A program made the position numbers and the translations under genes. A model generated the notes under the pieces. That model saw only the letters and a program-made list of their open reading frames with translations. It was not told the DNA's origin and ran no database searches. Shown here piece after piece: positions 1-64,000 of a stretch of 64,000 bases of DNA (its first letter is position 1; each line of letters opens with the position of its first letter). This DNA comes from Acinetobacter terrestris (lineage in GTDB: Bacteria; Pseudomonadota; Gammaproteobacteria; Pseudomonadales; Moraxellaceae), in assembly GCF_004331155.1 (NCBI RefSeq), contig NZ_SJNZ01000002.1, positions 62,001 to 126,000 on the forward strand. Direction: 5' to 3'.

Positions 1-1035
1 CCGAAAATATAATTTTGAAAAAAAGTCTCGGTAATCATCATCAACCTCATCATAGTTATATCTGAGTTTACCTAAAGAGAAATTGTATTCATTTAATTTA
101 GGTTTGAGTAATTGATTATTGATATAGATAGGAAAACTCTGAACAGTTCTATTACCCAAAATATCTTCTACAACAATTTGGGCATTTCCTGCCTGATTAA
201 TGAGTGCACCTGTAGGCAGGGAGTAATTACCTGGTGTCACAGAATTTTTATACAATTGAACGCCATTAAGGTATAAATCAACTGTGGAAGGTAGCGCAGC
301 ACTTCCTTTTAGAGTCGGTGCATTCCAGTAAATAAAATCTGGCCGATCTGTATAATTCGTCCCAATACTCAGCCCTCCAAACCGGAATGAATTATTTAAA
401 GTGTTATAAGGACTGGTCGTATCCCCTAGTGTTAATGTTAAAAATTTTTCAGGAAACTCAATATCTAAAGTACTGTTTACTCGAAGTAATTTCTTTTCGA
501 ATTCATCTGGACTATTTCTATATAAAAAAGAATTTTTTAATAACCAATAGTCTTTAAATAGGCCTAGTTCAGAAAACGTATTAAAGTCCTGCTCATAATT
601 ATCTTTACTATAAAAAAGACTATAGTTCAAAAAACCACCAAAACTTGCTTTTTCTGGAGGCGTAGTAGTATTTAAATTATATTGCGTATCTTCAAAATAA
701 TCTGGTGGAAAATTTATTTTTATTGCTTGTAAAGCCTGATCATCTTCAAATTTTATTAAAGATGAAGTCAATAGACAAAAATCTTTTTTAATCGTATCCC
801 TGCTCAATTTCTCAATACGGACCCCCACATTTTTTAAGGCCTGACATTCAATAAATTTTTTTCCATCTCTCAAAAAAGTAACTGCTTCCGTTTTATAATC
901 AAGGCCATTGATCCAGATATTTACAATGACCATACCCACTTCTTGTTGTTGATTTACTTGCTGATTAATATCTGCATTTACATGAGTAAAACCTATACTA
1001 CAAACGATCATTGTAAGAATTTTATTGGCCTTCAT
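1..1035 (-). CDS. Fimbrial outer-membrane usher, N-terminal part (cut by window edge)
   Basis: The open frame runs from an ATG at 1035 to the first base of the window, giving 345 residues of a longer protein. It begins with a signal peptide (MKANKILTMIVCSIGFTHVNA), then a periplasmic domain with Cys-containing segments, then the start of the usher beta-barrel region (FGGLSIGTNYTDRPD, DLYLNGVQLYKN). Ushers are outer-membrane pores that receive chaperone-subunit complexes and assemble pili. A G-rich ribosome site precedes the ATG, and the chaperone gene stops only 11 bases upstream, so the two are one operon. The C-terminal half and any tip adhesin must lie left of the window. FimD/PapC superfamily is likely; the exact clade is not determined. 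Confidence 0.85.
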   Translation of the reverse strand, partial: MKANKILTMIVCSIGFTHVNADINQQVNQQQEVGMVIVNIWINGLDYKTEAVTFLRDGKKFIECQALKNVGVRIEKLSRDTIKKDFCLLTSSLIKFEDDQALQAIKINFPPDYFEDTQYNLNTTTPPEKASFGGFLNYSLFYSKDNYEQDFNTFSELGLFKDYWLLKNSFLYRNSPDEFEKKLLRVNSTLDIEFPEKFLTLTLGDTTSPYNTLNNSFRFGGLSIGTNYTDRPDFIYWNAPTLKGSAALPSTVDLYLNGVQLYKNSVTPGNYSLPTGALINQAGNAQIVVEDILGNRTVQSFPIYINNQLLKPKLNEYNFSLGKLRYNYDEVDDDYRDFFSKLYFR

Positions 1036-1046
1036 AGCACTCCCCC

Positions 1047-1748
1047 CTATCCTTTTACCGAGTATTCCAAATACTTCTCATCCTTATCTGTTTTAATTTT
1101 AATTTTTAACTCATTATTATTAGTAATTTCTCCAAGCTCAAGCTTGATCCGATTCCCCCCTAAAATATATTGACCTAATTTCTTTTTTAAAATTTCTTTA
1201 TCTTTATTATCCGTTACAAGAATTTCAATAATTTTTATGTGCGATTTGGCCACATTATCAATATTTAAATAAGCCTGATTATCTAATTTCTCTAATTTTA
1301 GATTTAATTTAGGATTCACCTGTTTTCCAGCAAATAATGGCAAAGAAAAATTAAATAAAAAATTAATAGTAGAATCATCTTCAATAGGGGCAACTTCTTT
1401 AAAAATGATACGCCATGTTTGTTCTTGATTCATATTTGTTAATGGTTGACTAAAACCAACACGTACAACTTGTTTACTTTCGGGCTTTAATTCAAAAGTT
1501 TTAGGATTAAATAAAAGTGTTTTATCTTCTTCTAAAATATCTTCACCTTGCTGATTTTGTTTCCACTTCACTGCAGAAATTTCAAATATCCGTGATTTCT
1601 TTAATCCTGTGCTTTCGACGCTGACCGTGGTACTTCTTTGCCGGGTAGAATCTTGAATATATAGTTGTATAGGGTTAAATTTTATTCCTGCAGATACAGA
1701 TAAACTCCACAAAAGTAATCCGCAAAAACCTATTATTTTTTTCATCAT
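1047..1748 (-). CDS. Periplasmic fimbrial chaperone
   Basis: About 233 residues with a signal peptide (KKIIGFCGLLLWSLSVSAG) followed by a PapD-like immunoglobulin domain. Residues typical of the family are visible: a first strand with FNPIQLYI, a QVVRVGF strand, and the TWRIIFKEV segment. Such chaperones bind pilin subunits in the periplasm by donor-strand complementation and hand them to the usher. An upstream in-frame TTG at 1760 exists, but the ATG at 1748 (or 1745) sits a proper distance after a GGGG ribosome site and starts the signal peptide, so it is preferred. The gene lies between pilin and usher on the same strand. Confidence 0.85.
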   Translation of the reverse strand: MMKKIIGFCGLLLWSLSVSAGIKFNPIQLYIQDSTRQRSTTVSVESTGLKKSRIFEISAVKWKQNQQGEDILEEDKTLLFNPKTFELKPESKQVVRVGFSQPLTNMNQEQTWRIIFKEVAPIEDDSTINFLFNFSLPLFAGKQVNPKLNLKLEKLDNQAYLNIDNVAKSHIKIIEILVTDNKDKEILKKKLGQYILGGNRIKLELGEITNNNELKIKIKTDKDEKYLEYSVKG

Positions 1749-1791
1749 TCTTTGCCCCAAATATATAAAATTATTTTTCTGCTATAAAGGC

Positions 1792-1824
1792 TAAAAATAG
1801 GAGATGCTGAAATGCACCTCCTAT
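1792..1824 (-). terminator. Hairpin between pilin and chaperone genes
   Basis: On the minus strand an 11-bp stem with one mismatch (ATAGGAG / CTCCTAT plus TGC / GCA, 6-base loop) is followed by a short T run. It lies just after the pilin stop and before the chaperone. It would act as a partial terminator or 3'-end stabiliser that keeps pilin mRNA more abundant than chaperone and usher mRNA. Read-through cannot be judged from sequence. Confidence 0.6.
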
Positions 1825-1859
1825 ATGATCTTTTTTTTAAAATAGAGAATGCTTGTAAG

Positions 1860-2348
1860 TTAGAATTTAACTTCTACACCATAAGTTCCTCGGTAAGTAC
1901 CCGCATATGTTCCGATACCAATGTTACGGGCCTGAGCTCGAACACCATAAGTATGTTCCCGTCCATCCCAAGTAACCGTCGAGCCACTACTGTATGCAGC
2001 CCCACCCCGTCGAGTAGTTTGAACACTTACCGGCACAGAACGAGTACCATTGACCAGTGTTCCAGGAGGTGTAATGGTCAAACTATAATCAGCATTGGTA
2101 CGTACACCAAAGGTTGTGGCGTCTGTATAATTATTTTGTTCTGTAAGTACAAGACTTGAATCTGCAATATCAAGATCACAATGTTTTGGAACTTCTAATA
2201 CAATATCAATTTTGCCTTTACAGTCATGACCGCAAGAAGATTTTCCTGGTTTATGCCCACCTCCACGATCTGCTTCTCCTGCATGCACGCTTGTTACACA
2301 TACACCAAAGGCTAGTGCTGCTAATGCGGCTTGTATTGTTTTATTCAT
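1860..2348 (-). CDS. Fimbrial major subunit (pilin)-like secreted protein
   Basis: 162 residues. The ATG at 2348 follows a strong GGAGAAAG ribosome site, which decides it over the ATG at 2360. A signal peptide ends near SVHA. The mature protein opens with a Gly/His/Cys-rich stretch (GGGHKPGKSSCGHDCKG) and continues as beta-strand-rich sequence (DIVLEVPKHCDLDI, DYSLTITPPGTLVNG) with a C-terminal alternating pattern GTYRGTYGVEVKF, as in pilins that complete each other by strand exchange. Its position before chaperone and usher genes supports the pilin role. The exact pilin family is uncertain; the Cys-rich N-terminus is unusual. Confidence 0.75.
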   Translation of the reverse strand: MNKTIQAALAALAFGVCVTSVHAGEADRGGGHKPGKSSCGHDCKGKIDIVLEVPKHCDLDIADSSLVLTEQNNYTDATTFGVRTNADYSLTITPPGTLVNGTRSVPVSVQTTRRGGAAYSSGSTVTWDGREHTYGVRAQARNIGIGTYAGTYRGTYGVEVKF

Positions 2349-3325
2349 AACTTTCTCCATTTCTTTTTAAAGAATGTAATAAGAATGTTTATATATTTAA
2401 TGTTAACAATTACGTTTGTAACTCTTTTTATTATGAGTAAGGTTTCGTAATCGTTGAGTTATCTTATTACGATTAATATAAAAATTTTAAAAATGTTATT
2501 ATTCACAATATTTTTTTATATTTTAATTTTTCAATACCATTCATAGATAGAATACTATTTTTATTAAGGTTTAAATTACTAAACAATAAGATACAATTTA
2601 AACTTGTTTCCAATTATGTCAAAAAACAACTAAATATTTCTTAAAATAAATTAATAAAAAACTAAATACTTAATTTCTATATTTTTTTTAAATTATGAAG
2701 GTATTACACAAAAACATCATAAGATTACATAAATTACAAAAGAGTAAAATTTATTTCTTATTTTCTAATAAACACGTGATTTATTTTTTAATTTTACGTT
2801 ATTTTTATAACAACCTCTGATTTGAATAATTTTATGCTCACACTCTCATCATTAAAATATTAAACAATTAAAAACATTCAATAAAAATTAAAAATTCACT
2901 TTATAAATCTTATTCAAAATAAAAATCTTGTCATAATTATTCATTATTATGATTGTATTTATATTGCTTCCGATATTCTCTGAATCGTGAGCAATCGTAC
3001 TTACTTTAATTCAGCATGTAATGTTTTAAGAATGATTTTCCTAAGAAATTAAATCGTATATTTATTGAGAAATAAATTATAAAAAAATTAAATGAATATT
3101 TATTTAAATAAAATTTATAATTTAGGATTAAAAAGCGATTAATACTATTATTAAAAAATACATAAGCCAACCCATGTAAAATCCACTTAGCTTAAAAAAA
3201 ATGAGTTAATTCAGACTATTAAATTACACTTATTTCACATACAGAAATTTAATATCAAAAAATCCCAAAGCTATTGTTCAATATAAGCTTATACATAGCA
3301 TAATTATTCTATTAAAAATTCATAT
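2349..3325. other. Very AT-rich non-coding region upstream of the fimbrial operon
   Basis: Nearly 1 kb with long A and T runs and strikingly few G or C compared with the rest of the window. No open frame with a ribosome site was found on either strand. It must contain the promoter for the left-running fimbrial operon; several TATAAT-like boxes occur, so none can be singled out. DNA of this type is typically bound by H-NS-like silencers (inference). Confidence 0.6.
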
Positions 3326-4141
3326 TTATTCTATTCGATTTAATAAGCCTTTTTCTACTTGGTACATTTGTCCATCTCCAAAATCAATCTGTTGTTTATC
3401 ACCCTGTAATTTTGGAAATCCTATAATCCTTTCAAGTTGGGGGGAGCGTTGAAACTGCTGGGTTTTGGGGTTAAACATCCAGTAAATATAACGTTTATCT
3501 TGAATGGTTCGTTCTTCTGAAATATCTGACAACACAATATCGTAATATCCATCAAAATTAACATCCATGTAACCAATACTTTTCGGAAATGCGCTAAATC
3601 CTGACAGCGCCTGTACAACGCTATTGTTATTTTTATTTACAATGTCTACTCGTTTAAGTACCGAACCATAGGGTTGCTGAATATCTTCCAGACCATAAAA
3701 TTTAAAGATAAAATTAGGTTTATCTGTAACTTTTATTGCAGGCTCAAACTGAATGGATTTCCCCAAAGCATCATCACCTTCAGCAAACATCGCCTTCAGA
3801 TCACCGCTATTGGCATTCAGCATCCCCGATAATTGATAAGTCCTGCTTGTTATATTTTCAGGGTCAGCATCAACAGATTTTAAATTCAACTGATCGCCTT
3901 TTTGCAATCCTTTTAAATTGATTATCTGATCTTCAATAAGGTCATATAAAGTAGCATGCGGATTCCAAATCCCAGCATACAGACTAAGAAAATAACGTCC
4001 TTCGGTCGATTTCAACATGCGTTGCATGGAAACTCGAACATTATTGAGTGGCTTGTATTCTGGAGCATTTAAAACGGTTTCAGCCATACTTAGGTTGGAA
4101 AAAGTCAACGCAGCAATACAAAGCAATAATTTAGTTTTCAT
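3326..4141 (-). CDS. Secreted protein of unknown function with Asp-rich Ca2+-type loop
   Basis: 271 residues with a clear signal peptide (residues 1-20, ending LSMA). Near the C-terminus a loop DVNFDGYYD (D193, N195, D197, D201) has the spacing of FG-GAP/dockerin-like calcium loops and resembles proteins annotated as XAC2610-related. The rest is mixed alpha/beta sequence with no enzyme motif I recognise. It is probably periplasmic. It stands alone: a hairpin at 4185-4217 separates it from the upstream ilv operon and the AT-rich region follows it. The real-gene call is secure; function is unknown. Confidence 0.7.
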   Translation of the reverse strand: MKTKLLLCIAALTFSNLSMAETVLNAPEYKPLNNVRVSMQRMLKSTEGRYFLSLYAGIWNPHATLYDLIEDQIINLKGLQKGDQLNLKSVDADPENITSRTYQLSGMLNANSGDLKAMFAEGDDALGKSIQFEPAIKVTDKPNFIFKFYGLEDIQQPYGSVLKRVDIVNKNNNSVVQALSGFSAFPKSIGYMDVNFDGYYDIVLSDISEERTIQDKRYIYWMFNPKTQQFQRSPQLERIIGFPKLQGDKQQIDFGDGQMYQVEKGLLNRIE

Positions 4142-4184
4142 TGTTCAGCACACTCATAAATGCGGAAATTATGAGTACTGTATC

Positions 4185-4217
4185 ACAAAAAAACCACTCA
4201 ATTGAGCGGCCTTTTTT
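4185..4217 (-). terminator. Terminator after the ilvC tail repeats
   Basis: Imperfect stem CCACTCAATTGAGCGG flanked by an A7 run and a T6 run. Read on the minus strand it ends transcripts from the ilv operon before the secreted-protein gene; the A tract also allows function in the other direction. Confidence 0.6.
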
Positions 4218-4241
4218 GTATCTTTGCAACAGAAAGAAAAC

Positions 4242-4316
4242 TTAGTTCTTTTCTTTATCTATGATTTTGTTTGCTTGAGTCCACGGTATGAGCAAATTCA
4301 AAGCGCTGCTTTGAAT
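4242..4316 (-). repeat. Degenerate ilvC 3'-end copy C with hairpin remnant
   Basis: Read on the minus strand, 4289-4242 decodes as IPWTQANKIIDKEKN-stop, matching the ilvC C-terminus [14 protein letters not shown]-stop. Just upstream (4316-4296) lies a 9-bp hairpin ATTCAAAGC / GCTTTGAAT without a T tract, equivalent in position to the hairpin before copy B. There is no start or upstream coding sequence, so it is not a gene. Differences from ilvC fall mostly at third codon positions. Confidence 0.85.
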
Positions 4317-4379
4317 GAAGTGCAAGGAGACAAAACTCTGCTTGTCACAAAATGTAAGAAAGGGAAAGCTACCTTGCAT

Positions 4380-4411
4380 AAAAAAGCCCCTGTTAAAAAC
4401 AGGGGCTTTTT
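4380..4411 (-). terminator. Terminator hairpin after ilvC tail copy B
   Basis: Perfect 8-bp stem GCCCCTGT / ACAGGGGC with a 5-base loop, flanked by A and T runs, so it could act in either direction. It lies 17 bases downstream (minus strand) of the copy B stop codon. Confidence 0.8.
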
Positions 4412-4428
4412 GACTTAGAAATTAGAAC

Positions 4429-4476
4429 TTAGTTCTTTTCTTTGTCTACAACCTTGTTCGCTTGAATCCAAGGTAT
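4429..4476 (-). repeat. Degenerate ilvC 3'-end copy B
   Basis: The minus strand decodes as IPWIQANKVVDKEKN-stop. It matches the true ilvC end at 43 of 48 bases, with changes at third codon positions plus one Ile-to-Val codon. It has no upstream gene body and is separated from ilvC by a terminator hairpin. Confidence 0.85.
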
Positions 4477-4477
4477 G

Positions 4478-4510
4478 AAAAAAATGGAAAGCATTGCTTT
4501 CCATTTTTTG
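4478..4510 (-). terminator. Terminator of ilvC
   Basis: A 14-bp perfect stem (AAAAAATGGAAAGC / GCTTTCCATTTTTT) with a 3-base loop begins 15 bases after the ilvC stop. This is the first terminator met by ilv transcripts. Confidence 0.85.
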
Positions 4511-4524
4511 TAAAGAACGAAACC

Positions 4525-5553
<1,029 letters not shown>

Positions 5554-5661
5554 TTAAATGCTTTTGTTTCCTTTTTCCCAAGCCAATGATGTTATTGGTA
5601 TTCATTGGCCTAGAACCTCATCTATAAGATGAGCAGAATGTGTGAATAAAATTAAAATCGG

Positions 5662-6153
5662 TTAGATTGTTAAAACTTTTTCGCCGCGCGCGATACCTGA
5701 TACACCTGAACGCACCACTTCAAGAATGGTATTTTCTGCCAGCGCATCAATAAAGCCGTCTAGCTTTTCAGTGGTACCTGCGATTTGAATCGTATACGTC
5801 GTCGGTGTTACATCGACAATTTGTGCACGAAAAATGTCTGCAGTGCGTTTAATTTCGGCACGAGCTGATCCAAGTGATTTCAATTTAATCAACATGAGTT
5901 CACGCTCAATGTGTGCACCTTCAGACAAATCTACAACCTTTACAACTTCAACCAACTTGTTGAGCTGTTTGGTGATTTGTTCAATTTTATGATCATCACC
6001 ATAAGTGGTGAGGGTTAAGCGCGACATGGTGGGATCTTCAGTCGGTGCTACATTTAAAGTCTCAATGTTATAACCGCGTTGAGAGAACAAACCGACTAAG
6101 CGAGAAAGCGCACCAGCTTCATTTTCAACGAGTACAGAAATTATGTGTCTCAT
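5662..6153 (-). CDS. ilvN: Acetolactate synthase small (regulatory) subunit
   Basis: 163 residues. An N-terminal ACT domain ([20 protein letters not shown] through about residue 75) is followed by the C-terminal ALS small-subunit domain. The subunit activates the catalytic subunit and confers valine feedback inhibition. The ATG at 6153 follows an AGGAGAG ribosome site and overlaps the ilvI stop as ATGA, showing translational coupling; an in-frame upstream codon at 6180 lies inside ilvI and is rejected. It could equally be named ilvH. Confidence 0.95.
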
Positions 6154-7877
6154 TTTGTGCGCTCTCCTTTTCCTAACCACATATCTTTCATAGATTGACC
6201 AGCAACCAGCATTGGATAAACGTGTTCTGAACGATCAACCATCACGTTAATGAATACGCATTTATCATTGATGGCCATTGCTTCTGCAAGCTTAGAGTCA
6301 AGCTCATCTGCATGGTCAATTTGAATGCCGACGTGACCGTAGGCTTCCATTAATTTGGCAAAATCTGGCAATGAATCGACATAAGAACTTGAATGACGAC
6401 CTTCGTAGTTCATATCCTGCCATTGTTTAACCATACCTAAAGCACGGTTATTCAAGCAGAGAATTTTCACATTTAAGCCATATTGCTTACATGTTGATAA
6501 TTCCTGAATACACATCTGAATCGATGCTTCACCGGTAATACACACAACTTGCTGGTCCGGGAATGCGAGTTTCGCCGCCATGGCATATGGCAAGCCCACA
6601 CCCATCGTTCCTAAACCGCCAGAATTGATCCATTGACGTGGACGTTTGTATTTATAGTAGTTAGCACCGAACATTTGATGCTGACCAACGTCTGAAGTAA
6701 TGATGGCTTCACTGTTGGTGATGCGATCAAGTGCTTCAACCACCTGTTGTGGTTTCATTACACCATCAACACCTGGTTCATAACGCAAGCCATGTACTTT
6801 GCGCCATTCATTAATTTGAGACCACCACGCAGCAATCGCTTCAGGATTTGGCTTAGAAACATTCATTTGTTTCAATTGAACCAACATCTCTTGAAGTACA
6901 GGTTCTACTGCACCCACGATTGGAATATGCGCCATGATGGTTTTTGAAATCGTCGCTGGGTCGATATCAATATGAATTACTTTTGCATTTGGACAGAATT
7001 TTGCCGGATTATTGGTTACACGGTCATCGAAACGTGCACCGATACACAAAATCACATCTGCATTGTGCATGGTCATGTTGGCTTCATAGGTACCATGCAT
7101 GCCCAACATACCAACGAACTGCTCATCAGTCCCCGGGAAAGCACCCAAGCCCATAAGGGTATTGGTTACCGGGAAATTTAGAAGATGTGCAAGCTCTGTA
7201 AGTAATTCAGATGCATTGCCTTGAACAACACCACCACCACTATAGATGACTGGACGTTCAGCGCTAATCAGCTCTTCAATGGCTTTACGGATTTGACCTG
7301 AGTGACCACGATGCGGTGGCTGATACGAACGCATCTTCACTTTTTCAGGATATTCGTAAGCAAATTTTTCTGCAGGATTGGTTGCATCTTTAGGAATATC
7401 AACAACCACAGGACCTGGACGACCTGAAGAGGCAATATAGAATGCTTTTTTAATAATTCCAGGAATTTCACTGGCATGACGCACCTGGAAACTATGTTTC
7501 ACGATTGGGCGAGAAACACCAACCATGTCTGTTTCCTGGAATGCATCTTCACCAATTAAATGTGTTGCAACCTGACCAGACAAAATCACCATTGGGATTG
7601 AGTCCATATATGCCGTTGCAATAGGCGTTACTGTATTGGTTGCACCTGGGCCTGATGTAACAAGTACCACACCAGTTTTACCGGTTACGCGCGAATAGGC
7701 ATCTGCCATGTGACCAGCAGCTTGCTCATGACGTACGAGGTAATGATTGATTTTGTCTTGTTGAAAGAGCGCGTCGTAAATATGCAGTACTGCGCCGCCT
7801 GGGTATCCAAATAAATGTTCAACGCCTTCGTCCGCCAATGCGCGAACAAGCATTTCACCACCAGATAAAAGTTCCAA
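6150..7877 (-). CDS. ilvI: Acetolactate synthase large (catalytic) subunit
   Basis: 575 residues, full length. It is the ThDP-dependent enzyme that condenses pyruvate to acetolactate or acetohydroxybutyrate, the first common step of branched-chain synthesis. The catalytic Glu is E51 in [13 protein letters not shown]. Central FAD-binding and C-terminal pyrophosphate-binding domains follow, with [12 protein letters not shown] near the end. The ThDP motif usually written GDGS...NN reads GEAS...NN here (GEASIQM then LNNRALGM). Translation starts at TTG 7877 after AGGGTGA; no ATG fits the conserved N-terminus MELLSGGEM. It is the first gene of ilvI-ilvN-ilvC and overlaps ilvN by 4 bases. Confidence 0.96.
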
Positions 7878-8674
7878 CGTGATTCACCCTAATCTTTTTC
7901 ACTAACAAATGGAGGGCATTTGTAGTGGTTAATTCATTAACTGTATGCACTGTTATAGCACACAAATTTCATAGTTTTCATAGCAATAGGAAAAAAATCT
8001 GACCTGACTGCTGTTTGAGCAATATGAGGTCTAAAACATGTTGGGATAAACATATTTTGTTGGCTTTGTTCAGCTTCTCGGCTAGAGAAGAAGTCCATTG
8101 CTAAAATGACGCTGATTCGAAGGGTGATCAAATAAACGCATATAAAACTACAGTCAGCATTTTTGTGGTTTCGACTATTAAAGTCAAGTTTAAAAATTAG
8201 CTTTTTCTTGATTATTTACAGACCGTCTGTTTTTTAAGCTTTTTGATTGATTTCAGCATTTATTTGTTTATGGATGATTTCACCAGAAAAACCAATCACT
8301 TCGTTACACTTAACAATTTGCTCATAAAAAAATACTATAAATTAAATAAATAATTTTAATATGTTATGGCTTTGCAGATTTGTTTTTCTGAATAAGGTTT
8401 TTAAATAGCCCTGTCAGTTACTAAATATTTCGTCTTTATTTTCATCCCAGCCGCACCACTCATGCGATCATAAATTGATCAAAAACAGAATAGCTTGGAA
8501 TTAAAAATTAACGCCACAATGAACCATTTTTGTGCAAGATTCAACCTACCCTATCATTCGTCAGCTTATCTTTTTTTTCTGCAAATAAGCGAAAATCATA
8601 TAAAATATGAAACCTAGAATGTAAATATCTTCCATATATTACAACCGACTGATTATTATAGGGACTTGTTCATT
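7878..8674. other. Intergenic region between ilvI and the DUF4124 gene
   Basis: About 800 bases between divergent genes. A possible open frame on the minus strand (7937-8131) lacks a ribosome site and is not believed. No branched-chain-codon leader peptide with an attenuator hairpin could be recognised upstream of ilvI, though a TATAAC box lies about 85 bases before it on the minus strand. The rest is AT-rich with no clear feature. Confidence 0.5.
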
Positions 8675-9034
8675 ATGTCATTATCTTTGATTAAAACTGG
8701 ATTCATGGCTGCATGTGTTACCTTCAGTCTAAGTTCCACCACCGGCTTTGCTAAAGAATATTACAAATGGGTCGATGCAAAAGGTTCTACGCATTACACC
8801 ACTACTCCACCACCCAAATCGGCCAAGAAAAAAGGTAAAGTGGATACCTATGGTGTCTCTCGCACTTCAACACCTAACCAATCAAACTCTGAAAATATCA
8901 ACAATATAGAGCAGCCGACTCAAAACACCACCATCGTGTCTGGCGAAAAAGTCATTGTTTTACCAACGCCAACTGCATCACCTAGGAGCCAGGCACAACC
9001 GGATAATGAGACTTCGGCACCTGCCGCACAATGA
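8675..9034 (+). CDS. DUF4124-domain secreted protein
   Basis: 119 residues. The ATG at 8675 follows AGGGA with 10-base spacing and is preferred to TTG 8666. A signal peptide (to about GFA-KE) is followed by the short DUF4124 motif YYKWVDAKGSTHYTTTPPP at about residues 28-46, then a Lys-rich stretch and a low-complexity Ser/Thr/Asn/Pro tail. DUF4124 proteins are small periplasmic proteins of unknown role common in gammaproteobacteria. It is single and not obviously linked to leuS, 147 bases downstream. Confidence 0.8.
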   Translation: MSLSLIKTGFMAACVTFSLSSTTGFAKEYYKWVDAKGSTHYTTTPPPKSAKKKGKVDTYGVSRTSTPNQSNSENINNIEQPTQNTTIVSGEKVIVLPTPTASPRSQAQPDNETSAPAAQ

Positions 9035-9160
9035 CCGATTTGGCTGTATAAATTCAACCGCTGATATTTATCCAAAAACTTCGATATTTTCTTATTTATA
9101 CATCGCCGCAAAATTCACTTTTAGGTGCATTTTGCGCTATGCTGTGCAACAAACTTTTAA

Positions 9161-11803
<2,643 letters not shown>

Positions 11804-11810
11804 GATCCTT

Positions 11811-11952
11811 GAGTTCCCTCTCCTGAAGAATTGTTTAAGCACTGCTTTAAAAAATTCTGCAAGTGAGGGTTAGGGATAGGTAAATTATAAAAGCCCCTCA
11901 TCCTGACCTTCTCCCTGAGCCATATATGGCGCAAGAGAAGGGACTTTCTGAA
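11811..11952. repeat. REP-like intergenic palindromic repeat, copy 1
   Basis: Contains CCTCTCC and AGGGTTAGGGATAGGTAAAT, then the inverted counterpart CCTCATCCTGACCTTCTCCC, forming a long imperfect hairpin. The motif shares its core with 20766-20880 and 56034-56100. It lies between leuS and lptE and may also slow transcription there. Confidence 0.65.
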
Positions 11953-12058
11953 GGATTTCACAATTCTAAACAAAGCCCGTTGTCAATCAACGGGCTTTGA
12001 CTTTACAATCAACTCAGGAATTCATTTACCCATCTTTGGGATAAACCGAGGAATAAGC

Positions 12059-12595
12059 ATGCATTTGGTTCAACGTGTTGCAGCGATTGTATTAACTTTA
12101 GGTCTAAGTGCCAGCTTAGTCGGTTGTGGTTTTCATTTAAAGGGAACCAACCCAACGACAGCTCCTGTTGCGTACTCAAAAATGAGTTTAGCGCTTCCAG
12201 ATAACACAGAAGAATTACACGAAAAACTTGCAATATACCTGGGTGCGACCGGCATTCAACTGAGCAACAATCCAGATGCTTATGTATTACATGTGCTTGA
12301 GTACACGCCTCAACGTCATGAACTCAACGGTAAACTGGTTGAAACCTTGCTTCGCTTAACCGTAACTTTCCGCATTGAAGATGCGCAAGGTAATCCTGTC
12401 ACCGAACCACGTACTCTGACAGCTTCACGCAGCTATCAATATGACGTCGCGACCGTAAACACCGACGATCAGGAACAGAAATATCTCAATCAAGTCATTG
12501 TGGATGACATTGCACAGCAAATTGTGCGTCAGATTTCATCCAATCGTTTACCGAAAGTCGCAGCCAAACCAGCAACGTCAACCACTCAACCTTAA
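12059..12595 (+). CDS. lptE: LPS-assembly lipoprotein LptE
   Basis: 178 residues. A lipoprotein signal ends at the lipobox SLVGC (Cys23), followed by GFHLKG, the typical LptE start (GFHLRG in Enterobacteria). LptE plugs the LptD barrel in the outer membrane and helps insert LPS. A Pro/Thr-rich tail follows residue 165. It sits between leuS and holA, the classic leuS-lptE-holA order, and holA begins 17 bases after its stop. Confidence 0.93.
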   Translation: MHLVQRVAAIVLTLGLSASLVGCGFHLKGTNPTTAPVAYSKMSLALPDNTEELHEKLAIYLGATGIQLSNNPDAYVLHVLEYTPQRHELNGKLVETLLRLTVTFRIEDAQGNPVTEPRTLTASRSYQYDVATVNTDDQEQKYLNQVIVDDIAQQIVRQISSNRLPKVAAKPATSTTQP

Positions 12596-12611
12596 AGATA
12601 GAAATTAAGCT

Positions 12612-13601
12612 ATGAAACTTGACTATCCACAAGCACTGAAACGTGTTGATGAAGCTCGCGGTGCTTGGATTATGTATGGTCAAGAGCCATTACTTGAACA
12701 AAATTTACTCGATGCTTTTCGGAAAAGTTGGCAAAAACAAGAAATCGAACGTCAGCGTCATGACATTAATAACGTGAGTGACTGGAAAAATGTCTTTAAT
12801 GCTCTAAATAGCTTATCGCTTTTTTCCACTCAGCTTGCCATTGAAGTGCATGGCAACATCAAGCCTGATGCAAATGGCATCAAGCAACTGAAAAGCTATA
12901 TTCAGCACAATGAACAAAACCTGTTGCTTGTGGTCATGCCCAAACAGGACAGCAGCAGCTTAAAATCCAGTTTCTTCCAGGTGGTGGATGCCAATGGTGT
13001 TACCGTACCGCTGACTGCCAATTACCCACAAGACCGGCAACGGATTTTAGGAATTGAGGCAGAAAAACTGGGGATTAAACTGGCCAATGATGCCTGGGCT
13101 TGGCTGGAACAGCATCATGAGCACAACCTGCTCGCTGCCAAAAACAGTTTAATGCGTGTCAGTGATACCTTTGCCGATGTCGACGTGATTCAGATTGATC
13201 ACTTGTATTCATGTTTGCAAGACCAGTCGCGCTACACCACTTACGATTTAAATGATGCCATTCTTGCGGGAAATTTAGCCCAAGCAGTGAAAATTTTTCA
13301 ATATCTGATTGCTTCAGGTGAGCCGATGAGTCTGATCTTATGGAGCATTAGCAAAGAAATGCGCTTGCTGATGCAACTGTTTGAACAGCCGCAAAATGCC
13401 TTGCAACTCGGTATTTGGAAAAATAAAGTCAGTCAATATCAACAAGCCTTAAGACGGCTCAATCCCAATAACTTTCTGACTTGGCCTTCGCTGCTGTTAC
13501 GTATTGATGCGTCCATTAAAGGTTTGGGAAAAGAAAATCCTGAGCACTTGGTCATGCAGGCCATTGCCAGCATGTGTGGTCAAAGTTTATTTTCCAGCTA
13601 G
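12612..13601 (+). CDS. holA: DNA polymerase III delta subunit
   Basis: 329 residues, normal length. The delta subunit opens the beta sliding clamp within the clamp loader. Family features include WIMYGQEPLLEQ near the N-terminus and the ATPase-like domain with LLLVVMPKQDSSSLKSS (about residues 100-120), then the helical collar domain (ILWSISKEMRLLMQL). It is co-transcribed with lptE. The remaining bases before macA hold the next promoter. Confidence 0.94.
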   Translation: MKLDYPQALKRVDEARGAWIMYGQEPLLEQNLLDAFRKSWQKQEIERQRHDINNVSDWKNVFNALNSLSLFSTQLAIEVHGNIKPDANGIKQLKSYIQHNEQNLLLVVMPKQDSSSLKSSFFQVVDANGVTVPLTANYPQDRQRILGIEAEKLGIKLANDAWAWLEQHHEHNLLAAKNSLMRVSDTFADVDVIQIDHLYSCLQDQSRYTTYDLNDAILAGNLAQAVKIFQYLIASGEPMSLILWSISKEMRLLMQLFEQPQNALQLGIWKNKVSQYQQALRRLNPNNFLTWPSLLLRIDASIKGLGKENPEHLVMQAIASMCGQSLFSS

Positions 13602-13910
13602 GTTTAGGATTCATCTGTTTTCGCTGATGCAGACCATTTTTTCTAAGCTGAATATTTTATTTTTATGATTTGAGTGATCTGCTTCTAAGTTCCATTTCAA
13701 TATCACGCTTGCTATGTTTTATATATTTTTCATCTTAATTAAAAATCTCAAAAAAAGTACTTAACAACAAAGCACGTTAAAAACTTATTGAATAAAAAAG
13801 AGTTTTTTTGTAAAAAATAGTTATCATTTCTATTTGATGCAAAAATATTCACGTTTTATCCTCATTTAGCTTTTATAATCTGTTCAATTTCCTCAATTTG
13901 CACGCTCACT
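13602..13910. other. Intergenic region upstream of macA
   Basis: 309 bases, AT-rich, with no coding frame. It must carry the macA promoter; no operator or convincing terminator for holA was recognised. Confidence 0.5.
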
Positions 13911-15257
13911 ATGCCAAAAATAAAACCGTCCAAAATAGTTGTTGCTGTGGTCTGCATTCTTGCTCTTGCGGTCACAGCCTGGTTTTTCTTAAAGCCCAAA
14001 GAGCAACCACCTCAATACATTACCAGCGAAGTCAGCCGCGGCGATATTGAAGACTCTGTGCTTGCAACTGGTGTACTTGAAGCCACCAAAATGGTCAGCG
14101 TCGGTGCACAGGTTTCCGGTCAGGTCAAAAAAATGTATGTGAAACTGGGCGACCAAGTCAAACAAGGTCAGCTGATTGCACGAATTGATTCGATTCGTCA
14201 GGAAAATGACCTGAAAACGGCTGAAGCGAGCATTAAAAATCAACAAGCGCAACTGGCAGTCAAACAGGCAAACTTAGCCAAAGTTCAAGCGGAGTATCAA
14301 CGCCAGCAAGCGATGTATGCACAAGATGCAACTTCACGTGCTGAACTGGAATCTGCACTGGCAAGTTTTAAAACAGCACAAGCGGACATCCTGGCGATTA
14401 ATGCACAAATTGAACAATCTCGTTTAACCCTGGCAACCGCCAAAGAAGATTTGGGCTATACCCAGATTGTTGCGCCTATGGATGGCACCATTGTGGCGAT
14501 TGTGACTGAGGAAGGTCAAACCGTAAACGCCAACCAAAGTGCACCGACCATTGTTAAGTTGGCAAAACTTGACTACATGACCATTAAGGCTGAAATTTCA
14601 GAAGCCGACGTGATGAAAGTAGAAAAAGGCCAAACGGTTTATTTCACCACTTTGGGCAATAGCGACAAAAAACACTATGCAAAACTACGCCAAGTAGAAC
14701 CGGCACCGAATTCAATTAATACCGAAACCAATAATTCATCTACTTCATCTTCTAGTACTGCGGTGTATTACAACGCATTATTTGATGTCCCGAATGAAGA
14801 TGGCAAGTTACGTATTGATATGACGGCACAAGTTTATATCGTACTGAATGAAGCAAAAAATGCCTTAACTGTGCCTGCAGCAGCTTTGCAAGGCTCAAAC
14901 CGCCCGCAAGGCAAACGTGGTGAGCGTAGTGCAGACAAGGCCAAAGAACAAAAACCAGCCGATGCCGATCAGGCTAAAGCTGAACGTCCAAAACGCCTGG
15001 AACTGTCTGCTGAAGAAAAATCACTGATTGAACAAGGCAAAGCCTCTATGTCAATGGTTCGCGTGGTTCAGGCCGATGGTACTGCAAAACCGCAACCAGT
15101 CTTGGTCGGTTTAAATAACCGTGTAACCGCTCAAGTGATTAAAGGCTTGAAACAAGGTGACAAAGTGGTGATTGCAGATGCTTCCGATACCTCGAATGAT
15201 TCTGCAAAGCGTAGTAATAGTCGTGCTGGCGGTGGTGCTGGTCCAATGAGAATGTAA
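13911..15257 (+). CDS. macA: MacA-type periplasmic adaptor of a tripartite exporter
   Basis: 448 residues. One N-terminal membrane anchor (about residues 8-27), a lipoyl/HlyD region (VSVGAQVSGQVKKMYVKLGD), a long alpha-helical hairpin rich in Gln and Ala (about 95-185), and beta-barrel domains. MacA links the MacB ATPase to an outer-membrane channel. A charged insertion of some 50 residues (about 325-375, KRGERSADKAKEQK and so on) makes it longer than E. coli MacA, and the tail is Gly/Ser/Arg-rich. The stop overlaps the macB start as TAATG. Confidence 0.9.
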   Translation: MPKIKPSKIVVAVVCILALAVTAWFFLKPKEQPPQYITSEVSRGDIEDSVLATGVLEATKMVSVGAQVSGQVKKMYVKLGDQVKQGQLIARIDSIRQENDLKTAEASIKNQQAQLAVKQANLAKVQAEYQRQQAMYAQDATSRAELESALASFKTAQADILAINAQIEQSRLTLATAKEDLGYTQIVAPMDGTIVAIVTEEGQTVNANQSAPTIVKLAKLDYMTIKAEISEADVMKVEKGQTVYFTTLGNSDKKHYAKLRQVEPAPNSINTETNNSSTSSSSTAVYYNALFDVPNEDGKLRIDMTAQVYIVLNEAKNALTVPAAALQGSNRPQGKRGERSADKAKEQKPADADQAKAERPKRLELSAEEKSLIEQGKASMSMVRVVQADGTAKPQPVLVGLNNRVTAQVIKGLKQGDKVVIADASDTSNDSAKRSNSRAGGGAGPMRM

Positions 15258-17239
15258 TGATGAGTCAAGATCAACAACCTTTGCTCAAGGTCACAGATCT
15301 GACTCGTGAATTCCCCGCCGGGGAAAGCACCATTCAGATTCTGAAGGGCATTAATTTAGAGATTTACCCTGGAGAACTGTTGGCCATTGTCGGCCAATCA
15401 GGTTCAGGTAAGTCAACCTTGATGAACATTCTCGGATGTTTAGATCAACCCACTGCAGGCAGCTATCAGGTTCAAGGACGTGAAACCCGGAAACTGGAAG
15501 CAGATGAACTGGCACAACTGCGCCGTGAATACTTTGGTTTTATTTTCCAGCGCTATCATTTATTGGGAGATTTAACTGCGGCAGGCAATGTCGAAGTTCC
15601 GGCTATTTATGCAGGGGTGGATGCATCTGCACGTCAGGAACGTTCAACCCAACTGCTGACAGACTTAGGGCTGGCTGAAAAAACCCAAAACCGTCCCAGC
15701 CAGCTTTCCGGTGGTCAGCAACAACGTGTGTCGATTGCACGTGCCTTAATGAACGGTGGCGATGTAATTCTGGCCGATGAACCGACCGGTGCACTGGATA
15801 AAAACAGTGGTATTGAAGTGATGCGTATTTTACGTGAACTGAATGCCAAAGGTCATACCATCATTTTGGTCACGCACGATCATAATGTAGCGAAAAATGC
15901 CTCGCGCATTATTGAAATTAGTGACGGGAACATTATTTCGGACCGGGCCAATGTGCCTGAAACGGATGGTGAAGTGCTGGAGAAGCGGCAACTTGACCGT
16001 ACACCACAAAAGAAAACCCCATCTTGGCGCTCTGCTGCCGACCGACTGGGTGAAGCATTCCGTATGGCCATCCTTGCCATGAATGCACACCGCATGCGTA
16101 CCTTCCTGACCATGCTCGGGATCATTATTGGTATTGCATCGGTTGTGTCAGTTGTGGCGCTCGGCAATGGTTCACAAAAGCAGATCTTGGAAAATATCAG
16201 CAGTCTTGGTACCAACACCATCACGGTGTCCCAGGGCCGTGGCTTTGGTGACAATTCCAAGACCGCTCAAGTCAAAACCCTGGTTCCGGCCGATGCTGAA
16301 GCTTTGGCCGAACAGCCCTATGTCGATGGGGTGACGCCTTCGGTTACCAGTAGTGTAACTGCACGCTTTAAAGATACTGAAGCATCTGCCACGGTCAATG
16401 GCGTGAGTGAAGACTTCTTCTATGTTAAGGGCATGACCTTGGAATCGGGTCAGCCCTTTGACAAAGAAGGTGTGACTGAACGTGTCCAGGATGTGGTCAT
16501 TGATAACAACACCAAGAATACCTTCTTTAGTGATGGCACCAATCCTGTCGGTCAGGTCATTCTTCTGGGCAGCTTGCCAAGCCGTATTATTGGCGTAATT
16601 GAAGCGCAAAAATCGATGATGGGTAACTCGGATAGTCTGAATGTTTATCTGCCCTACTCGACCGTCATGAGCCGTATGTTGGGTCAATCCAATGTGCGTA
16701 ACATCATTGTGCGTGTCAAAGATGAATACCCGAGTACTGCCGCTGAAAATGCCATTCTGAACTTGCTGGTTCAGCGTCATGGCGCACAAGATGTGTTTAC
16801 CCAAAACTCGGACAGTATTCGTGAAACCATTCAGCAAACTACACAAACCATGACCTTACTGGTTTCTGCCATTGCGGTGATTTCACTGATTGTCGGTGGT
16901 ATTGGGGTGATGAACATCATGCTGGTTTCGGTGACTGAACGAACTCAAGAAATTGGGGTACGTATGGCTGTCGGTGCACGTCAAAGTGACATCTTGCAGC
17001 AGTTTCTGATTGAAGCGGTACTGGTGTGTATTTTGGGCGGTGTCTTAGGGGTACTGTTATCTTTAGGCATTGGACAGCTGATTGGTCATTTTGCTGGCGG
17101 TACTTTCCAGATGGCCTATTCAACCACTTCAATTATTGCAGCCTTTGTCTGTTCCAGCATGATCGGGATTATTTTCGGCTTTATCCCTGCCCGTAATGCA
17201 GCACAGCTCAATCCTGTTGATGCACTTTCTCGCGAATAA
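15257..17239 (+). CDS. macB: MacB-type ABC transporter (fused ATPase-permease)
   Basis: 660 residues. The N-terminal ATPase has Walker A GQSGSGKST at residues 46-54, signature LSGGQQQR near 148 and Walker B VILADEPTGAL near 170. A first membrane helix near residue 285, a large periplasmic domain (about 310-530) and three C-terminal helices follow, as in MacB mechanotransmission transporters. With MacA and an outer-membrane channel it exports substrates such as macrolides, peptides or siderophores; the substrate here is unknown. A second ATG at 15260 is equally usable. Confidence 0.94.
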   Translation: MMSQDQQPLLKVTDLTREFPAGESTIQILKGINLEIYPGELLAIVGQSGSGKSTLMNILGCLDQPTAGSYQVQGRETRKLEADELAQLRREYFGFIFQRYHLLGDLTAAGNVEVPAIYAGVDASARQERSTQLLTDLGLAEKTQNRPSQLSGGQQQRVSIARALMNGGDVILADEPTGALDKNSGIEVMRILRELNAKGHTIILVTHDHNVAKNASRIIEISDGNIISDRANVPETDGEVLEKRQLDRTPQKKTPSWRSAADRLGEAFRMAILAMNAHRMRTFLTMLGIIIGIASVVSVVALGNGSQKQILENISSLGTNTITVSQGRGFGDNSKTAQVKTLVPADAEALAEQPYVDGVTPSVTSSVTARFKDTEASATVNGVSEDFFYVKGMTLESGQPFDKEGVTERVQDVVIDNNTKNTFFSDGTNPVGQVILLGSLPSRIIGVIEAQKSMMGNSDSLNVYLPYSTVMSRMLGQSNVRNIIVRVKDEYPSTAAENAILNLLVQRHGAQDVFTQNSDSIRETIQQTTQTMTLLVSAIAVISLIVGGIGVMNIMLVSVTERTQEIGVRMAVGARQSDILQQFLIEAVLVCILGGVLGVLLSLGIGQLIGHFAGGTFQMAYSTTSIIAAFVCSSMIGIIFGFIPARNAAQLNPVDALSRE

Positions 17240-17250
17240 GGATACTTAGA

Positions 17251-18654
17251 ATGCAAATGAATTTTACCAAACTTGCTACTGCCCTTATTTTAACTGGTTC
17301 GCTGGTCGGTTGTGCTGCGGTGGTGAAAACACCGTATGAGCAACCTGCTGTAAATATTCCTGGCAACTTCCAGAACAGCAAAGCCATAAGTCAGCAAGTA
17401 CATGCCGATGTCTATGCAGACCAATGGTGGACCTTGTTTGGCGATGCGCAGCTGAATCAATTGGTCAGTCAAGTTTTAGCCAGCAATACAGATCTGGCAG
17501 TTGCCGGCATCAACTTGCAGCAAGCACGTTTGCAGGCCGGTTTAGCTGCAAACCAGCAAGGTCCACGGGTCAGCTCAAGCGTATCGGCTGGGCATAGTAT
17601 TGACTTAAATTCAGGTGATGATTCCTCACGCGGCTTGTCGTTAAGTGGTGGCGTAAGTTATGAACTGGATTTATTCGGGAAACTGGTGCGCCAAACTGAA
17701 GCATCTCGTTGGGAAGCTTTAGCGACTGAACAGGACTTGCAAGCCACTGCACAAAGCTTGGTAGCGACGACTGCAAATTTATATTGGCAGTTGGGTTATC
17801 TGAATGAGCGTTTGACAGTTGCACAGCAAAACCTCAGCAGTACGCAAAAGATTTATGAACTGGTACGCACACAGTACCGTGCCGGCGCAGTTTCTGGTCT
17901 GGACTTAACTTCAGCTGAACAGTCAGTGCAAAGTCAAAGATCGACTTTAAGCCAGATTGAACAGCAGAAAGTTGAAACGCGCACTGCACTGGCGGTGTTA
18001 ATGCATCAGCCGGTACAGCAACTCAACATTCAGGAACCGTCTCGTTTACCCCGCATTGCCCTGCCGACCATTGCAGCCGGCTTGCCGGCAGACTTGCTGT
18101 CACGTCGTCCAGACCTACAGGCCTCGGAATTACGTTTACGTAAGGCTTTGGCCAACAAAGATGCCACCAAAGCCGGTTACTATCCTTCAATTAATTTGAC
18201 CGGAAATTTAGGTTCTTCCAGCACATCGTTAACCAATCTGTTGCAGAATCCGGCTTTAACTCTGGGTGCGAGTTTGAGCTTACCATTCCTGCAATATAAC
18301 GATATGAAGAAAGATTTGGCGATCAGTGATCTGGATTATGAAAAATCGATTATTCAGTACCGTCAAACCTTGTATCAGGCTTTTGCTGATGTGGAAAATG
18401 CGCTATCGGCACGTACCGAATTAAACAAACAGGTGGCTTTGCAAGAACGTAATGTACAACTTGCCGAGAAAACCGAGCGTTTAACTGAAGTACGTTACCG
18501 TAACGGCGCAATTGCACTTAAAAACCTGTTAGACGCACAGGAAACCACACGTAATGCGCGTCTGTCTTTAATTCAGACCAAGCAAAGCCAATACAATGCT
18601 TATGTAACCCTAATGCAGTCTTTGGGTGGTAGTCCAATCAAACAGTTGCCTTAA
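17251..18654 (+). CDS. TolC/OprM-family outer-membrane efflux lipoprotein
   Basis: 467 residues. A lipoprotein signal ends at the lipobox SLVGC (Cys21). Two repeated outer-membrane efflux domains follow: WWTLFGDAQLNQLV near residue 55, SGGVSYELDLFGKLVRQTEAS near 135, and the repeat RYRNGAIALKNLLDAQETT near 412 that parallels QYRAGAVSGLDLTSAEQ. It is the trimeric outer-membrane exit duct for MacAB, encoded 11 bases after macB. It belongs to the lipid-anchored NodT/OprM branch, not the unmodified TolC branch. Confidence 0.9.
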   Translation: MQMNFTKLATALILTGSLVGCAAVVKTPYEQPAVNIPGNFQNSKAISQQVHADVYADQWWTLFGDAQLNQLVSQVLASNTDLAVAGINLQQARLQAGLAANQQGPRVSSSVSAGHSIDLNSGDDSSRGLSLSGGVSYELDLFGKLVRQTEASRWEALATEQDLQATAQSLVATTANLYWQLGYLNERLTVAQQNLSSTQKIYELVRTQYRAGAVSGLDLTSAEQSVQSQRSTLSQIEQQKVETRTALAVLMHQPVQQLNIQEPSRLPRIALPTIAAGLPADLLSRRPDLQASELRLRKALANKDATKAGYYPSINLTGNLGSSSTSLTNLLQNPALTLGASLSLPFLQYNDMKKDLAISDLDYEKSIIQYRQTLYQAFADVENALSARTELNKQVALQERNVQLAEKTERLTEVRYRNGAIALKNLLDAQETTRNARLSLIQTKQSQYNAYVTLMQSLGGSPIKQLP

Positions 18655-18664
18655 TCTCAGCAAT

Positions 18665-18691
18665 AAAAAAGCCTCTACGGAGGCTTTTTTT
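18665..18691. terminator. Bidirectional terminator after the efflux operon
   Basis: Stem AAAAAAGCCTC / GAGGCTTTTTT with loop TACG, between the convergent efflux operon (+) and the hydrolase-like gene (-). Confidence 0.85.
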
Positions 18692-18736
18692 ATTTAGGTT
18701 ATCTTTTTTAGTTAAGTTATTTGGCTTTATAAAAAT

Positions 18737-19258
18737 TTAGAAACTCGGGCGATAATATTTATAAGTCAGGCCTTTTTCATTATAAACGTCATAACTTTTT
18801 TGCTTAAAGTCAGACACCCATTGCTGGCCATTAAAGCCGGCAATATGTCCATACACATGTTTGCCGGTGCGGTCAATAATATAAATATCACCTTCTTTAG
18901 GTGAATCGAATTTAGGGTTAATTTGTCGATAACCAATTTTCGTCAAAGTATTGCCCCAGTCTGCCGCAGCAACAGGATGACTTTGGAACCGTGCACCTGC
19001 TGACTCCAAAGCAAGCCGGATACTTTTGGCACACTTTTGTGAACTGCGATATGAGCTAATACCTTGCAAGAAATTGGTGAATTTATTAATATCAATTCGC
19101 TGTCCATTGCTTGCAATAATATTCTTTTTTTGGCTGGTTTGAACGGACTTGGACTCTGTATTTTTTTTAGAATTTTTACCAGATTTGGAACGAATTACGA
19201 TGTTGGTCTGAACGGGAGCATACATCTCATTCATGTTTACATTATAATCATAAGCCAT
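18737..19258 (-). CDS. Putative NlpC/P60- or CHAP-like cysteine hydrolase (amidase-like)
   Basis: 173 residues, no signal peptide or membrane helix. The N-terminal 55 residues are Lys/Ser/Asn-rich and look disordered. The C-terminal part has the order expected of papain-like peptidoglycan amidases: Cys76 at the head of a helix (SSQKCAKSIRLALESAG), a GDIYIID strand, His138 in VYGHIAGF and Asp150 in QQWVSDF. Known relatives include secreted toxins of type VI systems and phage lysins, but no VgrG, PAAR or phage gene is nearby. The start ATG 19258 has a weak GGTAAAG site. It lies alone in low-G+C DNA beside a decayed gene. The fold call is an inference from motif spacing. Confidence 0.6.
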   Translation of the reverse strand: MAYDYNVNMNEMYAPVQTNIVIRSKSGKNSKKNTESKSVQTSQKKNIIASNGQRIDINKFTNFLQGISSYRSSQKCAKSIRLALESAGARFQSHPVAAADWGNTLTKIGYRQINPKFDSPKEGDIYIIDRTGKHVYGHIAGFNGQQWVSDFKQKSYDVYNEKGLTYKYYRPSF

Positions 19259-19446
19259 TCTTTACCACTACTCCCAACCCTTAAACGACGGGCTTTTCAC
19301 TCATTTCGACGGCGAAGATAGTACCCCGGAATATGTGATTTTTCATGTAATAAATGTAATTAAATATAAACAGACCCCGTGAAATTGAGTTAAATGATTA
19401 TTTTTTGTTAACTTTTATAAATACAAAGAGTGGATAAATTTAATTA

Positions 19447-19819
19447 CTACTCAACAGATAAACGCAAAGCTGTTATTCCCTTTCCAGCCCTCATCATGAC
19501 TGGGTCATCTTGAACGCGAGACATTGAAGGAGAAAAATTAAAATCGAGCAAATTTTCCATACTCTGCAATTTCTCTCAATAAACTTCATTCAATTTAAGA
19601 TCACCCATATATTTTGAATATTGAATAGCAACCGACATATAGCGTTTTTTATCGAGATCCAGAAATACTGTAAAGAAAAAGTTTAACCATTTTCTTTATC
19701 CTTATCATTTTTAATTCAAAGTCTTAACTTATAAAATTTCATCTAGAGTTGATAGCTGAATCACCCAATTTAATTTCATTAATTTTCATGTATTTAAAGA
19801 TAAAATTCCGGTTAATCAT
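19447..19819 (-). pseudogene. Decayed small gene upstream of the hydrolase-like gene
   Basis: On the minus strand an ATG at 19819 with a good AGGATAAAG site opens MINRNFIFKYMKINEIKLGD and stops after 26 codons. Further on, in another frame, 19695-19450 encodes coding-like sequence (KWLNFFFTVFLDLDKKRY, later MENLLDFNFSPSMSRVQDDP, ending ITALRLSVE) interrupted by one TGA at 19578-19576. Together they look like one gene of about 124 codons broken by frameshifts and a nonsense change. The family is not recognised. Its position on the same strand directly before the hydrolase suggests a partner, possibly an immunity protein, but that is speculation. Confidence 0.5.
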
Positions 19820-19909
19820 ATTTCTTTATCCTGAGTAAGCTATGGTTTCATCACTGTAAAAAAAAGGCTAATATGTGCCACAAGAAATTCACAATATTAT
19901 GAGAGAGAC

Positions 19910-20752
19910 ATGCGTCAGTATTTAGACCTTTTACAACATATCCTCGACAACGGTGGCGACAAAGGCGACCGTACCGGTACAGGGACGCGTTCTGTATTTG
20001 GTCATCAAATGCGCTTTGATCTTTCTAAAGGTTTCCCTTTACTCACCACCAAAAAAGTTCATTTCCGCTCAATTGTGATTGAACTGTTATGGTTTCTAAA
20101 AGGTGATACCAACGTCAAATATCTACAAGACAATAAAGTTTCAATTTGGGATGAATGGTCAACTGCAGAACAAACTGCACGTTTTGGTCGCCCGGGAGGC
20201 GAATTGGGGCCGGTCTATGGTCATCAATGGCGTAACTTTGGTGCAACCAAAAAAGAAAATGGCTTATATGAGCAGGATGGTTTTGACCAGATTCAATGGC
20301 TGATCAATGAAATTAAAACCAATCCCAATTCACGCCGTTTAATCGTGTCGGGCTGGAACCCGAATGAAGCGGGAAATGTTGCCCTTCCGCCTTGTCACAC
20401 CCTGTTCCAGTTCTTTGTACAGAACGGCAAACTGTCTTGCCAATTATATCAACGCAGCGCGGACGTTTTCTTGGGTGTTCCATTTAACATTGCCAGCTAT
20501 GCCCTGCTCACCCATATGATTGCGCAAGTCTGCGGTTTAGGGGTAGGCGACTTTGTCTGGACAGGTGGCGATACCCATTTATATGTCAATCATTTTGAAC
20601 AGGCAAAATTGCAACTCAGCCGTGAACCGTTGCCGCTTTGTCAATTAAAATTGAATCCTGAAATTAAAGACATTTTCGAGTTTAAATTTGAAGATATCGA
20701 AATTGTCGGTTATGAATCCCATCCAGGAATCAAAGCTCCTGTTGCGGTTTAA
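19910..20752 (+). CDS. thyA: Thymidylate synthase
   Basis: 280 residues. It makes dTMP from dUMP using methylene-tetrahydrofolate. The catalytic Cys lies near residue 162 in [11 protein letters not shown], with the family motifs [11 protein letters not shown] near the N-terminus, [10 protein letters not shown], and [20 protein letters not shown]. The ATG at 19910 follows GAGAGA. folA follows on the same strand after a repeat, a functional pair because ThyA produces the dihydrofolate that FolA recycles. Confidence 0.97.
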
Positions 20753-20765
20753 TTTTCCTTTTTAG

Positions 20766-20915
20766 AGTCCCCTCTCTCAAGAGGAAAGGGTTAGGGAGAG
20801 GTAAATCAATACCCTCACCCTAACTTCTCCCCAAGGGAAAAAAATTAGAAATCAAACCTATAAAATCCCTCGTCCCTCCTTTAATAAAGCGGGAAATTGT
20901 AGAAAGGATTTTGGG
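20766..20915. repeat. REP-like intergenic palindromic repeat, copy 2
   Basis: Contains CCCCTCTCTCAAGAGG and AGGGTTAGGGAGAGGTAAAT followed by ACCCTCACCCTAACTTCTCC, an inverted pair that can fold into a long hairpin. It shares its core with the element after leuS and, less closely, with the one after truA. It lies between thyA and folA. Confidence 0.65.
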
Positions 20916-20937
20916 ATTATTCACAAGGATTAAATAA

Positions 20938-21450
20938 ATGACCTTTCAAAATTTAGAAATTGTTCATGTCGTGGCCATGGATCAGCAACGCTGCATTGGC
21001 AAAAATAATGACTTGCCTTGGCACATTTCTGCTGACCTCAAGCACTTTAAAGAAATTACCCAAGGGGGTGTCGTGGTCATGGGCCGCAAAACTTTAGAGT
21101 CTATGGGACGTACCCTGCCGAAACGTGTCAATTGGGTGATTACCCGTGACACGAATTGGTCATTTGAAGGGACTAAAGTGGCCTACTCTATTGAAGATGC
21201 CTTGACACAAGCCGTTGCCGATGTCAAAGCTTCAGAAAAACCAGATGCGATCTTTGTGATTGGTGGCGGAGAAATCTTTAAGCAGACCATGAACATTGCA
21301 GACCGTTTGGAATTGACTCATGTTGAGCTTGATGTTCAAGGCGATGCCTATTATCCAGAAATTCCGGCTGAATTTAAAAAGGTCGCGTCTGAACAACATA
21401 TTGACGACAAAACTGGGATTGCTTTTGAGTTCGCAACTTACCGAAAATAA
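20938..21450 (+). CDS. folA: Dihydrofolate reductase
   Basis: 170 residues. It reduces dihydrofolate to tetrahydrofolate with NADPH and is the trimethoprim target. N-terminal VVAMDQQRCIGKNNDLPWH contains the substrate-loop LPWH, VVMGRKTLESMGR binds NADPH, and IFVIGGGEIFKQ is the typical second nucleotide segment. The start is ATG 20938. The next gene begins 28 bases after its stop, so a transcript could run on. Confidence 0.96.
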   Translation: MTFQNLEIVHVVAMDQQRCIGKNNDLPWHISADLKHFKEITQGGVVVMGRKTLESMGRTLPKRVNWVITRDTNWSFEGTKVAYSIEDALTQAVADVKASEKPDAIFVIGGGEIFKQTMNIADRLELTHVELDVQGDAYYPEIPAEFKKVASEQHIDDKTGIAFEFATYRK

Positions 21451-21478
21451 AGGCAATAATTCTTTATAACAGTCAAAT

Positions 21479-22540
21479 ATGCATAATATTGGGAAAAGGG
21501 AATTTTTCGCTGCGCTGGGCATGGCTCTACTGCATTCTGTGTTCAGCCTTTTCGTTATTTTGTCCTCAATTTGGCTGTGTCTTGCCTTGTGGTTTCAGGA
21601 ACCTTTTGGCTGGCTCATCACTCGCCTACTTATTGGTATCTGGATTGTCTTTGCTTTAAGTATTCTCGGCATTTACATCACCCAACATTTCTTTAACCGT
21701 CACACCGATGTACTGATTTATATGCTGGGTTTTCTGCTCGGCTTATTTTGGTATTTTGGTCTGGAAGCCAGGCAAGATCGTGACTGGAATCCGGAAGTGG
21801 CTCAGGTGTTGTCTTATGAACAAGATGGCGACAAGATCACCTTACACAATGTGCGTAATTTTAACTGGCATGCAGACAGCCGTTATGATGAACGTTGGGA
21901 AACGCGTGACTTTGATCTAAACCAGATTACCGGTGTGAATATTATTACCTCCTACTGGATGGGACCACAGATCGCCCATACCTTGGTCAGCTTTGACTTT
22001 GCCAACAGCAAACCCCTGACCTTCTCGATTGAAATTCGCAAAGAAAAAAATGAAGAATTTTCAACTTATGGCGGTTTTTTTAGAAAATATGAACTCAGCC
22101 TGATTGCAGCAGATGAAAAGGATCTGATTTATACCCGCAGCAATGTTCGTGGTGAACATGTCTATTTTTTTCCGGTCAATATGTCGAAAACCGAAAGACG
22201 CGCTTTGTTTAAGGAATATCTGGGTAAAGCCAATGAATTCAGGCATCAGCCAAAATGGTATAACAGCCTCACCAGTAACTGCACCACGCTGGTGTTTGAT
22301 ATGGTGCAGGCGATATCTAAAAGACATTTACCCACCGATTACCGCCTGCTGGCTTCAGGGTATTTACCCAATTATCTGTATGACTTAAATGCCATTTCAC
22401 ACGATTTAACCATACAGCAGTGGTATGACGTTGCCTATATAAACCCGCGTGTCAGTAAATTAAACAATATCAGCAGTACACAATATTCAACCCTGATTCG
22501 CCAAGGCATACCTAAACCAATACTGCAAAAATCACCATAA
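21479..22540 (+). CDS. DUF4105 (Lnb N-terminal-like) membrane protein
   Basis: 353 residues. Three hydrophobic segments at about residues 12-38, 42-65 and 75-92 anchor the N-terminus. The rest is a soluble domain, probably periplasmic, with the DUF4105 hallmarks HTLVSFDF and SLTSNCTTLVFDMV; the Cys and His look like a Cys-His hydrolase pair. Related domains occur at the N-terminus of bifidobacterial lacto-N-biosidase-type proteins and in many proteobacterial membrane proteins of unknown role. It may be expressed from the folA transcript. Confidence 0.8.
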   Translation: MHNIGKREFFAALGMALLHSVFSLFVILSSIWLCLALWFQEPFGWLITRLLIGIWIVFALSILGIYITQHFFNRHTDVLIYMLGFLLGLFWYFGLEARQDRDWNPEVAQVLSYEQDGDKITLHNVRNFNWHADSRYDERWETRDFDLNQITGVNIITSYWMGPQIAHTLVSFDFANSKPLTFSIEIRKEKNEEFSTYGGFFRKYELSLIAADEKDLIYTRSNVRGEHVYFFPVNMSKTERRALFKEYLGKANEFRHQPKWYNSLTSNCTTLVFDMVQAISKRHLPTDYRLLASGYLPNYLYDLNAISHDLTIQQWYDVAYINPRVSKLNNISSTQYSTLIRQGIPKPILQKSP

Positions 22541-22642
22541 TTTAAAGTTTAAAAATATATAAGACATAGATTTAACGCTAGTGAATTGACTATTTTTTTG
22601 TTTATATAGAACATAAGTTAAATCAAGAACGAGAATTCCAAT

Positions 22643-23104
22643 ATGTTAAAAAAATTATTTGCTGTTGGCATGATTGGTGCGGCTATTACTTTTAGCGGTT
22701 GTGAAACCACACCGAGCACATCTGCCACGATGGAAACTGCAAATTTAGTTCAGTTGCAAAACCGCACCTGGATTGCAACACAGATTGGCAATACTGAAAT
22801 AAAAACTGCCCCAACTGCGCATAATATTCCAAGCTTACAGTTTGATGCTGCAACCAAACGCGTCAGTGGTGCCGATGGCTGTAACCGTATTATGGGTAGC
22901 TATGAAGCTGGTCGAGATACTTTGGTTCTTAGCCAAATGGCAGGCACCAAGATGGCTTGTCTAGATGGCAATAATGTATCGCAACAATTTAATGAAGCAC
23001 TGACCAAAGTGGCAAACTATCAAGTCTTTGGTAAAACACTCAAGCTGCTTGATCGTCATGGCAACCTTCTGATCCAATTCAGCAGTCCGGTTCAACCCCG
23101 TTAA
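22643..23104 (+). CDS. META-domain (HslJ-like) lipoprotein
   Basis: 153 residues. The lipoprotein signal ends at TFSGC (Cys20). The mature part is a META domain: LQNRTWIATQIGN opens it, PSLQFDAATKRVSGADGCNRIMGSY is the signature with Gly-Cys-Asn, and a C-terminal LLDRHGNLLIQF closes it. E. coli HslJ has this domain and is tied to heat and novobiocin tolerance; the biochemical role is unknown. It is likely in the inner leaflet of the outer membrane. Start ATG 22643. Confidence 0.85.
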   Translation: MLKKLFAVGMIGAAITFSGCETTPSTSATMETANLVQLQNRTWIATQIGNTEIKTAPTAHNIPSLQFDAATKRVSGADGCNRIMGSYEAGRDTLVLSQMAGTKMACLDGNNVSQQFNEALTKVANYQVFGKTLKLLDRHGNLLIQFSSPVQPR

Positions 23105-23223
23105 AGCGTGCAGATAAACACCTGAAATCTCAGGCTTCTGTATTTAAAATGCATAAATAAATACATTGTAACTTCATAAAAAGCCCATATATTAAAAACA
23201 ATAGATAAATACAGGATAAAACC

Positions 23224-23748
23224 ATGCAACAGGCATTATTTGGTGGTGGATGTTTTTGGTGTGTTGAAGCCATATTTTTACAGCTGAAAGGCGTAGAACA
23301 AGTGGTCAGTGGTTATGCCGGCGGTCACACTGACAATCCAAGTTATGACGATATTTGTCGTGGTGACACCAACCATGCAGAAGTCATTTTGATTGATTAT
23401 GATGAAACACAAATTAGCTTTACCCAGCTTTTGGATGTGTTTTTTACCACCCATGATCCAACCACATTAAACCGTCAAGGCAATGATGTAGGCACTCAAT
23501 ATCGTTCTGTGATTTATTATTTTAATGATCAGCAGCAACAACAGGCAGAGCAAGCCATTGAGCATTTGAAGTCAGAAGGCCTGAATATTGTGACTGAGCT
23601 CAGCCCTGCACCCAAGTTCTACCCGGCTGAAGAATATCATCAAAATTTCTTTGCCCGAAATCCATCTCAAGGCTACTGCAATTTTTCTATTCCACCGAAA
23701 CTGATGAAATTACGCAGCAAGTTTCAGGATTTGCTTAAAGCTGAATAA
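23224..23748 (+). CDS. msrA: Peptide methionine-S-sulfoxide reductase A
   Basis: 174 residues. It repairs oxidised methionine (S epimer). The catalytic motif GCFWC places Cys10 and Cys13, followed by [20 protein letters not shown] and the [22 protein letters not shown] segment; [15 protein letters not shown] carries further family residues and a possible resolving Cys. The protein starts almost at the motif, with no signal peptide, so it is cytoplasmic. A terminator follows. Confidence 0.96.
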
Positions 23749-23775
23749 GAGCACTTTTCAGCGAATTTCAGACAT

Positions 23776-23805
23776 AAAAAAGCGACCGTAATGGCCGCTT
23801 TTTTT
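23776..23805. terminator. Bidirectional terminator between msrA and exbD
   Basis: Stem AGCG-A-CC / GG-C-CGCT with one mismatch and loop GTAAT, flanked by A6 and T7 runs; it serves both convergent transcripts. Confidence 0.8.
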
Positions 23806-23815
23806 ATATTTTTGA

Positions 23816-24220
23816 TTAGTTATCACTGGCAAAAGCAATATCGCTGAGCCCGGCTTCGCTCGCACGAGACATCACTTGTGCCACAGTGTCATAACGTGAT
23901 TCTTTATCGGCTTTCAGAACAATGGTCGGCTGACGCTGTTCCTGACCCGCTTGTTTGAATTTTGTCTGTAGCTCATCAAGCGTGAGCACATCGCCATTCC
24001 ACGCCACATCTCCACCCGCATTAATACTGATGGTGACACTTTCAGGCGGCAAATCAATAATATCTGCCGTGGTTTTTGGTAAGGTTAATGGAATTGATGG
24101 GTTAGCAACGGTTGCTGTCACCAAAAAGATGATCATCAATACCAACATAATGTCGATGAGTGGAATGAGATTCATCTCATTCATGCCTACATCGTTGTCT
24201 TCGCCCAATTGAAAGCCCAT
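23816..24220 (-). CDS. exbD: TonB-system proton channel subunit ExbD
   Basis: 134 residues with one membrane helix (about residues 18-40, LIPLIDIMLVLMIIFLVTA) that contains the conserved Asp of the proton path, and a periplasmic ExbD/TolR domain. With ExbB it uses the proton motive force to energise TonB. The start ATG 24220 overlaps the exbB stop as TAATG. It is the last gene of tonB-exbB-exbD on the minus strand. Confidence 0.94.
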   Translation of the reverse strand: MGFQLGEDNDVGMNEMNLIPLIDIMLVLMIIFLVTATVANPSIPLTLPKTTADIIDLPPESVTISINAGGDVAWNGDVLTLDELQTKFKQAGQEQRQPTIVLKADKESRYDTVAQVMSRASEAGLSDIAFASDN

Positions 24221-24843
24221 TAAGCTTGACCTCCAACCAAATTATTCGCTGTTGCTTTAGCTTCAGCAGCTTGAGCCGAGCTATCTTGCTGCAACATGGT
24301 ATCAATTAGCAAACTGTGCGCCTGATCTTGTAGCTCATGCGCCAAACCACGATTGACACGGGTACAAATGTTATAAGCCAGTACTGCAGGAATAGCCACC
24401 GCCAAACCTAAACCGGTCATAATCAAAGCTTCACCCACCGGTGTTGCTACTTGTGCCAAACCTGCCTGACCGCTCTTACCTACCGCAACCAAGGCATGGA
24501 AAATACCCCAAACCGTACCGAACAAACCCACAAACGGTGCAAGTGAAGCAATGGTACCTAAAACTGCAACACCTTTTTCAGCATTGGCTTTTTCAGCAGA
24601 AATTTGACGCAATAAAGCTTGTTCTGCCACTGCTTTACGTTGTTCAAAATTTAAAGGTGAAAATTTTGCCTTTAACTTGCTTAACGCTTGAGAAAGTTGA
24701 GCATAAGCTTGTTGCTTCAGTTGGCGAGTCCCCATTAAACGTAAAACGAAGATGGTCCATGTCGTAATCGACATTGCCAATAACACGAAATACAGTGTTT
24801 TACTCACTGCATCGGCGTGTTGCCAATAAACTGAAAAGTTCAT
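24220..24843 (-). CDS. exbB: TonB-system proton channel subunit ExbB
   Basis: 207 residues with three membrane helices (about 15-35, 105-130 and 145-170) and the MotA/TolQ/ExbB signature LGTIASLAPFVGLFGTVWGI followed by GEALIMTGLGLAVAIPAVLAYN. It forms the pentameric pore around ExbD in the inner membrane. It lies 20 bases after tonB and overlaps exbD by one base. Confidence 0.94.
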   Translation of the reverse strand: MNFSVYWQHADAVSKTLYFVLLAMSITTWTIFVLRLMGTRQLKQQAYAQLSQALSKLKAKFSPLNFEQRKAVAEQALLRQISAEKANAEKGVAVLGTIASLAPFVGLFGTVWGIFHALVAVGKSGQAGLAQVATPVGEALIMTGLGLAVAIPAVLAYNICTRVNRGLAHELQDQAHSLLIDTMLQQDSSAQAAEAKATANNLVGGQA

Positions 24844-24863
24844 ACTCGAACTCCTAAAAAATG

Positions 24864-25646
24864 TTAGCCGTGTGGATTCAATGTCAATTCAAATGGTTGG
24901 TCAGCACTAATTGGATAAGCCACGCCATTTTCTTTGTACGGTTTGAATTTGGAACTACGCACTGAGCGTAAAATCTTGTCATCTAAAGCAGGCACACCAC
25001 TCGAACGCGAAATACGCGCTGAGGTAATTACCCCTTTTTCATTCGCTTCAATATGTACCACCACAGTACGCGTTTGGCCTTCTAAATCGCTATTGTTATA
25101 AGAAGGTTTGGGCGAACGGCTCCATTGCACGCCCGAGCCACCAATCGATACACTTTTTGGAGATGGCGGAGCAGCGGGTGCCGGTGGAGTAACAGGTGCG
25201 GGTGGCGCAACCGGCGCAGGTACAGGTTTAACCACTTTAGTTTCAGAAATCGTTGTCGTGACAGCTGGTTTCGGTGGCGCTTCAACCGGCTTCACCACGG
25301 GTTTGGGTGCTTCTGCTTTTTTAACTTGTTGAACCTTCTCTACCTTTTTTGGAGGGGGGGGAAGTTGTTTTTCTACAATTTTAACTTCTTTCACTTCCTT
25401 AGGCTTGGGCTTTTCTTTTTTCGGTTCAGCTTTCGGCTTCGGCGGTAAAGGTTTTGGTGGTTCTTGAATTTTAACAAAACGAACTTTTAAAGGTTCTTTT
25501 TCAACGGGTTTGAGTTCAGGGGTCTTCATTTGCCCCACCGCCCACAATACGCCCATGTGACCGACCACAACGGCGATCAGCGCTGTGATAATTTTCTTTT
25601 TCATCGGGTTGGGAGTTTGCATATTTAGAGCGGGAGATTGACTCAT
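24864..25646 (-). CDS. tonB: Energy transducer TonB
   Basis: 260 residues. A cytoplasmic start is followed by one membrane helix (about residues 17-37), a very long Pro/Lys then Pro/Val/Ala-rich spacer (about 50-165, with EPLKVRFVKIQEPPKPLPPK at its head), and a C-terminal TonB domain (about 170-258: RTVVVHIEANEKGVITSARI, SGVPALDDKILRSVRSSKF). It spans the periplasm and energises outer-membrane iron-siderophore receptors. A Fur-box-like sequence lies about 95 bases upstream, suggesting iron repression. Confidence 0.93.
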   Translation of the reverse strand: MSQSPALNMQTPNPMKKKIITALIAVVVGHMGVLWAVGQMKTPELKPVEKEPLKVRFVKIQEPPKPLPPKPKAEPKKEKPKPKEVKEVKIVEKQLPPPPKKVEKVQQVKKAEAPKPVVKPVEAPPKPAVTTTISETKVVKPVPAPVAPPAPVTPPAPAAPPSPKSVSIGGSGVQWSRSPKPSYNNSDLEGQTRTVVVHIEANEKGVITSARISRSSGVPALDDKILRSVRSSKFKPYKENGVAYPISADQPFELTLNPHG

Positions 25647-25739
25647 TAAAATCGGTTACCTAATTAAAGCGATTGTAGATCAATACAGATTTAAGCAATC
25701 AAGCTCATCGGTTAGTACATTTAAAGCACCGTAATAATA

Positions 25740-25758
25740 AATGAGAAGTGTTTTCATT
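25740..25758. promoter_or_regulatory. Putative Fur box upstream of tonB
   Basis: AATGAGAAGTGTTTTCATT is a near-palindrome resembling the 19-bp Fur consensus (GATAATGATAATCATTATC-type, AATGAGAAT-like half). It lies about 95 bases before the tonB start, within the region where the promoter should be. The assignment rests on the match alone. Confidence 0.55.
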
Positions 25759-25806
25759 TGCAACTATTAATTCAGGAGTTTTGATGAGTTTTTTGAATCA
25801 AAAACG

Positions 25807-25834
25807 AAAAAGGCATGCCTAAAGCACGCCTTTT
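25807..25834 (-). terminator. Terminator after purU
   Basis: Stem AAAAGGC-A-TGC / GCA-C-GCCTTTT, one mismatch, ending in a T tract on the minus strand, 23 bases after the purU stop. Confidence 0.7.
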
Positions 25835-25856
25835 GAATGAATCATTCTAACAATTA

Positions 25857-26717
25857 TTATTGAAAAACAACGGTCTTGTTGCCATCCACAATAATACGGT
25901 CTTCAAGATGCCATTTCACTGCACGCGCCAGCACATTTCGTTCGACGTCTTGTCCAAGTTCACGCAGTTGGTCAACCGTAAAGTCGTGATTTACCCGTTC
26001 TACATCTTGCTCAATGATCGGTCCCTGATCCAGATCAGCAGTCACATAATGCGCGGTTGCACCAATCAGCTTCACCCCTTTTTCATATGCTTGCTTATAA
26101 GGGTTTGCACCGACAAAGGCAGGCAAGAATGAATGGTGAATATTAATCACTTTCATGGTCCATTTAGACACAAATTCTTCGCTTAAAATTTGCATATAAC
26201 GTGCAAGAATCAGTAAATCATTTCCTTGCATGATTTCATCAATTTTTGCGTAGGCTTCTGCTTTGTTGTCTTTATTGACCGGAACCACAACAAAAGGAAT
26301 ACCGAAGTTTTCAACTGATTCGCGTAAATCTTCATGGTTAGAAACCACGGTGGTGATTTCGCAAGGCAAACCACCACGTGCATGACGCCACAACAATTCA
26401 AGCAAGGCATGATCGACTTTAGAGACCAAAATGCCGACTTTTTTGACATCGCTAACCAGAGCCAAACGCCAATGCATGTTATAGCGCTCTGCCACATTGC
26501 TCGCAAAAGTTTGGGTCAAACTTTCTTTACGGCTTTGCAAGTTATCCAGTTCAAACTCAACACGCATGAAATAACGCCCGCCCTGAGCTTCAGTCGCGTA
26601 TTGATCAAGTGCGGTAATATTTGCTCCCTGATGATACAAAAAGCTCGATACAGCTTGCACGATTCCTGGTTTATCCTCGCAAGTAATCAGTAAACGTGCT
26701 GTGTTAGCAGTGGTCAT
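25857..26717 (-). CDS. purU: Formyltetrahydrofolate deformylase
   Basis: 286 residues from ATG 26717 (MTTANTARLL; an ATG two codons upstream at 26723 is possible). It hydrolyses 10-formyl-THF to THF and formate, balancing one-carbon pools and feeding PurT. An N-terminal ACT domain (LLITCEDKPGIVQAVSSFLY) is followed by a formyltransferase-fold domain with the catalytic cluster: Asn-His in INIHHSFLPAFVGANPY and Asp in DLDQGPIIEQD. It is monocistronic by context. Confidence 0.95.
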   Translation of the reverse strand: MTTANTARLLITCEDKPGIVQAVSSFLYHQGANITALDQYATEAQGGRYFMRVEFELDNLQSRKESLTQTFASNVAERYNMHWRLALVSDVKKVGILVSKVDHALLELLWRHARGGLPCEITTVVSNHEDLRESVENFGIPFVVVPVNKDNKAEAYAKIDEIMQGNDLLILARYMQILSEEFVSKWTMKVINIHHSFLPAFVGANPYKQAYEKGVKLIGATAHYVTADLDQGPIIEQDVERVNHDFTVDQLRELGQDVERNVLARAVKWHLEDRIIVDGNKTVVFQ

Positions 26718-26801
26718 ATTCATGTTGGTTTATATCACTAATCAGTTAAATTGAAAAACAAGCCGAGCATTCTAACGCTTTTTTAAGGCTTTCTAAATAG
26801 G

Positions 26802-27503
26802 CTATGTCGCATCGTGATTTTTACTTGAAGATAGACTCTCAAATAGTTCTGAAGGCCCCAAAGTGTCAAGCAGATGTTCATAAGTTTGACGGCTTTCACC
26901 ACGCAAATATGCTCCTTCCAGAAACACCATTTGACGCAATGCCTGCCAGACCCACTTCTCTTCTAAAGTATTTGAGTCGGTAATATGACCCGACATATAT
27001 AAGAAGTTGGTCCAGTTGGTCAAAACAATCCACAAGTTAATAATCAGGGCCTCAATTTCCGAGTCCGTCATTTGCATCAACCCGGCATTCACAAAGGCTT
27101 TATAAATTTTCTGCCCCTGCTGCATCACCTGACCGGCAAAACGTGGGTACATTTTGCGAAAATCATCATTATTTTCAACCAAATGATAAACATCACGATG
27201 CAAAAAGCGATAAGCCCAAAGCTGACTGCTCAGTACTTGGAAATAACGAATCTTATCATTGGCATCGAGCAGGCGATCGTCTGGCAATGCAAGCATTTCC
27301 AAAGTTTCTTTTTGATATTGCTCCATCAATTCCTTGATAATTTCGTTTTTATTACGAAAGTGGTAATACAAATTACCCGGGCTCATACTCAGTTCAGCTG
27401 CAATATGATTCGTTGTAACTGAACGCTCACCGCGCTCATTAAATAACTGTAAGCTGAGCTGTAAAATACGTTCTTTGGTTTTCACCGTTTTGGAGTGAGA
27501 CAT
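26802..27503 (-). CDS. TetR-family transcriptional regulator
   Basis: 233 residues from ATG 27503 (MSHSKTVKTKERIL), preferred to an upstream start at 27521 because the TetR N-terminus begins here. The DNA-binding domain is clear: RILQLSLQLFNERGERSVTTNHIAAELSMSPGNLYYHFRNK, residues about 12-55. The rest is a helical ligand-binding domain. It is divergent from an aldehyde dehydrogenase gene with a perfect palindrome between them, so it most likely represses that gene and itself; the ligand may be an aldehyde or acyl compound (inference). Confidence 0.88.
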   Translation of the reverse strand: MSHSKTVKTKERILQLSLQLFNERGERSVTTNHIAAELSMSPGNLYYHFRNKNEIIKELMEQYQKETLEMLALPDDRLLDANDKIRYFQVLSSQLWAYRFLHRDVYHLVENNDDFRKMYPRFAGQVMQQGQKIYKAFVNAGLMQMTDSEIEALIINLWIVLTNWTNFLYMSGHITDSNTLEEKWVWQALRQMVFLEGAYLRGESRQTYEHLLDTLGPSELFESLSSSKNHDAT

Positions 27504-27528
27504 CCTAAAGTAACCATTCATTCAATAG

Positions 27529-27542
27529 GTTAGCTAGCTAAC
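27529..27542. promoter_or_regulatory. Candidate TetR operator (perfect palindrome)
   Basis: GTTAGCTAGCTAAC is a perfect 14-bp palindrome in the gap between the divergent TetR and aldehyde dehydrogenase genes. It is flanked on both sides by the direct repeat AAAGTAAC (27507-27514 and 27547-27554). Position and symmetry fit a regulator-binding site. Confidence 0.6.
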
Positions 27543-27618
27543 ACATAAAGTAACTTGACTATTTAGAGCTTTTACTCTAAAAATTAAATTAATCGCTTTT
27601 ATTTAAGGGTAGCAGGTC

Positions 27619-29067
27619 ATGAATAGTCCTATAAAAACAACTTCAATGACACCACATTCTTTCGATATTCCGCACTTACATACTGTGCTGGAACAGCAAA
27701 AACATGCCTATCAACGCCACCCTTTACCAAGTGCAAAGGAACGTATTGATCGTTTAGCACGTTTAAAGCGTATCTTAGTTAAATATCAAGATCAATTTGC
27801 CGAAGCAATTAATCAAGACTATGGTAACCGTTCTATTGGCGAAACCAAAATTGGTGAACTGCTCACCTGTCTTGAACAGATTAAATATTATAGCAAGCAT
27901 TTGACCCAGTGGATGAAACCTTCGAAACGCCATGTCGGAATTATTCATCAACCGGCAAAAGCTTGGGTTCAATACCAGCCGTTAGGTGTGGTCGGAATTA
28001 TTGCTCCTTGGAACTATCCTTTATTATTGTCGGTAGGTCCACTGATTTGTGCAATTGCTGCCGGCAACAATGCCATGATCAAAATTTCCAGTGCGTCGAG
28101 CAATTTTGGTCGTGCGCTTGAAAAAGCCTTAGGTGAAGCCTTTTCGACCGAACTGGTTGCGGTTATTAATGGCGGCGGTCCTGTCTCTGATGCGTTTAGC
28201 CATTTAGCTTTTGATAAAATTATTTTCACCGGTTCTACCGAAATTGGTAAAACTGTGATGGCAGCGGCCTCAGAAAACCTGGTGCCGGTGATTTTAGAAT
28301 TGGGCGGAAAATCCCCTGTTCTGGTGCATCCATCCATTGACCTAAAAGATGTCGCGCAGCGACTTGCTGCAGGTAAGCTATGGAATGCAGGTCAGACCTG
28401 TGTGGCACCCGACTATATGTTCCTGCCTAAAGGAAAAACGGCTGAATTCATCGAGCACTTTAGGGCGTGTGTGGAAAATATGTATGCAGATATTGCATAC
28501 AACCAGGATTACACCTCGATTATTAATGACAAACAGTACAATCGCCTGCAAGGTTATCTGGAAGATGCCTGTAATCAGGGTGCCAAAATGATCGAAATCA
28601 ATCCTAAACATGAAGATTTAACTGCAGTTCGAAAAATTGCGCCAACTTTATTAACCGGCGTAACCACTGAAATGCGGATTATGAAAGAAGAAATCTTTGG
28701 CCCGATCCTGCCAATCATGGAATATGATCAAATTGACGATGTTATTGACTTTATTAATAGCCGTCCGCGTCCACTTGCTTTATACTATTTCGACTTTGAT
28801 CAGGCGCGTGCTGACTATGTCGCACAGCATACGCATTCAGGGCATTTCGGGCAAAACACGGTATTGACCCATGTTGCACAAGACGATTTACCATTTGGTG
28901 GCGTAGGTGCTTCAGGCATGGGCAAGTATCATGGTCCAGAAGGTTTCTTCAGTTTGTCTCATGAACGGTCGGTGATGTCGAATCCTAAGCTGTATAGCTT
29001 AAAATTCATTCTCCCACCATTTAACAAACCGATTCATAAATTGATTTCGAAGACCCTTCTTCGCTAA
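27619..29067 (+). CDS. Aldehyde dehydrogenase (coniferyl-aldehyde dehydrogenase-like)
   Basis: 482 residues. It oxidises aldehydes to acids with NAD(P)+. The catalytic base is Glu227 in LELGGKSPVLV and the nucleophile Cys261 in NAGQTCVAPDY; GIIAPWNYPLLL and FTGSTEIGKTVM are cofactor motifs. The C-terminus has PFGGVGASGMGKYHGPEGF and a hydrophobic/basic tail (LKFILPPFNKPIHKLISK), as in membrane-associated long-chain or coniferyl aldehyde dehydrogenases. The divergent TetR gene likely controls it. The true substrate is not known from sequence. Confidence 0.9.
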   Translation: MNSPIKTTSMTPHSFDIPHLHTVLEQQKHAYQRHPLPSAKERIDRLARLKRILVKYQDQFAEAINQDYGNRSIGETKIGELLTCLEQIKYYSKHLTQWMKPSKRHVGIIHQPAKAWVQYQPLGVVGIIAPWNYPLLLSVGPLICAIAAGNNAMIKISSASSNFGRALEKALGEAFSTELVAVINGGGPVSDAFSHLAFDKIIFTGSTEIGKTVMAAASENLVPVILELGGKSPVLVHPSIDLKDVAQRLAAGKLWNAGQTCVAPDYMFLPKGKTAEFIEHFRACVENMYADIAYNQDYTSIINDKQYNRLQGYLEDACNQGAKMIEINPKHEDLTAVRKIAPTLLTGVTTEMRIMKEEIFGPILPIMEYDQIDDVIDFINSRPRPLALYYFDFDQARADYVAQHTHSGHFGQNTVLTHVAQDDLPFGGVGASGMGKYHGPEGFFSLSHERSVMSNPKLYSLKFILPPFNKPIHKLISKTLLR

Positions 29068-29122
29068 CTGATCAAGGCATGAGCTATTGCACGTGTTCAT
29101 GCCGGGTTTTTATTAAATTCGC

Positions 29123-29151
29123 TTGTCTTTTAAGCGTATTTTTGATATAAA
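29123..29151 (+). promoter_or_regulatory. Sigma70-type promoter of rpmB-rpmG
   Basis: TTGTCT (29123-29128), 17-base spacer, TATAAA (29146-29151), about 80 bases before rpmB. Confidence 0.65.
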
Positions 29152-29229
29152 ACGCCCCTTGAATGATTTCATCCGTTTACTTTTAATGACTAGCCGCACA
29201 ATTAGTGCTGTCTAGCAATGGAGTTCACC

Positions 29230-29466
29230 ATGTCTAAGGTTTGCCAAGTTACCGGCAAGCGTCCAGTCGTTGGCAACAACGTCTCGCACGCCAATAACAA
29301 AACCAAACGCCGGTTCGAGCCGAACCTGCATCACCACCGTTTCTGGTTAGAAAGCGAAAAACGTTTTGTACGTCTTCGTTTAACCACTAAAGGTATGCGT
29401 ATTATCGACAAATTGGGTATCGAAAAGGTTGTTACTGACCTACGTGCTCAAGGTCAAAAGATCTAA
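29230..29466 (+). CDS. rpmB: Ribosomal protein bL28
   Basis: 78 residues, standard length. It starts [20 protein letters not shown] at ATG 29230, followed by the basic [16 protein letters not shown] segment. The in-frame upstream start at 29218 is rejected because the family begins at MSKVC. It is a large-subunit ribosomal protein, co-transcribed with rpmG 12 bases downstream. Confidence 0.97.
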
Positions 29467-29478
29467 GGAGTTCGAACC

Positions 29479-29634
29479 ATGCGTGATAAAATTCGTCTAG
29501 TTTCTTCAGCTGGTACTGGTTATTTCTATACCACCACTAAGAACAAACGTACTATGCCGGAAAAAATGGAAATCAAAAAATTTGATCCAAAAATCCGTCA
29601 ACACGTGATTTTCAAAGAAGCTAAAATTAAATAA
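29479..29634 (+). CDS. rpmG: Ribosomal protein bL33
   Basis: 51 residues, starting [20 protein letters not shown] at ATG 29479 after an AAGGAG site and ending KEAKIK. It lacks the Cys pairs of zinc-binding L33 paralogues, so it is the zinc-independent type. rpmB-rpmG is a conserved pair. Confidence 0.97.
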
Positions 29635-29645
29635 TTTTGCCTTCT

Positions 29646-29678
29646 TAAAAAAGCGACCTTCTGGGTCGTTTTTTTTTG
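29646..29678 (+). terminator. Terminator after rpmG
   Basis: Stem CGACC / GGGTCG with A6 before and T9 after, 12 bases past the rpmG stop. Confidence 0.85.
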
Positions 29679-29774
29679 CATTTTTTTTATCCGGCTTGAT
29701 ACACTTTAGCTACTTTTTTGGCACCCTTTGTGCTTTTGTATTTTTACCCTTAACTTAGGCTTAAGGAGTTTTTA

Positions 29775-31493
29775 GTGCCTCATGACGTAGATCTCATTAT
29801 ATTATTAGCAGTTGGCTTTGGACTGGCGCTTATTTTTGGCTATATTGCAGCTCGTATACGCCTCCCTCCTCTAATCGGCTATCTCATTGCCGGTATTCTG
29901 ATTAGTCCGAACACCCCCGGTGTGGTCGGTGATATTCAACTTGCCAACCAGCTGGCTGAACTTGGGGTCATGTTCCTGATGTTTGGTGTCGGGATGCACT
30001 TTTCCCTAAATGATTTGATGCAGGTACGTCGAATCGCTTTACCCGGTGCCGTGTTACAAATTGCTGTCGCTACCTTGCTGGGTATAGGTGTTTCCATGAT
30101 CTGGGGCTGGAGTTTTGGCTCTGCACTGGTGTTTGGTTTAAGCCTGTCTTGTGCCAGTACTGTAGTATTGCTCAAAGCCTTAAGTGACCGTGGCTTACTC
30201 AACTCAGTCAACGGGAAAATTGCCGTAGGCTGGCTGTTGGTTGAAGATCTTGTGATGGTTTTGGTCTTGGTGCTGCTTCCAGCCACTGCCGTGTTACTTG
30301 GTGGAACACCTGTTGCAGGCGCCAATCCCGATGCAAACATATGGCTCACTTTAGGCGTGACTCTGCTTAAAGTGGTTGGTTTTATTGCCTTTATGTTGAT
30401 TATCGGTAAACGTCTGGTTCCCTGGATCATGCAACTGGTCGCACGCTTGGGTTCGCGTGAACTGTTTACTTTAACCGTGGTTGCCGCTGCGGTGTCAATT
30501 GCCTTTGGTGCTTATAAAGTTTTTGGCGTATCAATGGCACTCGGTGCATTCTTCGCCGGAATGGTGGTCAAAGAATCCGATTTCAGTCACCGCGCAGAAG
30601 AAGAGACTTTACCGCTACGTGAAATTTTCTCGATTTTATTCTTTGTTTCCGTCGGCATGCTGTTTGATCCTCGCATTTTGATTGAGCAGCCGCTGCATGT
30701 ACTTGCCGTGGTTGGCATCATCATGATTGGCAAGACTATTGCAGCGATGGCTTTGGTTTTATTCTTCCGCTATCCGATTAATACCGCGTTAACCGTGGGT
30801 GCAAGCCTTGCACAAATTGGCGAGTTCTCTTTTATTCTGGCAACCTTGGGTCTCTCACTCAATTTACTTTCAATTGAAGGGCAAAACCTGATTCTGGCAG
30901 GCGCACTTATTTCAATCACGCTGAATTCATTTGTGTTCTCTGCGATAGAACCGGTACAAAAATGGATTCGTGAACGCTCACATCTGGCGCGTTTACTGGA
31001 ACGTAGTGGTGACCCGCTTTCCATGCTGCCCGATGAAGTCTCTCAAGAGTATTTACGTGATCAGGTAGTGATTATCGGTCATGGTGAAGTCGGTCGTCGC
31101 ATTACCAGAGAATTAATGGCACAAGATATTAAAGTGGTGATTGCGGAAGAAAACCGCGAAATTGTAGAAAGCTTACGACAAAAAGGCATTGCTGCAGTTT
31201 CGGGTCATGCAACCGAAGCAGGTGTACTCATTCAAGCACATATTCAACATGCGCGGCTTTTAGTCCTATCCCCTATGGATATTTTGGATATTCATAAAAT
31301 TGTGGATATTGCCAAAACCCTGAATCCGCAAATTCAGGTTTTAGTCTGTGCAGAAAGCAAGGCAGAGGCTGAAGTGATCCGCCGTGATGGTATTGGCGAA
31401 GTCTATTTTGCCAAAGAGGAAATGGCGAAAAATATGACCAACCATATTCTCAATCAAATCCAGATTGCTCATCAGCAAAATCCCACCCATTAA
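29775..31493 (+). CDS. CPA2-family cation:proton antiporter (KefB/YbaL-like)
   Basis: 572 residues from GTG 29775 after AAGGAG. About 12 membrane helices (residues 5-385) carry the sodium/hydrogen-exchanger fold (RLPPLIGYLIAGILISPNTPG; LGAFFAGMVVKESDF). A TrkA-N/RCK nucleotide-binding domain follows (about 415-530, VVIIGHGEVGRRITRELM). Such proteins exchange or release K+ for H+ and are gated by nucleotides or glutathione adducts. No separate KefG-like partner is adjacent. Gene name not assigned. Confidence 0.9.
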   Translation: MPHDVDLIILLAVGFGLALIFGYIAARIRLPPLIGYLIAGILISPNTPGVVGDIQLANQLAELGVMFLMFGVGMHFSLNDLMQVRRIALPGAVLQIAVATLLGIGVSMIWGWSFGSALVFGLSLSCASTVVLLKALSDRGLLNSVNGKIAVGWLLVEDLVMVLVLVLLPATAVLLGGTPVAGANPDANIWLTLGVTLLKVVGFIAFMLIIGKRLVPWIMQLVARLGSRELFTLTVVAAAVSIAFGAYKVFGVSMALGAFFAGMVVKESDFSHRAEEETLPLREIFSILFFVSVGMLFDPRILIEQPLHVLAVVGIIMIGKTIAAMALVLFFRYPINTALTVGASLAQIGEFSFILATLGLSLNLLSIEGQNLILAGALISITLNSFVFSAIEPVQKWIRERSHLARLLERSGDPLSMLPDEVSQEYLRDQVVIIGHGEVGRRITRELMAQDIKVVIAEENREIVESLRQKGIAAVSGHATEAGVLIQAHIQHARLLVLSPMDILDIHKIVDIAKTLNPQIQVLVCAESKAEAEVIRRDGIGEVYFAKEEMAKNMTNHILNQIQIAHQQNPTH

Positions 31494-31504
31494 TCTTGTC
31501 TGGT

Positions 31505-31534
31505 AAAAAAACGCACTCATGAGTGCGTTTTTTT
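31505..31534. terminator. Bidirectional terminator after the antiporter gene
   Basis: AAAAAAACGCACTCATGAGTGCGTTTTTTT folds as a perfect hairpin with symmetrical A and T tracts; written in two parts its arms are AAACGCACTC and GAGTGCGTTT. It serves the convergent genes on both sides. Confidence 0.9.
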
Positions 31535-31546
31535 ATTTGAATGAGA

Positions 31547-31825
31547 TCAGCTCAAATACTTAGGTTGATCATCGACAATCTCTGCCTGCCATTCATTGAC
31601 CTGTTTTTCCATCATGGCAAACAAGGCAGCTTGCACCATATGCTGTGCAATCTCAGGCATTTGATCACCCAGTAATGACTTCACTTCATCATTAAACTGA
31701 ATTTTAACCAAGGGTTCTTTTTGAGAGCCTGCATTTCGCAATGCCAACTCACCACCTTCAAGTTGAACCAATTCTAAAATAGCTTCTTGATTACCAAATA
31801 ATTCTTTCAATTGTTCTATAGACAT
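31547..31825 (-). CDS. Conserved small protein of unknown function
   Basis: 92 residues, acidic, no signal peptide or membrane helix. It reads SIEQLKELFGNQEAILELV at the N-terminus and has a predicted helix QMPEIAQHMVQAALFAMMEKQ. A GGAG site (GAGGAACTATG) supports ATG 31825. I do not recognise the family. The next gene upstream on the same strand starts 105 bases after a gap, so they might be co-transcribed. Confidence 0.7.
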   Translation of the reverse strand: MSIEQLKELFGNQEAILELVQLEGGELALRNAGSQKEPLVKIQFNDEVKSLLGDQMPEIAQHMVQAALFAMMEKQVNEWQAEIVDDQPKYLS

Positions 31826-31929
31826 AGTTCCTCCATGTTCAACATGGTGGCAAAGGCAGTTGCACTTTGCATTACGTAGACTATTTATATAAGGCCGATA
31901 GCAAAAACTTCAAGAGCAGAGAAAAAAGA

Positions 31930-32433
31930 TTAAAACTCAACCATCTCGTTACGAAAGCCATCAATCAGCTGAGTTAAATCAAGATGCCATTCACGCAAAA
32001 TTTTTGTATCCGGCAACCACGCTTGAGGCGTTTGGGTCACTTTAATAATTAAGTTAGATGATGTTTCATGTTCTGGTTCAGGCGCACTTGGTTCAGGTGC
32101 ATATTGGCACATGCGATAAGCACGTTTTAGTTCAGCAATAAAACCCTGCTTTGACAATTGCTGCATTACGGTCACTTCAGGAGATACTTGTCCCTTTTCC
32201 GCCATATTGTCTTCAATCGACTTGAGTGTCGGCATAAAGTCATTTAAACGATAGTAACGAACCAGTTCCTGCAGAAATGCCAGCACTGCACCATGCAAAT
32301 GGAATACAGCAGCTTCACGATGTGCTTGTGCCTGTTGAATATTGTCAGTTTGCTCAGCTTGTTGACATGAAAGACGTGCAAAATACAGTTTCTGATTGGT
32401 ACGGTCAGCATGGAAACGAGCAACACGGGACAT
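31930..32433 (-). CDS. Conserved cytoplasmic protein, possibly DUF6586-like
   Basis: 167 residues, no signal peptide, mostly helical. N-terminal RTNQKLYFARLSCQQAEQT and AAVFHLHGAVLAFLQELVRYY resemble small gammaproteobacterial proteins annotated as DUF6586. A Pro/Glu-rich linker (YAPEPSAPEPEHE, near residue 112) precedes a C-terminal segment ending LTQLIDGFRNEMVEF. No enzymatic residues can be named. Start ATG 32433. Confidence 0.7.
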   Translation of the reverse strand: MSRVARFHADRTNQKLYFARLSCQQAEQTDNIQQAQAHREAAVFHLHGAVLAFLQELVRYYRLNDFMPTLKSIEDNMAEKGQVSPEVTVMQQLSKQGFIAELKRAYRMCQYAPEPSAPEPEHETSSNLIIKVTQTPQAWLPDTKILREWHLDLTQLIDGFRNEMVEF

Positions 32434-32666
32434 AGCGATATTCCTAAATTTTGGCGTTTGTTACAGACTTAAGATTAAACTTTATTTTGCTCAATTCACA
32501 ATAAAAATTATGCATGATCTATGTCAATTAAACAGATTTTACACTTTGCAGCAACTTCGCTCCTGTTCTGGATTGGACTTCTAAAGTCTTAATCCTTCTG
32601 AGAAATACACATTCTATTGGAGTCAATCACAGACAGGACCTGAAAATTTTCGTATCATTTTTATCT

Positions 32667-32692
32667 AAAAAAAGGAGCTTTCGCTCCTTTAA
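32667..32692 (-). terminator. Terminator after the RRM gene
   Basis: Stem AAAGGAGC / GCTCCTTT, loop TTTC, followed by a T tract on the minus strand; it lies directly at the RRM stop codon. Confidence 0.8.
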
Positions 32693-32965
32693 TTATTTGT
32701 TTTCAGTTTTACTGGTCTCTTCAGGCTTATCTTCAGCCTGTTTCACACGAATACCATGTCCGTGCAAACGCAGCGTATTTAAGCCTTTAATCGCTTTCAC
32801 AGCTTCACGACCATGGGGCATTTCAACAAAGGCAAAACCTTTCGATTTACCTGTAGTGGCATCCATCACCAACTTGCATGAATCAACTGTGCCAAAGTCT
32901 TGAAATAGCTTCAATAATTCAGCTTCTGTTACTGTACGTTCTAAACTACGAACTAAAATTTTCAT
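32693..32965 (-). CDS. RRM-domain RNA-binding protein
   Basis: 90 residues. One RNA-recognition motif fills residues 1-78: RNP2-like KILVRSLERTV, RNP1 GKSKGFAFVEM, and a final RLHGHGIRVKQAE. An acidic/Lys tail follows. It resembles the small single-RRM proteins of bacteria and cyanobacteria that bind RNA and may act in stress or RNA folding; the target is unknown. Start ATG 32965. It stands alone and has its own terminator. Confidence 0.9.
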   Translation of the reverse strand: MKILVRSLERTVTEAELLKLFQDFGTVDSCKLVMDATTGKSKGFAFVEMPHGREAVKAIKGLNTLRLHGHGIRVKQAEDKPEETSKTENK

Positions 32966-33062
32966 CTTACAACCTTAAAATAGGCAAAATCATCAAAAAG
33001 CACTCGCCTACTCGACTTTTTGAACTTCGCAATAAAAAACAAAATAACGCAATTGCTATAGT

Positions 33063-35054
33063 TTAATCGAGATCAATGCCAAAATCTAAATTAATCGACT
33101 GTCGTTCTATTAAAGCACTTTTCACGGTTTGCTGGCGTTGCTTGTAATGGGTTTCGGTAATGCACAAATTACGGCTTAATTCATTGAGGAAATAACTTTC
33201 AATCTTTCGGCCCTGATCATCCATCTGATCACGTGTCCATAAATTCAAATTCTGCTTGGTCAAAATCAGTTCATTTTTGGCACGGGTTAACGCCACATAC
33301 AATACACGGCGTTCTTCTTCGACTTCATCGAAATTACCCTGCGCACGTGCATGTGGATATTGCCCTGCCGAGACATTGGCCACATAACAGACTTTCTGTT
33401 CCGTGCCTTTGGCAGAATGGATGGTGATCAGGGTAACCACATCATCCTGCGACTGTCGTTCAATCTCACTGATCGACACCGGATCGAGCACGTATTCTTC
33501 CAGAAACTCACTCAGTTGATCATGCTTGGCAGCCAGTTGTTTGACCAGATCAAAATCACCCAAGCGTTTCGACCAGTCCTTTTTGGCATAATTTTCTTCC
33601 AGCTGATCTTTTAGCGCTTCAATACCCAGCGATACACAAGCCTGCACATGATCTTTCAACACCAGCATTTGTTTCATGATCAGCAAAGTATTGTCTGGAA
33701 TACGGCCGAATTTTTCCAACTTTTCAAAAATTCGCTCGGTCTCAGGCTCAAGTAATAACTGTTGAGCCAGTTTACTTGCCCCGACATCACCCACACCATT
33801 CCACAGCGTCAGGAAGCGCATCCAGGCGATATCATCCAGAGGATTGGCAATCACACGCAGTAGGCTGAGCAAGTCCTTGACATGCGCAGTTTCAAGCAAT
33901 TTCATGCCGCCAATAAAGCGGTAAGGCATATTGGCCTGAATAAATGCCGCTTCAATATGCCGCGCAGCAAAACTTGAACGCACCAAGACCATATGTTCAT
34001 GCCAGGCCGAACCTTCCAGTAAATGCCGCTCTTTAATGTCGATGGCAATCCATTTGGCTTCATCAAATTCATTCGGGAAAATATGCATACGTGGTTTGAC
34101 GCCCTCACCACGATAAGCCTCTAAATGCTTGTCATATTGAATCGGGCTTTGATCGAGCAGCCAGTTGGATAAATCCAGAATTTCCTGTGTGGAACGGTAA
34201 TTTTTTTCCAGTTTAAAAATCTGTGCATTGGGTACACGCTCTTTAAAATGGTGAATATTTTCAAAGTCAGCACCACGAAAACCATAAATAGACTGCGCAT
34301 CATCACCGACACAGAACAGACTGGTTTTATCTTTCAGCGGTTCCAGCAAGGCCCATTGCAGAGGATTGGTATCCTGCATTTCATCCACCAGCATGTGCTG
34401 ACAAATGGATGAAACGTAATCCACCAAGCCTTCCGATTGTGCCAGTGCTGAAGCAACAACCGCCAAAATATCGTCATAATCCAGAAAGCTACGCGCCTGT
34501 TTACGGGCTTCGTACTCTTTCATGATTTCCACAATCTGGTCTTTATATTCCAGAAATTCTGGCATTTGCTTTTCTAAAGCCAGACTTAATTTTTGCCGCG
34601 TATTCCGAGCAAAAGAATAGAGATCACATAACTCTTTCGGCTTTGGCAGGGCATTGGGATTCTTCTTATCATCTTTACCCCGAATCAGGCGGAACATCAT
34701 CAACTGATCATCACGGTCGATAATCGAGAATTGTTCCAAGCCAAAAGCTTTCGGAAGACGGCGCAGCAAGTACATACAGAAGGTATGAAACGTCGATGCT
34801 CTAAGCCCTTTGGCCTGTTCACCCAAAGCCAGTTCCACACGTGCCACAATTTCACTGGCTGAACGGCGGGTAAAGGTCAGAATCTGGATTTGATTGGCGG
34901 GTACACCTTGATCAATCAGATAAGCTGCACGCGCCACAATGGTTTTGGTTTTGCCACAGCCTGCGCCTGCAAGTACCAAACTGTGCTTAGATTCGGTGGT
35001 TGCGGCTTGCTTTTGTTGAGGGTTTAATTCATCAATCAGGGTGGCTAAACTCAT
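33063..35054 (-). CDS. UvrD/Rep-family superfamily I DNA helicase
   Basis: 663 residues from ATG 35054 (MSLATLIDELNPQQKQAA); the frame extends 48 codons upstream but the family starts here. ATP-dependent 3'-5' helicase motifs are all visible: Q-motif LNPQQKQAA, Walker A AGAGCGKT, ILTFTRRSASEI, motif II VDEMQDTNPLQW, motif III GDDAQSIYGFRGAD, motif IV ENYRSTQEIL, motif V ITIHSAKGTE, motif VI VLYVALTRAKNEL. Length is close to E. coli Rep (673), so replication-fork restart is possible, but assignment to Rep or UvrD is not certain. Confidence 0.92.
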   Translation of the reverse strand: MSLATLIDELNPQQKQAATTESKHSLVLAGAGCGKTKTIVARAAYLIDQGVPANQIQILTFTRRSASEIVARVELALGEQAKGLRASTFHTFCMYLLRRLPKAFGLEQFSIIDRDDQLMMFRLIRGKDDKKNPNALPKPKELCDLYSFARNTRQKLSLALEKQMPEFLEYKDQIVEIMKEYEARKQARSFLDYDDILAVVASALAQSEGLVDYVSSICQHMLVDEMQDTNPLQWALLEPLKDKTSLFCVGDDAQSIYGFRGADFENIHHFKERVPNAQIFKLEKNYRSTQEILDLSNWLLDQSPIQYDKHLEAYRGEGVKPRMHIFPNEFDEAKWIAIDIKERHLLEGSAWHEHMVLVRSSFAARHIEAAFIQANMPYRFIGGMKLLETAHVKDLLSLLRVIANPLDDIAWMRFLTLWNGVGDVGASKLAQQLLLEPETERIFEKLEKFGRIPDNTLLIMKQMLVLKDHVQACVSLGIEALKDQLEENYAKKDWSKRLGDFDLVKQLAAKHDQLSEFLEEYVLDPVSISEIERQSQDDVVTLITIHSAKGTEQKVCYVANVSAGQYPHARAQGNFDEVEEERRVLYVALTRAKNELILTKQNLNLWTRDQMDDQGRKIESYFLNELSRNLCITETHYKQRQQTVKSALIERQSINLDFGIDLD

Positions 35055-35309
35055 AATCTCTAATCTACTTGGGGATAGATATAGTTTAGCAGAGCTGACC
35101 ATACATCTGAGATTGGTCTGCTTAAAAACTGAATCTAATCCCATATATTTGTCATCCAGACAGGCGACATGGATGTCGTCTGTTGAACTGTGAAACATGG
35201 ATGTTTAATCAGTTCAACACAGGATTTTTGTTACTTTTCATCCTTGAAAAGTAAGGCATTACCTACGCAAAAACATTTAAGTTTACCTAGAATAATCTGG
35301 TCGTGATGG

Positions 35310-36452
35310 TTATGAATTTAGGGCAAATATCCGAGCAATAGCCTCACAGGTTCTTTCCAGATTCTTTTCCCCATTTTCTAATGCCGTTGGCAAATCACAA
35401 ATACCATCCACAATACCAAAAATTGCCGTAAACCCTTCATCATAAAGTTCTTCTATATCTTCCCCAATATAGCCTGCACAAGCAATCACGGGTTTATTCA
35501 ATCGCTTCGCCACTTGTGCCACACCAAAAGGAGTTTTACCAAATTTAGTCTGAAAATCGATGCCGCCTTCACCGGTAAATACATAGTCGGCTTGAGTAAT
35601 TTTCTCTGCCAATTGGGTCTGTTCAATGACAAGCTCTACACCTGAACGAATACCTGCACCTGCAAATACCATCAAGCCAAAACCTAAACCACCCGCAGCA
35701 CCTGCACCTGCGATCTCTTTAACATCAATATTTAATTGTTGAGAAACCAGTTCTGCAAAATATGTAAGGTTCTGATCAAGCTGTTGCACCATTTCAGCTG
35801 TGGCCCCTTTTTGTGGGCCAAACACATGCGATGCCCCGTTTACTCCAGTCAGAGGATTATTCACATCACTGGAGATCACGATTTCAACCTGCTTTAAACG
35901 TGCATCCAAACCTGAAATATCAATCGTTCGAATTTGATCAAGTTGCCCACCGGCTCTTGCAACTTCATTGCTGTGTGCATCTAAAAACTTTGCTCCCAAT
36001 GCCTGTGCCATCCCTGCACCCGCGTCATTGGTGATACTTCCGCCCAAACCGATAATAATTTTAGACACGCCTAAATCCAGAGCCGATTTAATCATTTCTC
36101 CTGTACCGAAAGTGGTCGTCAGTAAGGGATTTCGCTGGGAAGGCTCGAGCAAATGAATGCCATTGGCTTTTGCCATTTCAATCACAGCAGTTTGACCACC
36201 TTCAATTAAGCCAAAATAGGTTTTTACTTTTTGAGTGGCTAAAGGTCCTGTAACTTCACAATCAACCCTCTGTCCATTTAGGCAAGAAACCAAAGCATCG
36301 ACCGTCCCTTCGCCACCATCTGCCATCGGCACATGAATAAAATGTGCATCTGCAAATATTTTCTGGATGCCGCGTTGTATGGCCTGACACGCCTGTTCAG
36401 CAGTCATGCTTTCTTTAAAGGAGTCGGGAGCGAGAACAAAAATTTTAGGCAT
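35310..36452 (-). CDS. Glycerate kinase
   Basis: 380 residues from ATG 36452 (MPKIFVLAPDSFKESMTAEQ); an in-frame TTG at 36461 is rejected. The GK type 1 family phosphorylates glycerate, usually at position 2. Signatures: PMADGGEGTVDALV near residue 45, GLGGSITNDAGAGMAQALG near 135, GAGAAGGLGFGLMVFAGA near 250, FTGEGGIDFQTKFGKTP near 290. It could feed glycolate/glyoxylate or glucarate catabolism, but no pathway genes are adjacent. Symbol garK or glxK would be a guess. Confidence 0.92.
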   Translation of the reverse strand: MPKIFVLAPDSFKESMTAEQACQAIQRGIQKIFADAHFIHVPMADGGEGTVDALVSCLNGQRVDCEVTGPLATQKVKTYFGLIEGGQTAVIEMAKANGIHLLEPSQRNPLLTTTFGTGEMIKSALDLGVSKIIIGLGGSITNDAGAGMAQALGAKFLDAHSNEVARAGGQLDQIRTIDISGLDARLKQVEIVISSDVNNPLTGVNGASHVFGPQKGATAEMVQQLDQNLTYFAELVSQQLNIDVKEIAGAGAAGGLGFGLMVFAGAGIRSGVELVIEQTQLAEKITQADYVFTGEGGIDFQTKFGKTPFGVAQVAKRLNKPVIACAGYIGEDIEELYDEGFTAIFGIVDGICDLPTALENGEKNLERTCEAIARIFALNS

Positions 36453-36490
36453 GATTTTCAAGAATAAAATGAATAAATCTTTTATACATT

Positions 36491-36517
36491 AAAAAAAGAG
36501 CGCATCTAGCGCTCTTT
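36491..36517 (-). terminator. Terminator after the HdeD-like gene
   Basis: Stem AAAGAGCGC / GCGCTCTTT with loop ATCTA and a T7 tract on the minus strand. Confidence 0.8.
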
Positions 36518-36530
36518 AGTCGAATTGGGT

Positions 36531-37037
36531 TTAAACATCAGCAGAACTTTGTGGTAATTCACGTTTTATATAAGAAGCCAAGGTCAGATAATTTATGCCC
36601 TGAAACAGAATATCGACTGCCAGGAATAGACCTAGCACCCAGAACGGCGCATCGGGTGACATCAAAATAATAATCCCCGTCAGCAAGGTTAAAATACCTG
36701 AAAACAATACCCATCCCCAACCTTGATAGGCTTTAAAAATAAAGGCATTCAAGATACGGATGACACCCGCAACAATCAAAACGATGGCTAAGAGATTGGT
36801 CAATACAATGGCGGTTTTTACAGGAGTGCTAAATGCATAATAGCCTGCCGTTAGATAAAGCAAGCCGAACAATGCCCACAACCAACGATATCCCCCATCA
36901 AAGATTTTAAATGCTGCAATGAAATGTAGAACGCCACCGATCATCATCAGCACACCAAACAGAAAAACGACTGAAAGCGTGGCAAACGGTAAAGAAGCCA
37001 GTAACACAATTCCAAATACGATGAGCCAAATACCCAA
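36531..37037 (-). CDS. HdeD-family (DUF308) membrane protein
   Basis: 168 residues from TTG 37037, with six hydrophobic segments (about residues 2-22, 23-42, 50-70, 78-95, 105-125, 130-152) as in HdeD acid-resistance proteins; PFATLSVVFLFGVLMMIGGV and ILMSPDAPFWVLGLFLAVD are typical. The first helix is preceded in frame by codons for DLVRHQLHENRKWYLGL back to about 37127, which look like the normal cytoplasmic N-terminus, yet no ATG, GTG or TTG exists there; the frame opens with ATA. The true start is therefore uncertain. It is an inner-membrane protein; function inferred only by family. Confidence 0.8.
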   Translation of the reverse strand: MGIWLIVFGIVLLASLPFATLSVVFLFGVLMMIGGVLHFIAAFKIFDGGYRWLWALFGLLYLTAGYYAFSTPVKTAIVLTNLLAIVLIVAGVIRILNAFIFKAYQGWGWVLFSGILTLLTGIIILMSPDAPFWVLGLFLAVDILFQGINYLTLASYIKRELPQSSADV

Positions 37038-37240
37038 ACCTAAATACCATTTTCGGTTTTCATGCAGCTGATGTCGGACCAGGTCATTTGCTACTTTTTC
37101 ATGATTCTTCTCAAGTCTTTTGTTTATAAAAAAGGATTATTTTTTCAATATTTTAAAACAAATTTGCGTTATGAATTTGCGATATTTTTATCCACATCAG
37201 TACATTAAACTGTGGATAAATTAAGCGTTATCCACATCTT

Positions 37241-37999
37241 TTATTTTTTCCAGCCCAGTTCAATCGCAGTAATTTCATTAATTAATGTCTGTTGTAAAGT
37301 ATCCGGCATCTTACTTTTATCGAGTGAGACCGGAATATGTCCCGCCATCAATTCACATTTGGCTTGAGGAAATAAAGGCTTTTGATTGGGATAGGCATAA
37401 CCAACTGGATACAGCGGTTGTCCGGTTGCCAAGTCGTATTTATCGGTTGCACCGAAAGCATGTAACAGCTCATGTACAAGCACAATTTTGTTTTGTTCAG
37501 CCTGTTTTTTAGATGCAAACAAATTGACCGAACCAATCCGGCCTTTTTGCAAGGCGGTTGAATGCTTTAATTCTTTAGTGTGTGCAGGGTCATAATAATT
37601 TAAAAATAAAGTCACACTAGGCGCGCCCTCTTTTCTTTCATGCTGTTTCCATGCATAAAAACGGAACTTTAAACTCCATAAAATGGTATCCAGCATACTT
37701 GCATGCTCAGGTACTTTAGGTGGAAGTTGTTTGAGTTCTCTCCCCATTTGGAAATACAGAGAAATGGGTTGTCCACGATATTCCGTCGACATCTGTTTCA
37801 GATATTCTTGTGCAGCCCTTAATTCAGATAAGTTAAGAGTCTGAATATAGTTCTGGGTAGCAACCTGCCCATCTGCATTAATGGGATGCAGCATCACAAT
37901 AATGGGTTTGGACCAGTCTTGATTCTGGTCGCGGTAAGCATTGACTGCCACGATGAATAAAATGATGAGTAAACACAGTACCCGAATTTTTTTCCACAT
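37241..37999 (-). CDS. Membrane-anchored metzincin-like zinc metalloprotease candidate
   Basis: 252 residues. An N-terminal signal-anchor (residues 6-20, VLCLLIILFIVAVNA) places the rest outside the inner membrane. HELLHAFGATD at residues 176-186 matches the metzincin zinc motif HExxHxxGxx(H/D): His176, Glu177, His180, Gly183, Asp186. The upstream region contains IGSVNLFASKK and LFLNYYDP. I know of no named family for it. No partner gene is evident; it lies alone between the HdeD-like and NYN genes. The protease call rests on the motif. Confidence 0.65.
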   Translation of the reverse strand: MWKKIRVLCLLIILFIVAVNAYRDQNQDWSKPIIVMLHPINADGQVATQNYIQTLNLSELRAAQEYLKQMSTEYRGQPISLYFQMGRELKQLPPKVPEHASMLDTILWSLKFRFYAWKQHERKEGAPSVTLFLNYYDPAHTKELKHSTALQKGRIGSVNLFASKKQAEQNKIVLVHELLHAFGATDKYDLATGQPLYPVGYAYPNQKPLFPQAKCELMAGHIPVSLDKSKMPDTLQQTLINEITAIELGWKK

Positions 38000-38031
38000 T
38001 AATTCTTACCATTTCTATGGATAATTAAGTC

Positions 38032-39012
38032 CTAAACCATAACTTTATTTATTTTAGTAAATTTCTTCTTATCAATATCCTTAAATTCAAGCCATCCTGA
38101 GTGGATAGATTCAATAGCCTCCTCATAGTTTCTAATATTCAAATCTGTATTCTTTAGATACTCTACGACATCCTGAATATTCACCCAATCATTTTGTTCC
38201 GAATAATGGTAAATAGCTTTTTGTACAAGTCGAATAAATGAACTGAAACTACTTTTTCTTAAATACATTTGGCTACCTTGCATTTTAATTTCGAATACAC
38301 CTAATGCTTTTACCAAACCTGACAACTTATCATGACCATAATTTCGTGTGTCAAAATCAGGTTTGACAGTAGTTATATATGCTCCTACTAAACCAAGATA
38401 TGCCCAACCACTATCATCTGAATTATCTTTAACAGCTTTATATATTAGATTTAAAGTAGCTTTATCTATTTGTTGTTTAACAATATCCTTGTCAATTAAT
38501 TCAATTTTTATGGACTCTTTTACCCCATTATCTTTTTTAATTATTGAATTTTGCTTAATCTCCTCCTTTTCTTCAAACACCAAATTTTCTACCGAAATGA
38601 ATTTATCACATGCTTGTTTGAATGGTTCAGGTGTTGTTTTCCGCCCAAAACCATAAACAATCAAACCATTTTCACGGATTCTTGATGCTAAAGGTGTAAA
38701 ATCACTATCACTTGAAACAATGCAGAATCCATCTAATGCACCTGCATACAATAAATCCATAGCATCAATAATTAAAATCATATCTGTGGCATCTTTGCCT
38801 TTTGTATATGCAAATTGCTGCACAGGTGTAATGGCATGAGGAAGTAAAACGTCTCTCCATTTTTTTAATGTGTCACTACTCCAATCACCATAAACCCTTT
38901 TTACACTTGCAATGCCATATTTAGCAACTTCTTCTAATACAGATGAGATTGCGTTAATAGATGAATTATCCGCGTCAATTAAGACAGCAAACTTTTTCGT
39001 TTGAATTTCCAC
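38032..39012 (-). CDS. NYN-domain ribonuclease-like protein with OST-HTH/LOTUS domain
   Basis: 326 residues. The NYN (PIN-like) nuclease domain occupies about 5-145 with acidic residues in the right order: LIDADN (Asp13, Asp15), KGKDATDMIL (Asp74, Asp77) and SSDSDF (Asp102, Asp104). A Lys/Glu linker leads to an OST-HTH/LOTUS-type segment at about 186-255 (GWAYLGLVGAYITTVKPDFD, then YGHDKLSGLVKALGVFEI), and a C-terminal helical domain (about 258-326). Such proteins are thought to cut or bind RNA. Base composition is lower in G+C than neighbours, hinting at transfer. The role here is unknown. Confidence 0.85.
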   Translation of the reverse strand: MEIQTKKFAVLIDADNSSINAISSVLEEVAKYGIASVKRVYGDWSSDTLKKWRDVLLPHAITPVQQFAYTKGKDATDMILIIDAMDLLYAGALDGFCIVSSDSDFTPLASRIRENGLIVYGFGRKTTPEPFKQACDKFISVENLVFEEKEEIKQNSIIKKDNGVKESIKIELIDKDIVKQQIDKATLNLIYKAVKDNSDDSGWAYLGLVGAYITTVKPDFDTRNYGHDKLSGLVKALGVFEIKMQGSQMYLRKSSFSSFIRLVQKAIYHYSEQNDWVNIQDVVEYLKNTDLNIRNYEEAIESIHSGWLEFKDIDKKKFTKINKVMV

Positions 39013-39062
39013 TATTACCCCAAATCAATATTTTTAAATTTTTATATAAATCATTCTGACAT

Positions 39063-39092
39063 AAAAAATGCCGACTTTCGTCAGCATTTTTT
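39063..39092 (-). terminator. Terminator after topA
   Basis: Stem AATGC-C-GAC / GTC-A-GCATT with one mismatch, flanked by A6 and T6 runs, just past the topA stop. Confidence 0.7.
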
Positions 39093-39105
39093 CACTTCTT
39101 AAAAA

Positions 39106-41745
39106 TTAGGCTTCAACCCATTTCCCATCTTGGTAAACCAGGCTCCACTTGGTTTGTTTGCCTTCAGCATTTTCAGAACCAATATACTGCGCCTGGTTCT
39201 TACGGCTGAATTTCACCAATGCTGGATTGCCTTCCGGGTCTACATCGGGAGCTTGCAAAATAAACTGATATTTTGGATCAAGCTGTTCAGCTACAGAACG
39301 TAGTTCAGCGACTTTCGGCGCACGTGTTTCACGAACTTTCGGGAATTTGCTGGCTGCCAGGAATAAGCCGGCTGCACCATCACGAAGAACAAAGAAGTCA
39401 TCATGTTTGGTTGAACGTAAATGTTCCATTCTAATTGGATCGACACGCGGAGGCGCTGGCTGACCACTCTTCAATACTTTACGGGTATTGTCACAGCTGG
39501 TGCAGGCAAAGTACGGTCCAAAACGTCCCGTCTTGAGCTGCATTTCACCATCACATTTGTCACATGGAATGGTTGGTCCATCGTAACCTTTAATTTTGAA
39601 CTCGCCTTCTTCAAGCTCAAAACCGGCACAGTCCGGGTTATTCCCACAGACATGCAATTTACGACCACCATCAATCACATAACTGTCCATTGCCGTTTCA
39701 CAAATCGGGCAACGTTTTTTCGACATTAAATCGGCAGTTTCTGCTGCATCATCATCAGATAAGGCTGCAAGCGACTCAACCGGCGTCAGGTTCAAGGTAC
39801 CCTTACAACGCTCTTTTGGTGGCAAGTTGTAGCCTGAACACCCTAGGAATACGCCCGTTGTACCGGTACGAATCTGCATTGGACGTGAGCATTCAGGGCA
39901 ATGCACCGCTTCAACTTCAACAGGCTGATTACGACGCATGCCGTTTTCACCCTGTGCTGTGGTTAAGCGTTTTTTAAAGTCGCCGTAGAAATTATCCAGT
40001 AATTCCTTCCAGTTACGCTGTCCATCAGCCACTTTATCGAGCTGACCTTCAAGATCGGCAGTAAAAGCGTAATTCATCAGGTTATTGAAGTTTTCATCGA
40101 GACGATCTGTCACGATTTCACCCATCTTCTCAGCATATAGACGACGATTGTCGAGCTTTACATAACCACGATCCTGAATGGTTGAAATAATTGCAGCATA
40201 GGTTGATGGACGACCAATGCCTTTTTTCTCTAATTCTTTCACCAATGATGCTTCGGTAAAACGTGCAGGGGGTTTAGTGAAGTGTTGAGACGGATCAAGC
40301 TTCTCAAGTTTAAGCACTTCACCCACTTTAACAGCAGGTAGCAAAATATCGTCATCTGCTTTGTTTGCAGCGCGAACTTTGGTAAAACCGTCAAAAACTA
40401 AAGTACGACCTTTGGCTTTGAGTTCCACGCCATTGGCATCGACTAAAATGGTTGAAGACAGGTATTCTGCCGATGTCATTTGACAAGCAACAAACTGACG
40501 CCAAATCAGATCATACAAACGCTGTGCATCACGATCGACACCGACTAACTGATCACCTTTTAAAGTCACATTTGAAGGACGAATCGCTTCATGGGCTTCT
40601 TGCGCGCCTGCTTTATTACCATAAAGGTTTGGCTTGACAGGTAAGTACTTTTCACCGAACTCAAGTTCAATGTGATTACGAACCATATTGACTGCATCAT
40701 TACTTAAAAAGGTTGAGTCAGTACGCATATAGGTAATAAAACCTGCTTCATACAGCCGCTGCGCCATCGTCATGGTTTTCTTCACAGAGAAACCTAAACG
40801 TGTACTTGCAGCCTGTTGCAGGGTCGAGGTGATATATGGTGCACTTGGATTAACCTTGGTCGGTTTATCTTCACGCGTGGTAACTTTATATTCAGCAGTA
40901 TTTAAAATTTTTAATAAAGCATCCGTTTGTGCTTTATTTTGCAGTTTTAAGCTTTTACCACCTTGTTTGACTGCTTCTAAACGAATCTCATCGCTTGAAG
41001 ATTTGGTATCTGCAAACACTTGCCAGTATTCTTCAGGAATAAAAGCACGAATCTCACGTTCACGCTCTACCACCAATTTTACCGCAACCGATTGCACACG
41101 ACCTGCCGATAAACCGCGGGCAATCTTTTCCCACAGCAATGGCGAAATCATAAAGCCCACTACGCGGTCCAAGAAACGGCGTGCTTGCTGTGCATTAACC
41201 TTATCAATATCTAAGCGTGAAGGCTGTTTAAAGGCTTCCTGAATTGCATTTTTGGTAATTTCGTTAAAGACTACACGTTGATAACGTGAATCATCTCCAC
41301 CAATCACTTCTTTTAAATGCCAGGCAATGGCTTCCCCTTCACGGTCCATATCCGTTGCGAGGTAGATTTCATCGACTTGTGATGCCAGTTTTTTTAGTTC
41401 AGCAACAACGTGTTCCTTACCCGGAAGCACTTCATAGTGAGCTTCCCAGTCATGTTCAGGGTCAACGCCCATCCGATTAACCAAGGCCGTTTGTGCTTTT
41501 TCAGCTTTTTGCTCATCGGTCAGTTTGACACGTGATACAGGTTTTTTTTCTGTACTTTTAGAACCACCGGTCGGTAAGTCACGCACGTGACCGACGGATG
41601 ATTTCACAATGTAATCTGAACCGAGGTATTTATTGATTGTTTTCGCTTTTGCAGGCGACTCCACAATCACTAAGGCACGCTTTTTCGCAGCACTCGGTGA
41701 TTTTGCTGTGGTGCTTTTGGATGTAGACCGAGGAGCGTTCGCCAT
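39106..41745 (-). CDS. topA: DNA topoisomerase I
   Basis: 879 residues. It relaxes negative supercoils. The N-terminal Toprim domain starts [20 protein letters not shown] and contains [17 protein letters not shown]; the catalytic Tyr339 lies in [11 protein letters not shown]-terminal zinc ribbons carry Cys pairs ([48 protein letters not shown]), followed by a Lys/Arg-rich end. A Ser/Thr/Lys-rich N-terminal extension of about 20 residues precedes the Toprim domain. Start ATG 41745. Confidence 0.97.
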
Positions 41746-41780
41746 AGTTAATCGTTAATCCTGTTTGTTTGGTTTATAAA

Positions 41781-42230
41781 TTAAAGTTCAGCCAAAGACT
41801 TTAAATAAGTTTTCATGTCATCTAACTGTGTTGCTCGCAGGTCAGATTCTTCTTCCCAATAGAGTCCTACACAGTTTGCCTGCATATCAATAGCATAAAT
41901 GCCCTTTAATGCAATGGGCAAATCGTTAAACTTATCATCACCCTGCACAAGTTTTAGCTTTTGCTCTTCAACACGCGCACGCATTAAAGGCAGGCGAGCA
42001 TCTGGAATCAGTATGCTGTAATAGGCCACCATACTGGCACGACTTGAGGAGGCCATGGGGATTTTTGTCCAATCGGGAGCGGCCACTAAACGTGGGTGCA
42101 GCCCCATTTTTCGTGCCTTCTCACGCATTATGCCTAATGCTTTTTCTCGCGGACTGACGCGAAGACCCAAAATCGAGCCCAAAACAAATACAATAATGAA
42201 GCCAATGACCCAAATACCGGTATTTTCCAT
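41781..42230 (-). CDS. Conserved membrane-anchored protein of unknown function
   Basis: 149 residues. A single N-terminal helix (about residues 5-23, GIWVIGFIIVFVLGSILGL) is followed by a basic stretch (RVSPREKALGIMREKARKMG) and a soluble domain with QANCVGLYWEEESDLRA. Topology is probably N-out/C-in by the positive-inside rule. Start ATG 42230. Family not recognised; similar short proteins next to topA occur in Acinetobacter as far as I recall, but this was not checked. Confidence 0.7.
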   Translation of the reverse strand: MENTGIWVIGFIIVFVLGSILGLRVSPREKALGIMREKARKMGLHPRLVAAPDWTKIPMASSSRASMVAYYSILIPDARLPLMRARVEEQKLKLVQGDDKFNDLPIALKGIYAIDMQANCVGLYWEEESDLRATQLDDMKTYLKSLAEL

Positions 42231-42301
42231 AGTACAACCTTGTCTGTTCCTTTATTAGAGTTGCATAAGCGCAATATAAAACGCAAGTTACAACGATGAA
42301 A

Positions 42302-43300
42302 TTAATTCAAGAACATCTCGTGGCTGTACAGCACTTCAGTGCCATTCCAGTAAATATATCCCTTTTCAATCAATTCTTTAAGCAACAATTTCACATCCGA
42401 TTTCGGGAACATCTGCTCCAGCAAATCACGCAAGGCATAAATATCTTTAGGCTTGTCCGATTTTAATTCGCGCAATTTACGCGCGACAATGACCTGAACC
42501 GGATCAATTTTAGAAAAGTTTTTAAATAAATCTTTTTGCGCATGATGAATGGGATTTGAATGCTGCAGTTCTTCATCTGAGGAAGATTCTGTTTGTAGTT
42601 GAGCAAAAATCGGGGAAATGTTCTGTGCTGTTTCTGAAGGCGTTGCTTGCTCTAAATCAAGTTCCGTCCATTGTTTTAATAGTTTTTTACGGAAATTAAT
42701 TTGCTCATCATAACGTTTCACAATTTTGAGATTAATCAGTAAAGCTATCAGCTGCTGTGCCTGACCTGTTTCAACTTGCAAAATGTTACTCAGCGAGTTT
42801 TTAAGTTTCTCAATCGAGTTCGGTTTGCCCTTCATTTTACTTAAAGCGTCACAATATTTTTTGACCAACAATAACTCTGGTTTTTGCTTAATGGTTTCGA
42901 TACTTGGAATTTTATATTTTGAATTTAATGAAGGTTCTTCTGCCTGAATTTGAATCAGCTTACAGGTCATGTCCGAGGATTGCATCATCTCTAGCAGAAT
43001 TTCACTGCTTGGCATGGCAGAAATGACTTCAATCGTGGTGTCAGTTTCTAACAACGCGATCAGTTGCCCGACGACCACCGCATATTCGAATTCTTTTTGA
43101 TCGACCTCGGCAGTTTCTAAAATAACCACTTGTCCACTACTGACCCAACTTGAAAACTCGGTTAAATCTTCAAGTGAGTATTCAAACTTTCCTTGGCAGT
43201 TAAATAAGTAAATTACAGCGTAGTGTTGAATGATGTCTCGCAGCAATTGTGCGGTAGGCATATTCTTTTCAAGATCAAGAAGAACGACTTTATTGGACAT
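42302..43300 (-). CDS. Protein with possible degenerate PIN-like domain and winged-helix tail
   Basis: 332 residues from ATG 43300 (MSNKVVLLDLEKNMPTAQLL); an earlier in-frame start at 43315 is weaker. Residues 1-120 look like a Rossmann-type PIN-like fold: VVLLDLEKN, then KEFEYAVVVGQLIALLETDT, then IEVISAMPSSEILLEMMQS. In active PIN/NYN proteins the last segment has acidic residues (SKDxGF-like) that are absent here. The rest is helical, with a final segment resembling a winged helix (LLKELIEKGYIYWNGTEVLY). Likely nucleic-acid binding, catalytically inactive; this is inference. It lies between topA-side genes and slyX. Confidence 0.55.
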   Translation of the reverse strand: MSNKVVLLDLEKNMPTAQLLRDIIQHYAVIYLFNCQGKFEYSLEDLTEFSSWVSSGQVVILETAEVDQKEFEYAVVVGQLIALLETDTTIEVISAMPSSEILLEMMQSSDMTCKLIQIQAEEPSLNSKYKIPSIETIKQKPELLLVKKYCDALSKMKGKPNSIEKLKNSLSNILQVETGQAQQLIALLINLKIVKRYDEQINFRKKLLKQWTELDLEQATPSETAQNISPIFAQLQTESSSDEELQHSNPIHHAQKDLFKNFSKIDPVQVIVARKLRELKSDKPKDIYALRDLLEQMFPKSDVKLLLKELIEKGYIYWNGTEVLYSHEMFLN

Positions 43301-43398
43301 AATCTCAATAGACAAGTAAGGGAACTTTGAGCCTGCATTAGAGCGAGCCTGAATGGAAAGGTCAAATCAATTCAGCAAAAAGACCCGTGAAGATTGAC

Positions 43399-43644
43399 TC
43401 AATAATGCGGTGGTCGATCAGCCATTGGATCAAAATTGGCAATTCCATCGGATAAATCGGCAGACTCAATGCGTTGATACAAAAACTGCATTTGTTTTTT
43501 CAAATCAGCTATTTCGGCATGTTGCAGAGACACCTGTTCATTTAATTGTTCAACTAAATCATCTAAAAATGTAATTCGCACTTGCAAATCTTCTATGGGT
43601 GCGGAAAATGACGCCTGATCATTAAGATTTTTTTGTTTAGTCAT
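43399..43644 (-). CDS. slyX: SlyX-family protein
   Basis: 81 residues forming a coiled coil (about 18-62, DLQVRITFLDDLVEQLNEQV then KKQMQFLYQRIES) and ending DPMADRPPHY, the conserved SlyX C-terminus (RPPHY). Function in any bacterium is unknown. Start ATG 43644, only 33 bases from the divergent uup start. Confidence 0.88.
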   Translation of the reverse strand: MTKQKNLNDQASFSAPIEDLQVRITFLDDLVEQLNEQVSLQHAEIADLKKQMQFLYQRIESADLSDGIANFDPMADRPPHY

Positions 43645-43677
43645 TTTAAGTCCTCATTTTGGATTTCAGGAAACAGT

Positions 43678-45573
43678 ATGGCCTATATTACGTTAAGGGA
43701 TGTCCAACTCGCGTTTGGCGGACCGTCCCTGCTCGACGGCGCGAACTTCAATTTGGAACGCGGTGAACGAGTTTGTTTGATTGGCCGTAACGGTGAAGGT
43801 AAGTCTACTTTACTTAAACTCATTGAGGGAAGTTTACTGCCAGATCGTGGTGAAGTTTCTATACAAAATGGCATCACCATTTCCATGCTGGCTCAAGATG
43901 TACCCATGGATTCCGGTAAAGTCGCTGACATCGTTGCCGACGGCGCAGGTGAAGCGGCTACTGTACTCAGAGCCTATCACGAAGCCAGTGATGCGTGTGT
44001 ACTCGGTGATATGGAAGCATGCGATCGCATGGGTAACCTGCAGCACAAACTCGATCAGGTCGATGGTTGGGCTTTGGAAACCAAAGTAAATTCTATTTTG
44101 AGCAAAATGGGTTTAGACCCAGATGCCGATTTGGCCGATTTATCCGGTGGTCGTAAACGTCGTGTCCTGTTGGCACGTGCGCTACTCACCCAACCCGATG
44201 TACTTTTACTCGACGAACCAACCAACCACCTGGACGTTGAAAGTATTGAATGGTTAGAAAAATTCCTGCTCGATCAAAATAATTTAACCTTATTATTTAT
44301 TTCGCATGACCGTTCATTTGTCGACAGCATCGCAACCCGTATTGTCGAACTCGATCGCGGTACTTTGCGCAGCTATGAAGGTAACTACACACGTTACCTT
44401 GAGCTTAAAGCGCAACAAATGGAAGCGGAAGAAAAGCAAAACGCTTTATTCGATAAACGTTTGGCTGAAGAAGAAGTCTGGATTCGTCAAGGCATTAAAG
44501 CTCGCCGTACCCGTAATGAAGGTCGTGTACGTGCACTAAAAGATTTGCGTGAAGAATCTAAAGCGCGTCGCTCGCAACAGGGCAAAGTGAGCATGGCAAC
44601 GCAAGATGCCAACCGCTCTGGTAAATTGGTCTTTGATATTGAGCATTTAAGTGTTGCTTTCGGCGATCAAGAACCCATCATCAAAGATTTCTCTGCATTG
44701 GTACTTCGTGGTGACCGTATTGGCTTGGTCGGCGACAATGGTGTAGGTAAAACTACCCTGATCAAAGCCATTTTAGGTGAGCTTGAGCATGGCGGCACAG
44801 TAAAAACCGGTACCCAACTGGAAGTGGCCTATTTCGACCAGCTGCGCAATGCGCTGGATTTAGAGAAATCGGTTAAAGATAACATTTCTGAAGGTACGGA
44901 CTTTGTTGATGTGAACGGTGGTCGTCGTCATATCTACAGTTATCTTCAAGATTTCCTGTTCTCGCCTGAACGTGCCCGTACTCCGGTAAAAGCGTTGTCT
45001 GGCGGCGAACGTAACCGTATTCTATTGGCGAAACTCCTGCTTAAACCATCGAATTTAATTGTGATGGATGAGCCAACCAATGACTTGGATATGGTGACGC
45101 TGGAGCTATTGGAAGAAATGCTCGGTGGTTATACCGGTACATTACTTTTGATCTCGCATGACCGTGCATTTATGGACAACGTGGTCACATCGACTTGGGT
45201 ATTTGATGGTAAAGGTCACATTGATGAATACATCGGTGGTTATCAGGACTATCTAGAGCAACGCCCAGATCAAACGGCTGTCGGTCTGAAAAGTGATGCC
45301 AAGAAAGCCGTTGCTAAAGCCGAAGCAGCTGTGCCGAAAAAAGTAAAGCTCAGCTATAAGGATCAACGTGCTTTAGAGCAGTTACCGGCTGAAATGGAGG
45401 CACTTGAGAAAGAACAAGCCCACATCAATGCACAGCTTGCCGATGGTTCTTTATTTACTTCAGATGCTGATCAAGCGATGAAACTTTCTAATCGCCTTAC
45501 GGAAATTGACGAGCAATTGCTTGAAAAATTAGAACGCTGGGAAGAATTAGACAATCTTAGCAAAGGCGATTAA
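43678..45573 (+). CDS. uup: ABC-F family ATPase Uup
   Basis: 631 residues from ATG 43678 (MAYITLRDVQLAFGGPSLLD); the upstream in-frame codons overlap slyX and are rejected. Two ABC domains without membrane helices: Walker A GRNGEGKST and GDNGVGKTT, signatures LSGGRKRR and LSGGERNR, Walker B VLLLDEPTNHLD and LIVMDEPTNDLD. A linker with many Lys/Arg/Glu and a C-terminal coiled coil (PAEMEALEKEQAHINAQL) distinguish Uup from other ABC-F proteins. Uup acts on ribosomes or DNA branch structures and suppresses transposon excision. Confidence 0.93.
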   Translation: MAYITLRDVQLAFGGPSLLDGANFNLERGERVCLIGRNGEGKSTLLKLIEGSLLPDRGEVSIQNGITISMLAQDVPMDSGKVADIVADGAGEAATVLRAYHEASDACVLGDMEACDRMGNLQHKLDQVDGWALETKVNSILSKMGLDPDADLADLSGGRKRRVLLARALLTQPDVLLLDEPTNHLDVESIEWLEKFLLDQNNLTLLFISHDRSFVDSIATRIVELDRGTLRSYEGNYTRYLELKAQQMEAEEKQNALFDKRLAEEEVWIRQGIKARRTRNEGRVRALKDLREESKARRSQQGKVSMATQDANRSGKLVFDIEHLSVAFGDQEPIIKDFSALVLRGDRIGLVGDNGVGKTTLIKAILGELEHGGTVKTGTQLEVAYFDQLRNALDLEKSVKDNISEGTDFVDVNGGRRHIYSYLQDFLFSPERARTPVKALSGGERNRILLAKLLLKPSNLIVMDEPTNDLDMVTLELLEEMLGGYTGTLLLISHDRAFMDNVVTSTWVFDGKGHIDEYIGGYQDYLEQRPDQTAVGLKSDAKKAVAKAEAAVPKKVKLSYKDQRALEQLPAEMEALEKEQAHINAQLADGSLFTSDADQAMKLSNRLTEIDEQLLEKLERWEELDNLSKGD

Positions 45574-45587
45574 TTTAGCCGCGTTAT

Positions 45588-45624
45588 AAAAGCACCTGTA
45601 AAGTATTTTGCAGGTGCTTTTTTA
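45588..45624 (+). terminator. Terminator after uup
   Basis: Stem AAAGCACCTG / CAGGTGCTTT with a T tract, 15 bases after the uup stop. Confidence 0.85.
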
Positions 45625-45679
45625 TTTACAAAATAACTTCATGTTAAACTGCAGATAAATTTTGGTATAAACGGTCATT

Positions 45680-46615
45680 ATGAGTAAAAAGCCAGACTAC
45701 AAACCGGGTGAGTTTCAATGGTCTTTCCTTCTTCCACACTATTGGGGCATTTGGATTGGAATCGTATTTCTAATGATTCTGGCAATTTTACCGTGGGCCA
45801 TTCAGCATCGTCTAGCCACTGTTATAGGCAATATCGCATTCAATCAGCTCAAATCACGTCGTAAAACAGCGATTCGTAATTTAGAGCTCTGTTTTCCAGA
45901 ATGGACCAGCGAACAGGTTCAAGAAAATACCCGACACGTTTTTGTCGATCAGATGATTGGAATTTTTGAAACCTTAAATGCGTGGTATTGCCCGCAGTGG
46001 TTTAAAGGTCGTGTCAGTATTGAAGGCTTAGAACATCTCCAAAAAGCACAAGCTGAGGGCAAAGGGGTTTTATTGCTAGGCACGCATTCAACATTACTCG
46101 ATGCTGGCGGATATTTATGTGCCCAGTATTTTGAGCCAGATGTCGTCTACCGTCCGCAAAATAATCCGCTGTTAGATATGCTGATCTACCGCTGCCGCGC
46201 CACCATTTATGCCAATCAAATTGATCATGATGATATGCGTGGCTTGATTCGTCATTTAAAAAATGGCCGTGCAATCTGGTACAGTCCTGACCAAGACTAT
46301 GGCCTGAAACAAGGCGTAATGGCACCCTTTTTTGGGATACCTGCTGCAACAGTGACTGCACATCGTCGTTTAATTAAAATGACCAAAGCTGCCGCCGTAC
46401 CTTTATATTTCTACCGTGATGGCGATATTGCCAATCCACAATACAAAGTCTTGATTCAAGCACTGGTAGAAAATCTGCCGAGCGAAGATGAAGTGGATGA
46501 TGCAACACGGGTTAACAAGATCATTGAAAGTCAGCTGCGTATCGCACCCACCCAATATATGTGGTTTCACCGTCGCTTTAAAACGCGCCCTGAAGGCTAT
46601 GACAAAATTTATTAA
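45680..46615 (+). CDS. lpxL: Lipid A late acyltransferase (LpxL/LpxM family)
   Basis: 311 residues. One N-terminal membrane helix (about 22-42) and the HX4D catalytic motif His136-Asp141 in GTHSTLLDAGG. VVYRPQNNPLLD and YSPDQDYGLKQGVMAPFFGI are family segments. It adds a secondary acyl chain to Kdo-lipid IVA on the cytoplasmic side of the inner membrane. Both LpxL and LpxM share these motifs; lpxL is my preference from genome location as remembered for A. baumannii, so the symbol is tentative. A glycosyltransferase follows 36 bases later. Confidence 0.85.
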   Translation: MSKKPDYKPGEFQWSFLLPHYWGIWIGIVFLMILAILPWAIQHRLATVIGNIAFNQLKSRRKTAIRNLELCFPEWTSEQVQENTRHVFVDQMIGIFETLNAWYCPQWFKGRVSIEGLEHLQKAQAEGKGVLLLGTHSTLLDAGGYLCAQYFEPDVVYRPQNNPLLDMLIYRCRATIYANQIDHDDMRGLIRHLKNGRAIWYSPDQDYGLKQGVMAPFFGIPAATVTAHRRLIKMTKAAAVPLYFYRDGDIANPQYKVLIQALVENLPSEDEVDDATRVNKIIESQLRIAPTQYMWFHRRFKTRPEGYDKIY

Positions 46616-46651
46616 TCAATCCCACACTTTAAAATAATGAAGATAACACCT

Positions 46652-47758
46652 ATGAAAATTATGCAGCTTCTTCCTGAATTGAACAGTGGTGGTGTTGAAC
46701 GTGGCACACTGGAAATTGCACGTGCGCTTGTTGCAGATGGCCACGAATCTTTGGTGATTTCCAATGGTGGGCGTCTGGTTGCCCAACTTGAAGCGGAAGG
46801 CTCAAAACATCTGTCTTTAGCCATTCATAAAAAATCTTTATCCAGTCTTTGGCAAATACGCCCTTTACGAAAACTGATTGAACAGCATCAACCTGACATC
46901 GTACATGTTCGTTCACGTGTACCTGCATGGCTGACTCATTTTGCCTTAAAAGGTATTCCGGCACATAAACGCCCGCATCTCATTTCAACGGTGCACGGCT
47001 TTTATTCGACCAATCGTTATAGTGCGATTATGACGCAAGCGGAAAAAGTCATTGCCGTTTCTGACAGTGTGGTGAAATACATTACAGAACATTATCAGAA
47101 CTGTCCGCCTGAAAATATCGTGCGAATTTATCGCGGGATTTCACCGCAAGAGTTTCCTCACGGCTATCAACCTTCTACACAGTGGATCAATCAAACGTTT
47201 AAAGATTTTCCTCAACTGGAAAACAAGTTTTTGGTCTGTCTTCCCGGGCGTATTACCCGTTTAAAAGGCCATGAGACTTTAATTGAATTAATACAACAGC
47301 TGCAAAGCCAGTATCCAAACCTGCATGCTGTGGTGGTAGGTGGAGCAGATCCGAAAAAAGCAGCTTACTTAAAAGAAATGCAGGACAATATTCACAGCAA
47401 AGGTTTAAGCGACAAAATCACCTTTGTCGGTCATCGTTCCGACATCCGTGAATGGTTGGCCTTTAGTGATGTCGTCCTTTCCCTTTCAAATCAGGCGGAA
47501 ACCTTTGGCCGTACGGCATTAGAAGCATTATCGGTGGGTACACCGGTGATTGGCTGGAATCGTGGCGGTGTGGCAGAAATTTTATCCCATATTTATCCGC
47601 AAGGCTTAATTGAGGTAGATGATCAAGCTGCACTTTTAAATGCCGTAAAGCATCATATTGATCAGCCTCAGGAAGTTAAGCCAGTCACGATGTTTAGCTT
47701 AAAAGAGATGTGTGATCAGACCCTTGATTTATATAAACAGGTTTTAAGTTTAGATTAA
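46652..47758 (+). CDS. GT4-family glycosyltransferase
   Basis: 368 residues from ATG 46652 (MKIMQLLPELNSGGVERGTL); the ATG at 46637 would add five residues. A GT-B enzyme: N-terminal acceptor domain with GGVERGTLEIARALVADGH, C-terminal donor domain with LPGRITRLKGHETLIELI and the E-x7-E-type segment SNQAETFGRTALEALSVGTPVIGW. It probably adds a sugar to the LPS core or another envelope glycan. It is adjacent to and likely co-transcribed with the lipid A acyltransferase gene, which supports an LPS role. Confidence 0.88.
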   Translation: MKIMQLLPELNSGGVERGTLEIARALVADGHESLVISNGGRLVAQLEAEGSKHLSLAIHKKSLSSLWQIRPLRKLIEQHQPDIVHVRSRVPAWLTHFALKGIPAHKRPHLISTVHGFYSTNRYSAIMTQAEKVIAVSDSVVKYITEHYQNCPPENIVRIYRGISPQEFPHGYQPSTQWINQTFKDFPQLENKFLVCLPGRITRLKGHETLIELIQQLQSQYPNLHAVVVGGADPKKAAYLKEMQDNIHSKGLSDKITFVGHRSDIREWLAFSDVVLSLSNQAETFGRTALEALSVGTPVIGWNRGGVAEILSHIYPQGLIEVDDQAALLNAVKHHIDQPQEVKPVTMFSLKEMCDQTLDLYKQVLSLD

Positions 47759-47852
47759 ATTTGTTCAGCCCAGCCTATGGATGAGGTCTTGGTGACATAC
47801 AAAAATAGCTTGGGCATAAACATATAAGCTTAAATAAATCATCTAAAAATGA

Positions 47853-48260
47853 TCAATGTTCTGTTCCTGCATAGATCCACATAGGCTCGGTTTGGCCTGC
47901 GCGAACAAAACCCATTGATTGATAAAATTTTATCGCTTGATGTTCAGCAACCAATATCTTTTGGTGAAGATCTTTATATTTAAATAACATTGCTTGCATC
48001 ATTAATCGGCCCGCACCCAAATTTTGAAAATCGGGATGCACGAGCAGGTGCGGAAAATACACCACCAGATGCCCATCAGATATCGCATTTCCCAGACCAA
48101 TAAGCTGTCCATCCTGTCTGGCTGTGACCAGACTATGCGAATGACGTAATGCTGCCATCAGCTGAACTGGCTTTTGCGCTGATGACCAATCATTGGCTCG
48201 ATAAATTGCTAAAACTTCTGCTTCATGAATCTGATCGTGCATTGATATTTCAAAAGTCAT
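47853..48260 (-). CDS. GNAT-family N-acetyltransferase
   Basis: About 135 residues from ATG 48260; a GTG at 48272 is an alternative with too short a ribosome-site spacing. The acetyl-CoA motif A reads LVHPDFQNLGAGRLMMQAM (pyrophosphate loop QNLGAG), and HQAIKFYQSMGFVRAG is the C-terminal motif B region. The substrate cannot be predicted. It is convergent with the glycosyltransferase gene. Confidence 0.85.
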   Translation of the reverse strand: MTFEISMHDQIHEAEVLAIYRANDWSSAQKPVQLMAALRHSHSLVTARQDGQLIGLGNAISDGHLVVYFPHLLVHPDFQNLGAGRLMMQAMLFKYKDLHQKILVAEHQAIKFYQSMGFVRAGQTEPMWIYAGTEH

Positions 48261-48272
48261 CACCTGATTCAC

Positions 48273-48731
48273 CCTTCCCTACTCTAAACCTAGCCATTAA
48301 CCCACTCAGCAAAGGCCAATAACTCTACATAGAAATCAGTCTGCATAGATATGAAAAGCATCACGTGATAAATCAGTAAAATCAGCAATTAAAATTTAAG
48401 TTCTTGCAATGTGGATAGAAACATCACTGAAATTTTATTTTTAGAATATTCTATATTTTAAAATGTTCTATAAAAGTAGAACCCGAGTTCTGCATCCTGC
48501 AAAACTCGGGTGTATAAGGTTGTGCTTTTCAAACTTTATTTTTATTATCTTATTTGCGATCCCTTGCTGCATCATATCCATGATGACTCACCATCAGCCC
48601 AACATCGTCTTCCATAATGGGATTTTCCGTTCCCAACTCCTTGGCTGATGAGGCTAGATTAAACAGAAACAGAAAAAAGAACTATTCGCGATTGACCTCT
48701 ATCCATGTAAGCTATTTCGTACACTTTTCCT
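48273..48731. other. Intergenic region with a long hairpin
   Basis: 459 bases between the GNAT and EEP-family genes, both on the minus strand. At 48481-48511 a 9-bp perfect stem ACCCGAGTT / AACTCGGGT with a 13-base loop is preceded by an A/T-rich promoter-like stretch (AATATTCTATATTTTAAAAT) but not followed by a T tract. A 61-codon frame on the plus strand runs through it without a ribosome site. A small RNA or the EEP-gene transcript end is possible. Confidence 0.4.
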
Positions 48732-49868
48732 CTAATTCCCTTGAGGTACTTTCGTACCATTTTTATAGTCCTGTGCAATTTCATCGGTGACCAATTTTTC
48801 TTCTTTTTCTGCTTTTTGAATACCTTCCTGAATTGCCTCTTGGGCTTCTTGTTCATCGGCATCGGTTTGTTCCAGTTCATCCTGAACCTGTTCGAAAACG
48901 CGACCCGTTTGTAATACGACATACACCGGAAAATGATCCGACCCAACATGTGGCAAACGCTCCATATGGACTAAAGCAAAGTCGGTGCTATGAAAAACAT
49001 GGTCGAGTGACCAGCGAAACATTGGATAATCTGCATGAAAGGTATTGATATAGCGTCGCCCTACACGCGGATCAAGCAGCCCACTAATGCGCTGAAATAA
49101 TCGTGTGGTTCTTGACCACGCCACATCATTCAAATCCCCCATCACAATACAGCTTTCATCCAAATCTTTAATTTGATCACCGACCATTAAAAGCTCTGCA
49201 TCTCGGAGGGTCGAATCTTTGGCTTCAGTTGGGCTGGGCGGTTTAGGATGCAGGCAATACAGTTGCACCGGTTGGCCTGAACGTAAAATTACGGTGGTAT
49301 GAATGGAAGGAATTTCATCACTTAAAATGAATTTCACTTCGGTATCTTTCAGTTCAAGCTTACTGTAAAGATGCATGCCATACAGATTGTCCAAAGGCAC
49401 AGGTACACGATAGGGATAATCTTTTTCAATCACGGCAAGGGCTTTTTGCCAGATGAGATCTGTTTCTAAGGTCAGTACCAAATCAGGTTGATGTTTCTGG
49501 ATCTGTTCAACCAACAAGTGATATTTATCATTTGGAGTTAATACATTAGATACAAGCAAAGAAATTTGCTTATCAGGATTAAGCTGATGCTTATGGACTT
49601 TCTTGACCTGTTTCTTCCAGATAAAGGTATAAGGCAGCACCATTTTAAGCTGATATGCGAGTGCCGCAATCAGGGCAGTAAAGACAATTTCACGCCGTAG
49701 ATCCCATGGCTGATCCCAGACCAACAACAGCACCAAAGCAATCAGTCCCAAAACTAAAATTTGCAAGCGTGGAAAATCGGCCCCTCGAATCCACCATTCA
49801 TCCCGTGGAATTAATGACCAAAATGTCAGCCATATAACAAAAACTGAAATTAACTCCACCCAAATCAT
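48732..49868 (-). CDS. Endonuclease/exonuclease/phosphatase (EEP) family membrane protein
   Basis: 378 residues. Two or three N-terminal hydrophobic segments (about 3-20, 32-50, 60-80) anchor it. The EEP domain (about 105-325) shows the metal and catalytic residues: LLVSNVLTPN (Asn), LVLTLETDL (Glu), VMGDLNDVAWSR (Asp, Asn), LDHVFHS (Asp) and VGSDHFPVYVVL (Asp-His). The tail (about 325-378) is Glu/Gln-rich. Relatives include YafD-like proteins of unknown substrate; phosphodiester or phospholipid hydrolysis is plausible. Start ATG 49868. Confidence 0.88.
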   Translation of the reverse strand: MIWVELISVFVIWLTFWSLIPRDEWWIRGADFPRLQILVLGLIALVLLLVWDQPWDLRREIVFTALIAALAYQLKMVLPYTFIWKKQVKKVHKHQLNPDKQISLLVSNVLTPNDKYHLLVEQIQKHQPDLVLTLETDLIWQKALAVIEKDYPYRVPVPLDNLYGMHLYSKLELKDTEVKFILSDEIPSIHTTVILRSGQPVQLYCLHPKPPSPTEAKDSTLRDAELLMVGDQIKDLDESCIVMGDLNDVAWSRTTRLFQRISGLLDPRVGRRYINTFHADYPMFRWSLDHVFHSTDFALVHMERLPHVGSDHFPVYVVLQTGRVFEQVQDELEQTDADEQEAQEAIQEGIQKAEKEEKLVTDEIAQDYKNGTKVPQGN

Positions 49869-49986
49869 AAGTCTCTGCTCTTTTGTTGCTTTTAGTTTTT
49901 CTATGATGAAATAACTTTATCAATTTTCTATGTAACATAAACAAGATATTCCGCTCAATAATATTGATGTTTTCATTGTGTAGTAC

Positions 49987-50014
49987 TTGCAGTTGCGGTC
50001 GCTTTTGATACACT
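49987..50014 (+). promoter_or_regulatory. Candidate sigma70 promoter of asd
   Basis: TTGCAG (49987-49992), 16-base spacer, TACACT (50009-50014), about 42 bases before the asd start. Confidence 0.5.
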
Positions 50015-50055
50015 CAAGCCCCCTTTTATTTTTTTACGCACCGAGGCAAAGTGAC

Positions 50056-51174
50056 ATGAAAGTAGGTCTGGTCGGTTGGCGCGGGATGGTTGGTTCTGTC
50101 CTCATGCAACGTATGGTTGAAGAGAATGATTTTGCTCATTTTGAGCCATTCTATTTTTCTACCAGTAATGCAGGTGGTGAAGCGCCTGCGTTTGGCGGTA
50201 AGACTGCCCCAGCACTTATGGATGCATCAGACATTAACAGTCTGAAGCAGATGGATGTCATTATTACCTGCCAAGGTGGTGATTATACCTCTGAAGTTTT
50301 CCCTAAATTAAAAGCGGAAAACTGGAACGGTTACTGGATTGATGCTGCATCTACCCTGCGTATGGATGATGAAGCCATCATCGTGCTTGACCCGGTTAAC
50401 ATGCATGTGATTAAAGATGGTTTGGTTAATGGCACCAAAACATTTGTCGGTGGTAACTGTACCGTTTCATTGATGTTGATGAGCATGGGCGCGCTTTACC
50501 AAAACAATTTGGTTGAGTGGATGACTGCAATGACGTATCAGGCAGCATCTGGTGCAGGCGCACAAAACATGCGCGAGCTGATCACGGGTATGGGTTATTT
50601 ATATAACAATACCAAAGATTTGCTCGATGACCCGCGTTCACCCATCTTAGACATCGACTCTAAAATTGCATCTTTGCAACGTGGTGAAGGTTTCCCTGCT
50701 GCCAACTTCGGTGTGCCTTTAGCCGGCTCACTCATTCCATATATCGACAAACAGCTCGACAATGGTCAGTCAAAAGAAGAGTGGAAAGCGCAAGTTGAAA
50801 CCAACAAGATCTTGGGCAATCAACAAATCGTTCCAATTGATGGTCATTGTGTACGTATTGGTGCAATGCGTTGTCATTCACAAGCTTTAACTTTGAAGCT
50901 TAAGAAAGACGTGCCGCTTGATGAAATCGAAGACATGATTCGTCAATCCAACCCATGGGCAAAAGTCGTTCCGAATACACGTGAAGCGTCGATGACGGAT
51001 CTGACTCCTGTAGCGGTTACCGGTACATTGTCTGTTCCGGTAGGTCGTTTGCGTAAGCTGAATATGGGTAAAGAATACCTGGGCGCGTTCACTGTAGGTG
51101 ACCAATTGCTTTGGGGTGCTGCGGAACCGTTACGCCGTATGCTTCGCATCCTCATTGAATATAAAAATGCTTAA
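50056..51174 (+). CDS. asd: Aspartate-semialdehyde dehydrogenase
   Basis: 372 residues from ATG 50056 ([20 protein letters not shown]). It reduces aspartyl phosphate to the semialdehyde, the branch to lysine, diaminopimelate, threonine and methionine. NADP motif GWRGMVG at 7-13, catalytic Cys135 in [11 protein letters not shown], catalytic His in [17 protein letters not shown]. Long gammaproteobacterial form. It precedes fimV and truA as in Pseudomonas. Confidence 0.97.
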
Positions 51175-51194
51175 TTGTTAAAGTTAAAAAAACG

Positions 51195-51227
51195 AAAAGC
51201 CGGTCACAATTGATCGGCTTTTTTTAT
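51195..51227 (+). terminator. Terminator after asd
   Basis: Stem AAAAGCCG-G-TCA / TGA-T-CGGCTTTT with one mismatch and a T7 tract, about 20 bases after the stop. Confidence 0.8.
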
Positions 51228-51317
51228 GTATGCTTTATGTTAGTATTTTACAATTATTCAACATCTCGTTAATCTACAACTTTCGCAATGCGATACAGAA
51301 TTGAGCTAAAAATTAAG

Positions 51318-52775
51318 ATGACTGCATATAACAAATTAAAGATTGCCATTTTAGCCATTATTACTTCACAGAATATTCATGCGATTACTATTGATCCTAT
51401 TCAAATTCAATCTGCACCGGGCGAATTACTCTATGCAGAAATGAATTTCCGCCAAGCCGATCCTAATTCACAAATACAAGCCAGCTTAGCCAGTTCAGAA
51501 GACATCACCACTTTAGGCGTAGGTCACCAACCGCCTGGACATCTTAATTTTTTTACCCGTCGTGATGGCTCGGGGAATGGCGTGATTACCATTACCTCTT
51601 CACGTCCGCTGACTGAAGCTGAACTGAATATTATTATCAAAATTCAAGAAGGCAATGCCACGCGCTTGCAGCATATTAAAACCCCGTTACAACGTGGCAG
51701 CACACCTACTCAGGCACGTATTGCCAGCAATGAAAAACCTTTGGCTCCCATTACCATTGTCAGTGAAAAAGATATTGCCTTGCACTTGCCTGAAAGCACT
51801 CAATATCAGCTTGCAAAAGCACAACCAGCAGCTCATCAATCCTTTGAAGCCCCATTGATGGTACAAAAAGCAGCGCCGCCTCGCTTGAATGCCATGACTC
51901 CCGCACCTGTGGTCATCTCATCAATGAGTATGCCTTCCGCGCAGCCCAATACAACGGCTTTAGCTGAAATAAAAACATCAGCACCAGAACAACTCACCAC
52001 AAAAAATCAGATTAAAGACACGCCTCTTGCATCGAACAAAACGACTTCCAATGCAATGACTTCTGCAGACCCATTAGTGAGGAAATTTGCAGAATCACCC
52101 ACTCAAAAGATAGCCGAAAATAAAATAGCGGGTAAACCAGCAGAAAAAGCTGCCGCAAAAACCAAACCGGAAATACCTGCGCCTGCTCCTAAGCCACCCA
52201 AACAGCAAAATGAAGCAGTAGCTACAGCGCAAACCACAAAACATGTGGTGCAATCCAATGAGTCGCTTTGGGCGATCGCTTCACGGGTCGCAACTGAGCA
52301 AAACCGTCCGGTTGGCGAAGTCATGAAGCAGATCAAAGCGAACAATGAACACGCCTTTATTCAGGGAGATATGAATCGCTTACGTCGTGGTGCGGCATTG
52401 AATCTAAATACCGCCCATAGCCAAAAAGAAGGCAAGAAAGTCAGTGTTGCACACTTGGCAAAAACCCCGTCCAACCAATCAGGAAAAGCCAAATATCGCC
52501 TAAATCAGGCGGAGATGAGCCTGGTTGCAGAGAAAGAACAAGATTCAGCCAGCGGTTCTGCTAAAAAGAACACAGAAAAAAATCAAACATCGAACGAGTT
52601 GTCATTAAAAGTTATGACATCCCGTGAAAAAACCGTTAAATTACAGAGAAACGTAACACAGTTAGAATTGGCATTACGTCACAAGGATCACAGAATTCAA
52701 TTATTAAATACTCGTCTTGCCCAATTGCAACAACAATTGAAAGCACAACAAGTAGAGAAAAAGCCAACACACTAA
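51318..52775 (+). CDS. fimV: FimV-like protein, periplasmic (N-terminal) half
   Basis: 485 residues from ATG 51318, which starts a normal signal peptide (MTAYNKLKIAILAIITSQNI); a frame start at 51288 gives an atypical leader. Residues about 23-125 form the FimV N-terminal domain (TIDPIQIQSAPGELLYAEMN). A Pro/Ala/Thr-rich spacer follows, then a LysM peptidoglycan-binding domain near 310-365 (HVVQSNESLWAIASRVATEQ) and a C-terminal coiled coil (VTQLELALRHKDHRIQLLNT). No membrane helix is present. In Pseudomonas, FimV continues through a helix into a cytoplasmic TPR half; here that half is the next gene, 70 bases downstream. Confidence 0.82.
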   Translation: MTAYNKLKIAILAIITSQNIHAITIDPIQIQSAPGELLYAEMNFRQADPNSQIQASLASSEDITTLGVGHQPPGHLNFFTRRDGSGNGVITITSSRPLTEAELNIIIKIQEGNATRLQHIKTPLQRGSTPTQARIASNEKPLAPITIVSEKDIALHLPESTQYQLAKAQPAAHQSFEAPLMVQKAAPPRLNAMTPAPVVISSMSMPSAQPNTTALAEIKTSAPEQLTTKNQIKDTPLASNKTTSNAMTSADPLVRKFAESPTQKIAENKIAGKPAEKAAAKTKPEIPAPAPKPPKQQNEAVATAQTTKHVVQSNESLWAIASRVATEQNRPVGEVMKQIKANNEHAFIQGDMNRLRRGAALNLNTAHSQKEGKKVSVAHLAKTPSNQSGKAKYRLNQAEMSLVAEKEQDSASGSAKKNTEKNQTSNELSLKVMTSREKTVKLQRNVTQLELALRHKDHRIQLLNTRLAQLQQQLKAQQVEKKPTH

Positions 52776-52845
52776 GGTGTTATACAATTTGATTTTTTTG
52801 GATGAGTTTCATTGATAACAACTCAATCCTGTAAGGGGTAACAAC

Positions 52846-54177
52846 ATGCTGCTTTATGTGATTCCGTTTATATTATTATTAGTGATCGCAATTGTATTAA
52901 AAAAGCGTGACACCAATAAACAAGCAGAGCAAACGTCAGCATCCAAGGCGAAAGCTAAAAAAGTAAGCTCAACAAAAAAGCCCGCGCAAAAAACTCAAAT
53001 TGTGGCAAATACGGTTGTTGAGAAGAAAAAAACCACCCCTTTATCTGCTGATGTGCGCAATAAAATTGAAGCGCTCATCCGTGAACGTAATTTTTTCTCT
53101 GCTGAAGCACAGATTAATCAGGCATTAAACAGAGACAATTCACAGCATGAGTTGTATTTACTGTTGCTGGATATTCACATCTTGCAAAAAGATGAATTTG
53201 CGATTAGCCAACTGATTAATCATCTACGTTCATTAGAACTGGATGAGATTTTAGAACAAGCGCTTGCTAAAAAAGCAGCACATGACAAAGAAGCAGAAGG
53301 CTCTAGAGATACTATTGATTTCAAACCAGAAACTTCTATTTCGACACCTACGTATACAGCACCGACTGAACAAAAAAATACGGCTGATTTTGATGCACTC
53401 ATGAATACTGCTGCTCCATCCGGGACAGCAAATAATGTATCTTTCGATCAGTTGCAGCAAGAATCTTATTCGGCCAAAACAGAAGCAGCTGAAGAAATTC
53501 AGCCCTTAGATTTCAATACCCTTTCCTTAGATACAACAATCAAAGCAGAAGTACCTGCCGCTCCTATTGAAGAAATCAAGCCTTTAGACTTCAGTACATT
53601 CTCTTTAGACCCGAGTCCTGCGGCAACCGCTCCCAAGCAAGAAGCGACTCCAGTAGCAGAGGAAATCAAGCCTTTAGATTTTTCTTTTAGTTTAGATAAT
53701 CCGGCAGCAGAACAAAGCACAACAGCTGATGCAGCGGTTACGGCTAAACCTGTGCTTGATGAGAAGCCTGAATTTAATTTTGATTTCTCGGCTGCAGAAA
53801 CTGTTGCAGCGCCTGAAGCAAAAATTACAGTCGAAGAAACCAAGCCAAGTTTAGATTTAGACTTTAATTTAGAACCCGTAACGAGAACTGAACAACAACC
53901 TGTAGAACCCGTTCCAGCAAAAGCTGCCGGTGTGAGTTTTGATATTAGTAATATCAGCCCATCTGCATCTAAAGCAGATCAAAATGATCCGCTGGTTCAA
54001 TCCTTCCCGGAACTGATTGAAGTCAATGAAATCAGCCTGAATTTAGATCTTGCACAGCAATACATCCAATTGGGTGCTTTTGAGTCGGCACGTGAATTAT
54101 TGGCAGAACACGAAGCTGAATATACAGCTGAACAACGCCAGCAAGCCGATCAGTTGCGCAATCAGATAGCTTCTTAA
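52846..54177 (+). CDS. FimV-like protein, membrane and cytoplasmic (C-terminal) half
   Basis: 443 residues. It opens with a membrane helix (residues 1-18, LLYVIPFILLLVIAIVL) and a Lys-rich stretch, then a TPR-like helical segment (about 65-140) and a long acidic spacer with a threefold repeat EEIxPLDFxxxSLD near residues 215-285. The C-terminus (NEISLNLDLAQQYIQLGAFE, SARELLAEHEAEY) is the conserved FimV C-terminal TPR domain. An AAGGGG site precedes ATG 52846, so it is translated as a separate protein. FimV organises polar functions such as type IV pili and cAMP signalling. Confidence 0.82.
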   Translation: MLLYVIPFILLLVIAIVLKKRDTNKQAEQTSASKAKAKKVSSTKKPAQKTQIVANTVVEKKKTTPLSADVRNKIEALIRERNFFSAEAQINQALNRDNSQHELYLLLLDIHILQKDEFAISQLINHLRSLELDEILEQALAKKAAHDKEAEGSRDTIDFKPETSISTPTYTAPTEQKNTADFDALMNTAAPSGTANNVSFDQLQQESYSAKTEAAEEIQPLDFNTLSLDTTIKAEVPAAPIEEIKPLDFSTFSLDPSPAATAPKQEATPVAEEIKPLDFSFSLDNPAAEQSTTADAAVTAKPVLDEKPEFNFDFSAAETVAAPEAKITVEETKPSLDLDFNLEPVTRTEQQPVEPVPAKAAGVSFDISNISPSASKADQNDPLVQSFPELIEVNEISLNLDLAQQYIQLGAFESARELLAEHEAEYTAEQRQQADQLRNQIAS

Positions 54178-54195
54178 GCTATTTCGCTCTACTAT

Positions 54196-54223
54196 AAAGC
54201 AGTCATCCTTGGCTGCTTTTTTT
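54196..54223 (+). terminator. Terminator between fimV half and asparaginase gene
   Basis: Stem AAAGCAG / CTGCTTT followed by a T7 tract that ends immediately before the ATG of the next gene at 54224. Confidence 0.7.
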
Positions 54224-55195
54224 ATGATGAAAAAAATAGCGTTAATTTATATGGGCGGTACATTTGGCTGCATTGGCGAGCCATTGAGTCCCATGCCTGC
54301 TGAAAATTTTATTCCCCAGTTACAACGCGTTCTTCCTTTGCATCTTGATATCGAATGTTTTGTTGCGCCCAGCATAAAAGACAGCAGTGCAAGTACTGCA
54401 ACTGACTGGCTGCAACTGATTCAGTTGATTCAAAGCCTACAACTTAAAAATTATCAACATTTCGTCGTGATTCACGGCACTGATACCCTCAGCTATGCCA
54501 GTGCAATAGTTGCACGATTTCTGGGACAATCCGCACATGTTGTACTCACCGGTAGTCAATATCCTTTATTGAATGTAAGTGGAAGCAATACCCGTGAATT
54601 TACCGATGCTATCGATAACCTTAATTTTGCCCTCGATGCGGTGGCAACATGTTCTGTCGGTGTATATTTAGCTTTTCATCACCAGCTTATTCATGCCCAA
54701 ACAGCGCTGAAACAACATACGACTGCATTAGATGCATTTGCTGGAATAAACGCTAAAGAAAACCTCATCACCCATCAGCAAAGCTATGTCCTCCATGAAT
54801 CTGATATTGAGAAGGCACGCTCATTTAACTGCTTAAGTTTAATGGCACAGCCAATAGATATAGAACAGCAAATTAAAAACCTGAAAAATTTACAGCAACA
54901 TCCCCCTCACGTTCTAATCTTACAGGGCTTTGGTACGGGCAATTTGGCGGTCAACGAAGAATTCATTGCTACGCTTCAGGATCTACACGCTCAAGGCTGT
55001 GCCATTATTCTCACCACCCAAGTGCCTTTTGGCACGATTGATCAACGCTATGCGATAAATGAATGGATACCACATGCCAATATTATGATGAGTGATTGTC
55101 TAGGTCATGCAGATCTTTATGCAAAAGCACTGAAAATGTATTTACAATACGACAGCGTAGACCAGTGGCAGGCCCACTGGCATGATTCAGTATAA
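54224..55195 (+). CDS. L-asparaginase
   Basis: 323 residues from ATG 54224 (or 54227). It hydrolyses asparagine to aspartate and ammonia. The first catalytic motif is IYMGGTFGCIG (usually TGGTIxS) and the second VVIHGTDTLSYASA; VVLTGSQYPL also fits. It lacks a signal peptide, so it is the cytoplasmic type. The start follows a terminator T run with no ribosome site, which is odd. It separates fimV from truA, which are adjacent in Pseudomonas. Confidence 0.88.
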   Translation: MMKKIALIYMGGTFGCIGEPLSPMPAENFIPQLQRVLPLHLDIECFVAPSIKDSSASTATDWLQLIQLIQSLQLKNYQHFVVIHGTDTLSYASAIVARFLGQSAHVVLTGSQYPLLNVSGSNTREFTDAIDNLNFALDAVATCSVGVYLAFHHQLIHAQTALKQHTTALDAFAGINAKENLITHQQSYVLHESDIEKARSFNCLSLMAQPIDIEQQIKNLKNLQQHPPHVLILQGFGTGNLAVNEEFIATLQDLHAQGCAIILTTQVPFGTIDQRYAINEWIPHANIMMSDCLGHADLYAKALKMYLQYDSVDQWQAHWHDSV

Positions 55196-55207
55196 ATAGA
55201 GGTAAAT

Positions 55208-56005
55208 ATGCAGCGTCTTGCGGTCGGTATTGAGTTTTCTGGAGTTGAGTATCGAGGATGGCAAACCCAGCAAACTGGCGTGCGTAGCGTGCAAGAAACG
55301 ATTGAAACCGTCCTCAGCAAAATTGCCAACGAACCCATTATTTTACATGGCGCTGGACGTACTGATGCTGGTGTACATGCCACCAATATGGTTGCACATT
55401 TTGACACCTCTGCCATTCGTCCATTGCGTGGCTGGCTGATGGGCGCAAATAGCACTTTACCCAAAGACATTGCCATCCAGTGGATTAAACAGATGGATAC
55501 GGATTTCCATGCCCGTTTTAAAGCGCAATCACGTCGTTATCGCTATGTCGTCTACAATTCACCGAGTCGCCCTGCACTGCTCTATAAACAAGTCACCCAC
55601 GTCTATTATCCGCTTGATGTAGACAAGATGATTGAGGCTGCAAAGAAATTTGAAGGCACACATAACTTTGAGAGCTTTCGTGCTGCATCCTGTCAATCGA
55701 ATCAACCGGTTCGTCATGTCAGCCATTGCCGTTTAATCCGTCACGGCTGTTATTTGGTATTAGATATTCAGGCAGACGGTTTTTTACATCATATGGTACG
55801 CAACATTATGGGATGCTTGCTTGAAATCGGTCAGAGCATGTATGAAATTGACCATATTGACCAGATTTTTGCAGCTGAAGACCGTAAAGCTGCGGGGATT
55901 ACCGCGCCGCCCGATGGCTTATATTTTATTCATGCTGACTATCCGGCGCAGTTTGAATTACCTGCGTTGCCCTTAGGACCGCATTGGCTGAATATGCCGG
56001 AATAA
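55208..56005 (+). CDS. truA: tRNA pseudouridine(38-40) synthase
   Basis: 265 residues. It isomerises uridines 38-40 in tRNA anticodon stems. Catalytic Asp53 in HGAGRTDAGVHATN; SRRYRYVVYNSPSRPALL and QADGFLHHMVRNIMG are family segments. ATG 55208 lies 12 bases after the asparaginase stop, with an AGAGGT site, so the two are probably one transcript. Confidence 0.96.
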   Translation: MQRLAVGIEFSGVEYRGWQTQQTGVRSVQETIETVLSKIANEPIILHGAGRTDAGVHATNMVAHFDTSAIRPLRGWLMGANSTLPKDIAIQWIKQMDTDFHARFKAQSRRYRYVVYNSPSRPALLYKQVTHVYYPLDVDKMIEAAKKFEGTHNFESFRAASCQSNQPVRHVSHCRLIRHGCYLVLDIQADGFLHHMVRNIMGCLLEIGQSMYEIDHIDQIFAAEDRKAAGITAPPDGLYFIHADYPAQFELPALPLGPHWLNMPE

Positions 56006-56033
56006 TGCTTAGCTTACATTTTTTTAAAATATA

Positions 56034-56100
56034 TACCTCCCCTAACCCCTCCTGAAAGGAGGGGAATTCCTCTCTTTTAAAAAGGTAGGTTAGGAGGATT
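56034..56100. repeat. REP-like intergenic palindromic repeat, copy 3
   Basis: ACCTCCCCTAACCCCTCCTG is followed by AAAGGAGGGGAATTCC and AGGTAGGTTAGGAGG; the parts form imperfect inverted pairs around CCTAACC/GGTTAGG. The core matches the elements after leuS and thyA only partly. It lies between the convergent truA and AraC genes. Confidence 0.6.
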
Positions 56101-56116
56101 CTTTTAAATATTAATC

Positions 56117-57127
56117 TTAACGCTGCTTACGCTTTCTATATTCCACTGGCGTTTCATTGGTCCAGCGCTTAAAGGCACGATAAAAAGTACTTGGCTCGGA
56201 AAAACCGGTGAGATATACAATCCGTTCTACACTTTCCGCTGTATTGGCCAACAATTTTTTTGCCAAACGACAGCGATAATCAGACAAGATTTGCTGGAAA
56301 CTGGTATTGGCCTCAGACAGCTGAGTACGCAAACGGCGCGGCGTAATATTCAAATGCGTCGCAACGGTTTCTAAAGTCGTTTCACCACTTTCTAGTGTTG
56401 AACCGATGGCACGGCGAACCTCACCGACCAAGTCATAACGTGCGAGTTCTTGCAGCTTTTCAAGCGCCAGTTGCTCATGTAACTGTAATAACTCAGGTTC
56501 TGCTTGCCATAACTGATAATCCAAAATGGCAGGATCAAAATATAAACGTGTTTCCTTTTGCCCTAAACTGACCGGACATTCGTAAACCCGAAAATATTCC
56601 TCATCAAACGCACCCTGGCTAAAATTGAAGTCGATATAAATCGGCTGAAAACGGCCTTCGGTAATAAATTTAAAGAAGCGCAATACCCCAGACATCGCAC
56701 ATTCAGAAAAATGACGATTGACCAAATTGTCCGACCAGGCACCCTGCTCCCCATTGGTGAGATAGCAACGGTCATCTTCAATAATCAGTTTGGCATGAAA
56801 TGCATCACTGATCAGTCGTTGATAGGCCAAGGCCCGTTTTAGCCCTTCACCAAAGTTTTCACTCGAAATAAATAGGTGTTCAATCACCTGCCCACGATAT
56901 AAAGGCAGGTGTTCACCTAAATGCAAACCGATGTCAGGATCTTTACTCACCTCCTCTGCAGCCACCCAAAACGCATATTGGGCACTGAGCGGCGTACGAT
57001 CATTGGTTTCGACCTGATTTAAGGCCACACCAGCTTTCGTTAAAATTTCTTCAGTTGGCAAACCTGAACGACGAATGGCCTGGTAGCCCAATCGCAAAAT
57101 AACCGATGCATCAGTTAACTGACCCAC
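56117..57127 (-). CDS. AraC-family transcriptional regulator
   Basis: 336 residues. An N-terminal ligand/sensor domain of the Arabinose_bd type (about 15-205, YQAIRRSGLPTEEILTKAG and HLPLYRGQVIEHLFISS) is followed by a two-helix-turn-helix AraC domain (about 235-333): TLETVATHLNITPRRLRTQL, then ERIVYLTGFSEPSTFYRAFK and WTNETPVEYRK. Members such as OruR/ArgR-like regulators control catabolic operons; the target here is unknown because the neighbours are infA and truA. Start ATG 57127. Confidence 0.9.
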   Translation of the reverse strand: MGQLTDASVILRLGYQAIRRSGLPTEEILTKAGVALNQVETNDRTPLSAQYAFWVAAEEVSKDPDIGLHLGEHLPLYRGQVIEHLFISSENFGEGLKRALAYQRLISDAFHAKLIIEDDRCYLTNGEQGAWSDNLVNRHFSECAMSGVLRFFKFITEGRFQPIYIDFNFSQGAFDEEYFRVYECPVSLGQKETRLYFDPAILDYQLWQAEPELLQLHEQLALEKLQELARYDLVGEVRRAIGSTLESGETTLETVATHLNITPRRLRTQLSEANTSFQQILSDYRCRLAKKLLANTAESVERIVYLTGFSEPSTFYRAFKRWTNETPVEYRKRKQR

Positions 57128-57295
57128 GCAAAGACCTTCCTTATATATTATTCATTTATACTTAAAAAGATTAATTTTAGATTAACTGCGATTGACCAAA
57201 CTGACAACAGAACAATACGATTTTTTGTAGAAAAAATTTATACCCATGGTTCGCTTATTTAACTGACAGATGATCGAGCAAAGCCGCATTGTGCC

Positions 57296-57324
57296 TTGTT
57301 TTATGCAAAAAAATTGACTATAAT
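57296..57324 (+). promoter_or_regulatory. Sigma70-type promoter of infA
   Basis: TTGTTT (57296-57301), 17-base spacer and a consensus TATAAT (57319-57324), 35 bases before the infA start. Confidence 0.75.
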
Positions 57325-57358
57325 TTGCGCCTTTCCAATTTATTCATTCAGGTAGGCT

Positions 57359-57580
57359 ATGGCCAATAAAGAGGAACTCATCGAGTTCGAAGGCGTTGTC
57401 ACCGAGACGCTTCCTAATACTATGTTCCGTGTACGTTTAGAAAACGGTCATGAAGTGATTGCTCACATCTCTGGTAAAATGCGTAAACACTATATTCGTA
57501 TTTTAACTGGCGACAGTGTTAAAGTAGAAATGACTCCTTATGATTTGACCAAGGGTCGTATTACTTATCGTGCACGCTAA
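57359..57580 (+). CDS. infA: Translation initiation factor IF-1
   Basis: 73 residues, full length. An OB-fold S1-like protein: [40 protein letters not shown] and a final [12 protein letters not shown]. It occupies the ribosomal A site during initiation. ATG 57359 follows AGGTAGG. It has its own promoter and terminator. Confidence 0.97.
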
Positions 57581-57594
57581 GTTTTAGCGAAAGC

Positions 57595-57621
57595 AAAAGC
57601 CACTTTACAGTGGCTTTTTTA
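57595..57621 (+). terminator. Terminator after infA
   Basis: Perfect 10-bp stem AAAAGCCACT / AGTGGCTTTT with a T tract. Confidence 0.85.
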
Positions 57622-57739
57622 TTATCTGCAAAACGCAATCTTGACTCAAAAATCGACTTAAAAATTGACTTTAAATACAGATCCAATCTATAAGTAAATG
57701 GATTAAAACCTATTAGAAATTTAAAAATATCACTATAAA

Positions 57740-58136
57740 ATGACATTTAATAGAAAACATCTTTCTCTAGCCAATATGCTCGCCTGTCTAATTTTTCTCA
57801 TGGCATGTTCGACAGGTGGCAATCATCGTCTTGATCAGTCTCTACAACACTATGGGGGTCAAATTGCAGATCAAGTTCGCAGCCAGCTTGACCTGAATAA
57901 ATGGGATTTAAGGCCACGCAAGAACCGACTCAGACAGCAGAATTGCTCAGCTACACCATTGTTCGTGATATGAATATCCGATGGGTACGCCCAATATTAG
58001 CCCCAGCATCTCGATGGGTGCACCGATGCCGCCCCCTCAAATGGGGGGTTATAATCTCGAGATGAAATGTCAGATAGGGTTTGCTCTAAAAGAAGGAATT
58101 GTTCAATCCATTGGTTATGCTGGTAGAGCGTGCTAA
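57740..58136 (+). pseudogene. Lipoprotein gene with two frameshifts, paralogue of the next gene
   Basis: ATG 57740 opens a lipoprotein signal (ACLIFLMAC lipobox) and 58 residues of a coding frame. At the T run 57907-57909 the frame shifts, and again at the C run 57978-57979; adding one base to each restores a continuous protein to the TAA at 58134-58136. The restored sequence aligns without gaps to the neighbour at 58280 over KWDFKATQEPTQTAELLSYT, and ends KCQIGFALKEGIVQSIGYAG then RAC, against QCKIIFRLENNIAKSVHYSG and RTC. Both lesions are single-base losses in homopolymers, so sequencing error must be excluded. Confidence 0.75.
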
Positions 58137-58279
58137 TGCCAGAGTACAGCCTAAAGCCTGTGTCAGGTTTTAGATAATAGGCTTTGATCTCCAGTCCCCC
58201 ATCTGTACCGTGTATCAAATAACAACGTTCATTGACAGTTTATCCATCTAAAATAAAGTTTTATTCAATGGAGAAAGCC

Positions 58280-58681
58280 ATGTCATTTCTTCCCTCCGTT
58301 GGTCTGTTTACCACGCTTTGCTTATTGTATGGATGTGCTACCTCCCCAATCACCACCGCACAACAACGTGAAGCTTACTTGCAGCAATTCATTGGGCAGA
58401 CCAGCCAAAGTATTCAAGCCAACCTGGATTTGAGCAGTATCGATTATCAGCAAGTACAATCACCTGCCCTAGATAATCAGACACTCACTTATACCGTGAT
58501 TCGTCCTATCACCATTCCTGCACCCATGGCACAAAATCCTGCTGACATCGATTCTGGTGCAGTCCCCATACAAATCACGCCTCGAGCGCAAAGCTATGAT
58601 GTGAACTTGCAATGCAAAATTATCTTCCGTTTAGAAAACAACATTGCCAAGTCTGTTCATTACTCAGGACGAACCTGCTAA
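58280..58681 (+). CDS. Small lipoprotein of unknown function
   Basis: 133 residues from ATG 58280, chosen because it follows GGAGAAAG and begins a lipoprotein signal (MSFLPSVGLFTTLCLLYGC, lipobox LYGC); upstream in-frame starts lack this. The mature part has QTSQSIQANLDLSSIDYQQV, a Pro/Ile-rich stretch and a Cys pair (NLQCKIIFRL, YSGRTC) that may form a disulfide. It is an intact tandem copy of the frameshifted gene before it. I do not recognise a named family. Confidence 0.75.
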   Translation: MSFLPSVGLFTTLCLLYGCATSPITTAQQREAYLQQFIGQTSQSIQANLDLSSIDYQQVQSPALDNQTLTYTVIRPITIPAPMAQNPADIDSGAVPIQITPRAQSYDVNLQCKIIFRLENNIAKSVHYSGRTC

Positions 58682-58700
58682 ATCAGGCCAAAATATCCAT

Positions 58701-58731
58701 AAAAAACGCAGCTCTTTGGCTGCGTTTTTTT
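58701..58731. terminator. Bidirectional terminator between the lipoprotein gene and leuB
   Basis: Perfect stem AAAAAACGCAGC / GCTGCGTTTTTT with a 6-base loop, between convergent genes. Confidence 0.9.
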
Positions 58732-58748
58732 ATTTAGATCTTGATGGC

Positions 58749-59828
58749 TTAGTTCAGAGCTGTAACCACAGCTTGACCCATTTCAACAGTACCCACTTTG
58801 CTCATGCCTTCAGACATAATATCTGCTGTACGCAAACCTTGGTCTAATACATTACCTACAGCATCTTCAATGGCTTGTGCAGCAGTTTCTTCACGGAAAG
58901 TATAACGAAGCATCATGGCAACCGAAAGAATGGTTGCAAGTGGATTTGCCAGGTTTTGACCTGCGATGTCTGGTGCCGAACCGTGGCAAGGTTCATACAT
59001 GCCCTTACCATTTTCATCTAAAGATGCAGATGGCAACATACCAATTGAACCGGTTAACATTGCCGCTTCATCCGACAGGATATCACCGAACAAGTTAGAC
59101 GTTACAATCACGTCAAACTGTTTAGGCGCACGTACCAATTGCATAGCGGCATTGTCCACATACATGTGTGACAGGTTGATCTCTGGATATTCTGCTTCTT
59201 TCATTGCAGTAACTGTTTGTTTCCAAAGCTCAGTCACTTCAAGGACATTGGCTTTATCGACAGAACATACTTTACCACCACGTAAGCCTGCAAGCTCAAA
59301 TGCTACTTTGGCAATACGCTTGATTTCAGATTCTGAATAAACGTCAGTGTTAAAGCCTTGTTTTTCACCGTTTTCGAGTTCACGAATACCGCGTGGTTGA
59401 CCGAAGTAGATACCACCGGTCAATTCGCGAACGATGAGAATATCTAAGCCAGATACGATTTCCGGTTTTAAGCTTGAAGCATCTGCCAATTGTGGATACA
59501 AGATTGCAGGACGCAAGTTAGCAAAAAGATTGAGTTCACTACGTAATTTTAATAGACCACGTTCCGGGCGAATTGAGCGTTCGATCGCGTCCCATTTAGG
59601 ACCACCGACCGCACCCAGTAAAATTGCGTCTGCTTTTTTTGCCTGTTCAGATGTTTGTTCAGGATATGGAGCACCATACGCATCAATCGCGGCACCACCC
59701 AATAAACCTTGTTCCCAAGTCAAACCTAAATTGAATTTTTCATTTACGCGTGTGAGTACTTGCTCTGCGGCTTTAACAATTTCAGGACCGATGCCGTCAC
59801 CAGCTAAAATCAAAATATGTTTAGACAT
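58749..59828 (-). CDS. leuB: 3-isopropylmalate dehydrogenase
   Basis: 359 residues from ATG 59828 ([20 protein letters not shown]); an in-frame ATG at 59840 is less typical. It oxidises and decarboxylates isopropylmalate with NAD+ and Mg2+, the third leucine step. Motifs: [71 protein letters not shown]. It is the last gene of leuC-leuD-lipoprotein-leuB. Confidence 0.97.
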
Positions 59829-59852
59829 GAGATTTTCCATTTTTCAATTCAG

Positions 59853-60437
59853 TCATTTGACTGATGGGGATTTTAAATTTTTTTGTTCTACAAACTCGCC
59901 TAAGCCATTCAGGACATTATAAGGTTTGCAGAAACGCCGAATGGTCATTTGCTCTTGCTGAAGCTCAACACAGAGTGGATCAGGTGCAGAGGCATTCAAC
60001 AAATTACCTTTATGATGGGTTCGGTCACGATACATCTTAAAGGTATAGTGTTTTTGCGACATGAAATTGTGGAATACATGCAAAGTTTCAGCGCGGTCTG
60101 TCGAGATCGGATAGAAGCGAATCACCAATTCATGCGGTCCTTTCGGTACAGACAAAAACAAGGGATTAGCGTCATTTAATGACTTCTCTTTTAAACGGAC
60201 AATCCCTTGCTGAATGGCTTCACGACCCACCCGATGACTTTGAGCATCGACAATGTGAATCTGATCCAAACGTTCAAATTCACATTGTTCTGTACCGCTA
60301 CAGAAGATCAAGGCATTCAATTCTGTCGATTTTGTTTCTTTCACATGTTTAATGCGTACGGTATCAATGCTTTGGCATGCACTTAAGGATGCGACCATAA
60401 GACCAAGTACCGCAAGCTGACCATAAACTTTTGCCAC
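59853..60437 (-). CDS. Lipoprotein of unknown function inside the leu operon
   Basis: 194 residues from GTG 60437, which follows GAGGGGG with about 8-base spacing and starts a lipoprotein signal (MAKVYGQLAVLGLMVASLSA, Cys21); a TTG at 60467 gives a poor leader. The mature part has ALIFCSGTEQCEFERLDQIH, PKGPHELVIRFYPISTDRAE and CVELQQEQMTIRRFCKPY, with four Cys. It lies between leuD and leuB on the same strand with short gaps, so it is co-transcribed with leucine genes without an obvious reason. Confidence 0.75.
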   Translation of the reverse strand: MAKVYGQLAVLGLMVASLSACQSIDTVRIKHVKETKSTELNALIFCSGTEQCEFERLDQIHIVDAQSHRVGREAIQQGIVRLKEKSLNDANPLFLSVPKGPHELVIRFYPISTDRAETLHVFHNFMSQKHYTFKMYRDRTHHKGNLLNASAPDPLCVELQQEQMTIRRFCKPYNVLNGLGEFVEQKNLKSPSVK

Positions 60438-60539
60438 TGTTCGAGCCCCCTCACCAATTAAAGCCAACGAGATATTTTTATGGACTCGATATTAGCAAGA
60501 GTTAAGCTCCGATACTACTAGCGCTGAAAATTCAAACAA

Positions 60540-61190
60540 TTAACTGCGAATTTCCTGAAATACCCAAGGACGCGATTGCTTGGTTTTCTCTTCATAGACA
60601 CGAATATCATCTGCGGCTTGAAGAGTTAAACCAATATCGTCCAAACCATTCAATAAACAATGTTTACGAAATGGGTCAACTTCAAATTTAAAGCTTTCGC
60701 CCGATGGTGTACGTACTTCTTGGGCTTCAAGATCAATAGTTAACTGGTAACCTTCAGTCGCAAAGCATTCTTTAAATAATTGATCCACAATCTGTTCAGA
60801 TAAGATCACCGGCAACATGCCGTTTTTAAAGCTGTTGTTAAAGAAGATGTCTGCATAACTTGGTGCAATCACGGTACGGAAACCGTATTCTTCCAATGCC
60901 CACGGTGCATGTTCACGACTTGAACCACAACCGAAGTTGGCACGAGAAATCAAGATTGAAGCGCCTTGATAACGCGGTTGGTTCAACGCAAAATCAGGAT
61001 TTTTTGGGCGTTTTGAGTTATCTAAACCCAAATAACCTTCATCCAAATAACGCAATTCATCAAACAGGTTTTCACCGAAACCGGTACGTTTAATCGATTT
61101 CAAAAACTGTTTTGGAATAATTAAATCTGTATCGACATTGGCACGGTCTAATGGTGCAACGATACCTTGTTCAACGGTATATTTTTTCAT
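60540..61190 (-). CDS. leuD: 3-isopropylmalate dehydratase small subunit
   Basis: 216 residues, starting [20 protein letters not shown]. It contains [20 protein letters not shown] and the active-site loop [15 protein letters not shown]. With LeuC it interconverts 2- and 3-isopropylmalate. It lies 24 bases after leuC. Confidence 0.97.
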
Positions 61191-61214
61191 GTTGTTTACT
61201 CCTATTAGCCGAAA

Positions 61215-62648
61215 TTAGAATGAACGTACGTCAACGAAATGACCTGCAATTGCAGCTGCTGCCGCCATGGCTGGACTCACCAAGTGCGTACGACCGCCAT
61301 TACCCTGACGACCTTCGAAGTTACGGTTAGAGGTTGAGGCACAGTGCTCGCCCGGTTGCAATTTGTCAGCATTCATCGCCAAGCACATAGAACAGCCTGG
61401 TTCACGCCATTCAAAGCCAGCTTCCAAGAATACTTGATCCAAACCTTCCGCTTCGGCTTGCTGTTTCACCAAACCAGAACCCGGAACCACCATCGCCTGT
61501 TTAATTGAAGATGCAACTTTACGGCCTTTAATCACTTCCGCAGCAGCGCGAATATCTTCAATACGCGAGTTGGTGCACGAACCAATAAATACGCGGTCTA
61601 ACTGAATGTCAGCCAATGCCTGACCTGCATTTAAACCCATATATTGATAAGCACGAGTCCAGTCCTTGCGTTGCACGTCGTCTTTGGCTTGCTCTAAAGT
61701 CGGCACGGCTTCAGACACCGGAATCACCATTTCAGGCGATGTTCCCCAAGACACTTGCGGTTCAATTTCTTCACCTTGCAACACCACGACAGTGTCAAAG
61801 TGTGCGCCCTCGTCCGAATGCAAGGTATTCCAGTATTCAACGGCTTGATCCCACTGCTCAGCTTTTGGTGCGTAGTTACGACCTTTGACATATTCAATCG
61901 TTTTGTCATCGACAGCGACCATACCCACACGTGCACCGGCTTCAATCGCCATGTTACACACAGTCATACGACCTTCGATCGACATGTCACGGAAGACCTG
62001 ACCACCGAATTCAATCGCATGACCTGTACCACCCGCCGTACCAATTTTACCAATGATCGCTAACACCACATCTTTTGAAGTGACGCCTTGACCTAATACG
62101 CCATCCACACGCACTAACATGTTCTTCATTTTCTTTTGAATTAAGCATTGAGTCGCCAATACATGTTCAACTTCTGAAGTACCAATCCCGTGTGCCAAGC
62201 AACCAAATGCACCATGCGTCGCCGTATGTGAATCACCGCATACCACGGTCATACCCGGCAAAGTCAAACCCTGTTCAGGTCCAACCACGTGCGCGATCCC
62301 TTGACGGATATCATTGATTTTAAATTCAACGATATTGAAAGCTTCACAGTTGTCATCCAAAGTTTGAACCTGGATTCGTGAAGTTTCATCTTCAATACCT
62401 GCAATACCTTGATCACGTTCAGCTTTTGAGGTCGGCACATTATGGTCTGGAGTAGCGATATTGGCACTTAAACGCCAAGGTTTACGACCGGCAAGCTGTA
62501 AACCTTCAAAAGCTTGGGGTGAGGTTACTTCATGCAATAAATGACGATCGATATAAAGTAAGGCTGAGCCATCATCTCGTTGTTTTACTAAATGGTCATC
62601 CCACAATTTGTCATATAAAGTCTTTGCTTTTTGGGTATTGCCTGCCAT
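61215..62648 (-). CDS. leuC: 3-isopropylmalate dehydratase large subunit
   Basis: 477 residues from ATG 62648 ([20 protein letters not shown]), which follows GGAG with 9-base spacing; an upstream ATG at 62663 is rejected. An aconitase-fold protein binding a [4Fe-4S] cluster through Cys in [10 protein letters not shown] and [30 protein letters not shown] is the family signature. First gene of the leu operon; 332 bases upstream are non-coding. Confidence 0.97.
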
Positions 62649-62980
62649 GTCGACGCGCTCCATAGAACTGGGTAATGCTTTTATTAACTTCGATTATAAC
62701 CACGTATTCGCATAAATCTAATTTATCATTTTTATTAGTTTGAAAACTTTTTGGAATTAGTTATTAGTCTATCTAAAGCTGCACTTTTGCAAAATTTTAT
62801 CTGCATACTTTTCAAATCAAGACGCTATTTACGCATGGTTTTTGAACCCATCAAAATCGATTATTTCGTTACCGAGCAGCCTCAACTTTGCATAAAATGA
62901 TCGAGTCTATGCTGCATAGGCAACTTCAATTTACCTACACACTGAATGATTTCAAAACTTGTCAGTAACTAACCAAGCAC
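62649..62980. other. Non-coding region upstream of leuC
   Basis: 332 bases, AT-rich, on the leu operon's promoter side and after the small gene at 62981. I looked for a leucine-codon leader peptide and attenuator hairpin and saw neither. Confidence 0.45.
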
Positions 62981-63172
62981 CTATTTCGCAGAATACTCTT
63001 TACTCTGTGCCAGTTGCTCAATCGCCTTGATTAATTCAGCCCTGGCCTGATTACACTCAGCAGCGGCTCTGTTTTCATCACCTTCATCGTCTGCAAGCTC
63101 GTAGACACCCATCCTTTTTTCGACCGCTTCTTCGAATATATCCAACAAGTATTTAATATGTTTAATGTCCAT
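62981..63172 (-). CDS. Small acidic protein of unknown function
   Basis: 63 residues, predicted helical, acidic (MDIKHIKYLLDIFEEAVEKR, then AELIKAIEQLAQSKEYSAK). A strong AGCAGGAGATAAATC ribosome site before ATG 63172 supports a real gene. No signal peptide or domain is recognised. Confidence 0.6.
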   Translation of the reverse strand: MDIKHIKYLLDIFEEAVEKRMGVYELADDEGDENRAAAECNQARAELIKAIEQLAQSKEYSAK

Positions 63173-63347
63173 GATTTATCTCCTGCTAGAAATGCATCAG
63201 TAATTGATACCGTGCACTTGTTTTTATAATTGACCCACTTTCCAATTCGTAAAACCGATTTAAAAATACAATATATTCGTTTTTACAAATTAAATAAGAC
63301 TGATTATCATTTAGCCATATCCCGAGTAAAGATTGAGGACTTAGCCC

Positions 63348-63602
63348 ATGGCTCATATTCAAAAATTCGTTGACAACAACCAGCGTATGTTTAAGAAAAC
63401 CTTTAGCTATTACATTATGCACATCACCATTGCCATGTTGGTAGGCTATTTCGTGACAGGAAGTATCTGGATGGCTTTAACCCTAAGCTTACTTGAGCCC
63501 ACCATTCAGGCCTTTGCCTTCTTTTTCCATGAAAAAGTGTGGGAAGCAAAAGCAGCTAAAAATACCCGACAGCAAGAATATAACCAGTTAAACGCAAGTT
63601 AA
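63348..63602 (+). CDS. DUF2061 membrane protein
   Basis: 84 residues. Two hydrophobic segments (about 24-40 and 42-60) with the DUF2061 pattern RMFKKTFSYYIMHITIAMLV and GSIWMALTLSLLEPTIQAFA; the tail HEKVWEAKAAKNTRQQEYNQ is basic and soluble. Inner membrane; function unknown. It is divergent from the small gene at 62981. Confidence 0.85.
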   Translation: MAHIQKFVDNNQRMFKKTFSYYIMHITIAMLVGYFVTGSIWMALTLSLLEPTIQAFAFFFHEKVWEAKAAKNTRQQEYNQLNAS

Positions 63603-63641
63603 ACTATATGAGTCTTGGGTTTAGGTGTGCTCTTCTTTATT

Positions 63642-63675
63642 AAAATCACTCTCCTTTATAGAGTGATTTTTTATT
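63642..63675 (+). terminator. Terminator after the DUF2061 gene
   Basis: Stem AAAATCACTCT / AGAGTGATTTT with a T tract. Confidence 0.85.
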
Positions 63676-63792
63676 TCCATGATTCAAATTTACATCTTTA
63701 TACATTTTTATGTATATATTTTAGGATTAGATTCACTATTAATATAATAATATTTTATAATTATCTTAATATTGTATAACCAGACTATTACT

Positions 63793-64000
63793 ATGAATCT
63801 TGCTGCTTTTGAAGCGTTTGTTAAAGTCATGGAAACCGGCTCTATTTCACTGGCTGCCGATCTGTTATTTATTACCCAACCGGCAGTGACTAAACGAATT
63901 CATAGTCTAGAAGAATATTTTGGAGTGAAACTTTTTGAATCTGCAGGTCGTGGCGTTCAAGCGACCCATGCCGCACATTCGCTGCTACCCAAAGTTAAAA
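63793..64000 (+). CDS. LysR-family transcriptional regulator, N-terminal part (cut by window edge)
   Basis: 69 codons from ATG 63793 to the window end. The LysR helix-turn-helix is plain: LAAFEAFVKVMETGSISLAA, then QPAVTKRIHSLEEYFGVKLF and GRGVQATHAA. The effector domain lies outside, so the ligand and target cannot be inferred. A terminator separates it from the DUF2061 gene. Confidence 0.9.
   Translation, partial: MNLAAFEAFVKVMETGSISLAADLLFITQPAVTKRIHSLEEYFGVKLFESAGRGVQATHAAHSLLPKVK

Follow-up and report, generated by a model that had tools for sequence, protein, structure and literature searches.

Bacterial proteins in which a nuclease of the LK-nuclease (DUF88/NYN) type is joined to OST-HTH (LOTUS) domains were described as a family by Anantharaman, Zhang and Aravind in 2010 (PMC2848206). 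According to the accessible part of that paper, almost all bacterial OST-HTH domains are found, single or duplicated, behind an LK nuclease, lack a conserved genomic linkage to other known systems of RNA processing and might be part of enzymes that degrade RNA on their own; the same part argues that the OST-HTH domain is of bacterial origin and that its nuclease-fused version was probably the first to enter Eukaryota, which places the bacterial NYN-OST-HTH proteins close to the origin of MARF1 and of the germ-granule LOTUS proteins. The NYN domain of MARF1 is an endoribonuclease stimulated by Mn/Mg, with an active site formed in the human protein by Asp358, Asp426, Asp427 and Asp452 (accessible text of PMC6294520), and G-quadruplex RNA is named as a ligand of LOTUS domains of mammalian, arthropod, plant and bacterial origin in the accessible text of a preprint (PMC12247748) that cites Ding et al. 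2020. A further paper retrieved as a report on DUF88 (PMC13159725) concerns, in its accessible part, DUF883 and was set aside. Our literature search, with subscription papers largely outside its range, found no report of an exchange of LOTUS domains, no tested bacterial NYN-LOTUS enzyme of this or a closely related architecture and no function assigned to any bacterial member.

The gene analysed here, from a 64,000-nt stretch of Acinetobacter terrestris DNA (the window), belongs to this known bacterial architecture; what is new is that it is a mosaic, the RNA-binding tail of which has been exchanged several times between species. The open reading frame agrees in coordinates, strand, start codon and length with the one given in an earlier note made from the sequence alone, and the NYN nuclease and OST-HTH domains recognized there are confirmed by Pfam matches that both exceed the curated cut-offs (OST-HTH: residues 192–247, E 7.1e-14). 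The NYN family TIGR00288, by comparison, reached only 22.6 bits, with an NCBIfam cut-off of 178.45. The structure prediction that the earlier note had suggested gave a full-length model of moderate quality (pLDDT 69.9, pTM 0.40; below pLDDT 50 in linker residues 146–180), for which Foldseek identified VPA0982, MARF1 NYN and a bacterial LOTUS domain as the best matches: the six chains with E ≤0.001 were VPA0982 (2qip, E 8.7e-08), four chains of MARF1 NYN (5yaa, 6fdl) and 2kpm, and the next one was 2kzv (3.2e-03). At the sequence level, too, 2kpm and 2kzv, both solved structures of bacterial OST-HTH domains, match the LOTUS part.

Features of the NYN-LOTUS locus (window coordinates)
Feature	Position	Strand	Remarks
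NYN-LOTUS-LOTUS gene	38032..39012	-	326 aa, GTG start, ORF intact
NYN nuclease domain, residues 7–141	38590..38994	-	Pfam E 3.3e-38; Foldseek matches to VPA0982 (2qip) and MARF1 NYN
Exchange-boundary zone, codons 105–145	38578..38700	-	drop in identity to ANC 3781, from that of topA to background, here and on into the linker
Hypervariable linker, codons 146–186	38455..38577	-	low model confidence; dN high in most pairs
LOTUS/OST-HTH domain 1, residues 188–252	38257..38451	-	the window copy is of type A
Diverged second LOTUS-like winged helix, residues 256–322	38047..38247	-	from hhalign and structure; absent from short forms
topA, conserved left neighbour	39106..41745	-	
Metalloprotease-like gene, conserved right neighbour	37241..37999	-	weak M6 match under cut-off
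Hairpin with T tract after topA	39063..39092	-	found by eye

The earlier note had also proposed an extra C-terminal domain. A further domain does exist (residues 255–326), but rather than a domain of a new kind it is most likely a degenerate, diverged second copy of LOTUS. Pfam detects one OST-HTH domain in the window protein and in two other Acinetobacter proteins (L031, L035) and two in L060, L064 and L066, which are relatives from Moraxella and other proteobacteria. In hhalign comparisons the Acinetobacter C-terminus matched the second OST-HTH copies of other genera with probability 97.0 (E 1.1e-10) and the first LOTUS domain more weakly (95.1, E 3.1e-08), and the second copies from other genera matched the first LOTUS strongly (97.7, E 2e-12). 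Modelled alone, the C-terminus forms a good winged helix (pLDDT 84.0, pTM 0.72) with the same order of elements as LOTUS 1 (helix-helix-helix-strand-strand). Foldseek with this domain alone found generic winged helices and no match with E ≤0.001 (2kzv at rank 31, E 0.21; the Oskar LOTUS domain at rank 44), and the VIA-align comparison was not specific for LOTUS (MARF1 LOTUS Z 7.2, TDRD5 Z 7.0, and similar values for many other folds). The idea of a novel domain was set aside on the profile comparison, which favours the second LOTUS.

The survey of slots and linkage across Acinetobacter and Moraxella, with filled, empty and alternatively filled slots, identifies the NYN-LOTUS gene as an old but optional element with a fixed place between the metalloprotease-like gene and the gene that we take, from homology, to be topA. 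Of 175 genomes of the genus, 69 gave a NYN-LOTUS match and 106 gave none; the C-terminus of topA was found in 173. Among 51 NYN places compared with the position of topA, 46 adjoin topA; this count left out seven genomes, five of which a separate locus comparison linked to topA, and at least 51 of the 175 genomes have the gene or its remnant beside topA (only a short fragment in G171 and G186). Outside Acinetobacter, the position after topA is shared by the copies of Moraxella lacunata, M. caprae and one Moraxella MAG. Twenty topA slots were hand-picked among the genomes without a match, and a NYN protein match was found in none of them. Six are nearly empty, with 87–101 bp from topA to the next gene (L085, L091, L093, L099–L101); three hold about 340 bp (L082–L084); four carry a NUDIX-like gene in place of NYN (recognized by Pfam in L089 and L095, with 6.5e-19 and 9.3e-17, and by eye in L087 and in L097, where it is broken); and in the last seven either the right neighbour is missing or other stretches of about 176–640 bp fill the slot. 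One of these slots (L082) comes from a genome, G138, in which the 200-residue C-terminus of topA is identical to that of the window. The terminator scan did not flag the hairpin after topA; a similar hairpin was seen by eye in loci whose topA slot is empty or otherwise filled.

These observations bear on the origin of the gene. The lower G+C reported earlier is real (31.8% versus 44.8% in topA, and below the flanks), but as a sign of transfer it fails: the gene is lower in G+C than topA in all 48 Acinetobacter loci compared, and its composition therefore indicates neither recent arrival nor foreign origin. Recent transfer of the whole gene, against which the earlier note thought that universal presence at this locus in Acinetobacter would argue, can be rejected. 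Presence is in fact patchy, yet the slot, with the same order and orientation of topA and NYN, is shared by many Acinetobacter species and Moraxella. The description of the gene as standing alone holds insofar as no constant functional partner was found; its place between topA and the metalloprotease-like gene is nevertheless conserved in the genomes that carry it at this site. Elsewhere in the window, positions 2001–3500, near an ORF for a PapD-like chaperone, are strongly AT-rich (G+C 0.21–0.27); a 90-aa protein (32693–32965, minus strand) resembles by eye a single-RRM RNA-binding protein; and a 337-aa protein (42302–43315, minus strand) has no significant match in Pfam, with a second, diverged copy adjoining it in L056 and further pieces in L116.

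The mosaic structure is seen best in the comparison with Acinetobacter sp. ANC 3781 (L047), to which the window is joined in the topA tree (support 100/99). In the tree of the NYN gene, where long branches meet (L112, L114), the window is joined instead to ANC 4470, G140 and A. cumulans. The AU test on residues 1–250 and 35 rows, left after 9 of 44 rows had been dropped (Moraxella, long branches, near-duplicates), rejected the grouping of the window with ANC 3781, which was named after seeing the trees (p 1.8e-81). The conflict originates inside the gene: the two genomes are 92.6% identical in topA, 92.9% in codons 1–104, 78.9% in codons 105–145, whence the drop continues into the linker, and 68.7% in LOTUS codons 188–252, and the ANC 3781 copy lacks the second LOTUS. 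Identity at third codon positions falls as well (from 0.80 to 0.45), which indicates replacement and not fast change of the protein. Faster evolution of LOTUS was rejected for the clear cases on this ground, and also because many other pairs keep third positions in LOTUS at 0.94–1.00.

A second example is strain S332-3, named A. lwoffii (L036). Compared with two strains of the same name and four near genomes it is 96–99% identical in topA, 97–99% in codons 1–104 and 73–75% in LOTUS; in LOTUS the closest to it are type A loci (e.g. the window), and its tail equals that of type B. Each species cluster is represented by a single genome in the collections, so that these strains named A. lwoffii do not count there as a single species. 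In a third example, G137 and G123, with 89.4% identity in topA, show no difference between the start of the linker and the end of the gene, and the near-identical tract runs on into the next gene. After removal of 14 duplicates, the 48 loci comprise 13 of type A long, 2 of type A short, 29 of type B short and 4 of type B long, where the LOTUS type was assigned by the nearest reference and long and short mean with and without the second LOTUS. In-frame stops occur in two loci, ANC 4470 (L030, codon 124; a 92% relative, at 10001–10978 of its locus) and G097 (L127, codon 44), which are either pseudogenes or the result of sequencing errors. Taken together, the comparisons show that in several lineages the NYN half stayed with the chromosome and the linker with the LOTUS cassette was swapped between species, and that one exchange was confined to the LOTUS core; they thus support transfer of the LOTUS half.

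It is possible, if on the lesser side of even, that this mosaic is neutral, i.e. that recombination simply happens in or near the low-identity linker and that both LOTUS types bind alike. Acinetobacter is often naturally competent, which fits such a view, and exchange is no more than occasional: from 16 disjoint pairs of loci, picked on topA identity alone (≥0.85), 12 revealed neither replacement of the whole gene nor a step of ≥0.2 (steps ≤0.149), and one (L114/L116) is a whole-gene replacement. The remaining three pairs, all of type A versus type B, are stepped, and the position of their breaks, together with the comparisons that follow, speaks against neutrality. The break falls between codons 143 and 149 in three of three (L036/L127, step 0.309 at codon 149; window/L047, 0.318 at codon 143; L030/L058, 0.245 at codon 144); the NYN half lies only 1.1, 2.9 and 4.0 points below topA in L036/L127, window/L047 and L030/L058, and the remainder of the gene is 24–32 points lower. 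The member of the first pair with an inner stop (L127) is not decisive, as the same step appears when L036 is compared with L041, L042, L131 and L132, all free of inner stops. In the same pairs the steps in topA (16 pairs), the metalloprotease-like gene (16) and a glycerate-kinase-like gene (10) never exceed 0.171. Wider scans, run on pairs chosen after the step was seen, found the NYN-LOTUS step to be the largest of 44 genes between the window and G018 (break at codon 143), and the largest of 119 genes (of 118 in reverse) between G098 and G009, named A. lwoffii (break at codon 151). On a quick topA tree, the weak forks of which may inflate both counts, no fewer than 10 changes of LOTUS type are required (43 loci counted, five left out) and no fewer than 11 between the long and the short form (48 loci). 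None of these points proves selection.

Selection on the protein itself is evident. In same-type pairs NYN and LOTUS 1 are under strong purifying selection, LOTUS 2 under less and the linker under the least: dN/dS for NYN, LOTUS 1 and LOTUS 2 is 0.021, 0.018 and 0.089 between the window and ANC 4470, and 0.008, 0.009 and 0.030 between L032 and L123. The constraint on LOTUS 1 also counts in favour of neutral exchange. Together with the long-standing association with topA in both Acinetobacter and Moraxella, the strong purifying selection agrees with another explanation, which we likewise regard as possible but short of even: the protein could be an RNase that regulates RNAs of the cell itself (turnover of mRNA, or control of antisense or structured RNAs) with MARF1-like chemistry, the exchange being ordinary homologous recombination. 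Antisense RNAs often control plasmid copy number, and in some plasmids relatives are the next annotated gene after the replication genes (repA/repABC in L167, L169 and L174, from plasmids of Klebsiella, Enterobacter and Rhizobium). This explanation must contend with the fact that the gene is dispensable, as indicated by the lack of a match in 106 of the 175 genomes, G138 among them.

Relatives of the protein are also found on mobile elements. They occur on 373 of 72,556 plasmid records (368 of the 373 below 60% identity), and on 8 of 50,697 phage records and 7 viral contigs; the DNA of the locus itself has no match on plasmids. In one viral contig (L185, 4983–5780) the relative lies near genes for a head maturation protease and a major head protein. 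Cargo of mobile elements is present in the neighbourhoods of 18 annotated plasmid regions, hand-picked from the 373 with an incomplete plasmid gene table: toxin-antitoxin genes lie within the 5–6 kb shown in six of them and replication or partition genes in eight. Two of the relatives (L176, L182, on plasmids of Piscinibacter and Sphingomonas) are near a gene annotated as "DNA phosphorothioation-associated putative methyltransferase", and one plasmid copy is near a methylase-helicase cluster. A second, unlinked Acinetobacter copy (L121, 4129–4920) adjoins genes for a YqaJ-like recombinase and a DUF932 protein, which suggests that it resides on a mobile element. The survey for defence islands, proposed in the earlier note, found no partner that is constant in the 18 plasmid regions, and a defence-island partner was rejected on this basis.

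That the protein is an anti-phage or anti-plasmid RNase, in which LOTUS would recognize the RNA of the invader and NYN would destroy it, with cassette exchange as an arms race, appears unlikely to us. The patchy presence in 69 of the 175 genomes, the slots beside topA that are occupied, empty or alternatively filled, the exchange of LOTUS cassettes, and the relatives on plasmids, beside phage head genes and, in three of the 18 plasmid regions, near the phosphorothioation-associated gene or the methylase-helicase cluster, are all in keeping with defence. PADLOC-DB 2.0.0 (2023), however, contains no system that fits (only a weak match to PglZ, E 0.0027, 14 bits), the window copy lies among topA and ordinary chromosomal genes and not in a recognizable defence island, and the lack of conserved neighbourhoods with known RNA-processing systems stated in the accessible part of PMC2848206 points the same way. 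Moreover, phages and plasmids carry relatives too, so the protein may equally serve them.

The acidic site of NYN noticed earlier is conserved: all 48 Acinetobacter loci have Asp13, Asp77, Asp102 and Asp104, while Asp74 and Asp83 occur in 46 each and Asp86 in 47; loss of acidic residues in homologs, which the earlier note would have counted against nuclease activity, was not seen for the first four. Judged from their order and motif, the aspartates of the window protein probably correspond to the active site of MARF1. The notion that NYN is inactive and the protein merely binds RNA or DNA draws on the nearest folds of the second domain, which are generic winged helices, many of them DNA-binding, but the invariance of the four aspartates makes it very improbable.

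We therefore consider it rather probable that the gene encodes a single-chain, metal-dependent endoribonuclease, in which the choice of RNA is set by an exchangeable LOTUS cassette. The gene itself is an optional accessory one. In the proposed mechanism one polypeptide would act alone: the aspartate cluster of NYN, to judge from its fold and conserved residues, would cut RNA in a metal-dependent manner, and the LOTUS domain, with its weaker second copy, would bind and so choose it. As an accessory gene it occupies the slot between topA and the metalloprotease-like gene, where recombination between species has in several lineages swapped the linker and LOTUS cassette (type A or B, in the long or the short form); such a swap would likely change the RNA target and leave the chemistry the same. 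The natural chimaeras, with near-identical nucleases and different LOTUS cassettes, offer a ready-made test of whether LOTUS sets the choice of RNA.

Compared with the LK-nuclease + OST-HTH family as presented in the accessible part of PMC2848206, the window gene has in common an NYN-type nuclease at the N-terminus with OST-HTH behind it in one or two copies, the standalone gene and the sporadic distribution. It differs in that its probable second OST-HTH has degenerated and does not occur in the short forms, that the Moraxellaceae form has a fixed topA neighbourhood, and that the exchange of the C-terminal cassette seen here is not described in that part of the paper. MARF1 (Limkain b1) likewise joins a NYN endoribonuclease to LOTUS (accessible text of PMC6294520), an activity that is predicted for the window NYN; MARF1 however has RRM domains and many LOTUS repeats, whereas Pfam finds no RRM and one LOTUS stretch in the window protein. 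VPA0982 of Vibrio parahaemolyticus (2qip) is a solved relative of the NYN part, and NE0665 and CV_0373 (2kpm, 2kzv) are solved relatives of the LOTUS part, but each consists of one domain, and their entries are titled as uncharacterized or of unknown function.

In the HsdS subunit of type I restriction systems a constant catalytic part is combined with a recombining DNA-recognition part. The likeness to the window gene lies in this way of working, and no homology is claimed; HsdS systems target DNA, have several subunits and perform a known restriction. By analogy, the LOTUS cassette might be a swappable module of RNA specificity, of which populations would maintain at least two types behind one constant NYN and trade them by recombination, so that bacteria would have an RNA-targeting enzyme that can be switched, for use against foreign or selfish RNAs, a proposal that we regard as quite doubtful. 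Should the exchange prove to be under selection, it would represent, for RNA, what recombining specificity is in restriction systems.
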